Positions 1 to 50,164 of a DNA stretch of 50,164 nucleotides are shown here, in pieces (position 1 is the stretch's first letter; the number at the start of each line of letters is the position of its first letter). A program made the translations under genes and the position numbers. Source of the stretch: Anaerolineaceae bacterium (GTDB taxonomy: Bacteria; Chloroflexota; Anaerolineae; Anaerolineales; Anaerolineaceae); contig JAENZI010000017.1 of the NCBI GenBank assembly GCA_016841365.1, positions 1 to 50,164 of the forward strand. The letters run 5' to 3'. Below the pieces are notes generated by a model. The model was not told where the DNA came from and did no database searches. It worked only from the letters and a program-made list of their open reading frames with translations.

Positions 1-140
1 AAGGATGAAAAAACGCCTAAATAACCTGTTTTTCCCATAATTAAGGTCTGTTTTCTAAAAGTGATTATCCTTCACTGATTAGGCGACGTAGAATCCGGGT
101 ATAACAATGATTAGTAATTGTGACGAATTTCCGTTAAAAT
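1..140. other. Gene-free left edge
   Basis: AT-rich sequence at the window edge with no open frame, RNA or convincing repeat that I can support. It may contain the tail of a gene lying outside the window, but nothing in it can be assigned. Confidence 0.4.
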
Positions 141-163
141 AAAAACAGCCGCACGGGCTGTTC
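141..163 (-). terminator. Rho-independent terminator of tRNA-Thr
   Basis: A perfect 7-bp inverted repeat (AACAGCC at 144-150, GGCTGTT at 156-162, 5-nt loop) lies directly downstream of the minus-strand tRNA. On the minus strand it is followed by a T-rich run, the complement of the A-rich bases 132-143. That is the arrangement of an intrinsic terminator. The plus-strand side also carries a T run (163-168), so it could work in both directions. Confidence 0.75.
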
Positions 164-171
164 TTTTTGTG

Positions 172-243
172 AGCCAACGGAGGGATTTGAACCCTCGACC
201 TGGCGCTTACGAAGCGTCTGCTCTACCGCTGAGCTACGTTGGC
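172..243 (-). tRNA. tRNA-Thr (anticodon CGT)
   Basis: The reverse complement folds as a full cloverleaf. The acceptor stem is GCCAACG/CGTTGGC, the D arm is GCTC/GAGC, the anticodon loop is TTCGTAA with anticodon CGT, and the T arm has the TTCAAAT loop. The anticodon stem contains one A-C mismatch at its second pair. No CCA is encoded. CGT decodes the threonine codon ACG. The gene stands alone and is followed by its own terminator. Confidence 0.95.
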
Positions 244-317
244 ATGCTAATTGGCGTGCCAACGATTATACCAGTATTAAACCATTCTTTTCAAGATGTT
301 TGGCGGAGATTGATCAT

Positions 318-1562
318 ATGAATATTGCCATGATTTCCTATCACACCTGCCCTCTGGCTGTCTTGGGCGGTAAGAACACCGGCGGGATGAATGTATATGT
401 GCGGGAGTTGACCCGGTTCTTAGGGCGGGTGGGGGTGCATGTAGATGTATTCACCCGATCGATGGATGAGCACATCCCACAGGTCTCGCACGATCTGGGA
501 TATTTCAACCGTGTGGTTCATATCCCGGCTGGACCGGAAGTATTTCTCACGAAGAATGAGCTTACAGAGTATACATCAGCATTTGCAGATGGGATCTTGG
601 AATTTGCAGAAAAGAAGCAGGTTAAATATGATCTGGTACATGCCCATTACTGGCTCTCAGGTGTGGCGGGTAAGATTCTCAAAGATGCCTGGGACGTGCC
701 AATGTTGCAGATGTTTCACACGTTGGGGTTGATGAAGCAGCGCATCGGTCGCTCTGCCGATGAGCTTGAAGGTGAATATCGAATTGAAGGGGAGCGACAC
801 GTGATGGGTGCGGCAGATTGCATCATCGCAGCAACTGAGGCAGAGCAGTCTCAGCTTGAAACGCTATACGGGGTCAATAATCAGAAGGTGAACATCATTC
901 CTCCGGGGGTCAATGTGCATCATTTTTATCCCATCCCACAAGACGAAGCCAAAGAAGCGATTGGCATCTTGCCCAAAGACCGGATGGCATTATTTGTTGG
1001 GCGGATTGAACCTTTGAAGGGGGTCGATACGCTCATCCGTGCCGTGGCTGATGTCAAGCGGAATTGCGTATCTTTTGAATGCCCCCACTACCTCGCCATT
1101 ATCGGCGGCGATCCGGAAGGGCAGGATGAACAGATTTCTGCAGAGATGGAGCGCTTGCAGGCGTTGTGCAAATCTTTGGACCTGGAAGAGATGGTTTTGT
1201 TCTTAGGCAAGCGCGGCCAGGATACCCTGCCGTATTATTACTCAGCGGCAGAGGTGGTCGTGATGCCCTCCTATTACGAGAGTTTTGGAATGGTGGCGCT
1301 GGAAGCCATGGCGTGCGGTACACCGGTGATCGCCTCGCGTGTGGGCGGGTTGGCCTACCTGGTGAAGGATGGTGAAACCGGCTTTTTCGTCCCGGCGCAG
1401 GATCATGAGGCACTGGCGCAGAAATTGCGGTTGCTGTTTGTGGAAAAAGATCTGCGCAAGAAGATCGGTGCACAGGCGGCTGCCTATGCCAGGGATTTTA
1501 GCTGGGAGAATATCACAGCCCAAATGCTTGAGGTCTATCAGGACATGGTTCAAAGGGAATAG
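318..1562 (+). CDS. Glycosyltransferase family 4 (MshA / sucrose-phosphate-synthase-like)
   Basis: A GT-B retaining glycosyltransferase of 414 residues that transfers a sugar from a nucleotide-sugar donor; the acceptor cannot be read from sequence. The N-terminal Rossmann half carries the HTCPLA (9-14) and GGMNVYV (22-28) motifs seen in MshA and sucrose-phosphate-synthase-like enzymes. The C-terminal donor half has the E-x7-E motif (E321, E329 in ESFGMVALE). An in-frame TTG lies at 300, but ATG 318 is preferred because GGAG at 305-308 sits 9 nt upstream. The gene stands alone and converges on dinB. Mycothiol synthesis is not expected in Chloroflexota, so a glycolipid, sucrose-type or polysaccharide role is more likely than true MshA. 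Confidence 0.85.
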   Translation: MNIAMISYHTCPLAVLGGKNTGGMNVYVRELTRFLGRVGVHVDVFTRSMDEHIPQVSHDLGYFNRVVHIPAGPEVFLTKNELTEYTSAFADGILEFAEKKQVKYDLVHAHYWLSGVAGKILKDAWDVPMLQMFHTLGLMKQRIGRSADELEGEYRIEGERHVMGAADCIIAATEAEQSQLETLYGVNNQKVNIIPPGVNVHHFYPIPQDEAKEAIGILPKDRMALFVGRIEPLKGVDTLIRAVADVKRNCVSFECPHYLAIIGGDPEGQDEQISAEMERLQALCKSLDLEEMVLFLGKRGQDTLPYYYSAAEVVVMPSYYESFGMVALEAMACGTPVIASRVGGLAYLVKDGETGFFVPAQDHEALAQKLRLLFVEKDLRKKIGAQAAAYARDFSWENITAQMLEVYQDMVQRE

Positions 1563-1591
1563 TTCAAACCCTGGTTTACCTCTTATTTGCG

Positions 1592-2797
1592 TTATAAAGG
1601 CTCATTCTTATTGGGATCTTTTTGGGGGTCTTTGCGGATGCGGTGAGCTCGCTGGATGATGTCCTTACCGAAGCGCTCCCGCAGACTGTCAACCGCATCG
1701 GTTAACTTAGATTCCTTAAGATAATCATCTTCCCACAGACCCAATTGATGGATGGGTGCGCCTAATCCGCTGACACCGACACCAATCAACCGCACAGGTT
1801 TGCCTATTGGCCAATTTTGTTCAAATAGCTTAACCGCGGTCTCGTAAATTTCCTGGTCAAGATTGGTTCGCGAGGGGAGGGTGGTTTGGCGTGTGATCGT
1901 GCTGAAATCTGACCAGCGCAGTTTGATCTGGATCGTGCTGCCTGCCAGTTCTGATTTGCGCAGACGCCTGCCAACCTGCTCAGAAAGACTGCGTAAGGTT
2001 TCCAGAAGGTCTTTCTTGTCTTTCAAATCTCTGGCAAAAGTGACTTCGTTGCTGACGGATTTTATATCATGTTCGGTTTCGATTGGGCGGTCATCGATGC
2101 CTTGTGCGCGCTGTTTGAGGTCAGGACCAAACCGTCCAAAGAGCATGTCGAGGGTTTCATCAGGTGTATTCGCCAAAGCGCCAATGGTGTTGATGCCCAA
2201 ACTGGCTAATCTTTCAGCCGTTTTCGGGCCGACGCCCCACAGAGATTGCACGGGGAGGGGGGCAAGGAAGGCTGCTTCGGTGCCCGGTTGAATGATGGTG
2301 ATTGTATTCGGTGGATGGGGGCTTTTCTTTTGAGATTTCCCCCAATCGTTGGCAATCTTTGCGACCAGTTTGTTGGTGGCACCACCGATTGAGATCGGCA
2401 GGTGTAATTCCGAGTTGACGCGGTGCTGTAAGTCTTCAGCGATGTCGTGTATTGGGTCAGGGATCCCGGTCACATCCATAAAGGCTTCATCAATCGAGAT
2501 GACTTCGATGAAGGGCGTGACTTCGATCAGCGCCATAACCTTTTTCGATACTTCACTGTAATTGCCGTGACGGGAGGAAACCACAATCAGATCAGGGCAG
2601 ACCTGCTGGGCTCGGCTCATGGGCATGGCAGAGCGCACGCCGAACATACGGGCAGCGTAAGAGCAGGATGCCACCACGCCACGCTGATTGGCGCGGCCAC
2701 CAACTGCAAATGGTTTGCCTTTTAGTGATGGGTCGTGCAGCTCTTCAACGGCACAAAAGAAAGCATCGAGGTCAAGATGCAGGATTTTTCTTGTCAT
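1592..2797 (-). CDS. dinB: DNA polymerase IV (Y-family, DinB)
   Basis: A translesion DNA polymerase of 401 residues. The Y-family catalytic acidic residues are visible: D9 in DLDAFF, and D103/E104 in SIDEAF. The YAARMFGVRSAMP segment that contacts the incoming nucleotide is present, followed by the helix-hairpin-helix thumb (WGVGPKTAERL) and the little-finger domain. The frame is open upstream to 2851, but the family N-terminus (MTRKILHLDLD) fixes the start at ATG 2797. This start lies 26 bp inside the 3' end of the ABC ATPase gene, so translation is probably coupled and dinB is the last gene of that operon. No SOS box was seen. Confidence 0.93.
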   Translation of the reverse strand: MTRKILHLDLDAFFCAVEELHDPSLKGKPFAVGGRANQRGVVASCSYAARMFGVRSAMPMSRAQQVCPDLIVVSSRHGNYSEVSKKVMALIEVTPFIEVISIDEAFMDVTGIPDPIHDIAEDLQHRVNSELHLPISIGGATNKLVAKIANDWGKSQKKSPHPPNTITIIQPGTEAAFLAPLPVQSLWGVGPKTAERLASLGINTIGALANTPDETLDMLFGRFGPDLKQRAQGIDDRPIETEHDIKSVSNEVTFARDLKDKKDLLETLRSLSEQVGRRLRKSELAGSTIQIKLRWSDFSTITRQTTLPSRTNLDQEIYETAVKLFEQNWPIGKPVRLIGVGVSGLGAPIHQLGLWEDDYLKESKLTDAVDSLRERFGKDIIQRAHRIRKDPQKDPNKNEPL

Positions 2798-3794
2798 GAT
2801 TATGATTATACAATAGCTGCTTTTCGTAAATTTCCCGGATGGTATCTTCAATCGGCTGATCGTTCACTTCGAGATCGGCAATTCGATAAGACTCAGAGAG
2901 TTTGTGGATCAGATGTGACGCTGACACGGTGTCACGCATGAAGGAATACACAACATTATTCCCTTCCATTTTGATGATATCTGCATTTTCAAGGACAGGC
3001 TCAGGATAAATTTCTGCGAATTGTACGCTGAGAAACCTGCGTCCGCCATAGGTTCTGAGGAGGTGATCCAACTTGCCATCAAACACGATTTTTCCATGAT
3101 CGATGATCATCACTCTTTCGCATAGTTTAGCCACATCGGCGATATCGTGGGTAGTTAATAAGATGGTGGTGCCTCGCTCACGGTTGATGAACTGAATAAA
3201 TTCGCGGATACGTTCTTTTGCAACCACGTCCAGCCCGATGGTGGGTTCGTCTAAAAAGACCAGTTTTGGGTCGTGCAGCATGGCTGCGCACAAATCAGCC
3301 CGCATGCGCTGACCAAGTGAAAGCGACCGGACCGGCGTGTTCATAAACGCGTCCAGTTCAAGAATCTCTCGAAACATCGCCAGGTTTTTCTTGTAAAGAG
3401 GGTCGGGGATCTCGTAGATGTGTTGCAAGAGGGTCAGGGAATCGCTTAGCGGGAGGTCCCACCAGAGGGTGGTGCGTTGCCCAAAGACTGCGCCTATGTG
3501 TTTGACATAGGTTTTGCGTTCCTTCCAGGGGATGTAACCATTGACCCTCACTTCCCCTGATGTGGGCACAAGCAAGCCGGTCAGCATTTTTATGGTGGTC
3601 GATTTTCCGGCGCCGTTTGGTCCGATATATCCGACCAATTCACCGGGGTGGATATCAAAGTTGATCTGGTCTACCGCGTGCACAAGATCGTATTTCCGGT
3701 CAAAAAGGTTGCGAATGGCACCGAGGTACCCTTTGTGGTCATGATAAATTTTGAATGTTTTTACTAAATCTTGAACGTGAATGATGGATGACAT
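2772..3794 (-). CDS. ABC-2 type transporter, ATP-binding protein
   Basis: The ATPase of a three-gene ABC-2 transporter, 340 residues, acting at the cytoplasmic membrane face. Visible motifs are Walker A GPNGAGKST (58-66), the Q-loop in FGQ (104-106), signature LSLGQR (158-163), Walker B LVFLDEPTIGLD (178-189) and the H-loop histidine (H216). The long N-terminal part, with an extended insertion before Walker A, and the roughly 90-residue C-terminal extension match the uncharacterised COG4586-type ATPases. These pair with two dissimilar permeases, as seen here. The gene starts 3 nt after the upstream permease stop. The substrate is unknown; antibiotic, lipid or polysaccharide export are all possible. 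Confidence 0.9.
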   Translation of the reverse strand: MSSIIHVQDLVKTFKIYHDHKGYLGAIRNLFDRKYDLVHAVDQINFDIHPGELVGYIGPNGAGKSTTIKMLTGLLVPTSGEVRVNGYIPWKERKTYVKHIGAVFGQRTTLWWDLPLSDSLTLLQHIYEIPDPLYKKNLAMFREILELDAFMNTPVRSLSLGQRMRADLCAAMLHDPKLVFLDEPTIGLDVVAKERIREFIQFINRERGTTILLTTHDIADVAKLCERVMIIDHGKIVFDGKLDHLLRTYGGRRFLSVQFAEIYPEPVLENADIIKMEGNNVVYSFMRDTVSASHLIHKLSESYRIADLEVNDQPIEDTIREIYEKQLLYNHNHDKKNPAS

Positions 3795-3797
3795 GGT

Positions 3798-4607
3798 TTA
3801 GCTTCCTGTGCTCTGGTAATTTTTAACCCCGAAGCGCCAAAACCGCAACGCGAGCAGGAACATGAATGCTGAAATGAAAGGGGCTAAAAACGCGAAAAAG
3901 GCTGGCGAGCCCAACGGGTTTGGTTTGTTGAGGATATAAACAGCTGGGTAGTAGCTTAGAAAAATTGCCGGTACGATAAAGGTGAAGATCAGCCTAATCG
4001 ACCGGGGGAAAATGTGCATGGGATAAGACATCACCTCGCCGCCACCATAGGTGAAGACGTTGAGAATTTCCAGACGATCCATCGTCCAAAAAGTGGTGGT
4101 TGCACCGATAATGAACAGGCTGCTAAAAAATAACACCTGGCTGATCACTAAAACCGGGATGTAGAGCACTTTCACAATGCTGAGGCTGGCGTGAATTTGG
4201 ATGATGCTGAAGATGAGGATGACCAATCCTTCAGCAATCCTGCCGAGCCGGCGGAGAACAAATCGAGATCCGAGCACCTGTAAGGTGATATTTACCGGTC
4301 TGAGTAGCAATTGATCAAATCCCCCTCTGCGAACCATTGGGCCGAAAGAGTCGTAATCAAACCCGCTGAAGAACATGTCCATTATGCCGAAGCTGAATTC
4401 AGTGATGCCCCACACGAAGGCGACTTCGCCCAGGTTCCAACCCCCAATTTGGTCAAACCGGATGAGCGTCAGCCCAAATGCCACAAAGAAAAAACCCTGG
4501 ATCAAAAGAGAGCTGAGCACCTCTAAGATGAAGGATGTGGGGTATTGAAGCTGCGAGCGCACCTGGATCTTGAGCAGTTTTGCCAGAAGGGAAAGTGAAC
4601 GTTTCAT
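3798..4607 (-). CDS. ABC-2 family permease (second subunit)
   Basis: An integral membrane protein of 269 residues with about six hydrophobic segments, forming half of the transport channel with its upstream partner. The N-terminus (KIQVRSQLQYPTSF) and the central GGFDQLLLRPVN segment resemble COG3694-type ABC-2 permeases, where an R-G-x(2)-D-x(3)-RP motif is common. It lies 4 nt downstream of the other permease and 3 nt upstream of the ATPase, an operon with translational coupling. The substrate cannot be inferred. Confidence 0.85.
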   Translation of the reverse strand: MKRSLSLLAKLLKIQVRSQLQYPTSFILEVLSSLLIQGFFFVAFGLTLIRFDQIGGWNLGEVAFVWGITEFSFGIMDMFFSGFDYDSFGPMVRRGGFDQLLLRPVNITLQVLGSRFVLRRLGRIAEGLVILIFSIIQIHASLSIVKVLYIPVLVISQVLFFSSLFIIGATTTFWTMDRLEILNVFTYGGGEVMSYPMHIFPRSIRLIFTFIVPAIFLSYYPAVYILNKPNPLGSPAFFAFLAPFISAFMFLLALRFWRFGVKNYQSTGS

Positions 4608-4611
4608 GATC

Positions 4612-5403
4612 TCATCCGCCCTGGATAACCAATTTCCGCACGCCGCGGTTGAGGATGATGTGATCGAGGATCACCAAAATAACGATCCATGTCAATTGGA
4701 TAATGAGTGATTTTGTTAGCTCGATCCCGGAGACATTGCCAATAAATACCTGGATTGGGATATAAACACTGGCACCAAAGGGGCTCAAGCGTGAAAACTC
4801 TGCCAGCCAATCTGGGAAAAGCGCCAGGGGGAAGAAGAAACCTGAGAAGGTCCAGCTCAGGCCAAAGGCGAAACGCCCGATGCCGATTGCGTTTGGCGTC
4901 CAGAAGGATGCCAGGTTGACCATGAACCGCCAGCCGAAACTAATCAGCAAGGCAAACAACAGTGAAAGTAAAAATGCTCCCCACTGCAGAAGCGAAAGTG
5001 GAAGGACGACATCATAAAACAGTGCAAACACCAAAAAAAGCGGCACCCCGCGGATGAGGAGTGTGCCGAGGGCGCGGCCAGCGTCGACCCCGAGCCAGTA
5101 GAGGAAGTAATCGAGCGGCTTGAGAAGATCTGACCCAACTTGCCCATCATAGACGGTGTGCATCAATTCATACCAGTGAAAGAAACTCAGGTAGCCGATC
5201 ATTGCCTGGGTTAAACCAGCATAGGTGATAGCGCCTTGAAGCGTAAGCCCGTTGACTGAGGGTTGCTCCCGGTAGAGCGCAATCAGTACAGATGCTCTGA
5301 AGAATCCGAACATAAGGTTGGTGGCGAGCCCTGAGAGATTGGCGGCGCGATAAGTAAGCTGCCGGCGGAAGGAGATGCGAACGGTTGCCAAAAATGCATT
5401 CAT
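4612..5403 (-). CDS. ABC-2 family permease (first subunit)
   Basis: A membrane protein of 263 residues with about six transmembrane segments and a GSDLLKPLDYFLYW stretch, the counterpart of the RP-containing motif in the second permease. It resembles COG4587-type permeases. It is the first gene of the leftward operon permease-permease-ATPase-dinB. A start at ATG 5403 is the only reasonable choice, and the promoter must lie in 5404-5490. The two permeases are clearly diverged, implying a heterodimeric channel. Confidence 0.85.
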   Translation of the reverse strand: MNAFLATVRISFRRQLTYRAANLSGLATNLMFGFFRASVLIALYREQPSVNGLTLQGAITYAGLTQAMIGYLSFFHWYELMHTVYDGQVGSDLLKPLDYFLYWLGVDAGRALGTLLIRGVPLFLVFALFYDVVLPLSLLQWGAFLLSLLFALLISFGWRFMVNLASFWTPNAIGIGRFAFGLSWTFSGFFFPLALFPDWLAEFSRLSPFGASVYIPIQVFIGNVSGIELTKSLIIQLTWIVILVILDHIILNRGVRKLVIQGG

Positions 5404-5489
5404 TTATTCAAACTCGGCTGGCTAATATTGGACGATTGCTGATTATAACACATCTATGTGTGCTGATTTTCAAAATTTGTCATGTAAGC

Positions 5490-5529
5490 TGGATAAAGAA
5501 AAAGGTCGTATCTCATTGATACGACCTTT
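5490..5529 (-). terminator. Intrinsic terminator of gyrB
   Basis: A perfect 12-bp stem (AAAGGTCGTATC at 5501-5512, GATACGACCTTT at 5518-5529) with a 5-nt loop lies 19 bp beyond the gyrB stop codon. On the minus strand it runs into TTCTTTATCC, a fair U-rich tail. It separates gyrB from the downstream ABC transporter operon. Confidence 0.8.
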
Positions 5530-5547
5530 GGTAGGATCAGGTTTTAT

Positions 5548-8486
<2,939 letters not shown>

Positions 8487-8637
8487 ACGAAAATTAATTT
8501 TACCACATCAGGGCTCTGAAGGCTATAAATCAGACAAATCTCTTACGGAGTGCCAGTGCTTACACTTCATTTAATTAAGAAAATTTGGTTTCGGAACTGC
8601 TTATATGCAATCAGGTTCAGCATGGTAAAATACGAAC

Positions 8638-9453
8638 ATGAAATTGCGTAAATCTCTGCCTGAAATCAATCGGCTTTCAATTGTATCTGCAGCGATTATT
8701 CTGGCATTTGGTCTGACTCAACTCGTCTCTTTCCCGGCGCAACAAATCTCGTTTGGACTGATCGGGATCCTGATTGAATTCACGCTGGATTTTAATACCG
8801 TTGTGACAATCCTCACTGTGATGCTCGCTGCTGCGGGAATGCATTGGTTGATCCTGTCACACCCTGATCATGATCAGTATCAGGCGTGGTGGGAATACGT
8901 TCGCCACTGGATCGTTCCTGTGATGACGGCCATCGTGATTGGTGTTGCATTAAATGAGTTTGCTGGTGAGTCTTACTGGTGGGTGATCTTCCTGATGGGG
9001 AGCCTGGGTTTGATTGCTGTGTTCATTGCCGAATTCAATGTGGTTGCTGCAGATTCCTTCCAGCATCCTTTGGCAGCGATTGGCCTGACGGGGTTGTCTT
9101 TTGCGCTCTTCTTGTTATTAAGCATTGCAGTCTATTCAGCAGGTATGCGATTGTACATCCGAATCCCGTTGTTAGGTGTGGGCGCAATGATGGTGATTTC
9201 ACGCTCACTATACCTGCGTTTGGGCAAGTGGCACACGCTTTGGAGTTTGATCGGTAGTTTGATTGTGTCTGAAATTGCAGTGGGGTTTCACTACTTGCCG
9301 CTTTCACCTACCCAATTTGGCTTGATGCTCGTTGGCGCGGCTTATGCTTTGACGGGGATCGTCTCTGGCATTGAGGAAGCGCGTAAGGGCCTGGCGTTTT
9401 GGGGCGAACCGTTGGCGATGCTAGCTCTGACTGTGTTGGTTGGATTGGTTTAG
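8638..9453 (+). CDS. Predicted membrane protein with about eight transmembrane helices
   Basis: 271 residues, almost wholly hydrophobic, with short charged loops (one carrying HPDHDQ near residue 80). No known transporter or enzyme motif is apparent. The ATG at 8638 has no clear Shine-Dalgarno sequence. A TAAAAT hexamer 7 bp upstream could make the message leaderless, though no good -35 was found. It may belong to one of the Chloroflexota-restricted DUF families of membrane proteins, but I cannot name it with confidence. Confidence 0.65.
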   Translation: MKLRKSLPEINRLSIVSAAIILAFGLTQLVSFPAQQISFGLIGILIEFTLDFNTVVTILTVMLAAAGMHWLILSHPDHDQYQAWWEYVRHWIVPVMTAIVIGVALNEFAGESYWWVIFLMGSLGLIAVFIAEFNVVAADSFQHPLAAIGLTGLSFALFLLLSIAVYSAGMRLYIRIPLLGVGAMMVISRSLYLRLGKWHTLWSLIGSLIVSEIAVGFHYLPLSPTQFGLMLVGAAYALTGIVSGIEEARKGLAFWGEPLAMLALTVLVGLV

Positions 9454-9458
9454 CGGGG

Positions 9459-10316
9459 TTAAACATGCGCCCCGATAGGGGCATTTTCTTCTTCGTCAAT
9501 CGTTTTGTAATATAACGATCGCAAGTTCCGGCGGTGAAGTTCACTGGCAAGCCCACCCAGCAGGATGCGGCTCTTACCGCATGCTTCAACGCCAATGCTA
9601 TCCAAAACCTCGAGGGGGTTTTTACGGCGTGTCGCTGTTTTGACAGCCTTTTGGATTGCCCGTAGATAGGTCACATTTTCTTTGATTTTTTCCTCAATTT
9701 CACCGCGCAAGATGATATCGCCATGACCTTGAATGATATTTTCTAACCCCATATCGTTGTATCCCTGAATGGTTTGTATGTACTGGTTAAGATTGCCTTC
9801 CACGATGAAGGGCAGGGGCATGAATGAATCGCCGGTGAAAAGGATCCGGTCTTCTTCGACTAATACAGCGATGCCGTCGTCAGAGTGACCGGGAGCCGTG
9901 AATAATTTCAGGTGCCGTTTACCGATCTGGAGGGAAAGGGTACCCTCACGAAAGGTGATTTGCGGCGGTACGATGGATAATTTCTTGTAGAGCGGGTTTT
10001 CCTGGCTGGCAACCTCCAGGGCTTCGGGCGTTCGGTCAACGAGCATCTGACGGCAAAGGTCATGCCCGATGACTGTCGCACCAGGGAAAAAACAATTGCC
10101 CCAACAATGGTCTGCGTGGTAATGGGTATTGATCACATACCTGATCGGTAGCTCTAACTTGTTTTCTACGAATTCTCTGATTTCCAAACTTTCCTGGGGC
10201 ATTAAGGTGTCAATCACAACGGCCCATTGAGGTCCTGCAATCACTCCGGCTGATACCTGAGCATAAGTTTCACTCTGAAACCAATAAACACTTTCAGATA
10301 CGCGTTCACGTTGCAT
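9459..10316 (-). CDS. Metallo-beta-lactamase-fold hydrolase
   Basis: 285 residues with the full MBL metal set: H65, H67, D69 and H70 in THYHADH, H144 in APGHSDD, D163 in FTGDSF, and H198 in QGHGD. This predicts a binuclear metal hydrolase. About 70 C-terminal residues with a charged linker (ATRRKNPLEVLD) follow the fold. The N-terminus (ESVYWFQSETYAQVSAGVI) is like quinoprotein-relay / glyoxalase-II-like MBL proteins. The substrate is unknown; thioesters and phosphodiesters are the usual choices. It lies alone, convergent with the upstream-numbered membrane gene. Confidence 0.85.
   Translation of the reverse strand: MQRERVSESVYWFQSETYAQVSAGVIAGPQWAVVIDTLMPQESLEIREFVENKLELPIRYVINTHYHADHCWGNCFFPGATVIGHDLCRQMLVDRTPEALEVASQENPLYKKLSIVPPQITFREGTLSLQIGKRHLKLFTAPGHSDDGIAVLVEEDRILFTGDSFMPLPFIVEGNLNQYIQTIQGYNDMGLENIIQGHGDIILRGEIEEKIKENVTYLRAIQKAVKTATRRKNPLEVLDSIGVEACGKSRILLGGLASELHRRNLRSLYYKTIDEEENAPIGAHV
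9466..9490 (+). terminator. Probable terminator of the 8638 gene, inside the convergent gene
   Basis: A short stem (GCCCC at 9469-9473, GGGGC at 9478-9482) with a GATA tetraloop is followed by TTTTCTTCTTC. It lies 15 bp after the plus-strand stop codon and overlaps the last codons of the minus-strand hydrolase gene. The stem is only 5 bp, so efficiency may be modest. Confidence 0.5.
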
Positions 10317-10411
10317 AATTCCTAAAACCCATTCTGTTTACTATGATTAATTCCAGCAAAGAATAGCACAAATCAAATTAAAAGTCAAAAAATGGGTTTT
10401 TATACGAAGGG

Positions 10412-13024
10412 TTAGATGTAAAATTTTGTGAGAATGAGGCTGGCGATGCCCAATACTAACAAACCACCGCCTGATCCGATCAACAGGAAAGTCCAGTTGA
10501 TAGGCGCATCACCAGGTTGGGGGCTTTCATCGGTACTTGTGGGCATTTCCCGCTCTGGATTAGGGGTCGCATCTGAGGATGATAAACCATCTTGGGTCGG
10601 GATGGGCGTTAATGCTTCTTCGATCGGATAAGCTTCGATGATGATCGGTGTGTTGACTTCTATTGGATAACTTTCTAAAGAAGGGCTTGGGGTGATCTGC
10701 TGCGTCGCACTGATCTGGGTGCCTGTCCTTGTAAGGCTGTAGGTTCGCACCTGTGTCGGACCGCCGCTGGGTGTGGCGGTTCTTGGCTGGTAAAAGGGCG
10801 TTGGTGATCGGTAGATGTAGGGTGTGCGGGTACGGGTAGGCGTGGGCGTGCGTGTAATGGTCGGCGTTCCGGTGATGGTTGGTGTTCGCGTGAGCGTTGT
10901 TGTTGGGGTTAAGGTCGTAGTGGGCGTAGCGGTTGAGGTCAGGATGGTAACTGGTCCATGGGTGCTGATAATATCTCCGAGGGGATCTACAACCTGCAGT
11001 TTGTAATAATAATTGCGGTTGAAGGTGATATTTGTATCTGTGTAAGAATAAATACCACCGACGGTTGCATCGCCTAAGGCATTGATCTTCGGCGAAATCC
11101 GTGAAAATGTCCCTGTTTGTGTGTCACTTCTGAGGATATAAAATCCGCTGACATTGTTTTCGGCAGTGGTTAACCAGTTGAGTTCAATATCTGATCCATC
11201 AAATTCTGCTGTGAATTGCGATAAGGTAATTCCTTCTACAGCAGGTAAGCCTGCAACAAAGGGCGTAAAATTCATATCATCTGAAAGGCGGGGGCGGCCG
11301 CCATTGTCAATCACCACAAAGATTTCATTTTTGGTCATGTCGCAGATGGTCGTCTGTCCGGTGGCACTGCCTGCTGAAGGCCCTTCTGGGTTTTGGCCCG
11401 TGCGGTCCCAACCATCGGTGATGGCGTTGGCGGGGTCATACCACCATAGCGGATATTTTGTGCTGTCGGATTGGCCGCAATAACTGCTGGATTCGATGGT
11501 ATTGATGCAGTTGGTATTTAGATCGTATTTGAGGGTGAGGATCAGGTTATCAGCCGCAGCATCATCAGCCAGGAAAACATCATAAAAATTGGAACAAGCC
11601 TCAATAAACCCAGAACCTACCTCGAAAAATGGGATGTTATCTTCAGTGCCCTGACCATGATTGACAATGACGACGTCAAAATCTCCGCCCAGGGAATGAC
11701 GGACGCCGATTTTGCCATCAAAGTTGTATTTCATGGTGGTGGTCACCCGTTCGCGAAGCGCTTCTACACCGGCAGAATCGGTTGATTGGAGGATGGGTGC
11801 GCCTAATTGTTTGCTATTGATGACAGAGCAGTTGATCGCGCTATTATAAGCTAATAACCCTTCCCCCCAGAAGTTGTGATTAGCTGTCCCCCGGTTGCCG
11901 CAATCAACGGTGTATCCAGCGCGGTTATCGACGATATTATTCGCATAGATGTCAACTGTGCCTGCTGCGGTCCCGGTCCTCTGCAACACTGCGTTATTGA
12001 CATTGTCCGAAATGTGATTGAAGGCGATTGTTACTTCCCCGTCATTATCTTCAATGTAGACAGCCTGATTGCCGAACTTTAGCGTATTATGCTCAATCGT
12101 CACATCTGCCGCGCTGTCGATCTCGATCAGATTCCGTGAGGGCACAGAGCAATTTCCATCGTTGATGGTTAACGCTTGAATGGAACCTCCATCCGTAACT
12201 TTCAGCATGGCATTTGAGCAGGCACTTCCCCCATAGGTGAGGATGGCATCCTCATAGCCGAGAATGTTCAGATTTTTGTCAATCAGTACGGCATGGTCTT
12301 TGATAGCATAGCTATCAAGTATGTGGATTGTTGCAATGGGATCGAGCGCGGAGACGGCATCCCTCAGTCCGGTCCCCAATCCGTCGGGGGAATCATCCCC
12401 GGAGTTAATGTAGCAGGGTGAAAAACTGCCGCAAATCGCAGGCGAATTAGCGACATAGGCTGTTGATCCGATGGCTGCCACCGGGATGGTCTTTTCGAAT
12501 GTGTGGGTTTTATGCCACCCGCCAGAATCTGCTTGAAAGACTTTTACAGTTACGATGCCCTGTGTGTCAGTTGTGGAGTTGATGTTGAGGGCAAATTCTA
12601 ATTGCTCGCTGAGGTTTTGCGTCAGGCTGGCATACGCGCCGGTGACAAAGACATCATCGGGATCGCGGTGATCACTGCATACGGATGCGGTTTCGCCTTC
12701 TGTGTAAGGCAGCCCTGAAACCAGTCCGTTTGATGAAATCCACCCGTTGGAATAATCTGCCCAGGGGTCAGATCCTGCGCCGGACTGCCCGTCTTGTGGG
12801 GCATAAACGCATACCTGGGTATTGGGGCTGACCGATGTGCTTGGTGTAGCAGTAAATTCGACCAGAAAATTCAGACGCTGCCCAGCAGCACATCCACCTG
12901 CCGGACACGAGTCTGGTGAAGAGAAACTCAGCCCATCGCTTAACGCAGTTGTGGTTGACACAGCGAAAAAAAGAGCGCTTGTCAGGATGAGAATGATCAG
13001 GATGAACCTGGAATGCTTGGGCAT
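10412..13024 (-). CDS. Secreted beta-helix protein with Thr/Pro linker and C-terminal membrane anchor
   Basis: 870 residues. A signal peptide occupies about residues 1-29. Residues about 200-400 contain short repeated strands (ITIHILD, NLNILGYED, VTIEHNTLKFG, VTIAFNHISDN) typical of a right-handed parallel beta-helix. Residues about 598-692 look like a fibronectin-III or carbohydrate-binding sandwich ending in YYYKLQVVD. Residues about 698-761 are a Thr/Pro-rich stalk with TPT repeats. The last 25 residues form a transmembrane helix with a very short tail (KFYI). The layout is a surface-displayed protein held by the stalk and helix; ligand binding or polysaccharide attachment is inference. 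There are many paired cysteines, as expected outside the cell. Confidence 0.8.
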   Translation of the reverse strand: MPKHSRFILIILILTSALFFAVSTTTALSDGLSFSSPDSCPAGGCAAGQRLNFLVEFTATPSTSVSPNTQVCVYAPQDGQSGAGSDPWADYSNGWISSNGLVSGLPYTEGETASVCSDHRDPDDVFVTGAYASLTQNLSEQLEFALNINSTTDTQGIVTVKVFQADSGGWHKTHTFEKTIPVAAIGSTAYVANSPAICGSFSPCYINSGDDSPDGLGTGLRDAVSALDPIATIHILDSYAIKDHAVLIDKNLNILGYEDAILTYGGSACSNAMLKVTDGGSIQALTINDGNCSVPSRNLIEIDSAADVTIEHNTLKFGNQAVYIEDNDGEVTIAFNHISDNVNNAVLQRTGTAAGTVDIYANNIVDNRAGYTVDCGNRGTANHNFWGEGLLAYNSAINCSVINSKQLGAPILQSTDSAGVEALRERVTTTMKYNFDGKIGVRHSLGGDFDVVIVNHGQGTEDNIPFFEVGSGFIEACSNFYDVFLADDAAADNLILTLKYDLNTNCINTIESSSYCGQSDSTKYPLWWYDPANAITDGWDRTGQNPEGPSAGSATGQTTICDMTKNEIFVVIDNGGRPRLSDDMNFTPFVAGLPAVEGITLSQFTAEFDGSDIELNWLTTAENNVSGFYILRSDTQTGTFSRISPKINALGDATVGGIYSYTDTNITFNRNYYYKLQVVDPLGDIISTHGPVTILTSTATPTTTLTPTTTLTRTPTITGTPTITRTPTPTRTRTPYIYRSPTPFYQPRTATPSGGPTQVRTYSLTRTGTQISATQQITPSPSLESYPIEVNTPIIIEAYPIEEALTPIPTQDGLSSSDATPNPEREMPTSTDESPQPGDAPINWTFLLIGSGGGLLVLGIASLILTKFYI

Positions 13025-13166
13025 AAGAGTGAATTTCCTTTAAACTTGCCCCCATTATACCATTTGGCGAAAATTTTAAATGAGTCGGAAGTCGTGATCG
13101 TTTTATAATTCCTTGCGAATATAATAAGATTATGAGACAGGTTACACTATTCATATCGGAGTTTGT

Positions 13167-14048
13167 ATGATCTTAAAAACGCTTCTAAAAGCGATCAAGA
13201 CCTTTCGACTGATAAGTTTATTAATGACCTACATTCTGGGGGCGGGGTTGGTGCAACATGTGCGTCAGATGAGAGATTGGGGAGTTCTTCTTCAGGGTGC
13301 AATCTTCATTTTGTTGGTGGTTTTAAGTGTAGATTTTCTGTATTTGATGCAAACGCTTGCTGTGCGAAGCTCAGATTACGAAAAGTTGGAGAAAAAAGAC
13401 TTGCGATTGATCAAGTGGGTGTGTGCGCTGCTTTCTGCTACGTTCCTAACCGTTGCAACCACATTAATGGTGAATTGGATGATGAACGATGTCCTTTCTC
13501 AAAGCCTGTTGGTGTTGTTCATCCTCTTTTTGGTTGCGGGAGGATTGTATTATCTGACCCGTCTTTTGCCCAAACTACGTGTGTACCAGATCTTGGTTGA
13601 AGCCGTCTTGTTCGTTGGTCTTCCGCCAGCGATTGCTTTCTTTTTGCAATCTACAGACGCACATCCGTTTCTGACATTGATATCCGTCAGCCTGACCCCG
13701 GCATATGTGGCGATGCGCTTGCTCAGGCAGCTATCACAATTTGGGACTGATCAAAAGCAAGGACGGCGTACCATTGTTACACAAGTAGGTTGGGAGAAGG
13801 CTATGACCTATCACAACGCCTTCATATTATTAACCTATCTCTTCTTGGCATTGACGACGCTCTTTGGGTTCCCGTGGTTTTTATTGTGGCCGGCTTTCCT
13901 TTCACTGCCGATTGGGCTGCTGGAAATCTGGTTGATGGAGCGTACGCGGCGCGGGGCTAAGCCATTCTGGCGGGTGATGTTCTTCGCCACAGCCTGTGTG
14001 CTTTTCGTGCCGCTTTACCTGCTCGCTTTCAATTTCTGGGTGAGGTAG
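13167..14048 (+). CDS. UbiA-superfamily-like membrane protein with degenerate first Asp motif
   Basis: 293 residues with eight or so hydrophobic helices. The N-terminal LISLLMTYILGAGL segment and the later TDQKQGRRTIVTQVGWEKA motif (near residue 195) resemble the second aspartate-rich motif (D-x(3)-GKRTL..LG) of UbiA prenyltransferases such as MenA. The first N-D-x-x-D metal site expected after helix 2 is not visible; that region reads SVDFLYLMQTLAVRSSDYEKLE. It may therefore be catalytically altered or non-enzymatic. There is no quinone gene next to it. Family membership is a moderate-confidence reading. Confidence 0.55.
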   Translation: MILKTLLKAIKTFRLISLLMTYILGAGLVQHVRQMRDWGVLLQGAIFILLVVLSVDFLYLMQTLAVRSSDYEKLEKKDLRLIKWVCALLSATFLTVATTLMVNWMMNDVLSQSLLVLFILFLVAGGLYYLTRLLPKLRVYQILVEAVLFVGLPPAIAFFLQSTDAHPFLTLISVSLTPAYVAMRLLRQLSQFGTDQKQGRRTIVTQVGWEKAMTYHNAFILLTYLFLALTTLFGFPWFLLWPAFLSLPIGLLEIWLMERTRRGAKPFWRVMFFATACVLFVPLYLLAFNFWVR

Positions 14049-14131
14049 CGCCTGAGATGACACAAATTGCACTTCGAGCCTAACCTTAGAAATCGAGAAA
14101 ATAATTAATATTTACATGTGTGTACAAATAA

Positions 14132-14160
14132 TTGATTTGGTATCCTGAAAATTTTATAAT
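14132..14160 (+). promoter_or_regulatory. Sigma-70-like promoter of bcp
   Basis: TTGATT (14132-14137) and TATAAT (14155-14160) are separated by exactly 17 bp, a near-consensus housekeeping promoter. The start codon lies 34 bp downstream of the -10. An imperfect palindrome just upstream (TTTACATGTGTGTACAAA, 14111-14128) could be an operator. Confidence 0.7.
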
Positions 14161-14194
14161 TTTTATAAACAACAATATGAGACAGGAGAAAAAG

Positions 14195-14656
14195 ATGGTT
14201 CTTTCAGAAGGTGCACAAGCACCCCAATTTTCACTCAAAGACAGCCAGGGGGTGGTTCATTCCCTTGCGGATTACGAAGGCCAGACGATCGTGGTCTATT
14301 TTTATCCAAAAGACGACACCCCCGGTTGTACAAAGGAAGCCTGTTCATTTCGGGATTCCTATCAGGATTTTAAAGATGCTGGTGTTGAGGTGATTGGCAT
14401 CAGCCCGGATAATGAAAAATCACACAACAAGTTCATCAATAAGTACGAGCTTCCGTTTACTTTACTTTCTGACCCGGAACATGAAGTCTGTGAGGCGTTT
14501 GGCGTCTGGGGACCCAAAAAGTATATGGGACGTGAATATGAGGGTGTTAATCGCACAACATTTGTGATCGGACCGGATGGAAAAATCAAACGTGTTTTTG
14601 AGAAGGTCAAGCCTGATGATCACAGTCAGGAAGTGCTTGCTGCTGTAAAAGCATAA
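14195..14656 (+). CDS. bcp: Thioredoxin-dependent thiol peroxidase (Bcp / PrxQ)
   Basis: 153 residues of the peroxiredoxin Q family, reducing H2O2 and organic hydroperoxides with thioredoxin. The peroxidatic cysteine C45 lies in DDTPGCTKEAC and the resolving cysteine C50 is five residues on, as in Escherichia coli Bcp. The thioredoxin fold continues to the GVWGPKKYMGREY and TTFVIGPDGKI segments. The frame is open upstream to 14132, but AGGAG at 14184-14188 places the start at ATG 14195. It is a single gene between its own promoter and terminator. Confidence 0.95.
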   Translation: MVLSEGAQAPQFSLKDSQGVVHSLADYEGQTIVVYFYPKDDTPGCTKEACSFRDSYQDFKDAGVEVIGISPDNEKSHNKFINKYELPFTLLSDPEHEVCEAFGVWGPKKYMGREYEGVNRTTFVIGPDGKIKRVFEKVKPDDHSQEVLAAVKA

Positions 14657-14680
14657 GGGTTTCAGATTTGTTTACAGTTA

Positions 14681-14713
14681 AAAGCTGCCTCGCAAGTCGA
14701 GGCAGCTTTTGTG
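14681..14713 (+). terminator. Intrinsic terminator after bcp
   Basis: A perfect 12-bp stem (AAAGCTGCCTCG at 14681-14692, CGAGGCAGCTTT at 14698-14709) with a 5-nt loop ends in TTTT then GTG, 25 bp past the bcp stop codon. The symmetric A and T tails make it plausible in both directions, so it may also end the rsfS transcript from the other side. Confidence 0.85.
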
Positions 14714-14773
14714 TTAAAGTTTAAACGCAGTTATTAATATGTAAATACGAAAACAAATCGTTTGTTTTGGATC

Positions 14774-15118
14774 TTACAACAAGCGCAGGATGACGTTACC
14801 TTCAGACCAGAGGTCTTCTAGTTGGTAGTATTCTCTTTGTTCTGGTGAGAAAAAGTGCACCACTACATCGCCGTAATCCAACACAATCCATCCTGAATCA
14901 GGATTGCCCTGTGGTTGAGCTGTTTTATGAAATTCCTTTTTCACTTCTCGCCCAACCTGGTTTGATATACTTTGCAGCATTCTCGAGCTGCTACCGCTGG
15001 CGATCACAAAGTAATCTGTGAAAGAAGCAATCCCTTTAATATCCAGGACGACAATGTCTTCTCCCTTTTTGTTTTCGATAAAATTCGCAATGTTTCTTGC
15101 TAAACTTATAGCTTCCAG
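14774..15118 (-). CDS. rsfS: Ribosomal silencing factor RsfS, apparent CTG start
   Basis: RsfS/YbeB (iojap) binds ribosomal protein L14 and blocks subunit joining when nutrients are low. The core is clear: EDIVVLDIKG, then FTDYFVIASGSSSRM, then GWIVLDYGDVVVHFF near the C-terminus. The first ATG/GTG/TTG in the frame is GTG 15007, but that lies inside the conserved VIASG strand. The frame is open upstream to a stop at 15124-15122. Between them only CTG 15118 gives the family N-terminus (M/L-E-A-I-S-L-A-R), 114 residues in all, with AGGTG four bases ahead. I therefore call a CTG start. It lies 40 bp after thpR in the same direction. Confidence 0.82.
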   Translation of the reverse strand: MEAISLARNIANFIENKKGEDIVVLDIKGIASFTDYFVIASGSSSRMLQSISNQVGREVKKEFHKTAQPQGNPDSGWIVLDYGDVVVHFFSPEQREYYQLEDLWSEGNVILRLL

Positions 15119-15158
15119 ATGTCACCTCACTGATTTTGTTTGAACAATTCACCTAAGA

Positions 15159-15734
15159 TTATACTTGATTCAGCGGCACAGATAACAAGCGAGTGTAAAT
15201 TGGTCCTTGCGGGGTCAGTTTGCTCTGAAAAAGATGAATGTTTTCCACGCTGACCTTCCCCAGTGAATCAACATTGAATTGCGATAAAGTTGTGCCGATT
15301 TTTTCAGCCGTTTCACGATCCGTTTGCGGGCGCACCCTGGCCAGGGTGAGATGCGGACTGAACCCTCGTCTTTCTGGTTCAAACCCCAATGGCGCAAGCT
15401 CCCGGTCTATGATTGCGTGAATTTTTTTGATACCGTTTTCACTGGAGATGCCCAGCCAAATGACGCGTGGATGGCGCGGGTTGGGGTACATTCCCATACC
15501 TTTGATTTCAATTTCGAAAGAGGGTTGGTCTTTTATTGAGGATATCAGCGCGGCTTTGACTTCATCCAGCTGGTCAGCAGTGATTTCTCCAAGGAATTTG
15601 AGGGTGAGGTGTAGATTTTCAGGTTCAACCCATTTCAAACTCTTTTCCGGCGTTTGAGACTTAAGATACTTAGAAACCTTATGCAGTTTTTTGATTATTT
15701 CGGGAGGGAATTCAATTGCGATAAACGTCCTCAC
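15159..15734 (-). CDS. thpR: RNA 2',3'-cyclic phosphodiesterase
   Basis: 191 residues of the 2H phosphoesterase superfamily (LigT/ThpR). It hydrolyses RNA 2',3'-cyclic phosphate ends to 2'-phosphates. The two H-x-T motifs are HLTLKF (H42, T44) and HLTLAR (H128, T130), each next to the family-typical strand (EPENLHLT and GFSPHLT). The N-terminus MRTFIAIEFP is characteristic. It precedes rsfS by 40 bp on the same strand. Confidence 0.93.
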   Translation of the reverse strand: MRTFIAIEFPPEIIKKLHKVSKYLKSQTPEKSLKWVEPENLHLTLKFLGEITADQLDEVKAALISSIKDQPSFEIEIKGMGMYPNPRHPRVIWLGISSENGIKKIHAIIDRELAPLGFEPERRGFSPHLTLARVRPQTDRETAEKIGTTLSQFNVDSLGKVSVENIHLFQSKLTPQGPIYTRLLSVPLNQV

Positions 15735-15844
15735 TTATCAACCTGCCTTTTAAACTCTTGGGATGGCTCAAGCTTACCATAAATATCGCATTTTCAGTAA
15801 ACCAATCACACAAATGAACTTTGATGTTCTTAACATTCGATATC

Positions 15845-15873
15845 TTTTCAACAATGTTGAATTATGGTATAAG
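15845..15873 (+). promoter_or_regulatory. Promoter of 6S RNA
   Basis: A -10 hexamer TATAAG (15868-15873) and a weak -35 TTTTCA (15845-15850) are separated by 17 bp. Initiation would fall at about 15880, exactly where the closing helix of 6S RNA begins. Confidence 0.6.
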
Positions 15874-15879
15874 TAAATT

Positions 15880-16047
15880 ACCCTGCTGTGTTCGTGATGC
15901 AGCACACCAGTTTTGGGCCAACACCCTTCACGAGTGTCCGATCTCCATCCAGTGACGCGATAGACCTTGTGTCAAGGCGGATCTGATGGGTACGACTAAC
16001 CTGCTTATGCAGGTTCAAAACTCAGCGGCACACGGCACGGCGGGGTC
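15880..16047 (+). ncRNA. ssrS: 6S RNA (SsrS)
   Basis: 6S RNA mimics an open promoter and sequesters the housekeeping RNA polymerase holoenzyme. The 5' part matches the widespread non-enterobacterial consensus, CCTG-x-x-GTGTTCGT followed by CAGTTTTG and CCAACAC (15882-15923). The closing helix is complete: CCCTGCTGTG (15881-15890) pairs over ten positions, with two G-U pairs and no gap, with CACGGCGGGG (16036-16045). The 3' strand carries the conserved GGTTCAAAACTCAGCGGCAC segment. The length of about 168 nt is normal. It lies between thpR (divergent) and a lipoprotein gene. Confidence 0.88.
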
Positions 16048-16090
16048 GTTTGTTTATATCCCTGATATATCGTCTAGGATGCACGCTATG

Positions 16091-16120
16091 ACGCCCTGCA
16101 AAGGGTGTTATTTATTTTTG
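16091..16120 (+). terminator. Terminator downstream of 6S RNA
   Basis: A 7-bp stem (ACGCCCT at 16091-16097, AGGGTGT at 16102-16108, one G-U pair) with a GCAA loop of the stable GNRA class is followed by TATTTATTTTTG. It lies 45 nt after the 6S closing helix, so the primary transcript may be longer than mature 6S RNA. Confidence 0.75.
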
Positions 16121-16122
16121 TA

Positions 16123-16250
16123 AAAAACGAGGTGACGCTTTTTGAATAAGAATTGTCCGACACTCTTCTTACCCGTTTATGACGGCAGCTTTGGCTGATA
16201 GCCCCTCGTTTTTAGAGGTCGTCCTTTTTTAGGGGCGGCCTCGTTTCTTT
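16123..16250 (+). ncRNA. Unassigned structured RNA element with double terminator
   Basis: AAAAACGAGG (16123-16132) pairs perfectly over 10 bp with CCTCGTTTTT (16204-16213), enclosing about 70 nt with smaller stems (CCGT/ACGG near 16170; CAGC/GCTG near 16185). Immediately after lies a second strong hairpin: GAGGTCGTCC (16214-16223) pairs over 10 positions with GGGCGGCCTC, then GTTTCTTT. CCTCGTTT occurs twice (16204-16211, 16239-16246), so the 5' arm could choose between partners. I do not recognise a named RNA family. It could be a small RNA, an attenuator, or just tandem terminators. Confidence 0.45.
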
Positions 16251-16411
16251 ATCCCACAAAGATGTTTGATTAGGATTTGGGTTGTAGGTTATAATTTTCA
16301 AAGGAATATGACGGGCACACTAATATTTGGCTGACGCGATCCAGAAAAACTGCCAGTACAATAAGCAAAGACATCGGTTCCACTTGTGACATACTCAGAT
16401 AGTTGGTTGAT

Positions 16412-17059
16412 ATGAAACGAATTTTCCTCCTCTTGATTCTCACCTTGATATTGACAGGCTGCAAATCAGCAGCTTTTGCTGCTGACAGATTGCCTTGGGT
16501 CAGTAATGATGTCGTATTGTTTAAGGACAATTTTTCAGATCAATCGGGCGGATGGGCAACCCATCAAGATGCCGTCAGCTTTTCGGGATATGACTCAGGC
16601 GGTTTCAGATTAAGTTCCCAGGTTCCCAATTACCAGTTTTGGAGTGTGCCCGGGCTTAATTTTAAGGACTCCTATGTTTTCACCCGAATTGTCAAGCTGG
16701 GCGGACCGGATGATAACCTGATGGGTGTGATGTGCCGCTATCAGAATGAAGAAAATTATTATGCGTTAGTATTTGGCACGGATGGCTACTACGGTATTTA
16801 TAAAACTATTGATGGAGAACAAACGCTGATCGATCAAGACCATATGGATTTCAGCGAGGTGATCCAGAGGGGTAATCAAGAAAACCGGATCCATGCGGTT
16901 TGCAAAGAGAATCAGCTTGTGTTAATTGTGAACGATGTTGAGTTGCTGAGCGTGGAAGATGATTCGCTCACGCATGGTGATGTCGGTCTGATCATCGGGA
17001 ATTTTTCGCAACCCGGCGTGGATGTGCTCTTTGATGATTTTATTGTCCTAAAACCTTAG
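16412..17059 (+). CDS. Lipoprotein with jelly-roll (DUF1080-like) domain
   Basis: 215 residues. The N-terminal signal ends in the lipobox LTGC, so the mature protein is lipid-anchored to the outer face of the membrane. Residues about 30-215 look like a concanavalin-type beta sandwich (FKDNFSDQSGGW, ARYQNEENYYALVFGTDGYYGIYK-like strands, VLFDDFIVLKP end), common in Anaerolineae lipoproteins. The function is unknown; polysaccharide binding is a guess. TTG 16403 is an alternative start. Its stop is 5 bp from mtaB, so the two are probably cotranscribed. Confidence 0.7.
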   Translation: MKRIFLLLILTLILTGCKSAAFAADRLPWVSNDVVLFKDNFSDQSGGWATHQDAVSFSGYDSGGFRLSSQVPNYQFWSVPGLNFKDSYVFTRIVKLGGPDDNLMGVMCRYQNEENYYALVFGTDGYYGIYKTIDGEQTLIDQDHMDFSEVIQRGNQENRIHAVCKENQLVLIVNDVELLSVEDDSLTHGDVGLIIGNFSQPGVDVLFDDFIVLKP

Positions 17060-17063
17060 TGGT

Positions 17064-18347
17064 ATGAAGATTTTTTTGGATGTTGTTGGTTGCCGTTTAA
17101 ACCAGAGTGAAGTTGAAAGTTTCGCCAACGCTTTTCGAGCCTTAGGGCATCAGATTGTGGGGGATGCTGGGGATGCTGACTTAGCCATCGTTAACACCTG
17201 TGCTGTCACGGTCAAAGCTGCAGCGGATTCCCGTAAAAAATTGCGTAGAGCCGCCAGAGAAGGCGCGCCGGCTGTGCTGGCTACGGGTTGCTGGGCAACG
17301 CTTTACCCCGATGAAGCCTCTGAGCTTGAAGGTGTGACCGGGGTGATTGTTAACGACGAAAAAGAGCAGCTGGTTTCAAAGGTTTTGGGACTTAACCCAC
17401 AAGATGTATCACAATTGCAGATGATCAGGGAACCGCTCCCCGGCGACCGGGCGCGGACACGCGCCTTTATCAGGGTGCAGGAAGGGTGTGACAACCATTG
17501 CACATACTGCCTGACCCGGATTGCGCGTGGTAACTCCCGCTCGCGGCAGCTGCAAGATGTGGAAAAAGACATCAGGGCAGCAATTGCTGGAGAGGCACGC
17601 GAGGTTGTTTTGACCGGTGTGCAGCTTGGTGCGTGGGGGAGGGATTTTGACAAACCCAATAAGCTGAGTGATCTCATCGAAGGCGTTTTAGCAATCCCGG
17701 GCTTTGACCGGCTGCGCTTATCATCCATTGAGCCCTGGGATTTTGAACCGGCGATGCTTGACCTATGGCAGAGTGACCGCTTATGCCGTCATTTGCACAT
17801 CCCATTGCAGTCGGGTAATGACCGAGTGCTGAAGGCGATGGGGCGGCCGATCACCACGCAAGGCTATCTTTCGCTGGTGGAAGCCATCCGTAACTGCATC
17901 CCTGAGATTGCCATCACAACGGATGTGATTGTGGGCTTCCCGGGTGAAACACCGGAGGAATTTGAATCCACGCGTGCGTTTATCGAAGAGATCAGCTTTG
18001 CCGGAGGGCATGTATTCACCTATTCCCCCAGGCCCGGGACGGCGGCGTATAAAATGAAACCGAAAGTCCCTGTTGCAGAGACTAAAGCACGCAATGCTGA
18101 ACTGAGGCGTTTGTTTGCGCAAACCGGGTTTGATTACCGCAGCCGGTTTATCGGCCAAACACTGCCTGTTCTATGGGAGTCGGGCGAGAAGCAGATAGAT
18201 GGTGCCTGGCGCCTTTCAGGATTGACGGATAACTACATGCGCGTGTTTACCAGCGCGAAACAGGATTTGTGGAATCATATGACACCTGTGTTGATTGAAG
18301 GGCACCATCCCGGCAGGGGGGCTTTGACGGGAAAAATCATAGAGTAG
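17064..18347 (+). CDS. mtaB: tRNA t6A37 methylthiotransferase
   Basis: 427 residues of the MiaB/RimO-type radical SAM methylthiotransferases; MtaB converts t6A37 to ms2t6A37 in tRNAs. The N-terminal UPF0004 domain has cysteines C10 (VVGCRLNQSE), C46 (NTCAVT) and C76 (ATGCW) for the auxiliary cluster. The radical SAM cluster is C142-x3-C146-x2-C149 in CDNHCTYC. The GCRLNQ-type N-terminus points to MtaB rather than MiaB (GCQMN) or RimO. A short TRAM-like tail ends the protein. It begins 5 bp after the lipoprotein stop. Confidence 0.88.
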   Translation: MKIFLDVVGCRLNQSEVESFANAFRALGHQIVGDAGDADLAIVNTCAVTVKAAADSRKKLRRAAREGAPAVLATGCWATLYPDEASELEGVTGVIVNDEKEQLVSKVLGLNPQDVSQLQMIREPLPGDRARTRAFIRVQEGCDNHCTYCLTRIARGNSRSRQLQDVEKDIRAAIAGEAREVVLTGVQLGAWGRDFDKPNKLSDLIEGVLAIPGFDRLRLSSIEPWDFEPAMLDLWQSDRLCRHLHIPLQSGNDRVLKAMGRPITTQGYLSLVEAIRNCIPEIAITTDVIVGFPGETPEEFESTRAFIEEISFAGGHVFTYSPRPGTAAYKMKPKVPVAETKARNAELRRLFAQTGFDYRSRFIGQTLPVLWESGEKQIDGAWRLSGLTDNYMRVFTSAKQDLWNHMTPVLIEGHHPGRGALTGKIIE

Positions 18348-18381
18348 TCATTGTCAATTTCGATTTAATTGCACAGCTAAC

Positions 18382-18409
18382 TTGACGATTTATTTTGTTC
18401 TGATACAAT
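18382..18409 (+). promoter_or_regulatory. Upstream promoter P1 of the rpmH operon
   Basis: TTGACG (18382-18387) and TACAAT (18404-18409) are spaced by 16 bp, a strong match to the housekeeping consensus. It lies about 130 bp upstream of rpmH. Confidence 0.65.
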
Positions 18410-18443
18410 CAGAGAGATTAACTCACAGTTACCAGCTTGCCGT

Positions 18444-18472
18444 TTGACCCTCAGTAGGGCATACGGTATAAT
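18444..18472 (+). promoter_or_regulatory. Main promoter P2 of the rpmH operon
   Basis: TTGACC (18444-18449) and a perfect TATAAT (18467-18472) lie 17 bp apart, the best promoter seen in the window. It would drive rpmH, rnpA, yidD and probably the whole insertion-machinery cluster. Confidence 0.8.
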
Positions 18473-18539
18473 TGGTGCCTGTGTTTATTGCGCGAAAGCA
18501 GTTATTAAAAGAAAAAATTGAGAGAAAGGACTCATTGAG

Positions 18540-18710
18540 ATGACAAAGCGAACATATCAGCCCAAGCGCCGCCGCCGTGTCCGCGTCCATGGTTTTCGAG
18601 CTCGGATGAAATCAAAAGGTGGACAAAACGTACTGAAACGCCGTCGTGCTAAGGGCAGACACGAACTTGCTAAAAAAGCAAATAATCATGTGAAAAAGGT
18701 ACGTTGGTAG
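18540..18710 (+). CDS. rpmH: 50S ribosomal protein L34
   Basis: 56 residues, very basic, starting [19 protein letters not shown] and ending HVKKVRW, the standard L34 pattern (KRTxQP, HGFRxRM, GR..L..RR..GR). L34 is a structural protein of the large ribosomal subunit. It heads the conserved rpmH-rnpA-yidD-yidC-jag block. In many bacteria dnaA lies just upstream in the opposite direction, but here mtaB occupies that place. Confidence 0.97.
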
Positions 18711-18773
18711 GCAATTATTGAGGGCATGTTAAATTCAATGAAGTTTGAGGTGTCCTGCTGAACAGGAAACTGG

Positions 18774-19121
18774 TTGAAGCAAAGTTCTCGATTAACTCGA
18801 AGTGAAGATATCAATCGTGTACGCGAGCAAGGTAAATCTTTTGTACACACCGCAATTGTATTGGGTCGTTTACCAAATCAATTAAATGAAAATCGCATAG
18901 CAGTCATCGCCGGACGGTCCGTAGGTGGGGCCGTCCAGCGGAATTTAGCCAAACGACGGATAAGATCAGCGATCCAATCCTTTCAAGGGGAATTGAAGCA
19001 AGGGTTTGACATGGTGGTCATCGCCCGAAAATCAATTTTAGCGGTTGACTATCCTGCACTTGTCGATGCGATGCGAAAACTGTTTCAGCAAGCGGAATTG
19101 ATGAAAGATAAGTTCAATTGA
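18774..19121 (+). CDS. rnpA: Ribonuclease P protein component
   Basis: 115 residues. The protein subunit binds the RNase P RNA and the 5' leader of pre-tRNA. The signature RNLAKRRIR (56-64) is the family RNxxKRRxR box, and the [19 protein letters not shown]-terminus is typical. The start is TTG 18774 with AGGA at 18764-18767. Its stop codon overlaps the yidD start by 4 bp (TTGA). RNase P RNA itself is not in the window. Confidence 0.93.
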
Positions 19122-19411
19122 TAGAGCACAACCAGACTCAGCATGTTCCAGGTTCAGAACCCCGGTTGTTGGATCTGCCGTTAAGGTTAAAGACACTCCC
19201 TCGTTGGATTTTGCTTGCCCTGATTCGTTTCTATCAAAAAGTGATATCACCTGCATTGCCTGCCGACACCTGCCGATTTTATCCGTCCTGTTCCCATTAT
19301 GGGTATCAGGCCATCTACAAGTATGGTGCCGTAAGGGGCGGTTGGATGGCGGTCAAACGAGTAGTGCGGTGCAATCCATTTAACCCGGGCGGACATGACC
19401 CGGTACCCTGA
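19118..19411 (+). CDS. yidD: Membrane protein insertion efficiency factor YidD
   Basis: 97 residues, with the YidD core: [38 protein letters not shown]-type sequence containing the conserved C-R-F-x-P-S-C-S-x-Y box, then GGHDPVP at the end. YidD assists YidC-mediated membrane insertion. A TTG start overlaps the rnpA stop. About 30 residues precede the core, a little longer than usual. Confidence 0.92.
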
Positions 19412-19433
19412 TGTTTTTGAGAAGAGAAAATAA

Positions 19434-20501
19434 ATGAAGAAATCCCGAATTGTTTTATTAACCTTACTGGCAGGATTAGCCATCCTTCTTAGCGCTTGTG
19501 TCCCCGGACCGAGAGTCGTGGGAACGCCCGGTATATCTGTTTCAGAAGATAAGGTGTTTGTCGCTTATCGCAATTTTGTTTACGGATTGAATGCCGAAAC
19601 AGGTACTGTGGCTTGGTTTTATCCTGAAAAAGCAGATACCCAGGTGGTTTTTTACGCTCAGCCGCTGGTGACAGATGATTTTGTCTACATCGGCGATCTG
19701 GCGAACGACTTCCATAAATTGGATATTGACTCCGGTGATGCGGTCTGGACTTTTTCTGGTGCAGAAGGTTTTTACATTGGACAGGCAGCCGAAGATGAAG
19801 GCATCATTTATGCGCCATCGAGTGATGGCAACCTGTATGCCTTAAACGAAAATGGTGACCTCTTGTGGAAATTCACAACAGATCATTACATTTGGGCGCA
19901 GCCACAAATTTCAGCGGATGCGATCTTTGTCGCTTCAATGGACCACAAGGTTTATGCCTTATCAAAGGATGGGGAAGAGCTTTGGTCAAAGGAAATTGGT
20001 GCCGCAATGGTTGCTAAACCTCTTTTGAGTGCAGACGGCTCAATGCTGTATATCGGATCGATCGGTAAAGAAATGCTGGCTTTGGACACAGAGAATGGTG
20101 AGACGTTGTGGTCATTTAATGCCGGCGGTGCAATGGATGGGGTTTGGGGTGATCCAATCCTGGTCGAGAACACGCTTTATTTTGCTGATTCTCAAGGTCA
20201 GGTGTATGCACTTGACGCCCAAACCGGTGACCAAATATGGCAGACGACCTTCGATGGCACAGTCGTTGGCGGTTTGACAGCCATAGAAGACGGCTTTGTT
20301 TTGGTGACTGAGGAAGGCGTTGTCAAATCGTTTGACTTTGACGGCAGCCCAGGATGGGAAGCGACACTAGATGGTGAGATTTTCCAGGTACCAGCCACGA
20401 ACGGTGAAATGCTGATTGTTGGAACCATCGAAGGGGATAAGCTCGTCTACGCTTTCAACATGACTGGTGTCCAAATCTGGTCCACAACCCCTGAGAATTA
20501 A
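19434..20501 (+). CDS. PQQ-repeat beta-propeller lipoprotein (BamB-like fold)
   Basis: 355 residues. The signal peptide ends in LLSAC with lipobox cysteine C22, so it is a surface lipoprotein. The mature part is a series of PQQ-type blades with repeated A-L-x(2)-x-x-G-x(2)-x-W signatures (LNAETGTVAWFY, LDIDSGDAVWTF, LDTENGETLWSF, LDAQTGDQIWQT). It probably forms a seven- or eight-bladed propeller. PQQ binding residues are not expected. It is wedged between yidD and yidC, 11 bp before yidC, so a link to membrane-protein insertion or surface quality control is suggested by position only. Confidence 0.82.
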   Translation: MKKSRIVLLTLLAGLAILLSACVPGPRVVGTPGISVSEDKVFVAYRNFVYGLNAETGTVAWFYPEKADTQVVFYAQPLVTDDFVYIGDLANDFHKLDIDSGDAVWTFSGAEGFYIGQAAEDEGIIYAPSSDGNLYALNENGDLLWKFTTDHYIWAQPQISADAIFVASMDHKVYALSKDGEELWSKEIGAAMVAKPLLSADGSMLYIGSIGKEMLALDTENGETLWSFNAGGAMDGVWGDPILVENTLYFADSQGQVYALDAQTGDQIWQTTFDGTVVGGLTAIEDGFVLVTEEGVVKSFDFDGSPGWEATLDGEIFQVPATNGEMLIVGTIEGDKLVYAFNMTGVQIWSTTPEN

Positions 20502-20512
20502 AGGATAAAACT

Positions 20513-21436
20513 ATGTGGGAAACCATTATTATTCAACCATTTACGAACGTATTATTACTGATCAATTCGCTGGTAGGCAATTTCGGCATTTCGATCATTC
20601 TTTTCACCATCCTGATCAGATTATTGACCCATCCACTGACAGTTAAGCAATTCAAGGCAACCCGCGCCATGCAAGATTTGCAGGAAGACCCGCGCTATAA
20701 GAAGATGATGGCGAAGTATAAGGATGATAAAGAGAAATTGGCGCAGGAGCAGATGAAGCTCTATAAAGAGCTTGGCGTGAACCCGATGGGATCTTGCTTG
20801 CCCACCCTGATCCAATTCCCGCTGATCATTGGTTTATATCAGAGCGTAACACGTGCTATGGCGGCCTCACCATATGAACTATTCAACCTTGAACGGATCA
20901 TTTATCCCAGGCTGATCAACGCGGCAGAGCTTTTGCCACTTCAAAATAAATTTTTATGGATGGATCTCGGTCAACCTGAGCGATTAAATGTGTTTGGTGT
21001 TGCAATCCCATTATTGGCTATTTTAGTCGTTGCAACCACCTTCCTGCAATCCAAATTGATCCAACCGCCATCCTCTGGCAACGACCAGGCTGCGATGATG
21101 ACCAAATCGATGAGCATATATATGCCTGTGCTGATGGGTTTTATGGCTTATTCATTAGCTTCGGGTCTGGCACTTTACTTTTTAGCCAGTAACATTTTTG
21201 GGATTGTGCAATATGCGATTTTAGGTCGGGCGAACTGGTCTAACATCTTCCCATTTTTGAAGAAAAAGGAAGCGGATGGCAAGGCTGATAAAGGGAAACC
21301 GCAAATTATTGATGCCAAGGTTGAAGACATTCTTGAAGAAGAGGATGAACCCGAACCTGAACCACAAAAAGATGCCAACACCGGTCAGCGGACGCTGCCA
21401 AAACGTAAGCGGCCGAAACGTAAAAAGAATCATTAG
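20513..21436 (+). CDS. yidC: Membrane protein insertase YidC/Oxa1 family
   Basis: 307 residues. It has five predicted transmembrane segments: TM1 at 25-45 starting NFGISIILFTILIR, then after the K-rich cytoplasmic hairpin the QFPLIIGLYQSVT segment, and the later segments LNVFGVAIPLLAIL and SIYMPVLMGFMAYSLASG. The C-terminal tail is highly charged and rich in K/E (residues about 250-307), typical for ribosome contact in the Gram-positive type lacking the large periplasmic domain. YidC inserts and folds membrane proteins. It is 11 bp downstream of the propeller lipoprotein. Confidence 0.93.
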   Translation: MWETIIIQPFTNVLLLINSLVGNFGISIILFTILIRLLTHPLTVKQFKATRAMQDLQEDPRYKKMMAKYKDDKEKLAQEQMKLYKELGVNPMGSCLPTLIQFPLIIGLYQSVTRAMAASPYELFNLERIIYPRLINAAELLPLQNKFLWMDLGQPERLNVFGVAIPLLAILVVATTFLQSKLIQPPSSGNDQAAMMTKSMSIYMPVLMGFMAYSLASGLALYFLASNIFGIVQYAILGRANWSNIFPFLKKKEADGKADKGKPQIIDAKVEDILEEEDEPEPEPQKDANTGQRTLPKRKRPKRKKNH

Positions 21437-21477
21437 GAATAATCTCGTCGAACCAGTTTATTATTTGTGAGGGATTT

Positions 21478-22224
21478 ATGTCTGAAGAAAGAACGAAACT
21501 GGAAGTGATCGCCCCTTCAATTGAAGAGGCGGTGGAAAAAGGCCTGAGAGAACTTGGGCTGACAGAAGATGATGTTGATGTTGAAGTGCTTGACGAAGGT
21601 AAAAAGGGGCTGCTTGGGCTTGGCACACGACAGGCAAGAATTGCCCTTAAGATCAAATCTGGTCAAGGATCTCAGGAACCTGATGCAGAAGTAAAACTTG
21701 AGGAAAAACCAAAAGCGCTTCCGCAAGAATCAGAATCTGAAGAAGAAGGTGAAGAACCTGAGGAAGTCAGCATTGCCCGTGAAACGATCAAGATCATCCT
21801 CGAAAAAATGCGTGTCAGTGCTGATGTAAGCGTTAAGCTTGGCGAAGGTGACGACAATCGGATTGCCCCGGTGTTGATTGATATTGAAGGCAACGACCTG
21901 AGTTTTTTGATTGGCCGCAAGGCTGAGACCATTAACGCCCTTCAATACATCACCAGCCTGATAGTCGGGCGTGAACTTGGGCGCTGGGTGCCTCTTCAGA
22001 TCGATGTGCAAAATTATCGCAAGCGCCGAGAAGATGAGCTGCGTAAACTTGCCAGGCGAATCGCTGAGCAGGTGGTCGGCACTGGGCGGAAACAGGCATT
22101 GGAACCAATGCCGCCCAACGAGCGCAGGATCGTCCACATTGAATTGAAGAACAACCCGAATGTGGAAACCGAAAGCGTTGGCGAAGAACCCCGCCGCAAG
22201 GTGACGATTAGACCGGTGAATTGA
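21478..22224 (+). CDS. jag: Jag / KhpB RNA-binding protein (Jag_N-KH-R3H)
   Basis: 248 residues. The N-terminal Jag domain (1-60) carries EEAVEKGLRELGLTEDDVDVEV and the KKGLLGLGT motif. An acidic linker of about residues 60-95 follows (EEEGEEPEE). The KH-type region contains LIGRKAETINALQYI, and the R3H domain contains the RREDELRKLARRIAEQ stretch. With KhpA, Jag binds RNA and affects cell-envelope synthesis. Its position after yidC is conserved across many bacteria. A terminator-like hairpin follows the stop. Confidence 0.9.
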   Translation: MSEERTKLEVIAPSIEEAVEKGLRELGLTEDDVDVEVLDEGKKGLLGLGTRQARIALKIKSGQGSQEPDAEVKLEEKPKALPQESESEEEGEEPEEVSIARETIKIILEKMRVSADVSVKLGEGDDNRIAPVLIDIEGNDLSFLIGRKAETINALQYITSLIVGRELGRWVPLQIDVQNYRKRREDELRKLARRIAEQVVGTGRKQALEPMPPNERRIVHIELKNNPNVETESVGEEPRRKVTIRPVN

Positions 22225-22277
22225 TCTAAAAAACGATACAAGTTAGCCGTAAGGATTTGCAGGACAGATGAGATTGT

Positions 22278-22300
22278 CTCGCAAGCTCTTGCGGCTTTTT
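22278..22300 (+). terminator. Terminator-like hairpin after jag
   Basis: CGCAA (22280-22284) and TTGCG (22289-22293) form a short stem with a GCTC loop, followed by GCTTTTTAG. It sits 54 bp beyond jag and 30 bp before the next gene. The stem is short, so readthrough is likely. Confidence 0.5.
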
Positions 22301-22331
22301 AGTTGCGGTAAAATGATAAGTGGAGGTGCAT

Positions 22332-23636
22332 ATGCGAGCGGTTGATATTATTGCGAACAAACGAGATGGCAAAGCTTTATCCCAAGCTGAAATTAATTTC
22401 TTCATCAAAGGTTATACCTCCGGAGAGATAGCCGATTACCAGGCCGCTGCCTGGGCGATGGCGGTATTGCTGCAAGGGATGACGCCTGAAGAGACCACAT
22501 ATCTCACCTTAGCTATGGCTGAAAGCGGCGATACGCTTGATTTGAGCGGTGTGGTTGATATCGCGGTAGATAAGCATTCCTCTGGGGGAGTGGGGGATAA
22601 GACTTCTATCGCTGTGGTGCCGATGGTACGGGCTTGCGGCTTGCCGGTTGGCAAGATGTCCGGACGCGGGTTGGGGTTTAGCGGCGGCACATTGGATAAG
22701 CTTGAATCTGTGCCAGGTTTCCGCACTGATCTTTCGAAGGATGAATTCCTTGAGCAGTTGGGCACATTGGGAATGGTGCTGACAGGGCAAAGCCTTGACC
22801 TGGCACCGGCAGACGGAAAGCTGTATGCCCTGCGCGATGTGACCGCCACGGTGCAATCTATCCCCCTGATTGCCTCATCCATCATGAGCAAGAAGATCGC
22901 TGCTGGCGCACAGGCGATTGTGCTGGATGTGAAGACCGGCAACGGTGCTTTCATGCAAACGCTTGATGAGGCTCGTGAGCTGGCAAAATTGATGGTTTCC
23001 ATTGGCGAATTGAGCGGCAGGGATGTCGCTGCCATCCTCTCAGACATGAATCAGCCCCTTGGGATGGCTGTGGGCAATGCACTGGAGATGAAAGAAGCAA
23101 TTTTCACCTTGCAGGGTGAAGGTCCGGACGATTTTCACGAACACTGCCTTGAGATCGCCAGCCAGATGCTTGTCTTAGGGAAAAGGGCAAAAACGAAAAC
23201 CGAAGCACGAAAAATGGCAGAAGATGCCATTACATCCGGCAAGGGATTGGAATACTTAAAGAAGCTCATCGCCGCACAGGGGGGCGATGTCAGTTATATC
23301 GAACATCCCGAAAAACTGCCAGAAGCGCCAATTAAACATGTGATAGAAGCCAAGGAGTCGGGCTTTGTTTCTGAGGTACATGCCCGGACGGTTGGTGAAA
23401 CAGCTGTTGTTTTGGGAGCTGGGCGGACGAAAAAGGGAGAAGAAATTGATCTTGCAGTGGGGATTATGGTGCATGTCAAAGTTGGTGACCAGGTGGAAGC
23501 CGGTCAGCCATTGTTTGTGATCCATGCCCATGATGAGGTATCTATGGAAGAAGCGAAAGCCAGCTTGCGGGATGCGGTCAGCATTGTTCCGCAAAAGGTT
23601 GATGCGCTGCCCTTGTTTTATGGACTGGTCGACTAA
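22332..23636 (+). CDS. pdp: Pyrimidine-nucleoside (thymidine) phosphorylase
   Basis: 434 residues of the nucleoside phosphorylase-II family; it splits uridine, deoxyuridine or thymidine with phosphate to base plus ribose- or deoxyribose-1-phosphate. The phosphate-binding loop DKHSSGGVGDKTS (80-92) and the GRGLGFSGGTLDKLE stretch are diagnostic, and the N-terminal helical domain starts MRAVDIIANKRDG. The in-frame GTG at 22320 lies in the ribosome-binding site (GGAGGTG); ATG 22332 fits the family N-terminus. The choice between DeoA and Pdp is uncertain. Confidence 0.9.
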   Translation: MRAVDIIANKRDGKALSQAEINFFIKGYTSGEIADYQAAAWAMAVLLQGMTPEETTYLTLAMAESGDTLDLSGVVDIAVDKHSSGGVGDKTSIAVVPMVRACGLPVGKMSGRGLGFSGGTLDKLESVPGFRTDLSKDEFLEQLGTLGMVLTGQSLDLAPADGKLYALRDVTATVQSIPLIASSIMSKKIAAGAQAIVLDVKTGNGAFMQTLDEARELAKLMVSIGELSGRDVAAILSDMNQPLGMAVGNALEMKEAIFTLQGEGPDDFHEHCLEIASQMLVLGKRAKTKTEARKMAEDAITSGKGLEYLKKLIAAQGGDVSYIEHPEKLPEAPIKHVIEAKESGFVSEVHARTVGETAVVLGAGRTKKGEEIDLAVGIMVHVKVGDQVEAGQPLFVIHAHDEVSMEEAKASLRDAVSIVPQKVDALPLFYGLVD

Positions 23637-23699
23637 GAGAAGTATTGATGTACGGTACATCAAGCGCTTCACATTACTTCAACGCGGGAGATGACGCAC

Positions 23700-23996
23700 A
23701 TGTTGAAAAAACAATATTATAAAGATGGTAAGCTGTGCCGGGTATGGTTTTATCTCCCGGCTGAGCTGCACGCAAACCAGGTTCATCTGGTTGGCGATTT
23801 TAACGATTGGAATGAAACCCAAACCCCAATGAAAAAGAAGATGGACGGCACGTTTTATATTGCGTTGACGTTGCAAACCGGGAAATCCTATCAATATCGT
23901 TACCTGTTGGATGGTGAGCGTTGGGAGAACGACTGGGAGGCGGATGGCTATGAACCCAATTCGCTGGGGGAAGAGAATTCAGTCGTCATAGTGTAA
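23700..23996 (+). CDS. Stand-alone CBM48 / AMPK-like glycogen-binding domain protein
   Basis: 98 residues made almost wholly of one early-set beta-sandwich, with the VHLVGDFNDWNE and YQYRYLLDGERWENDW segments typical of the glycogen-binding domain of isoamylases and AMPK beta. No catalytic partner domain is present. GGGAG at 23686-23690 lies directly against the ATG at 23691 but 9 bp before ATG 23700, so 23700 is preferred. The role is unknown; a free carbohydrate-binding protein or polyglucan sensor is possible. Confidence 0.78.
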   Translation: MLKKQYYKDGKLCRVWFYLPAELHANQVHLVGDFNDWNETQTPMKKKMDGTFYIALTLQTGKSYQYRYLLDGERWENDWEADGYEPNSLGEENSVVIV

Positions 23997-24017
23997 GCAT
24001 ATGTTTACTGCGATTTA

Positions 24018-24047
24018 AAGACCTCTGTCAGTTCAGAGGTCTTTTGT
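24018..24047 (+). terminator. Intrinsic terminator after the CBM48-like gene
   Basis: AAGACCTCTG (24018-24027) and CAGAGGTCTT (24034-24043) form a perfect 10-bp stem with a 6-nt loop, followed by TTGTTAT. It lies 22 bp past the stop codon. Confidence 0.8.
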
Positions 24048-24087
24048 TATATAATTTGGTCATAGGCAAATAGAAATGGAGCAGTCG

Positions 24088-25152
24088 ATGGAATCGAAAG
24101 CAATTTATCAGGCTTTAGCGAGGCATTTGGATTCTTTCCCCCAGGGATTTCCTCATCCTGAGAGCGATGCAGCGTTGGCATTGCTGGCGTATTTATTCAC
24201 CCCGGAAGAGGCTGCGTTTGGCTCGAAGCTCACTTTGACCCATGCATCACTGGATGAGCTGGTCCAGAAGACAGGCATATCGAAGAGTGACTTAAGGGCA
24301 TTGATCAAAAGCATGTTAACCAAAGGTCTCGTCAATCTACGGCAAGGTAAAGGTGGGATGGAAGTTGCTTTGCTGCCATTCATCGTTGGTTTTTATGAAA
24401 ACCAGGTTTACCACCTCGATGAGACATTTGCCAGGTTGTTTGAGGATTATTTTCATGAAGCATTGGGTGAGATTCTCGATGTAACCCCTCAATTTCATCG
24501 CGTCATCCCGGTCAACCAGACGATTGATGCAAAGATTGAGATCCTCCCGGAACAAAATGTGATTGATTTGTTATCCAGCAAAAAAGCCTGGGCTGTACAG
24601 GAGTGTGTTTGCCGAAAGCAAAAAGCCCTGATTGGTGAGGGTTGTAAACATCCCCTTGAGATGTGCTTGATCATGAGTGACACGCCGGATGTGTTTGAAA
24701 ATATGACCGAAGTAAAGGCACTGGATCTTGAGGGTGCCCTGGATGTGTTAGACCAGGCAGCAGCCGCCGGATTAGTTCACACGGTGTCAAACAATAAATC
24801 GGACATTTCTTATGTGTGTAATTGCTGCACCTGCAGCTGCGGTATCCTGCGGGGGATTGCAGAAGCACATATCGCCAATGTTGTAGCCAAATCAGCTTAT
24901 GTCGCCCATGTGACGGTTGATGACTGCATCGCTTGCGGAATATGTGAGGAAATGTGCCAGTTTGGGGCAATCCAAATTGATGATTATGCCCTGATAAACC
25001 AGGACATTTGTGTGGGTTGTGGTGTGTGCGCAAAAGCCTGCCCAGAAGAGGCCATAATGCTGTCGCTGCGAGAAAATGGAGATTTGCTGGATGTACCCGC
25101 ATCTCACCAGGATTGGTTAGCCCAGCGCGCTCAGGCACGTTCTCTGGAATAG
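24088..25152 (+). CDS. Winged-helix-like iron-sulfur protein with two C-terminal [4Fe-4S] ferredoxin motifs
   Basis: 354 residues. The N-terminal part (about 30-105) looks like a winged helix (LDELVQKTGISKSDLRALIKSMLTKGLVNL-like turn). A central cysteine set follows: ECVCRKQ, then GEGCKHPLEMC, then VCNCCTCSC. Two ferredoxin motifs end it: CIACGICEEMC (C280 first) and CVGCGVCAKAC (C308 first), each with a following CP or CQ. These could hold two [4Fe-4S] clusters, with a third site from the central cysteines. An electron-transfer or redox-sensing regulatory role is inferred. GGAG at 24078-24081 fixes the start at ATG 24088; ATG 24076 is an alternative. Confidence 0.72.
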   Translation: MESKAIYQALARHLDSFPQGFPHPESDAALALLAYLFTPEEAAFGSKLTLTHASLDELVQKTGISKSDLRALIKSMLTKGLVNLRQGKGGMEVALLPFIVGFYENQVYHLDETFARLFEDYFHEALGEILDVTPQFHRVIPVNQTIDAKIEILPEQNVIDLLSSKKAWAVQECVCRKQKALIGEGCKHPLEMCLIMSDTPDVFENMTEVKALDLEGALDVLDQAAAAGLVHTVSNNKSDISYVCNCCTCSCGILRGIAEAHIANVVAKSAYVAHVTVDDCIACGICEEMCQFGAIQIDDYALINQDICVGCGVCAKACPEEAIMLSLRENGDLLDVPASHQDWLAQRAQARSLE

Positions 25153-25231
25153 ACGAATTACCTTGTTAGGGGATTGGTTCAGCACGTGTTTCGGGTAGAA
25201 TCACTCAAAGTCAAATTTTTTAGGAGCAATT

Positions 25232-26662
25232 ATGGAAAAAGCGCAAATTGCAGTCGTTGGTCTGGGCGTGATGGGGCAAAACCTGGCGTTGAACATTGCC
25301 AACAAAGGCTTCCCGGTGGCAGTCTACAATCGCACAGAGACAAAAACTACCGAGTTCATTGAAGGCCCAGCAAAAGGTAAAAAGATTGTTGGTACCTATT
25401 CTTACGGCGAGCTGGCAAAAGCGCTTGAAAAGCCCCGCCGGATCTTGTTGATGGTCAAAGCAGGGCCAGCTGTGGACGCGGTGATCGATCAAATCAAACC
25501 GTATCTTGAACCCGGGGATATTTTGATTGATGGAGGAAACTCTTTTTTTGAGGATACCGAACGCAGAAATAAGACCTTAACCGCTGAAGGTTTCATGTTT
25601 GTGGGGGCAGGTGTTTCTGGCGGTGAAGAAGGCGCTTTGCACGGGCCGAGTATTATGCCCGGGGGGAACCGGAGAGCCTGGGAAGCACTCAAGGACATTT
25701 TCGTGGCTGCAGCAGCAAAAGCCGAAGATGGTGAATCCTGTGTGGATTATATGGGCCCGCGTGGGGCAGGCCATTATGTTAAGATGGTGCATAACGGGAT
25801 TGAATATGCGATCATGCAGCTAATCGCTGAGGTTTATGATGTGCTGCATCGCGGCTTGGGGATGCCAGAGGCTGAACTGGGTGAGATTTTCACCCAGTGG
25901 AATGCCGGCAGCCTTTCTTCTTACTTGGTGGAAATTACCGCTGATATTCTCAAGACCAAGGATGAGCAAACAGGTAAACCCATTCTCGAGGTTATATTGG
26001 ACGAAGCCAAACAAAAGGGAACCGGAAAGTGGACCAGCCAGAATGCGTATGATCTGGGTGCAGCAACCCACGCGATAAACGCCGCCGTTTCCAGCCGGAT
26101 TATTTCTGGCATGAAGGAACAGCGTGTGGAAGCCAGCAAGGTTCTCAAAGGCCCCGAACCGGTGTTTCGGGGTGACCGCCAGCAATTAATTGATGCGGCT
26201 AAAGAAGCGCTTTACGCTGGTGTGATCCTTTCGTATGCACAGGGGTTCAGCCTGATGGGGTTGGCTTCCCAGGAATATGACTATAAATTTGATATGAAGC
26301 GCATTGCCAAGATTTGGCGGGCTGGCTGCATCATCAGGGCAGACCGGCTGGACGATATTATGGATGCGTATGACCGCAACAATGCCTTGGATAATTTGTT
26401 GATGGACCGGCATTTCCGGGAAATTGTCATGCCCCGTCAGGGCGCAATGCGCTACTTCATCACCACGGCTATCGGGATGGGTATTCCGGTATACGCGATG
26501 AGTGCTGTGTTGGGTTACTTTGATGCCTTCAGGACAGCGCGACTGCCTGCTAACCTGACCCAGGCGCAGCGTGATTATTTCGGCGCTCACACTTATCGCC
26601 GATTGGACAGAGAAGGTTCATTCCACACCGAGTGGCTGGGGTCTCAACCCTCAGAAGACTGA
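25232..26662 (+). CDS. gnd: 6-phosphogluconate dehydrogenase, decarboxylating
   Basis: 476 residues, the long form. It oxidises 6-phosphogluconate to ribulose-5-phosphate with CO2 release in the pentose phosphate pathway. The N-terminal Rossmann motif GLGVMGQNLALN, the signature GGEEGALHGPSIMPGG and the catalytic K in HYVKMVHNGIEY are present, as are the C-terminal helical domain and the family end ending GREGSFHTEW-like (REGSFHTEW). AGGAG precedes ATG 25232. NADP preference is likely from the NRT after the Rossmann loop. It stands between two unrelated genes. Confidence 0.95.
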   Translation: MEKAQIAVVGLGVMGQNLALNIANKGFPVAVYNRTETKTTEFIEGPAKGKKIVGTYSYGELAKALEKPRRILLMVKAGPAVDAVIDQIKPYLEPGDILIDGGNSFFEDTERRNKTLTAEGFMFVGAGVSGGEEGALHGPSIMPGGNRRAWEALKDIFVAAAAKAEDGESCVDYMGPRGAGHYVKMVHNGIEYAIMQLIAEVYDVLHRGLGMPEAELGEIFTQWNAGSLSSYLVEITADILKTKDEQTGKPILEVILDEAKQKGTGKWTSQNAYDLGAATHAINAAVSSRIISGMKEQRVEASKVLKGPEPVFRGDRQQLIDAAKEALYAGVILSYAQGFSLMGLASQEYDYKFDMKRIAKIWRAGCIIRADRLDDIMDAYDRNNALDNLLMDRHFREIVMPRQGAMRYFITTAIGMGIPVYAMSAVLGYFDAFRTARLPANLTQAQRDYFGAHTYRRLDREGSFHTEWLGSQPSED

Positions 26663-26699
26663 GTCTGTCCTTTTCGACAGGTAGTCCGATTTGAATCAT

Positions 26700-26730
26700 T
26701 AAGCGGTGCCCAATTTGGACACCGCTTATT
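26700..26730. terminator. Hairpin between gnd and the convergent lpd
   Basis: AAGCGGTG (26701-26708) and CACCGCTT (26720-26727) form a perfect 8-bp stem, extended by CC/GG across a mismatch. U-tracts are weak on both sides, so it is a probable but not strong bidirectional terminator for the convergent genes. Confidence 0.55.
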
Positions 26731-26782
26731 TGATAGCATTACAAACTTTTGCTTGACGATTTTTAGTGGCGAAATTTTCTTC

Positions 26783-28195
26783 TTAGAGATAAAAATCGAC
26801 TGCTTTGCCTTCGGCGTATTCCAATGCCGAACGGACAACTTCGTTATAGGTTGGGTGGGCATGGATGATCCTGGCAACCTGGTCCACATCCGTCTTGAGT
26901 GCGATCATATTGGTCAGCTCTTGCTGGATTTCGGACACCATATAGCCGATAGCCTGGGTAGCAATCAACTTGTTATTGCGCAGCCAAAGTTTAATGAACC
27001 CCTCGGGGTGCTCCTCGATGTTAGCGCGCAGGTTAACGGCAAAGGGGACTTTTACCACAATGACATCCGACAGGTCCTCGGGCACCTGGCCGATGCTGAA
27101 TATTTCAGGGATGCTGTAGACAATTGCGGGGACAACGTTATAGTCCATCAGCCGGGGTTGGCTGCCATTCCGCATGATATTTTCAGCACAGATGATCCCC
27201 TGTTGAATGCCGCAGTGGGCAAGGATTGATTTACCGGTGGCATCCCCGACCGCCCAAACCCCTTTGACTGATGTTTCAAGGGTGTCATCCACATCAATCC
27301 CGCGGCGTGTGTAAGATAAGCCAAGTTGTTGATAAAGTTCCTCCTGCAAAACGGCAGTTCTGCCGATCGCGATCAGGTTCATTTGCGAGCGAATTTCGAC
27401 TTCATCACCTGAATCCTGGTTAACTGCTTTCAAAACGCCATCCTTCAGGGTGGTCACTCGATGGTTTGTGAGGATATTGACTCCGTTACTCTCCATGATT
27501 TTTGTGATCTCTGCGGAAATATCCGGGTCCATCATCGCCAAAACCCTTGGGAGTAATTCAACGATCGTAACCTTGCTGCCGAGGTTGGAGAAGATGGTGG
27601 CAAATTCCAGCCCAATCACGCCGCCGCCCACGATGGTCAGCGTTTCGGGTAGTTCTTCGATAGTGATTAAGTTGTGGCTGCTGACGATGGTCGGGTCGTT
27701 CTCGTCAATGAAGGGGGGTATCAGAGGTTTAGACCCAGTCGCCAGGACGATATTCCTGGTATGAAGGAAGGCTTCTTCACCTGAGTATTCCATTTGATAG
27801 GTGTCGTTGTTGAAATTGCCATAGCGGACGCGGACCACATCAGGCGTATTGATCACTGCCTCGCCCTGGTAAATATCTACATTGTGATGATTTAAGAGAT
27901 CCGTGATCGAGTGGCGGGTGTTTAGCACAACTTTCTGACGGCGTTCTGCGATCATTGGGAAGTCAATCTGCATCTCAGAGACTCTAATGCCATAATGCGC
28001 GCTGTTTTCAACTTCATGTGCGACTTTGGCTGATTCAATCATTGCTTTGCTGGGCGTACAGCCCCAGTTTGTACAGATCCCGCCGATAAAATCCCGTTCC
28101 ACAATCGCAACCTTGCCGCCGAGCTCTGCAATTCTGACGGCACAGGTATGGCCAGCCGGACCGGCGCCGATAATTACTGCATCATATTCTTTCAT
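26783..28195 (-). CDS. lpdA: Dihydrolipoyl dehydrogenase family flavoprotein
   Basis: 470 residues of the class I pyridine nucleotide-disulfide oxidoreductase family. FAD is bound by the N-terminal GAGPAGHTCA motif. The redox-active pair is C41/C46 in GGICTNWGCTPSK, with a tryptophan where the standard motif has valine, and PSKAMI follows. NAD is bound by IVGGGVIGLEFA. The catalytic His-Glu pair lies at the C-terminus in HAHPTYNE (H447, E452). Oxidation of lipoyl groups is expected, but no E1/E2 or glycine-cleavage gene is near, so another thiol substrate is possible. It diverges from pstS. Confidence 0.85.
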   Translation of the reverse strand: MKEYDAVIIGAGPAGHTCAVRIAELGGKVAIVERDFIGGICTNWGCTPSKAMIESAKVAHEVENSAHYGIRVSEMQIDFPMIAERRQKVVLNTRHSITDLLNHHNVDIYQGEAVINTPDVVRVRYGNFNNDTYQMEYSGEEAFLHTRNIVLATGSKPLIPPFIDENDPTIVSSHNLITIEELPETLTIVGGGVIGLEFATIFSNLGSKVTIVELLPRVLAMMDPDISAEITKIMESNGVNILTNHRVTTLKDGVLKAVNQDSGDEVEIRSQMNLIAIGRTAVLQEELYQQLGLSYTRRGIDVDDTLETSVKGVWAVGDATGKSILAHCGIQQGIICAENIMRNGSQPRLMDYNVVPAIVYSIPEIFSIGQVPEDLSDVIVVKVPFAVNLRANIEEHPEGFIKLWLRNNKLIATQAIGYMVSEIQQELTNMIALKTDVDQVARIIHAHPTYNEVVRSALEYAEGKAVDFYL

Positions 28196-28359
28196 AGTAA
28201 CTTTCCTTTAATTTATTGTTGAATTTTCAAGCTTATGTGTGACAATTATAATCCAATATGGGGGAATAATACAAGACCCAGTTGTTTACCGGATAGTAAT
28301 TTCAGGTAAGTAAATTACATCATTAACCTGGAATTCATATATTGTTAAATTGCGCTTGC

Positions 28360-28387
28360 TTGCCCGTTAAATCAAATTTGATATGAT
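28360..28387 (+). promoter_or_regulatory. Candidate promoter of the pst operon
   Basis: TTGCCC (28360-28365) and TATGAT (28382-28387) are 16 bp apart, 45 bp upstream of the pstS start. I see no clear PHO-box repeat beside it, so phosphate control by a PhoB-type regulator is not shown by the sequence. Confidence 0.5.
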
Positions 28388-28432
28388 GTAGTTGTCGGAT
28401 AAATTCTTATTACTTTCTCATAAAGGAGAAAA

Positions 28433-29323
28433 ATGCGTCGAAATTTGTTTGTTTCAATGATCCTCGTTTTGCTGATAGGGCTGATAATTTCAGCCTGCGC
28501 ACCTGAGTTCAGCGTTGCGCCAGAAGAATCTGAACCGGTTGGTGGAAGTTCTTCTGAGGGACAACCCGAAGCAGGCCTTGAGGGGCAGATCCAGATTGCT
28601 GGCTCAACCACCGTTCAACCTCTGTCGGAGGTGTTAGCGGAAGCGTTCATGGCTGAAAATCCGGGTGTGACGATTGAGGTTCAGGGTGGTGGATCCAGCG
28701 TGGGTGTGACTTCCGCAGGTGAAGGAACCGTTTCCATCGGAAATGCCTCTCGCAATGTGAAGGAATCGGAATTTGAAACTTTCCCAAGCCTTCAAGTGTT
28801 TACCATCGCCTTTGACGGCATAGCCATTGCCACGAATCCTGACCTTTCCTTGCCTTCACTGACCGTTGACCAGGTGAAACAGATCTTTGCTGGTGTGATC
28901 ACCAATTATTCTGACGTAGGCGGCCCGGATGGAGAGATCATCGTTGTTTCACGCGAAGAGGGATCAGGAACCCGTGCTGCCTTTGAAGAATTAGTCATGC
29001 AATCAGGCGAAGCGGAAGCCCTCATCGCAGAAAATGCACTTTTACAGCAATCCAATGGGCAGATTCGCACCACCATCGCAACGACACCCAATGCCATTGG
29101 TTACCTTTCATTTGGTTTCCTTGATGAGAGTGTCAATACTGTGGCAATCGATGGCGTAGAGCCAACCGTGGAAAATGTCAAATCTGGTGATTATGCAATC
29201 TTTCGTCCTTTGAACATGTTGACCAACGGTGAACCGGATGCACTTGCCAAAGCCTTCCTCGATTTCATTTTGAGCGATGCAGGGCAGGCAATTGTGGCAG
29301 AAGAATATATTACGGTAAAATAG
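28433..29323 (+). CDS. pstS: Phosphate ABC transporter substrate-binding lipoprotein
   Basis: 296 residues. The signal ends in ISAC, a lipobox, then a Ser/Glu/Gly-rich linker. The mature domain has PstS-type segments: IAGSTTVQPLSEVLAEAF, GGGSSVGV, IAIGNASR-like (SIGNASRNV) phosphate-coordinating Ser residues, then SREEGSGTRAAFEEL, another phosphate ligand. It captures phosphate for the PstCAB permease. It is the first of four pst genes in order S-C-A-B; AGGAG precedes the ATG. Confidence 0.93.
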   Translation: MRRNLFVSMILVLLIGLIISACAPEFSVAPEESEPVGGSSSEGQPEAGLEGQIQIAGSTTVQPLSEVLAEAFMAENPGVTIEVQGGGSSVGVTSAGEGTVSIGNASRNVKESEFETFPSLQVFTIAFDGIAIATNPDLSLPSLTVDQVKQIFAGVITNYSDVGGPDGEIIVVSREEGSGTRAAFEELVMQSGEAEALIAENALLQQSNGQIRTTIATTPNAIGYLSFGFLDESVNTVAIDGVEPTVENVKSGDYAIFRPLNMLTNGEPDALAKAFLDFILSDAGQAIVAEEYITVK

Positions 29324-29365
29324 TTTTTGTGAAATCGATCTTGGTTTGGTAGATAACAACTTACT

Positions 29366-29401
29366 CACATTGAAGGCGTATCATCGTGCGCCTTCAATGT
29401 G
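29366..29401 (+). repeat. Perfect 13-bp stem-loop between pstS and pstC
   Basis: CACATTGAAGGCG (29366-29378) is an exact inverted match of CGCCTTCAATGTG (29389-29401), with a 10-nt loop. No U-tract follows, and pstC begins 17 bp later. The structure would block exonucleases or cause partial termination, leaving more pstS message than permease message. That is a known pattern for binding-protein operons, here only inferred. Confidence 0.8.
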
Positions 29402-29417
29402 GAAATTGTAAAGAACT

Positions 29418-30809
29418 ATGGCACAACAAAACAAGAACATGTCAGATCGACCAATTTACGTCAAAATTATTGTCAAATCACTCTCAGTTATTTTAGGATT
29501 AGCTGCAGTTGCTGCAATAGCATTTGCAGCTATTTTGTTTATTGCACCAGATATGATTGCGCGTATTGGCCTCAGCGGGTTGCTTGCTATGCGGATCCAA
29601 TACGGGTTCGGGGCGTTGGTTGTCGGCGCTCTTTTAGGATGGATGGCGCGTGGGATGTGGCGTTATAAGAATTGGGCCAGGGTGGTTTTGCTGGCTGGAT
29701 TGATGATTTTCATTTTTTATTATTTTGTGGTGATTGTTTTTTCGGTTTCATCCACTATTTTTGCAGGTGAACAGGTGGTATCGATCTCTGCCATTTTACG
29801 CGTATCTGGGCAGGGATTGCTGTTTTTCATCCTCAATGCAATCGTGCCAGGGCTGGTGCTGTTTGCCTTGATGAAGACGGGGCAATATTTTGAGGAGAAC
29901 CCGAAGCAGCGCGAATTTGTCGATAGAACCATGCGCTATGTATTGTTAGGTACTGCGCTGAGCTGCATTATCATTGTGTTTCTGATCTTTATTTTTACGA
30001 TGACAGAGGCTTGGCCGGCGATTGAAGAAATCGGTTTGAATGATATGCTATTGGGGACAATTTGGCGTCCCGGCTCCATCATCGGGAATGACGAGGCACA
30101 ATTAGGCCTTCTGCCGATGATTCTCGGGTCGATATTAAGCACCTTCGGGGCGATCGTGATCGGAGTGCCCCTCTCAATTGGGACTGCAATATTGTTGGCT
30201 GAAGTTGCACCGCAGACTGTCAGAGACATCTTGCGTCCGGCGATTGAACTGTTGGCAGGCATTCCTTCGGTGGTGTATGGCTTGTTTGGGATGGTGGTCT
30301 TGGCACCGCTAATCCGCAATATTGAGGTGCCTCACAACACCGGTTTTGGTCTGCTGAACGCTTCAATCATCCTGGCGGTGATGATCATCCCAACGATCAC
30401 AAATATTGCTGAAGATGCTATCCGCGCAGTGCCACGGGAGTATAAAGAAGGCTCATTGGCATTGGGCGGCACACACTGGCAAACGATCGTCAGATCGATC
30501 CTGCCGGCGGCGCGCTCTGGCATTATCGCGGCCATCATCCTTGGCATCGGGCGGGCATTGGGTGAGACCATGGCCATGATCATGGTGATCGGAAACTCAA
30601 TCGCAATGCCCCAACCGCTGACTGATAATCCCCTGACGTTATTCTTAAATACCGCCCGAACTCTGACAGGCAATATTGCCGTAGAGATCAATTATGCAGC
30701 AGGTGCGCACCGTTCGGCTTTGTTCTTTACAGGTGTGCTGCTCTTTATCATGATCATGCTGGTGAACAGCTCGGCGCGGCTCTTTTTACAGTCGAAGCAG
30801 GAGCATTAG
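29418..30809 (+). CDS. pstC: Phosphate ABC transporter permease PstC with long N-terminal membrane extension
   Basis: 463 residues, about 150 longer than usual PstC. Residues 1-165 hold four hydrophobic segments absent from typical PstC. The canonical part starts near 170 (RYVLLGTALSCIIIVFLIFIF), includes GTIWRPG and the inner-membrane permease EAA loop (EGSLALGGTHWQTIVRSILPAA), and ends in TGNIAVEIN then the last helix. With PstA it forms the channel for phosphate. It is 1 bp from pstA. A weak ribosome-binding site precedes the start, close behind the stem-loop. Confidence 0.9.
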   Translation: MAQQNKNMSDRPIYVKIIVKSLSVILGLAAVAAIAFAAILFIAPDMIARIGLSGLLAMRIQYGFGALVVGALLGWMARGMWRYKNWARVVLLAGLMIFIFYYFVVIVFSVSSTIFAGEQVVSISAILRVSGQGLLFFILNAIVPGLVLFALMKTGQYFEENPKQREFVDRTMRYVLLGTALSCIIIVFLIFIFTMTEAWPAIEEIGLNDMLLGTIWRPGSIIGNDEAQLGLLPMILGSILSTFGAIVIGVPLSIGTAILLAEVAPQTVRDILRPAIELLAGIPSVVYGLFGMVVLAPLIRNIEVPHNTGFGLLNASIILAVMIIPTITNIAEDAIRAVPREYKEGSLALGGTHWQTIVRSILPAARSGIIAAIILGIGRALGETMAMIMVIGNSIAMPQPLTDNPLTLFLNTARTLTGNIAVEINYAAGAHRSALFFTGVLLFIMIMLVNSSARLFLQSKQEH

Positions 30810-30810
30810 G

Positions 30811-31731
30811 ATGACATCTGAATTTGATTCGATCATTCAAAATGCAAAGAATAAACGCAATCTGAGGCGTCAAAACAACATCCAGCTTGTCGGTTACGGC
30901 CTGGTTTGGTTGTGCGGTTTTTTGGCGATCGCAGCAGTTTTTTGGATCATCGGCTATGTGCTTTCTCAGGGATTGCGGGTGATTGATCTGTCATTTCTGA
31001 CCACGCGGCCTGCCGGTGGTGTTTCTGGTGAGGGGGGCATGTCCACCACGATCGTGACCACGCTCTACCTTGTGGTGTTGACAATTGTGATTGCCACACC
31101 TCTTGGCATTGGTGCCGCGATCTACCTTGTGGAGTACGCCGGAGATGCCTCACGGGAGAGTAAAGTGGTAGCCTTGTTGGTGCGTGCAGCAAGAACGGGT
31201 GTGGAGATTTTAGCCGGGGTGCCTTCCATCATTTTCGGTTTATTTGGCTTTGCCCTGTTTGTGCTGTATCTCAAACTTGGGTTTTCGTTGTTATCGGCAT
31301 CTCTGTCTGGTGCCGCATTGGTTTTGCCAACGATCATCCGCACCAGTGAAGAAGCGCTGTTGACGGTTCCCAGGTCTTATCGGGAGGCAAGTCTCTCTTT
31401 GGGAGCGACCAAGTGGCACACGATATTTACCGTCATCCTTCCTTCAGCTTTGCCCGGGATTGTGACCGGGATCGTGTTGAGTGTGGGGCGGATCATCGCT
31501 GAAACGGCAATATTTTGGGTTACCTTGGGCGGTAGTTATCACTTGCCGAAGTCGATCATGAATTCTGGGCGCTCCATGGCACTGCATGTGTATATGCTGG
31601 CATCCGAAACCCGCGCCTTTGACAAAGCGATGGGGACGGCTTCAATCCTCATCATTACGATAATCCTGTTGAACCTGGGGATCAACCGCCTGTCAAAGCG
31701 TCTAACGAGTCGATTATCCGGAAACCAGTGA
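30811..31731 (+). CDS. pstA: Phosphate ABC transporter permease PstA
   Basis: 306 residues with six transmembrane segments. The start of the channel domain shows [17 protein letters not shown], and the permease EAA loop is [28 protein letters not shown]. The partner of PstC. It begins 1 bp after the pstC stop and ends 4 bp before pstB, so the genes are translationally coupled. Confidence 0.93.
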
Positions 31732-31735
31732 ACCG

Positions 31736-32512
31736 ATGGCCAATTTAAACGGAAATAAGTTCACGACTGAGAAACTTCAAATCGCCTATGGTGATTTTGT
31801 TGCCGTCAAGGATATCTCACTTGAATTAAAAGCGAATGCTGTTACATCGATCATTGGTCCTTCAGGGTGTGGTAAATCCACTTTTCTGAGGGCTTTCAAC
31901 CGGATGAACGATTTGATCCCAAAGGTTGAAATAGGGGGCACCATCCTGAAGGACGGCGTGGATATCCGCCAGGTGGATATTGTCACATTGCGCAAATCTG
32001 TCGGTATGATCTTTCAGCGCCCCAACCCCTTTCCAAAGTCTATTTTTGAAAATGTGGCTTACGGTCCACGGGCGCATGGCTTAAAATCCATGTCAGAATT
32101 GTCAGAGATCGTGGAACAAAGTCTGCGCCAGGCTGCGTTGTGGGATGAGGTAAAGGACACGCTGGATAAGTCGGCGCTTGCCCTTTCAGGCGGGCAACAG
32201 CAGCGTTTGTGCATCGCACGCGCCTTGGCTGTTTCGCCAGATGTGCTGTTGATGGATGAACCAGCTTCCGCATTGGACCCAATATCGACTTTAAAAATTG
32301 AGGAATTAATCCAGACGTTGAAGGAGAACTTCACCATCATCATCGTCACGCATAACATGCAGCAAGCAGCCCGAGCGTCAGATTTTACAGCGTTTTTTAA
32401 CATGGATGAGGATCGCGCAGGTTACCTGGTGGAATTTGGCGAAACATCGAAGATGTTTACGTTCCCGGAGCAGAAACTGACCGAAGACTATATCTCCGGC
32501 CGATTCGGGTAG
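31736..32512 (+). CDS. pstB: Phosphate ABC transporter ATP-binding protein
   Basis: 258 residues. Walker A is GPSGCGKST (41-49), signature LSGGQ (150-154), Walker [13 protein letters not shown] (171-182), with the H-loop in VTHNM. The [13 protein letters not shown] segment, typical for PstB, identifies the family. It powers phosphate uptake through PstCA. No phoU follows, which is unusual because phoU commonly ends pst operons. Confidence 0.95.
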
Positions 32513-32686
32513 TCATTTCTCTGATACTTTAAAAAACTGGTTTTTATGATAGCGGGGTCTAAAGTTGGGAAAACAAATAATTGCTGACAATAATGTATAA
32601 TGGAGATTAACCAAGCCAAGTGGTAATTGTTTTTTCCATAGGAATTTCTTGGGACCGGCAACTTAAATTATGAGATAGGAGTTATG

Positions 32687-32965
32687 ATGGATCTTGCAAG
32701 CATATTAATTCAATTGATTGGCGGTGTAGCCGGCGGTAAGGGGATCACCCAGATCTTCAAAAAACTCAGTTCTGGGCCAATTCTTGATATCATCCTCGGA
32801 CTTGTAGGTGGATTTGGCGGTGCGCAACTGGCAGGTCTGATCCCTGGCCTCGATGCAGGCGGCATGGATCTTGGCGGCATCCTGACGAGCCTTCTGGGGG
32901 GTGGGATTGGCGGCGGTGCGTTAACAGCCATTGGCGGCCTGATCACACAGGCAATCAAGAATTAA
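32687..32965 (+). CDS. Small glycine-rich hydrophobic protein
   Basis: 92 residues from ATG 32687 (ATG 32684 is the alternative; AGGAG at 32677-32681 fits 32687). The sequence is almost all Gly, Ile, Leu and Ala, with repeated glycine runs (GGVAGGKG, GLVGGFGGAQLAGLIPG, LLGGGIGGGALTAIGG), a glycine-zipper-like pattern. It may form a small membrane oligomer; no function is recognised. Its own promoter-like sequence could include TATAAT near 32597-32602. It lies between pstB and a strong terminator. Confidence 0.65.
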   Translation: MDLASILIQLIGGVAGGKGITQIFKKLSSGPILDIILGLVGGFGGAQLAGLIPGLDAGGMDLGGILTSLLGGGIGGGALTAIGGLITQAIKN

Positions 32966-32995
32966 ATTTAGCACAAGAATCATTGAGACACATTA

Positions 32996-33035
32996 AAAAC
33001 GCAGGCCAGGAGAAATTTTGGCTTGCGTTTTGTTT
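32996..33035. terminator. Bidirectional terminator between the small protein and the HAD gene
   Basis: AAACGCAGGCC (32997-33007) pairs with GGCTTGCGTTT (33020-33030) with one G-U pair. It has an A-run before it and TTGTTTGTTT after it, so both converging transcripts can end here. Confidence 0.75.
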
Positions 33036-33079
33036 GTTTAACGATGGGGAAAATAACCATATTCGTTTAGCAATAGGTT

Positions 33080-33886
33080 TCAGCACAATTGAAGTTGTTG
33101 CAGAATGGGGGTCAACAATCCTTCTTTTTCAACGTATACGATATGGTCAGCACGATCACGGATCGCAGGCAGCGCTGTTGAGGGGGCATAGCTGATATCT
33201 CCGATTTCGAATAGGGCAAGATCATTTTCTGCATCACCTGCCACGATGATTGGCAGTTCGATTAAACCCATGGCATTGAGCAGTGTGTGTAATGTTTTTG
33301 CTTTTGTGATCCCGCTGGGATTGATCTCATAAGCATAGGGCAGGCTGTAAGCGCATTGAACGAGTAGACTTTCTGTCTGAAGTTGGATCTTGTGGAGCAG
33401 GTGTGGGTCGGAGTCGAGCACTTCGACCTTGATGATCTGATCGGGAATATCAGAGATGCGGCTTGCCCGGGCATTGAGATGGTGTATGCTGACGATATGT
33501 TCAGCAAAAGGGGTGTTATTCAGGATGTAACCAGATGTTTGCGAGAAAAATATAAACCCAGTTTGCGGAAACGCCTTAGCGAGTTCGATTAATGTTTCGC
33601 GAGTGATAGGTGAGAATGGGTGCTGCACGCAGACGACTTCACCAGGCAGATAAGCGATGCCGCCATTCATAAAGACACCCGGGAGAACAAATGGGCTTTC
33701 TGTAAACAATCCTTTTTCGTGCAAGATGCTTTTGGCGGAAGGCAGCGTGCGGCCGGTTGTTAGGATAAGTTGAATTTCCTTGGGAATCTGGCCCAATATT
33801 CCGGCATCCATTGGGTGCAAGTGTTTGTCACGGTCGATTAAGGTGCCGTCAATATCCAGGCATAGGATGAATTGAGTGGATTTCAT
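33080..33886 (-). CDS. Cof-type HAD-superfamily phosphatase
   Basis: 268 residues. The nucleophile motif is LDIDGTLIDRD (D10, D12), motif II is LTTGR, and the Mg motif GDAENDLALFE is near the C-terminus with a capping domain between. These enzymes remove phosphate from sugar phosphates or similar small molecules. It may be transcribed with the SMP-30 and cupin genes upstream, 78 bp away, which suggests a sugar or sugar-acid context. Confidence 0.88.
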   Translation of the reverse strand: MKSTQFILCLDIDGTLIDRDKHLHPMDAGILGQIPKEIQLILTTGRTLPSAKSILHEKGLFTESPFVLPGVFMNGGIAYLPGEVVCVQHPFSPITRETLIELAKAFPQTGFIFFSQTSGYILNNTPFAEHIVSIHHLNARASRISDIPDQIIKVEVLDSDPHLLHKIQLQTESLLVQCAYSLPYAYEINPSGITKAKTLHTLLNAMGLIELPIIVAGDAENDLALFEIGDISYAPSTALPAIRDRADHIVYVEKEGLLTPILQQLQLC

Positions 33887-33964
33887 GCTGGCGTGGAACC
33901 TTTTATGAACAGGTAATGTTTAACCACAGCGTAAAATTTTTCCATCTGCATCCCTTGGTGAGGA

Positions 33965-34849
33965 TTATGCGCCGAAGAGGTTGGCGGGTTGCCCCTGTGT
34001 ATCTGTTTCATAGATGAATACATCCCCGGCATAAGGCTGACTTTGCAGTTCTTTTTCTGATAACCCTGATCGAGCACTGGTGATGATTAACAGATTTAAC
34101 TTTTCCCCTCCAAAACAGCAGGAGGTCACCCGTTGGGCAGGAACTTTAACCTGTATGATGGGTTTTCCAAGTGGATCATAGCGAATAACCTGCCAACCAT
34201 TCCATTGTGCGCCCCAAATACAGCCTTCGGAATCAACGCATAGACCGTCCGGAGCAACCCCGCTGCCTTCATCCGGCAGTTGGATCAAGGGGCGCTGATT
34301 CTCGATCTCGCCTGTATCTACATCGTAATCGAAAGCAAAGATGGTGTGCTGGAGGGTGTCGGTGTAATACATCGTCTTACGGTCAGGGCTCCAATCCAAT
34401 CCATTTGAAATGCCGATATGATGCAGGATCGTGTGCTGACTTCCATCCGGGTCAAGCCGGTAGAGTTTGCCTTCCCGGTTCTCAATGTCCATACTGCCTG
34501 CAAAGAAACGGCCGCCCGGGTCAACCTTTCCGTCATTTAACCGAACGCCTGGTAGCTCGGGGAGCGGGTTCCAAAGAACATCAACGCCTGGCTGACCTTC
34601 AGCCCAAATGCTAAATCCTTCTGCTGTAGCCAGAACAAATCCCCCGCTTTGCTTAAATGCAAAAGCACCAATCATTGTTTCGAAGTGGAACTTTTGGTAA
34701 CTCGAAAAATCATCAGCGGCTTTGTATAGATCACCGGATTCAATATCAACCCAGTAGAGACGTTTTTCAGTTGGATGCCAGAGCGGCCCTTCGCCTAAGG
34801 TATTTTGCACGTGGAAGAGCGGCGTTGCTTCAACGGATTTCATGCTCAT
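33965..34849 (-). CDS. SMP-30/gluconolactonase family protein
   Basis: 294 residues forming a six-bladed propeller. Metal-ligand motifs are LGEGPLWHP (E19), SNGLDWSPDRKTMYYTDT with the Asn ligand, and the later DGLCVDSEGCIWGAQW with the Asp ligand. The family hydrolyses sugar-acid lactones such as gluconolactone with a divalent metal. Its start overlaps the cupin stop (ATGA), so the genes are coupled. Substrate unknown. Confidence 0.88.
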   Translation of the reverse strand: MSMKSVEATPLFHVQNTLGEGPLWHPTEKRLYWVDIESGDLYKAADDFSSYQKFHFETMIGAFAFKQSGGFVLATAEGFSIWAEGQPGVDVLWNPLPELPGVRLNDGKVDPGGRFFAGSMDIENREGKLYRLDPDGSQHTILHHIGISNGLDWSPDRKTMYYTDTLQHTIFAFDYDVDTGEIENQRPLIQLPDEGSGVAPDGLCVDSEGCIWGAQWNGWQVIRYDPLGKPIIQVKVPAQRVTSCCFGGEKLNLLIITSARSGLSEKELQSQPYAGDVFIYETDTQGQPANLFGA

Positions 34850-35226
34850 TCCTCAATTTTTGGGATAACACACAGGAATCCGAGTGTTGAATCCCCAATG
34901 TTGACCAGCTGATGGCGATCATTGCCAGACACAAACACTGAATCCAGCGGACCAAGCTCGTGAAACTCCTGGTTGATCATCAACCTGGCTTTTCCGTGCA
35001 GGATCACCATACCGTGTTCGTGAGGATGTTGATGATCAAATGTGCTTTCATTGATCGGTACCTGGAAGTAGCGGATCACAAATGTGGGTGCACCGTCATC
35101 TGGCCCGACTAAAACATGTTTGATGATGCCATGCACATCCGGTGTATTAATCTCTACAGGAGAGACGCCTTCCCAGGCGAATTCCTCTTGTGGGGCTGAA
35201 CCGGTAAACCGGTGGATATTTGACAT
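34846..35226 (-). CDS. Cupin-domain protein
   Basis: 126 residues, one cupin barrel. The first metal motif is DHQHPHEHGMVILHGKARLMI and the second contains the HQLVNIG histidine. The N-terminus (EEFAWEGVSPVEI) is common in small cupins that process sugars or keto-acids. It is the first gene of the leftward cupin-SMP-30-HAD set and shares ATGA with SMP-30. Enzymatic or binding role is unknown. Confidence 0.85.
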   Translation of the reverse strand: MSNIHRFTGSAPQEEFAWEGVSPVEINTPDVHGIIKHVLVGPDDGAPTFVIRYFQVPINESTFDHQHPHEHGMVILHGKARLMINQEFHELGPLDSVFVSGNDRHQLVNIGDSTLGFLCVIPKIEE

Positions 35227-35346
35227 AAATACCTCCTTAGAACGAAAACTATTGGGTACATTATAACGCTCTTATCGGTCGGCTGAGCAACAAAGAAATG
35301 TGATTATAATTCCTAATGATCTATTGCATCATAACACGGAGGAAAT

Positions 35347-36348
35347 ATGATCCACCCTGATTTGCCCTTGATCGACCTGCATCGCCATTTGGATGGGAAT
35401 GTGCGCCTTGAGACGATGATTGACCTGGCAAAGCAGCACAACATTCAACTGCCGGCGGACACTGTTGAGGAGTTGCGCCCTTTTGTGCAGGTAATGGAAC
35501 CCCTCACGAATATTATGGCTTATTTTAAAAAGTTCGAATTGCTAACATCGATCTTTGTCGATTATGCTGCTTGCCGCCGGGTGGCTTACGAAAATGTTTT
35601 GGATGCTGCTGAGGAAGGAATTGATTACATTGAACTTCGTTTCAGCCCGGTGTTCATGGCAGAACCGCATGGGCTTGATCCGGTTGGGGTAGTAGAAGCA
35701 GTGATTGCTGGGATTGTGCAGGGCAGAAGTGCGGTGCCAAAAACGAAGGTCAACCTAATCGGCATCATCAGCCGAACCTATGGTGTGGAGGTGGGCTTCA
35801 AGGAACTAAACGCATTGTTACAATTTCGAGATGAGATTGTCGGCCTTGACCTGGCTGGGGACGAGGCGAATTATCCGGCGGTGTTATTTGTGGAACATTT
35901 CAAGTTAGCGCGCGACGCAGGCTGGGGAGTCACCGTCCATGCTGGTGAGTCGGATGGCCCTGAGAGCGTCTGGCATGCGATCCGCGACCTGGGAGCGGAC
36001 AGGATTGGTCATGCTGTAAGGATTTTGGAGGACCCTGCATTGGTGAACTACGTGCGCGAGCATCATATTGGGATCGAAGCGAACCTGACCAGCAATGTGC
36101 ACACCAACACCGTACCCAGTTATGAGGCGCACCCTCTGAAGGCGCAGTTGGATCTGGGATTGCTGGCGACGATCAATACTGATGATCCTGGAATCAGTCC
36201 GGTAACACTAGCCCATGAATTTACAGTCGCAGCCAGGGCGGCGGGACTGACCCCAGCGGATACCCGTAAAGCTCAACAGAATGCTCTGGCGGTTGCGTTT
36301 CTTTCGGATGATGAAAAAGCTGCACTGGTAGCAAGTGTCCGAAATTAG
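35347..36348 (+). CDS. add: Adenosine deaminase
   Basis: 333 residues of the amidohydrolase fold, converting adenosine to inosine. Zinc ligands are H12 and H14 in DLHRHLDGN, H198 and D279 (in NTDDP, after the catalytic E201 in HAGES). The TIM-barrel pattern and length match Add. N18 replaces the usual serine in the HLDGS motif. GGAGG at 35338-35342 precedes the ATG. Pairs logically with the pdp gene as nucleoside salvage, though it is distant. Confidence 0.92.
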   Translation: MIHPDLPLIDLHRHLDGNVRLETMIDLAKQHNIQLPADTVEELRPFVQVMEPLTNIMAYFKKFELLTSIFVDYAACRRVAYENVLDAAEEGIDYIELRFSPVFMAEPHGLDPVGVVEAVIAGIVQGRSAVPKTKVNLIGIISRTYGVEVGFKELNALLQFRDEIVGLDLAGDEANYPAVLFVEHFKLARDAGWGVTVHAGESDGPESVWHAIRDLGADRIGHAVRILEDPALVNYVREHHIGIEANLTSNVHTNTVPSYEAHPLKAQLDLGLLATINTDDPGISPVTLAHEFTVAARAAGLTPADTRKAQQNALAVAFLSDDEKAALVASVRN

Positions 36349-36427
36349 TGTGTTATTTATGAAAATTTATTAATCAAACGAGAATTTGCTTTGTTGGGTT
36401 TAGTTTTTCAAGGGAGAGGACCGGGAG

Positions 36428-37327
36428 ATGGATATTGTATTGTGGGTTTTATTGGGCATCTTGGGGCTTGCACTCCTGTATTTCCTTGTAGGATTGATTG
36501 CAGCGGTCACCATGACAAAGGTGGGCCCGCACCCGCAGTATGATCATACACCGCAGGATTATGGATTAGACTACCAGCATGTGCATTTTGAATCGCGGGT
36601 TGACGGTTTAAAGTTATCCGCATGGTACATCCCTCATGACGGTGCTGATCGGGCCATGATTCTTGTGCATGGTAGAGATGCCAGTAAGCAAAATGCGATC
36701 TCTGGAAAGCTGCCAGAACTGGCGAGCGAAATTTATAAGGCTGGTTTGGCTGTGTTGATACTGGACTTACGCGGGCACGGCGAAAGCGAAGGCAAGCGCT
36801 ACACCTGGGGTGTGTTCGAACGGTTTGATGTGCTGGGTGTTGTGGATTTTTTGCTTGAAAAGGGATTCCAGCCAGGCAACATTGGGGCTTTGGGGATATC
36901 CTTAGGCGGTGCAGCCGTGATCGGCGCAGCGCACGTTGATCAAGCGATCGGCGCTGTGGTACTGGAGAGCACCTTTGCCGATTTGAGTGCGCTGGTTGAA
37001 CCGAATTGGCGCACCGAGAGCGGCCTGCCTTTGTTCTTTCTGCAGGGTGCCTTTTTAATGTGGCAAGCCATGTACCGCTTTGATTTGCGAAAAGTGAAAC
37101 CCATGAACGAGCTGGCTGAAATGCAACAAAGACCGACATTGATCATGCACAGCAAATCAGACGAAACCATACCAATCATTCATGGCCGTCAGCTGGCTGA
37201 GAAGGTACCGCATGCACAATTTGTCCAGTTTGAAAACTGCGAACACGCAGAGTTATTTCGGGATGACCCAGAAAGATATAAAGATGTGCTCATCGCATTT
37301 ATTAATGAAAAGTGGGGTAAAGTTTAG
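36428..37327 (+). CDS. Alpha/beta hydrolase with N-terminal membrane anchor
   Basis: 299 residues. Residues 1-25 are a transmembrane helix. The nucleophile elbow is GISLGG (S158) and the oxyanion region HGRDASKQNA. The catalytic aspartate and histidine are likely in KSDETIP and ENCEHAELF. The domain matches the serine aminopeptidase S33-type / BAAT-like hydrolases, so an ester, amide or lipid substrate is possible. It is independent of its neighbours. Confidence 0.88.
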   Translation: MDIVLWVLLGILGLALLYFLVGLIAAVTMTKVGPHPQYDHTPQDYGLDYQHVHFESRVDGLKLSAWYIPHDGADRAMILVHGRDASKQNAISGKLPELASEIYKAGLAVLILDLRGHGESEGKRYTWGVFERFDVLGVVDFLLEKGFQPGNIGALGISLGGAAVIGAAHVDQAIGAVVLESTFADLSALVEPNWRTESGLPLFFLQGAFLMWQAMYRFDLRKVKPMNELAEMQQRPTLIMHSKSDETIPIIHGRQLAEKVPHAQFVQFENCEHAELFRDDPERYKDVLIAFINEKWGKV

Positions 37328-37334
37328 GATTTAA

Positions 37335-37352
37335 CGCTTGCTTGTGCAAGCG
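37335..37352 (+). terminator. Weak hairpin after the hydrolase gene
   Basis: CGCTTGC (37335-37341) and GCAAGCG (37346-37352) form a perfect 7-bp stem with a TTGT loop. The downstream bases are GT-rich rather than a clean U-run, so it is a weak terminator. Confidence 0.45.
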
Positions 37353-37427
37353 CTTGTGGGTTTTCAGTGTATAAGCCTGGATTTGATTATGCTGGGGGTT
37401 TGTTGTATGTTTAATGGTGAGGTAAAT

Positions 37428-38018
37428 ATGACCGAATCACTCAACTATTCGTTAATCAAAAAAGATGATAATTTCGAACTGCGTCTTTATCCCGCTTATA
37501 TTAAAGCAGAAGTTCACTTCACTGATAAGTCCTATCAGCGAGCCATTTACGATGGCTTCAGGGTTCTTGCGGGATATATCTTTGGAGGTAACATGGGTGC
37601 TTCGGAGATCTCAATGACCAGTCCCGTGCAGGTTACAAAATCGAGTCAGATTGCGATGACCACTCCAGTTTTGACAGAAGGTGATGAGGATTATTCGGTT
37701 GCTTTTATCATGCCCTCAGAATATACTATGGAGACGCTTCCAAAACCTACGGATCCCGACATCCGCATCATCCAAAGTGAAGGACATTACATGGCAGCAC
37801 TCCGCTTCTCCGGTTATTTTAGGCGTGCAAAAGTGAGAAAAGCCCAAGATCGTTTGAAGGCACGTCTGGAGGATGAAAAACTGTCACCTATTGGGGATTT
37901 CATTGCGGCGCGGTATGATCCGCCATGGGTTCCATGGTTTTTGGCGCGCAATGAAGTTTTGATAAAGGTCATTCGAGATCCAAAACTAGAAACTGGAGAA
38001 GGTATAACAAGCGAGTAG
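37428..38018 (+). CDS. SOUL-family heme-binding protein
   Basis: 196 residues. The SOUL/HEBP pattern is clear: LIKKDDNFELRLYPAYIKAEV, FRVLAGYIFGGN, ISMTSPVQV, IAMTTPVL and a C-terminal RYDPPWVPWFLARNEVLI with the family PPW..P..RRNEV. Such proteins may bind tetrapyrroles; no biological role is fixed in bacteria. GAGGT lies 7 bp before ATG 37428; the frame is open to 37338 but those residues look spurious. It is 55 bp from the Msr gene. Confidence 0.9.
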   Translation: MTESLNYSLIKKDDNFELRLYPAYIKAEVHFTDKSYQRAIYDGFRVLAGYIFGGNMGASEISMTSPVQVTKSSQIAMTTPVLTEGDEDYSVAFIMPSEYTMETLPKPTDPDIRIIQSEGHYMAALRFSGYFRRAKVRKAQDRLKARLEDEKLSPIGDFIAARYDPPWVPWFLARNEVLIKVIRDPKLETGEGITSE

Positions 38019-38073
38019 AGATTTTTGGAACATATTAATAGTGTTTTATAAGTTGAAACGATAGGTGGTCAAG

Positions 38074-39189
38074 GTGAAAAGTTTACGATTATTGGAAACA
38101 GGTGTATTGTTTGCATTGATCTTATCTGCATGCGGGGTGAAAGGATCTGGCGAAAACAATCAAATAGAAGAAGCAAAAGATGAGGTAATTTTAATGACTG
38201 AAAAAGGCTACGATCCAACACATACCAAACGAGATGGGATCGATGTGATCTACCTGGCAGGTGGATGTTTTTGGGGTACGGAAAAATTAATGGAATCCAT
38301 CCCTGGTGTGGTTGATGTCGTCAGCGGGTATGCTAATGGTAACCCCGATGTGGTGCCTGATTATGGGAAAGTGGTTTCGGGCAATACTGGCTACCGTGAG
38401 ACGGTGCGAGTGGAATATGACCCTGATGTGGTCAGCCTGGATTCACTATTGTTTGCTTACTTTTATGTGATTGACCCCACGATTGAGAACGCACAGGGCA
38501 ATGACCGCGGCACACAATATCAGACGGGTGTGTATTATGTGGATGAAGCAAGTCAGGCAACCGTAGATCGGATAGCTGCGATTGAGCGAGCGCGGTCTGA
38601 GGCGTTTGTTGTGGAGATTGAGCCACTGGAGCGCTTCTATGACGCTGAAGAATATCACCAGGACTATCTGGATAAAAATCCGTATGGTTATTGCCACATT
38701 TCGCCAAATGAAATTCGTGTTGTCAGTGAGATGATCATTGACCCCGGCGACTATCCGTTGCCATCAGATGAGGAAATTAAGGAGAAGCTTACAGATCTGC
38801 AATTTAATGTCACGCAAAAAGCTGATACTGAGCAGCCCTTCAATAATGACTATTGGGACAACCACGCAGACGGTGTTTACGTCGATGTGGTCACGGGTGA
38901 ACCGTTGTTTTCCTCTCGGGACAAATTCGACAGCGGAACGGGATGGCCAAGCTTCACGCAGCCGATTGATGAGAATACGATCAGGTTTATCGAAGATAAC
39001 ACCCTGGGCATGCGGCGTATCGAAGTTCGCAACAGGGCGGGGAACTCACACCTGGGGCATGTGTTTTATGATGACCCGTCATCCCCCAATGGCACACGCT
39101 TCTGCATCAACAGTGCAGCGTTAAGGTTTATTCCGGTTGATGAGATGGAAGAAGAGGGGTACGCGAATCTGATTGTTTATGTAGAATAA
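38074..39189 (+). CDS. msrAB: Lipoprotein methionine sulfoxide reductase MsrA-MsrB fusion
   Basis: 371 residues. A signal ends in the lipobox LILSAC (C20), then a linker. MsrA covers about 55-215 with GGCFWG (C65), reducing S-sulfoxides. MsrB covers about 240-371 with GTGWPSF and RFCINS (C344), reducing R-sulfoxides. The whole protein would be tethered to the outer membrane face, repairing extracytoplasmic proteins. GTG 38074 is preferred (AGGTGG at 38063-38068); GTG 38065 is an alternative. The neighbouring SOUL and hydrolase genes are not clearly related. Confidence 0.9.
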
Positions 39190-39327
39190 TTGATGCAGAG
39201 TGCGTATGTGGCAGTAGCTCGCTCATTTTGGTTTCATGGCGTCAGCAATCCGGATTCTCATGCTAATTAAGTGTGGCTGTGTTGACGACGTGATTTTTCA
39301 CGAGAATTGATTTTGTGAGATTTATCC

Positions 39328-39576
39328 TTAAATAATTTTGTAGATCGCATCGCCTTTTCTGACCGGCTCGTCAACCTTAAGTGCGACTTCATCGTCGGGA
39401 CCCGCAGAGGTCACCTTTTTATGTTCGATCTCTAATGAGGATACCGGTTGAACAAATTCAGTGGTATGCCCTAATATCAAGATTTGGTCACCTAAATTCA
39501 GGGTTTCTGTTAATGAAAGGACAGCAACACTGATGCGATTATAAAAATGCGTGATTTCGCCTATTCGTTTTTCCAT
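39328..39576 (-). CDS. Stand-alone EF-Tu domain-2-like protein
   Basis: 82 residues beginning MEKRIGEITHFYNRISVAVLSL and ending PVRKGDAIYKII. The pattern matches the beta-barrel domain II shared by translation GTPases and the short elongation-factor-like proteins found in some anaerobes. GGAGGTGCAACG precedes ATG 39576; the frame extends upstream to 39684 but that part does not resemble the family. The function is unknown; a nucleotide-independent RNA or protein binder is possible. Confidence 0.7.
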   Translation of the reverse strand: MEKRIGEITHFYNRISVAVLSLTETLNLGDQILILGHTTEFVQPVSSLEIEHKKVTSAGPDDEVALKVDEPVRKGDAIYKII

Positions 39577-39741
39577 CGTTGCACCTCCTATTACTAGAAT
39601 AGCATAAATCGAATAGCGATTGCAATAACAGCGATAACCGGTGAACACGCAAAATATTTGGGAGATGCACATTGCCACCTTCATTTTAGCCTGCCCATTA
39701 TTGAAGTTATGATTTGGCAGGGAATTGATTGTAGATTAAAT

Positions 39742-39772
39742 AACAGATGAGCCGTAAAAAGGCTCATCTGTT
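39742..39772 (-). terminator. Terminator of the giant surface-protein gene
   Basis: AACAGATGAGCC (39742-39753) and GGCTCATCTGTT (39761-39772) form a perfect 12-bp stem with a GTAAAAA loop, 46 bp past the minus-strand stop. On the minus strand ATTTAATC follows. Confidence 0.8.
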
Positions 39773-39817
39773 GTTAATTGTGGAGATTTAGGCAATCAGA
39801 TTCTTAGTTCACTGACC

Positions 39818-42800
39818 TCAGTTGCCATATACTAACGGAAAGAAAATTTTATAGTAGTACGGATCTATGCTGATTGCGTTTGTGACAGTGACCTCATAGG
39901 TCTGATCAGCTACAACAATGGTTATCTCGCCGGAGGAAGGGTTAAATGCAGGTGAACTGAACTTCCATCCAGCCGGCGGTGTGGGAAGGATATCTTCAGT
40001 TACCATGCAAATCGTCCCGACTGGAATGCCGCTGATGGTCGTAAAGCCACCAGCCGCAAGCTGTATGGAACCATCATGCGTGGTGCCATCGCTGCAGTCA
40101 TAATGGATGTTGAAGCTGTCGGTAAAACCTGAAGTCAATGGATTGAAGGCCTTGATGATCTTCAAGCTTCCCACTGTTGATGCTTGTTCAAGCTCATAGG
40201 ATCCGATATCGCAAAGTGAACCCTGTGGCCGTGGGATGCCCCGCTGGTCGGCGGTGATATCTTCAAGGCAGTTCACTGCGTCTATGGCTGGGCTGCCAGA
40301 TAGCAATGCATGGGTGGGGGTGGTGCTTGGTGTGTTAAGCTCAAGGGATGAGTCAAGACCCGGGTCTAATGGGCTTGCAGCAGTGCCAACCAGGTCGCTG
40401 CCAACCCATCCTGATGAGCCTGTATTATCACCGATCAGGTTGCCGCCCAGGGATGTCACAGGGCCAAAGACATCGTGCCATTGATCATGCAAGGCGGTTG
40501 CCGGATCAGACATGTCGGTATTACCAGCGACAATGCTATTCTGGATTTCCACCAGTCCTTCAGTGTCGATAAAGATTCCAGCGCCGCCGCCGCGCTCTTC
40601 ACCTTCGTCTAAATAGTTTGCGTTAGAAATGTTTTCAGTCACGGTTGAGTGGATGAGGGTCACCAACCCGTCATAGGCGACGTAAATGCCTCCACCATAA
40701 TTGTTGGTGATGTTACCGCTGATGGTTGAATTGACCAAAGTTGTTTTTGCCGTCCATCCAACCGTGGTCACACCTGCGCCGCCCAGAGTGCCTGTGCCTT
40801 CATTTCCGGTCACAGTGCAATTGTTCATCGTCAGCGTGCCGCCTTCATTGAACACCCCTCCGCCAGCATATGTGACAATGTTATTCGGCCCTATCACACA
40901 ATCGTTCATGGTTAAGGCGGCATGTTCTGTAATGAGGAAACCACCTCCAGAATCCGCTCGGCCGTCTACAATGGTCAGGCCAGAGATGGTTGCTGTCACC
41001 GGCATACCATCACTATCTATTTTAAAGACACGGCTGTACTCGTCACCACTGACAGAAAGTTGATCTGCCCCAGGACCGTTTAGTGTGATGTCTTTATTGA
41101 TCAAAATTTCTCCATTGAACAAGTAAATCGTCTCAGGGAAATCAAGATCAAATTCGATCACATCGCCAATTATTGCGGACTGAACGGCTTCACGCAGGCT
41201 GCAGTGGCTCTCATCACAACTGCCATCTTCTGTATCGCCGGTGGTATTCACAATCAAGGTTGCGGGTGTGTGCAAACTTAACGAGATTGTGGCTGGGGAA
41301 GAATCCTGATGACGATCATTGACGTAAAAGGTAAAGCTGTCTGTGCCGGCTGTTGTGTCTGGGTCAGGTGTATACGTCACAAGCGCTGAGCAAATCGTCC
41401 CCGACATGTCGAAGTCACAAGATAAGTCTTCAGTTAAAACGAGGGTCCCATGATCCGGGAGGGTATCAATGAAGAAACTTATTTCGTCAAATAGCCAGCC
41501 ATTGAAATCAGGGTCGTTTGCAATGATCGCGAAACTGCTTGGCTGCGTCCCTGAGACAGTTACGCTATCCGGGTGGGCAATTGGGGCGGTGTTTTCATCC
41601 ACCCACAGATTTATCGTGGCAGCAGATGAGACGTTTCCCATACCGTCATCAACTGAATAACTGAAACTGTCAAGTCCGGTATACAGGGTGGCTGGTGGGG
41701 TGTAGACCACATTTGCCTTACAAACGTAAATCGTCTCATCATCGTAAAAATTGCAATCATTGAGCGAAAAATCGCTTAAGGTTCCGTGCGTTGGTGGGGA
41801 AACGATGTTGAAATTTAGCGGGGTATGCCCTTCAATAGTGAAACCAAACAAATCCAGTGTGGTGGGGTGTGTGTTGGATGCTAACTTATCTTCGGGCTGA
41901 CTTGAAACAGCGACATACACAACCTCTAGTTGTACCGTTTCGGTGCTGGTTTCTCCATCAATATCTGTAATCCATACCTGAACCGTGTAAGTGCCAATTT
42001 CAGTGTAAATATGTGGTGGCAGATTATTCCAATTTTCCTCCGTCCGTAAATTGAAGTTTTCCTCGGCTGTGCCATCATCCCAGTTAACCCTGGCGTCGAA
42101 CGGGCCTTGGTCGGGATCATAAAAATCAACAAAACCTGACACTTCTACGCCTGGGAAGGATTGATTTTGAAAAAGAACAACATCATAAATTTCTGGGGCA
42201 ACATTGGCAACGGTGAGCCATTGACTATCTGTGATCAGATTGCTGAATGCATCATAAAATGAGAGGCAGACTTGGTATTCGCCGCTTGGACCAAAATAAA
42301 TGTCAACAATTTGCGTGTAAAAGTAGGAGTAAACTGAGCAAGATTCACCCGGCGCGGCACTATAAGACCATAAGTGTCCAGAGTATCCAGGGATGGCCGT
42401 GAAGGTCCCCTTGAAACCTTCGTTAGGTTGTTCCGGGCTCCAGGTGAAGACGTGTTCTGGCAAAACCGTCAGGGAATAGGTCTTTGTTTTGATCAAGCCG
42501 GCACCGTAATCGGCTTCAATCACGATCCCACCAAATGTGCCCGATTCAATTGGTATACCTGAGAAGGTACCATCGGTGAAGCTGATACCAGTCGGCAATG
42601 TTCCAGCCGTATGCGTCAGGGTGTACGATTCGGATCCTCCAGTCAAGGTGATTGCTTGAGTGTAGGATTGGGTTAATCGTGCAGTTGAGAGCCCTGATGG
42701 ATTAAAAGTCAGCGTTGGATAAACGTTTAATGTATAGTCCTGGGAGCCGTCCGACCAACCAGACCCTTTTACGTAGATAGTGAAATTGTATGATCCTGCT

Positions 42801-43570
42801 GTTGTTGGTGTTCCCTCAATTTCTCCTGTTGAAGTATCTATACCCAAGCCAGGTGGCAATCCCATGGACGACCAAGTATAAGGCCCATCAGCGCCTTCAG
42901 CTGTAAGGAATTCACTATAATAACTCCCCACTTCAGCGGCTGGCAGGGTTGTGGGGATAATGTTGAGGGTTAAATGTGGACATATGGGAATTTCTGCTGG
43001 AGGCGAGACAGCAATATCACAGGTTCCCAAAGGGTTATATCCATCACTTGAGCAAGGACTGAGCGGTGGAACTTTTGTCGAATCATTGCTAACCCATGCC
43101 CATCCCATGCTGGCGTTTGAGTAAGTTGTGGCACCAGTTCTGATTCCTAAATTGTAGACCGCTGTACAGGTCTCTATGTCGTTTTGAACCCTTGAATCGT
43201 TCAGGACATATCCCCCAGGGCCGCCATATCCTGAAAAACCGAGGTAACTGATTGATCCGCTATTGGAGCAGGAAGTTGAGACACTCGATACCGTCCATAC
43301 CGTCCAATCACTTGGGAATTTAACAAACAAAGCTGCCGTATCCTGCCCATCGGTTGTTGTGGTTTGAGCAGTGAAATAAAACGGTTGATTCGAGGTGGGT
43401 CTATTGGGCACGAAACAAGCAGAACCACCTTCTGAAGGGGTGAAGGCTACATAAGACCCGCTCAAATCGGCTTTAACAGGATGGTTGGAAATGATAAGGA
43501 TAAGCAGACCCATCCCAACCATTACTATAATTGTTCTTAATGGACTTAACTTTTCAAAGATTGCTTTCAT
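39818..43570 (-). CDS. Giant secreted CSLREA / choice-of-anchor-Q surface protein
   Basis: 1250 residues. A signal peptide spans about 1-35. Modules in order: two putative Ig domains (about 205-380; the GLPPGLGIDTSTGEIEGTP pattern), PKD-like repeats (about 385-560), two cadherin/VCBS-type repeats (about 560-775), a CSLREA domain (TGDTEDGSCDESHCSLREA near 785), a parallel beta-helix (about 830-1000), a choice-of-anchor-Q segment (SPAIDAVNCLEDITADQRG near 1090), and a prealbumin-like domain (near 1140-1225). The last residues YYYKIFFPLVYGN resemble C-terminal tails common in secreted Chloroflexota proteins. Adhesion or polysaccharide binding is inference. Confidence 0.82.
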   Translation of the reverse strand: MKAIFEKLSPLRTIIVMVGMGLLILIISNHPVKADLSGSYVAFTPSEGGSACFVPNRPTSNQPFYFTAQTTTTDGQDTAALFVKFPSDWTVWTVSSVSTSCSNSGSISYLGFSGYGGPGGYVLNDSRVQNDIETCTAVYNLGIRTGATTYSNASMGWAWVSNDSTKVPPLSPCSSDGYNPLGTCDIAVSPPAEIPICPHLTLNIIPTTLPAAEVGSYYSEFLTAEGADGPYTWSSMGLPPGLGIDTSTGEIEGTPTTAGSYNFTIYVKGSGWSDGSQDYTLNVYPTLTFNPSGLSTARLTQSYTQAITLTGGSESYTLTHTAGTLPTGISFTDGTFSGIPIESGTFGGIVIEADYGAGLIKTKTYSLTVLPEHVFTWSPEQPNEGFKGTFTAIPGYSGHLWSYSAAPGESCSVYSYFYTQIVDIYFGPSGEYQVCLSFYDAFSNLITDSQWLTVANVAPEIYDVVLFQNQSFPGVEVSGFVDFYDPDQGPFDARVNWDDGTAEENFNLRTEENWNNLPPHIYTEIGTYTVQVWITDIDGETSTETVQLEVVYVAVSSQPEDKLASNTHPTTLDLFGFTIEGHTPLNFNIVSPPTHGTLSDFSLNDCNFYDDETIYVCKANVVYTPPATLYTGLDSFSYSVDDGMGNVSSAATINLWVDENTAPIAHPDSVTVSGTQPSSFAIIANDPDFNGWLFDEISFFIDTLPDHGTLVLTEDLSCDFDMSGTICSALVTYTPDPDTTAGTDSFTFYVNDRHQDSSPATISLSLHTPATLIVNTTGDTEDGSCDESHCSLREAVQSAIIGDVIEFDLDFPETIYLFNGEILINKDITLNGPGADQLSVSGDEYSRVFKIDSDGMPVTATISGLTIVDGRADSGGGFLITEHAALTMNDCVIGPNNIVTYAGGGVFNEGGTLTMNNCTVTGNEGTGTLGGAGVTTVGWTAKTTLVNSTISGNITNNYGGGIYVAYDGLVTLIHSTVTENISNANYLDEGEERGGGAGIFIDTEGLVEIQNSIVAGNTDMSDPATALHDQWHDVFGPVTSLGGNLIGDNTGSSGWVGSDLVGTAASPLDPGLDSSLELNTPSTTPTHALLSGSPAIDAVNCLEDITADQRGIPRPQGSLCDIGSYELEQASTVGSLKIIKAFNPLTSGFTDSFNIHYDCSDGTTHDGSIQLAAGGFTTISGIPVGTICMVTEDILPTPPAGWKFSSPAFNPSSGEITIVVADQTYEVTVTNAISIDPYYYKIFFPLVYGN

Positions 43571-43629
43571 TATTTCTCCTTCACTCGCTCATAGGGTGTG
43601 TGTTTTGGTTGCAGAAGTTTGCATTCTTC

Positions 43630-43995
43630 TCAAACATTTAGGCCAGGTTGTGATTGATCCTCTTCTGGGTTTGTGATCAATTGGTTTAATTCATCGGTTG
43701 TCACAACATTGTTGCGTTGCCCCCGAATGACCAGAACCTCATCACTCGAAGGGTCCACCCCAATCAACAATAAATCAGGTTGTTTGCGTAAAACGCTAAT
43801 TTCCAAATTGCTTGGCGGATCAGTCAGGTCGAACAGGATGGCATGCGGGACGAATGCTTCAATCTGCTGAAGAAGGTTGATGCATTGAGGATCGATATAG
43901 ATCACTTGCAGTGCTTTGTTCAGAGCCAGGCAGGATGCCAGGCTGGTCACATACAGTGATCTCCCCAAGATGAGAACACAGTTTTTGCCTGGCAT
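43630..43995 (-). CDS. Small receiver-like (pseudo-receiver) protein
   Basis: 121 residues with alternating strands and helices: CVLILG, LQVIYID, HAILFDLTD, DLLLIGVD, DEVLVIRG, which fits a CheY-like fold of about 105 residues plus a polar tail. D96-type phosphoacceptor geometry is not clear, since the aspartates sit at strand ends (IYID, LFDL, IGVD). It lies between the response regulator and the surface gene, on the same strand. A protein-interaction or sensing role is possible; function unknown. Confidence 0.6.
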   Translation of the reverse strand: MPGKNCVLILGRSLYVTSLASCLALNKALQVIYIDPQCINLLQQIEAFVPHAILFDLTDPPSNLEISVLRKQPDLLLIGVDPSSDEVLVIRGQRNNVVTTDELNQLITNPEEDQSQPGLNV

Positions 43996-44053
43996 TCTGC
44001 TCCTATTCCAGATGGGATATTCTAAGTGTATAAATTTTTGGAATTAAATGATA

Positions 44054-44067
44054 TGTACTAAAGTACA
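44054..44067. promoter_or_regulatory. Candidate operator palindrome
   Basis: TGTACT-AA-AGTACA is a perfect 6-bp palindrome with a 2-bp spacer, 59-72 bp upstream of the pseudo-receiver start and downstream of the response-regulator gene. It may be a binding site for the adjacent LuxR-type regulator; this is inference from position only. Confidence 0.35.
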
Positions 44068-44135
44068 GTCCTACCAAGAAAAAAGGATAGTTGTTTATGT
44101 TTGTCTGTGCAGACGATAGGTTTTATCCTGAGAGA

Positions 44136-44840
44136 TTACTGAACAGGCCTTGACAACCCGGTTTGGGCCGCATAAGCGATCACCTGAGCGCGGTTCTGCA
44201 AGTGCAGGCAATTCAGGATTTCCCCCATATGATATTTAACGGTGCGTTCCGAGATATTCAAAGTGTCGGCAACCTCATGATATGTCAAACCCTGGGTGAC
44301 AAGTGTGAGAACTTGCATCTGTCGGGGTGATAATCGATTGCAATCATCATTTTTGTCTAATGGGATGGCGGTGTCTTCAGATCCTGGTTTTTGGACGGGT
44401 TTGGATGATTGGACTGCAAATGCATTGAGGATTTTCTCGGCTAAGCCGGGTGAAAAAGGTGGATGACCTGATTGAAGATCATTGAGATAGTTCAGAAAGT
44501 CCTCGGCATCCAGGCTCTTAAGCAAATATCCTGAAGCGCCGCTCTGCACAGCCTGAAATAAATCTTCTTCTTCTTCTGACATAGTTAACATAACGATCTT
44601 AATCTCTGGCATTTCAGCTTTGATCAGGCGGGTTGCATTAACACCATCGCAGAGCGGCATATGAATATCCATCAAAATCACATTTGGTGAAAGCTGCCGG
44701 GCTTTTTTTAAAGCATCAAAGCCATCATGTGCGCTCCCCAAGACCTTGATGCCCTCCGAGGTCAGCAGGTTTGTAAGGCCTTCAAGAAAAAGATTATGGT
44801 CATCCACAAGCAGAATTCGTAAATCCGACATATTTGTCAT
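44136..44840 (-). CDS. NarL/LuxR-family response regulator
   Basis: 234 residues. The receiver domain has the acidic pocket D13/D14, phosphoacceptor D58 (MDIHMP) and the T/K residues in MLTMSEEE and LLKSLD. A linker of about 45 residues follows. The C-terminal LuxR HTH contains LSPRQMQVLTLVTQGLTYHEVAD and ISERTVKYHM. Start ATG 44840 overlaps the kinase stop (ATGA); ATG 44831 is an alternative. It is the output partner of the upstream histidine kinase; targets are probably nearby genes. Confidence 0.93.
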   Translation of the reverse strand: MTNMSDLRILLVDDHNLFLEGLTNLLTSEGIKVLGSAHDGFDALKKARQLSPNVILMDIHMPLCDGVNATRLIKAEMPEIKIVMLTMSEEEEDLFQAVQSGASGYLLKSLDAEDFLNYLNDLQSGHPPFSPGLAEKILNAFAVQSSKPVQKPGSEDTAIPLDKNDDCNRLSPRQMQVLTLVTQGLTYHEVADTLNISERTVKYHMGEILNCLHLQNRAQVIAYAAQTGLSRPVQ

Positions 44841-46531
44841 CGTTGCACTTCTTTCCCATTTAAAGGTACACATACCCTGGTATGCGTACCCGCTCCGGGT
44901 TGAGAGGACATGTGGATGACTCCGCCAATGGCCTCTGCGCGTTCCATCATCATTTGCAGACCAAAATGGCGGGTTGGGTCAATGGTCTCTTCTGGAATTT
45001 TAAAACCTTGGCCATCATCTTGAACAGCTATACACAAAGAACCGTCAAAGGTTGAAAACTTAATGTGAACTCTGGTGGCGTTGGCATGTTTTCGAATGTT
45101 CGTTAATACTTCCTGCAAAATGCGCAGCAACTGAATTTCTATCATGGCATCTATTGTTTTGAAATCTAAATCTTCGGGATAAGATAATTCCGTTTGGATA
45201 TGATGACTATTCTCGAATTGATCAAGGTATTTATGTAAAGTGTTGACCAACCCATCGTCAACCGTAGACAATCGCATACCGAGGATTGATTCGCGCATAT
45301 CCAGTTCGCTGGTATGTGAGACTTCGATCAGGCGTGATAAATATTGCTGAGCAAGCTCAAGTTCTCCTTTATATAAAAGGCGGTTAATTGTTTGCCCCTG
45401 GGTATGGATGAATGATATGACCTGTACCAGGTCGTCATGCAATTCTCTTGCTAAAAGCTCACGTTCGCGTAATGTTGCAAAAACCTTCTGCTGCTCGATG
45501 ATCTTGTTTTGCGCTTTTCTTTGCTCAGTCACATCCGTGAGAAGAATTAACTGTCCAGCTTGAATGCCGCGCCATTCGTTTAGGGCTGAAGTTGTGATGT
45601 GATAAACGTGATTGTCGTTCTTTTCCCCCAGTTTAATTGAAAAATCCAGCTCACCAACACCGGTGTTTCTTAATTCATGGTAGATCGGCAGGAAATATTC
45701 CACTGGATTTCCTCTGACAGTTTTATTCTTAACCCTCAATATTCTTTCAGCAGCAGGATTAAGTGTATGGATCTTGTCTTGATTATCCAGCACCACAATC
45801 CCAATGCTGATTTGATTTATGACAGCCCGGCGTGCCAACGGAATTGGATCCAGTATTCGAAAACGGAATAAAACAATTGCATAGGTAAGAGAAATCAACA
45901 CCAATCCGAGCACTGTAAAGGGGATTCGGAATTGGTAGTGAGCGATCGAATCCAAATAGTAGAGCAGGCGGATGCCTATTTGACCTATGAACATAATCGC
46001 CACTGGCCAGCGATTTTGAGGTGAGCGGATAAGTAACCAGATAAAAACGGCAAAGTTAATTACCCCTAAAAGATATCCATAACCAATAAAAAAGAAGGCT
46101 AAAGGACCTCGGACGGGAATGAGTCCATTATTGTTAAGGATAAAATCTTTCCAGAAAAGGTGGTGTGCATTATTTGTCAGGATGGTGACGATTGATAATA
46201 ATGGCACAATGGATAAGAGGACCAGATTGCGTTGGGTTAACCACTTTCTGGGTTTGGCATAATCCAAAACGAAACATGTTATGGCAGTGATGGTCGGCAA
46301 TTGCCAAATAATTATAAATTTATGCCAGAATATGATCAGGTTGGAATTTTGGGCAGAAAATTTAAATATTGACCCGATAGACCACAAAAAAGCAAAGATG
46401 CAGGCAAAAATAAATGGCTGGGTGCCGGGCAACTTCCAATTTCTCAAACTAAAACCAGCCAATACAAGCATCAGAATGGAAGATAATATTGAAAGCCAGA
46501 TATTCGGGGAATATGTATAGTGTAAGGACAT
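44837..46531 (-). CDS. Histidine kinase with N-terminal 7TM domain and PAS
   Basis: About 564 residues from ATG 46531; the frame is open to ATG 46621. Seven transmembrane helices (about 10-230) match the His_kinase_N 7TM family, followed by a PAS domain (AVINQISIGIVVLDNQDKIH region), a HisKA_3 helix with phosphorylated H365 (ARELHDDLVQ), and an HATPase with N and G boxes (ILQEVLTNIRKHA; DDGQGFKI). It should phosphorylate the adjacent LuxR-type regulator. The ligand sensed in the membrane is unknown. Overlapping stop and start (ATGA) link it to the regulator. Confidence 0.9.
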   Translation of the reverse strand: MSLHYTYSPNIWLSILSSILMLVLAGFSLRNWKLPGTQPFIFACIFAFLWSIGSIFKFSAQNSNLIIFWHKFIIIWQLPTITAITCFVLDYAKPRKWLTQRNLVLLSIVPLLSIVTILTNNAHHLFWKDFILNNNGLIPVRGPLAFFFIGYGYLLGVINFAVFIWLLIRSPQNRWPVAIMFIGQIGIRLLYYLDSIAHYQFRIPFTVLGLVLISLTYAIVLFRFRILDPIPLARRAVINQISIGIVVLDNQDKIHTLNPAAERILRVKNKTVRGNPVEYFLPIYHELRNTGVGELDFSIKLGEKNDNHVYHITTSALNEWRGIQAGQLILLTDVTEQRKAQNKIIEQQKVFATLRERELLARELHDDLVQVISFIHTQGQTINRLLYKGELELAQQYLSRLIEVSHTSELDMRESILGMRLSTVDDGLVNTLHKYLDQFENSHHIQTELSYPEDLDFKTIDAMIEIQLLRILQEVLTNIRKHANATRVHIKFSTFDGSLCIAVQDDGQGFKIPEETIDPTRHFGLQMMMERAEAIGGVIHMSSQPGAGTHTRVCVPLNGKEVQR

Positions 46532-46621
46532 CCAGGTTTCCAATGATAGGGGATGTGGTGCACAGTAATTATATATTATTAATTCGGTTTTAATGGAAAC
46601 CCAAATCCAATTTATTCTCAT

Positions 46622-47283
46622 AATTTTAATTTAAATGCATCGCGTTTTGCTGATATTCAGTAATAATTTCGTAGAATTATTGGTCTCTGGAATCTCAAAA
46701 GTTTGCAATGGATTATTAGAAGGAATTTCTCGTACAAATTGCCCGATAGAATTCACATGTGGGGTAATTAAATTCCAAAAAAGGCCTTGGTTCTGCAAGA
46801 TTTTAGGGTTACCAGTTTGTCACCATCAATGTGCTTCACCGCCACGACTCGAACATGTGATTTGTTAATTTAAGCAGACGCCGTGCCATTAAATTCCATG
46901 GTTTTGGTGTAAACGAATCTTTTTATGTCATTGGCAAGGGTGAGACATTGTCCTTCGATACCGACTGATCATCATTTGATAGGCATTTGCAGGTATTTCA
47001 TTCATTGTCGGTAATTTTTTGCTAATTTTCTTCATGGGGAGTCCATAATGCCATTGAGTGGGAGGTGTACCCTTTCCGAATTACCTCTGCAAATCACGAC
47101 TTGATTTTTAAACTAAAAGATAAATATAATAATTAATGAAGAGTTTGTGCGTTAATGTGGTTGATATCTGATCTTATCTGTAGGTGACGTTCCCATTAAA
47201 TAAATGATCATATCTGCTTGGTTGCGTATAGATATATTGCTCTTGTAAAAATAGTTGCAAAATATCAGCAGGAAGGATTCAGT
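46622..47283. other. Gene-poor AT-rich gap with possible gene remnant
   Basis: No convincing gene across 660 bp. Plus-strand frame 46635-46868 has no recognisable content. On the minus strand a short stretch (about 46860 down to 46765) reads HVRVVAVKHIDGDKLVTLKS and may be the relic of a coding region, ended by stops on both sides. A TTCGAGTC match to a tRNA T-loop occurs near 46850 but no cloverleaf forms. Promoters of the kinase and oxidase genes must lie here. Confidence 0.4.
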
Positions 47284-48819
47284 ATGAAAAAATATGTTAT
47301 GAACCGCAGGCAATTTATGCGCTATTTGGGGTATGGCGGCATTTTTTTGGCCAGTCAGCCATTACTGAGCGCTTGCCGTTCTTTTATCAACGAACAACCT
47401 ACGGCTGTGTTCGAAGGTGAACCCGATTTAGAAATTCGTCTCACAGCCAAACCCGGTGAGCGGCAAATTTTTCCTGGGCCCGCAACAGAAGTCTGGCGTT
47501 ATCAGGGTGAAGTGCTGAAAGGGCCATCTGATTCACTCGTTTCCATTCCAGATTCCTACCTTGGCCCCATTTTTCGCGTCAAGACAGGTACACGTTTGCG
47601 TGTTCACTTCGAAAATGAACTTCCTGAAAAATCGATTATCCACTGGCATGGATTGCATGTGCCGGATCACGCAGATGGTCATCCCCGCCTGGCGGTTGAA
47701 CACGGCGAAACCTATGTTTATAATTTTCGGGTGATGGACCGTGCTGGGACATACTGGTATCACCCCCATCCTCATGGAAGGACAGGTCCACAAGTATACA
47801 GCGGTCTGGCAGGGTTATTCCTGGTCCATGATGACGGGGAAGCCTCACTTGACCTGCCTGTTGGCGATAAGGATCTGCCGATAGTCATTCAGGATCGAGT
47901 GTTTAACAGCGAAAACCAGATGGTTTACAACACATTTGGGATGATGTCGCAGATGCTGGGTATGTTGGGAGACGAAATTCTTGTTAATGGCGTGCCAGAT
48001 TATGAGATTGATGTCGAACGCAGTGCCTACCGTCTGCGGTTAATGAATGGATCGAATTCACGCATCTACAAACTTGCCTGGGAAGACGGTACACCAATCC
48101 ATGTCATAGGGACGGATGGTGGCTTGTTGGAAAAGCCAGTGCTCCGTGACGCAATTACACTTGCACCTGCGCAAAGAATTGAAATTTGGGTCGATTTTGG
48201 AAATTGGCAACCTGGCACAACGCTCAGAATGATCAATTTGCCTTCATCAGCGCCAGATAGTGGGAGAGAAATGCCAATATTTACCGTAACTGTCCAGGAT
48301 ACTGAACAAAAACCAGTAACCCTGCCAGAAACATTGACGCGGCATGAACCGCTTGACCCCTCTCAAGCGGATAATGTTAATAAACTACGATCGTTTACTT
48401 TACAGATGGGGCGCGGAATGCGTTGGGCGATAAATGGCCGCCAATTTGATATGACGGACGTTGCCAGTGATGAAAAAGTTCAATTAGGTGATATTGAAGT
48501 ATGGGAATTCTATAATCAGGGGGGCACAGCTATGCCTACGGGTGGTGGGATGTCACAGCCACATCCAATGCATGTGCATGGGCTCCAGTTCAAGATCCTC
48601 GAGCGGCAAATAGATCCAGGCGAGGAAAGAGCCTATCAATCACTCCAAGAGGGGTTTGTCGACGAGGGTTGGCATGATACCGTTCTTGTGATGCCCGGAG
48701 AACGGGTGCGAATATTGATGCAATTTAAAGACTTTTCGGGGTTGTATCTTTATCACTGTCACAATCTCGAACATGAAGATATGGGCATGATGCGTAATTA
48801 CCAGGTAAAGAACCCTTAA
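47284..48819 (+). CDS. Tat-exported multicopper oxidase
   Basis: 511 residues. A twin-arginine signal (NRRQFMRYLGYGG, then hydrophobic residues ending SAC) exports it folded and may make it a lipoprotein. Copper motifs: HWHG (H120, H122), HPHPHG (H160 to H164), HPMHVHG (H427, H430, H432) and HCHNLEHEDMGM (H491, C492, H493, H497, M502), giving type 1 copper and the trinuclear site. It resembles CotA/bilirubin-oxidase/CueO-type three-domain enzymes. Substrates may be phenols, metals or bilirubin. CAGGAAGG precedes ATG 47284; the frame extends upstream to 47218. Confidence 0.93.
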   Translation: MKKYVMNRRQFMRYLGYGGIFLASQPLLSACRSFINEQPTAVFEGEPDLEIRLTAKPGERQIFPGPATEVWRYQGEVLKGPSDSLVSIPDSYLGPIFRVKTGTRLRVHFENELPEKSIIHWHGLHVPDHADGHPRLAVEHGETYVYNFRVMDRAGTYWYHPHPHGRTGPQVYSGLAGLFLVHDDGEASLDLPVGDKDLPIVIQDRVFNSENQMVYNTFGMMSQMLGMLGDEILVNGVPDYEIDVERSAYRLRLMNGSNSRIYKLAWEDGTPIHVIGTDGGLLEKPVLRDAITLAPAQRIEIWVDFGNWQPGTTLRMINLPSSAPDSGREMPIFTVTVQDTEQKPVTLPETLTRHEPLDPSQADNVNKLRSFTLQMGRGMRWAINGRQFDMTDVASDEKVQLGDIEVWEFYNQGGTAMPTGGGMSQPHPMHVHGLQFKILERQIDPGEERAYQSLQEGFVDEGWHDTVLVMPGERVRILMQFKDFSGLYLYHCHNLEHEDMGMMRNYQVKNP

Positions 48820-49019
48820 GATTCATTGCATCAGTAAGGGGAGATTTTATTTTGAATAACCTTGCCTTTACTTAGTGATTGCGGTTTGAGCTATTAATAA
48901 ATATCCAAGGATTGCGTGCATTCAGGTTTGTTTGAATAAAACTAAGTCTATGGTGCTGGTTGAGTGCGCAATTGACTCGAAGACTGTTGGTTTGTGATAA
49001 TTTGGAATTTCCTTAAGTT

Positions 49020-49048
49020 TTGACTCTTTGCCAAATATATGATAATAT
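49020..49048 (+). promoter_or_regulatory. Promoter of the VOC-protein gene
   Basis: TTGACT (49020-49025) and TAATAT (49043-49048) are separated by 17 bp, 64 bp upstream of the start codon. Confidence 0.6.
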
Positions 49049-49112
49049 AGATAATTATAATCCGATTATAAATACAAAACAATAAGCAATCTCGGAGTTA
49101 GGAGGTTATGAT

Positions 49113-50015
49113 ATGTCACAGAAAATTACACCTAATTTGTGGTTTGAGGGCAATGCACAGGAAGCTGTCAATTTTTATATTTCTGCATTCCCTGATAGCA
49201 AAATTACATCCACATCCTATTACCCCAAGAGCGTTGAAGATGGGCTGGCGGATTTTCAGCTGGCGTTCGCCGGCAAAGTGCTGACAATTGATTTTGAAAT
49301 TGGTCAGTATCAATTTGCCGCGATCAATGCGGGATCTGAATTCAAGATCAACCCATCGATTTCTTTTATGCTCAATTTTGATCCATCGATCGACGATCAA
49401 GCACGTGAACATCTGGATCAACTCTGGCAAAAACTAAGTGACGGTGGTGAGGTGTTGATGCCTTTGGAAGCCTATCCATTCAGCACGCGGTATGGGTGGG
49501 TTAAAGACCGATTCGGCGTGACATGGCAGTTGATATTGACCGATCCGGAAGGCGAGCAGAGGCCATTCATCATCCCTTCGTTACTGTTTACGGGTATGAA
49601 TGTAAACCGTGCTGAAGAAGCGATTCATTTCTATGTTTCGATATTCGAGGATGCCAGCGTAGGTGAGCTGGCACATTATCCTGAAGATACCGATCTGGCT
49701 GAGAAGGGGTCCCTCATGTTTGGCGATTTCATGCTGGCCAGCCAATGGTTCGCAGCTATGGACTCGGGTATAGAGCATGATTTCACATTTAATGAGGCGA
49801 TATCTTTGTCGGTCACCTGCAAAGATCAGGCAGAAATCGATTACTTTTGGGAAAGATTATCCAGCGACCCTCAGTTTGAACAATGCGGTTGGTGTAAAGA
49901 TAAATTTGGGGTGAGCTGGCAGATCGTCCCGGAAAATATGGGCGAACTGATGGAAAGGGAGAATGCCTTTGCCAACATGATGGAGATGAAGAAACTGATC
50001 ATCGCAGATTTTTAG
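49113..50015 (+). CDS. Two-domain VOC / PhnB-like protein
   Basis: 300 residues made of two tandem copies of a vicinal-oxygen-chelate unit of about 140-150 residues (TPNLWFEGNAQEAVNFYISAF near 6-26; SLLFTGMNVNRAEEAIHFYVSIF near 155-177). Each ends with a F-G-V-x-W-Q strand (FGVTWQL, FGVSWQI). The fold matches PhnB/3-demethylubiquinone-methyltransferase-like VOC proteins, often metal-independent and without known activity. GGAGG at 49101-49105 precedes ATG 49113. The two halves are an internal duplication. Confidence 0.88.
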   Translation: MSQKITPNLWFEGNAQEAVNFYISAFPDSKITSTSYYPKSVEDGLADFQLAFAGKVLTIDFEIGQYQFAAINAGSEFKINPSISFMLNFDPSIDDQAREHLDQLWQKLSDGGEVLMPLEAYPFSTRYGWVKDRFGVTWQLILTDPEGEQRPFIIPSLLFTGMNVNRAEEAIHFYVSIFEDASVGELAHYPEDTDLAEKGSLMFGDFMLASQWFAAMDSGIEHDFTFNEAISLSVTCKDQAEIDYFWERLSSDPQFEQCGWCKDKFGVSWQIVPENMGELMERENAFANMMEMKKLIIADF

Positions 50016-50110
50016 GTAAGCTCGAAAGGACTGGGAACGCGTGAACGATTGAGGTGCTTTATATTGAAAGCGATTTGCTAATCCTTTCTCTGCTCACACA
50101 TCGGCAATCA

Positions 50111-50150
50111 AAAAAGAGGCTGTCCCAAAAGTAAGGGGCAGCCTCTCTTC
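50111..50150. terminator. Terminator near the right edge
   Basis: GAGGCTGTCCC (50116-50126) pairs over 11 positions with GGGGCAGCCTC (50135-50145), one G-U pair, with A-run before and TCTTC after. It lies about 100 bp beyond the VOC gene and may also serve a gene outside the window. Confidence 0.7.
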
Positions 50151-50164
50151 ACAAAGAATGAAAA

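Follow-up and report, generated by a model that had tools for sequence, protein, structure and literature searches.

Behind the 6S RNA gene of an Anaerolineaceae bacterium lies an element that is real, conserved, and unnamed. It is ordinary in kind and new as a member, its oddity being the broken 6S terminator. The element occupies about positions 16122 to 16250 on the + strand of the window, by which we mean the whole 50,164-nt stretch of DNA that was analysed; the genome of the window species is designated G000. As the best explanation we propose a lineage-restricted noncoding RNA gene of ~115 to 130 nt that would be made with 6S RNA and would act in trans, a joint claim that we consider about evenly balanced between right and wrong. 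The parts of the element and its neighbours are given in Table 1.

Table 1. Parts of the element and flanking features, in window coordinates
Feature	Position	Strand	Remark
6S RNA (RF00013), upstream neighbour	15877-16050	+	60.1 bits by cmscan (cut-off 46.4)
Sequence following the closing stem of 6S RNA, TCGTTTGTTTATAT	16046-16059	+	T-run interrupted, as in 7/7 carriers
Hairpin and T-rich tail between 6S RNA and the element, possibly a second 6S terminator	16088-16121	+	strongest among the 7 carriers
P1, 5' arm, AAAAACGAGG	16123-16132	+	
P3 hairpin, TAAGAA..TTCTTA, bearing the conserved block AGAATTGTCCGACAC	16147-16171	+	alignments A1/A2, consensus fold
Small variable hairpins, CCGT/ACGG and CAGC/GCTG	16174-16199	+	sequence unconserved
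P1, 3' arm, CCTCGTTTTT	16204-16213	+	CCTCGTT invariant in 7/7
Intrinsic terminator (12-bp hairpin at 16215-16242, then a U-rich tail)	16215-16252	+	
Promoter-like TTGATT-18-TATAAT downstream of the terminator, assigned to the next gene	16266-16295	+	1 site; 1.7 expected in shuffles
Lipoprotein-like gene, downstream neighbour, outside the RNA	16412-17059	+	

Structure and conservation of the element

The perfect 10-bp helix described in the initial annotation (P1, formed by AAAAACGAGG and CCTCGTTTTT) was present, with its arms 71 nt apart, and CCTCGTTT was indeed repeated 35 nt apart, with copies at 16204 and 16239. A second hairpin with a U-tract was found as claimed, GTTTCTTTAT lying directly 3' of it, but its stem is 12 bp long and not 10 bp. 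The placement immediately after 6S RNA has to be amended, as 72 nt separate the two, including a 10-bp hairpin (hairpin and T-rich tail at 16088 to 16111, dG -13.6) that is absent from the initial annotation. Between positions 15750 and 16450 there were three terminator-like sites, compared to 0.6 in shuffles; all are on the + strand, and one is the end of 6S RNA itself (16032 to 16049). The same interval held the single promoter-like site of Table 1.

Within a set of 101 related genomes, 6S RNA was found in 83, including 13 of the 16 genomes of the genus; among the latter it was not found in G002, G003, and G015. Seven of the 16 (7 of the 13 with 6S RNA) carry the element, namely, G000, G001, G004, G007, G009, G010, and G011, and in these carriers the spacing from the GGGG end of 6S RNA to TTGTCCG is nearly constant, at 107 to 111 nt. 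The carriers are deeply diverged, since in the other six the adjacent lipoprotein is 54 to 59% identical to that of G000. Three features were kept across these diverged genomes: the block AGAATTGTCCGACACTTTTCT, the CCTCGTT arm, and the terminator. In the block, A-G-A-(A/G)-T-T-G-T-C-(C/T)-G, and in CCTCGTT, the bracketed positions alone vary. Mean pairwise identity among the seven carriers was 0.90 for 6S RNA, 0.69 for the core (shuffled, 0.56), 0.64 for the terminator (shuffled, 0.55), 0.62 for the spacer between 6S RNA and the element (shuffled, 0.55), which is thus not wholly random, and 0.60 for the DNA behind the terminator (shuffled, 0.58). It might be supposed that the element is just an elaborate 6S terminator region, with tandem terminators and no function of its own, because CCTCGTTTTT resembles a terminator arm and because R1, the covariance model built from the seven carriers, scores bare stems of this sequence in two genomes, G146 and G440. 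However, tandem terminators need no TTGTCCG/CCTCGTT block kept where the neighbouring protein has diverged so far, and conservation of the core at least equals that of the terminator; we regard this reading as improbable.

The comparison with relatives for compensatory changes, which the initial annotation had proposed, revealed two-sided changes that leave the pair intact at 8 of the 11 terminator pairs, at 1 of the 10 pairs of P1 (in one sequence), and at 1 of the 5 pairs of P3. Over all 26 pairs, 94.5% of the pair cells were kept, whereas slid versions were 51 to 59% paired, and 21 cells had changed on both sides, compared to 8.5 in shuffles. At 16215 to 16252, the intrinsic terminator test found a G+C-rich hairpin, a U-rich tail, and these compensatory changes, and on the + strand the final hairpin is followed by U-rich tails. 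As a prediction from sequence, the terminator can be called certain. P1 is likely, since its 3' arm is frozen and its 5' arm has drifted mostly within G-U rules, and the evidence for the P3 hairpin is suggestive. Conservation and terminator compensation together thus support, at the sequence level, the initial proposal of a small RNA with a strong end.

Folding strength was less informative when single sequences were considered. A P1-like inverted repeat is not rare by itself, as four others (10 bp, perfect, with loops of 47 to 79 nt) were counted in the window. The fold of positions 16120 to 16215 had a z score of -3.05, which fell to -4.32 once the second hairpin was included, but the inside of P1 hardly beat shuffles in single-sequence folds (z = -0.43 in G000; mean of -0.96 over seven homologues), so the low values reflect mostly the outer helix and the terminator. 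For the core, folding strength hardly differed between the strands (mean z, -2.31 and -2.10), and in G010 the probability of P1 formation was just 0.26. The consensus fold, compared to column shuffles, gave a z score of -5.8 for the core and -12 for the core plus terminator; by part, the values were -3.1 for the inside of P1, -2.4 for the P3 region, and -17.9 for the terminator. It is conservation among relatives that raises the element above chance.

The terminator/antiterminator-like choice suggested by the initial annotation was not borne out as a conserved property. The second CCTCGT that would offer the P1 arm another partner is present in G000 and G011 only (2 of 7). The best alternative fold lay 4.9 kcal/mol above the minimum in G000 and 5.5 kcal/mol above it in G011; where the second CCTCGT is absent, the gap was 7.5 to 12.5 kcal/mol in G001, G004, G007, and G009 and 0.6 kcal/mol in G010, whose P1 is itself weak. 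A partner kept in so few carriers and gaps of 4.9 to 12.5 kcal/mol in six of the seven argue against a conserved switch, which could still operate in single species.

The same second partner bears on the possibility that the element is a riboswitch- or attenuator-type leader acting in cis on the lipoprotein and radical-SAM genes, its terminator serving as the expression platform. A closed structure does precede the terminator, the P1 arm has its second partner inside the terminator in G000 and G011, and the lipoprotein gene lies downstream of the element in all seven carriers. This lipoprotein-like gene has no Pfam match, has strong matches in 13 of the 16 genus genomes, and adjoins the radical-SAM gene wherever the latter was found (12 genomes); the radical-SAM protein, for which a Pfam match was obtained, is presumably MtaB-like. 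However, the next gene has its TATAAT-type box downstream of the terminator, and the box is there even in genomes that lack the element: by eye, all 12 readable genomes, carriers and noncarriers alike, have such a box before the lipoprotein gene (the sequence of G008 is cut by a contig end). The weight of the promoter listed in Table 1 comes from this recurrence and not from the shuffle count, and its position makes the element look like a unit of its own. Moreover, the second partner is kept in just two of the seven carriers, and six noncarriers have the lipoprotein/radical-SAM pair and no element (in G008, 6S RNA is on another contig). A leader function is accordingly improbable. In the interval behind 6S RNA, G008 and G006 have, by eye, the repeat-like sequences CCCTCTCCCTCGCC and GGGTGAGGG in place of the element.

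The initial annotation had also held that this is not a protein gene, and by eye no reading frame is common to the carriers. A TTG-started frame (TTG TCC GAC ACT) can be read in several carriers and might be taken for a short peptide gene, but, by eye, the frame differs widely in length, TAA or TGA lies directly upstream in G000, G001, and G009, there is no Shine-Dalgarno sequence at a usable distance, and nonsynonymous changes occur. We consider a peptide gene very improbable indeed.

Distribution and comparison with known RNAs

R1 scored the seven carriers at 60 to 90 bits (E value of 1.7e-11 or better), values that are partly a matter of construction. Elsewhere in the 16 genus genomes, matches stayed at or below 22 bits, two at E values of 0.1 to 0.5 being judged chance, and an unfiltered search for divergent copies in the six noncarriers returned nothing above 13.4 bits. 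Weak matches in G006, G012, and G015 consist of a TTGTCCG stretch away from 6S RNA and, by eye, without a good P1, and one in G046 is a bare stem; all were set aside as chance. Over 147 family genomes, genus included, R1 recovered the seven carriers plus G146, where the match is a bare 36-nt stem. Over 400 genomes of the phylum it recovered G000 and two weak matches, a bare stem in G440 and a full-length match of 26.7 bits in G231 that has little of the block in common and was judged chance. The family and phylum searches used stricter filters, by which weak copies may be lost. A pattern scan of GTDB contigs returned 13 stretches, of which R1 confirmed 4 (the carriers G001, G004, G009, and G011) and not the other 9; this pattern would miss diverged copies because it demands an exact 10-base arm that is absent even from the carrier G007. 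In IMG/VR, a single pattern match was R1 negative and the core pattern had zero matches, and the plasmids and phages searched yielded no match. As found so far across the family and phylum genomes and the GTDB scan, the element is confined to one genus, presumably Brevefilum.

The initial annotation could not place the element in a known family, and a covariance search against Rfam 15 led to the same result: in the window, gathering scores were reached by tRNA and 6S RNA only. Up to an E value of 5, the sole match of the element was that of its terminator to NsiR4 (RF02677), at 14.5 bits (cut-off, 40 bits) and an E value of 1.7; the likeness is limited to this weak terminator-hairpin match, the rest being unmatched, and is at the level of chance. 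Scans of the corresponding loci in the remaining six carriers returned 6S RNA and nothing else up to an E value of 1. Membership of the element in a known Rfam family was therefore rejected, cut-offs being reached neither in the window nor at the carrier loci. Nor is the element part of 6S RNA, as the RF00013 match stops at 16050 and the element has no such match up to an E value of 5.

6S RNA adopts an elongated, rod-like fold that opens into a central bubble. The element adjoins 6S RNA (SsrS) on the same strand, perhaps in one operon, but its fold is a closed multibranch shape followed by a terminator. It more nearly resembles the bacterial small RNAs that end in an intrinsic terminator, being short and intergenic, with variable helices, a single loop block that is conserved, and a hairpin plus U-tract at its end, but it stays below every Rfam cut-off. 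Candidate structured RNAs have been described from the same phylum, including the Chloroflexi-1 RNA (RF01698), listed for Chloroflexus aggregans (Weinberg et al. 2010, PMC2864571); neither the window nor the element matched this RNA or the other motifs of that study. Searches of the open-licence literature returned nothing joining 6S RNA, Anaerolineae, and small RNA and no small RNA work on Brevefilum, the transcriptome papers dealing, by their titles, with other subjects.

Link between the element and 6S RNA

For 83 6S genes, we recorded the longest T-run within the 12 nt that follow the G-run of the 6S stem. A run of at least four was seen in none of the seven carriers (longest, 3 or less), in 5 of the 6 noncarriers of the genus (the exception being G012), in 32 of 40 other family genomes, and in only 10 of 30 order-level genomes. 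Fisher's exact test gave a P value of 0.005 within the genus and of 7e-5 for carriers versus genus noncarriers and family combined, both values resting on a post hoc cut of 4 in related sequences and being uncorrected for kinship. Since a T-run usually follows the G-run of the 6S stem in the rest of the family, 6S RNA may end on its own stem there. A strict hairpin rule applied to the spacer between 6S RNA and the element identified a strong terminator in G000, a weak one in G001, and none in the other five carriers, and the noncarriers G008 and G013 also have a hairpin terminator behind 6S RNA. The rule is not exhaustive, as it found five of the seven final terminators and missed those of G007 and G009; in the G009 spacer it also missed a short CCCT/AGGG hairpin before GTTTTG that was seen by eye. 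On this evidence, read-through from 6S RNA is favoured in most carriers, the window species being ambiguous, and the spacer hairpins of G000, G001, and G009 argue against read-through in those genomes.

The strong hairpin in G000 and the weak one in G001 could instead point to an independent small RNA with its own promoter within the spacer, separate from the 6S transcript. By eye, TATGAT in G011 and G004 and TAAAGT in G007 lie ~12 nt before the element. However, no sigma-70-type -35/-10 pair was found before the element in the G000 spacer, five of the seven carriers have no separating terminator by the rule, and the spacer is little conserved relative to its shuffled counterpart; an independent transcript thus appears unlikely. 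Pairing of the loop with 6S RNA was likewise considered, through a GTCGGAC in the 6S RNA of G011 and G004, and was rejected because, by eye, it is not kept in the other carriers.

6S RNA has a structured RNA neighbour in several lineages, as judged from glmS-ribozyme-like RNAs that lie directly behind it in other family genera (at least four), at 28 to 33 bits (cut-off, 37): L018 (1745 to 1957), L035 (1265 to 1472, - strand), L041 (1735 to 1946), and G078:C99:10438-10647 (- strand). In L018 and L041 the next ORF after this RNA is glutamine-synthetase-like. In three aligned examples, GACGAGG, GCGGAUGCC, and GACAA are largely kept, whereas the consensus AGCGCC reads GCGGC. The genome G000 has two glmS-ribozyme matches above the cut-off, at 47.7 and 37.6 bits, located at L196 (G000:C14:141888-142107, + strand; next ORF, 400 to 1752) and L195 (G000:C3:168403-168620, - strand; ORF, 3 to 1985, complement). 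Named by eye from the translations, one match lies at the start of a glmS-like gene and the other precedes a glutamine-synthetase-like gene. To our knowledge, a glmS-class ribozyme before glutamine synthetase would be unusual, and a literature search yielded no paper on such an arrangement by title or abstract. At least one glmS match at an E value of 0.01 or lower was present in 112 of the 147 family genomes, and 42 had one above the cut-off.

History and proposed role of the element

A midpoint-rooted tree of the lipoprotein and radical-SAM proteins was built for 13 genomes, G001 being without the second protein. The midpoint root had carriers on either side, and noncarriers fell at three places (G005 with G014; G013; and G006 with G008 and G012). 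Behind 6S RNA in the noncarrier G005 (L138, G005:C1:19900-21200), a 33-nt stretch is identical to G011 at 26 of 33 positions, lies ~14 nt closer to 6S RNA than in G011, and lacks the CCTCGTT arm. Its alignment score was reached by few of 200 shuffles with G011 (1), G010 (1), G007 (5), G004 (8), and G009 (8, at another place) and by many with G000 (98) and G001 (154). The stretch looks like a decayed copy of the element. Together with carriers on both sides of the root, it points to ancestral presence, so that the element was probably in the genus ancestor and was then lost two or three times, the loss in G013 depending on the root; transfer between species would be an alternative history. A further proposal is that Brevefilum has a two-RNA operon in which, owing to a weakened 6S terminator, the RNA-polymerase-binding 6S RNA and a new regulatory RNA at fixed spacing share a single transcript, the U-run of the 6S terminator returning when a lineage loses the second RNA; we advance it tentatively and consider it somewhat doubtful.

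In the preferred reading of a noncoding RNA made with 6S RNA, P1 would close the molecule, the hairpin loop would expose the conserved UUGUCCG, and the intrinsic terminator would form the end. The RNA would probably be a second cistron, transcribed at least partly by read-through past the weakened 6S terminator; cutting or trimming would follow cotranscription, and a promoter of its own may contribute. Its most likely mode of action would be in trans, with unpaired UUGUCCG and CCUCG pairing with mRNAs, and its activity would be linked to the growth-phase dependence expected for 6S RNA expression. A search of the 16 genus genomes for sequences antisense to the loop (15 bases, 2 mismatches) returned 39 matches, including the element itself six times, versus 62 for the backwards control. 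Given this lack of excess, any targets would pair over short stretches or were missed by the search.

The small RNAs of Anaerolineae are seemingly little covered in print, and the element is a candidate to test in this phylum. If the proposal is true, a lineage-restricted RNA tied to 6S RNA would illustrate how a new regulatory RNA can originate by riding on an RNA gene already in place.
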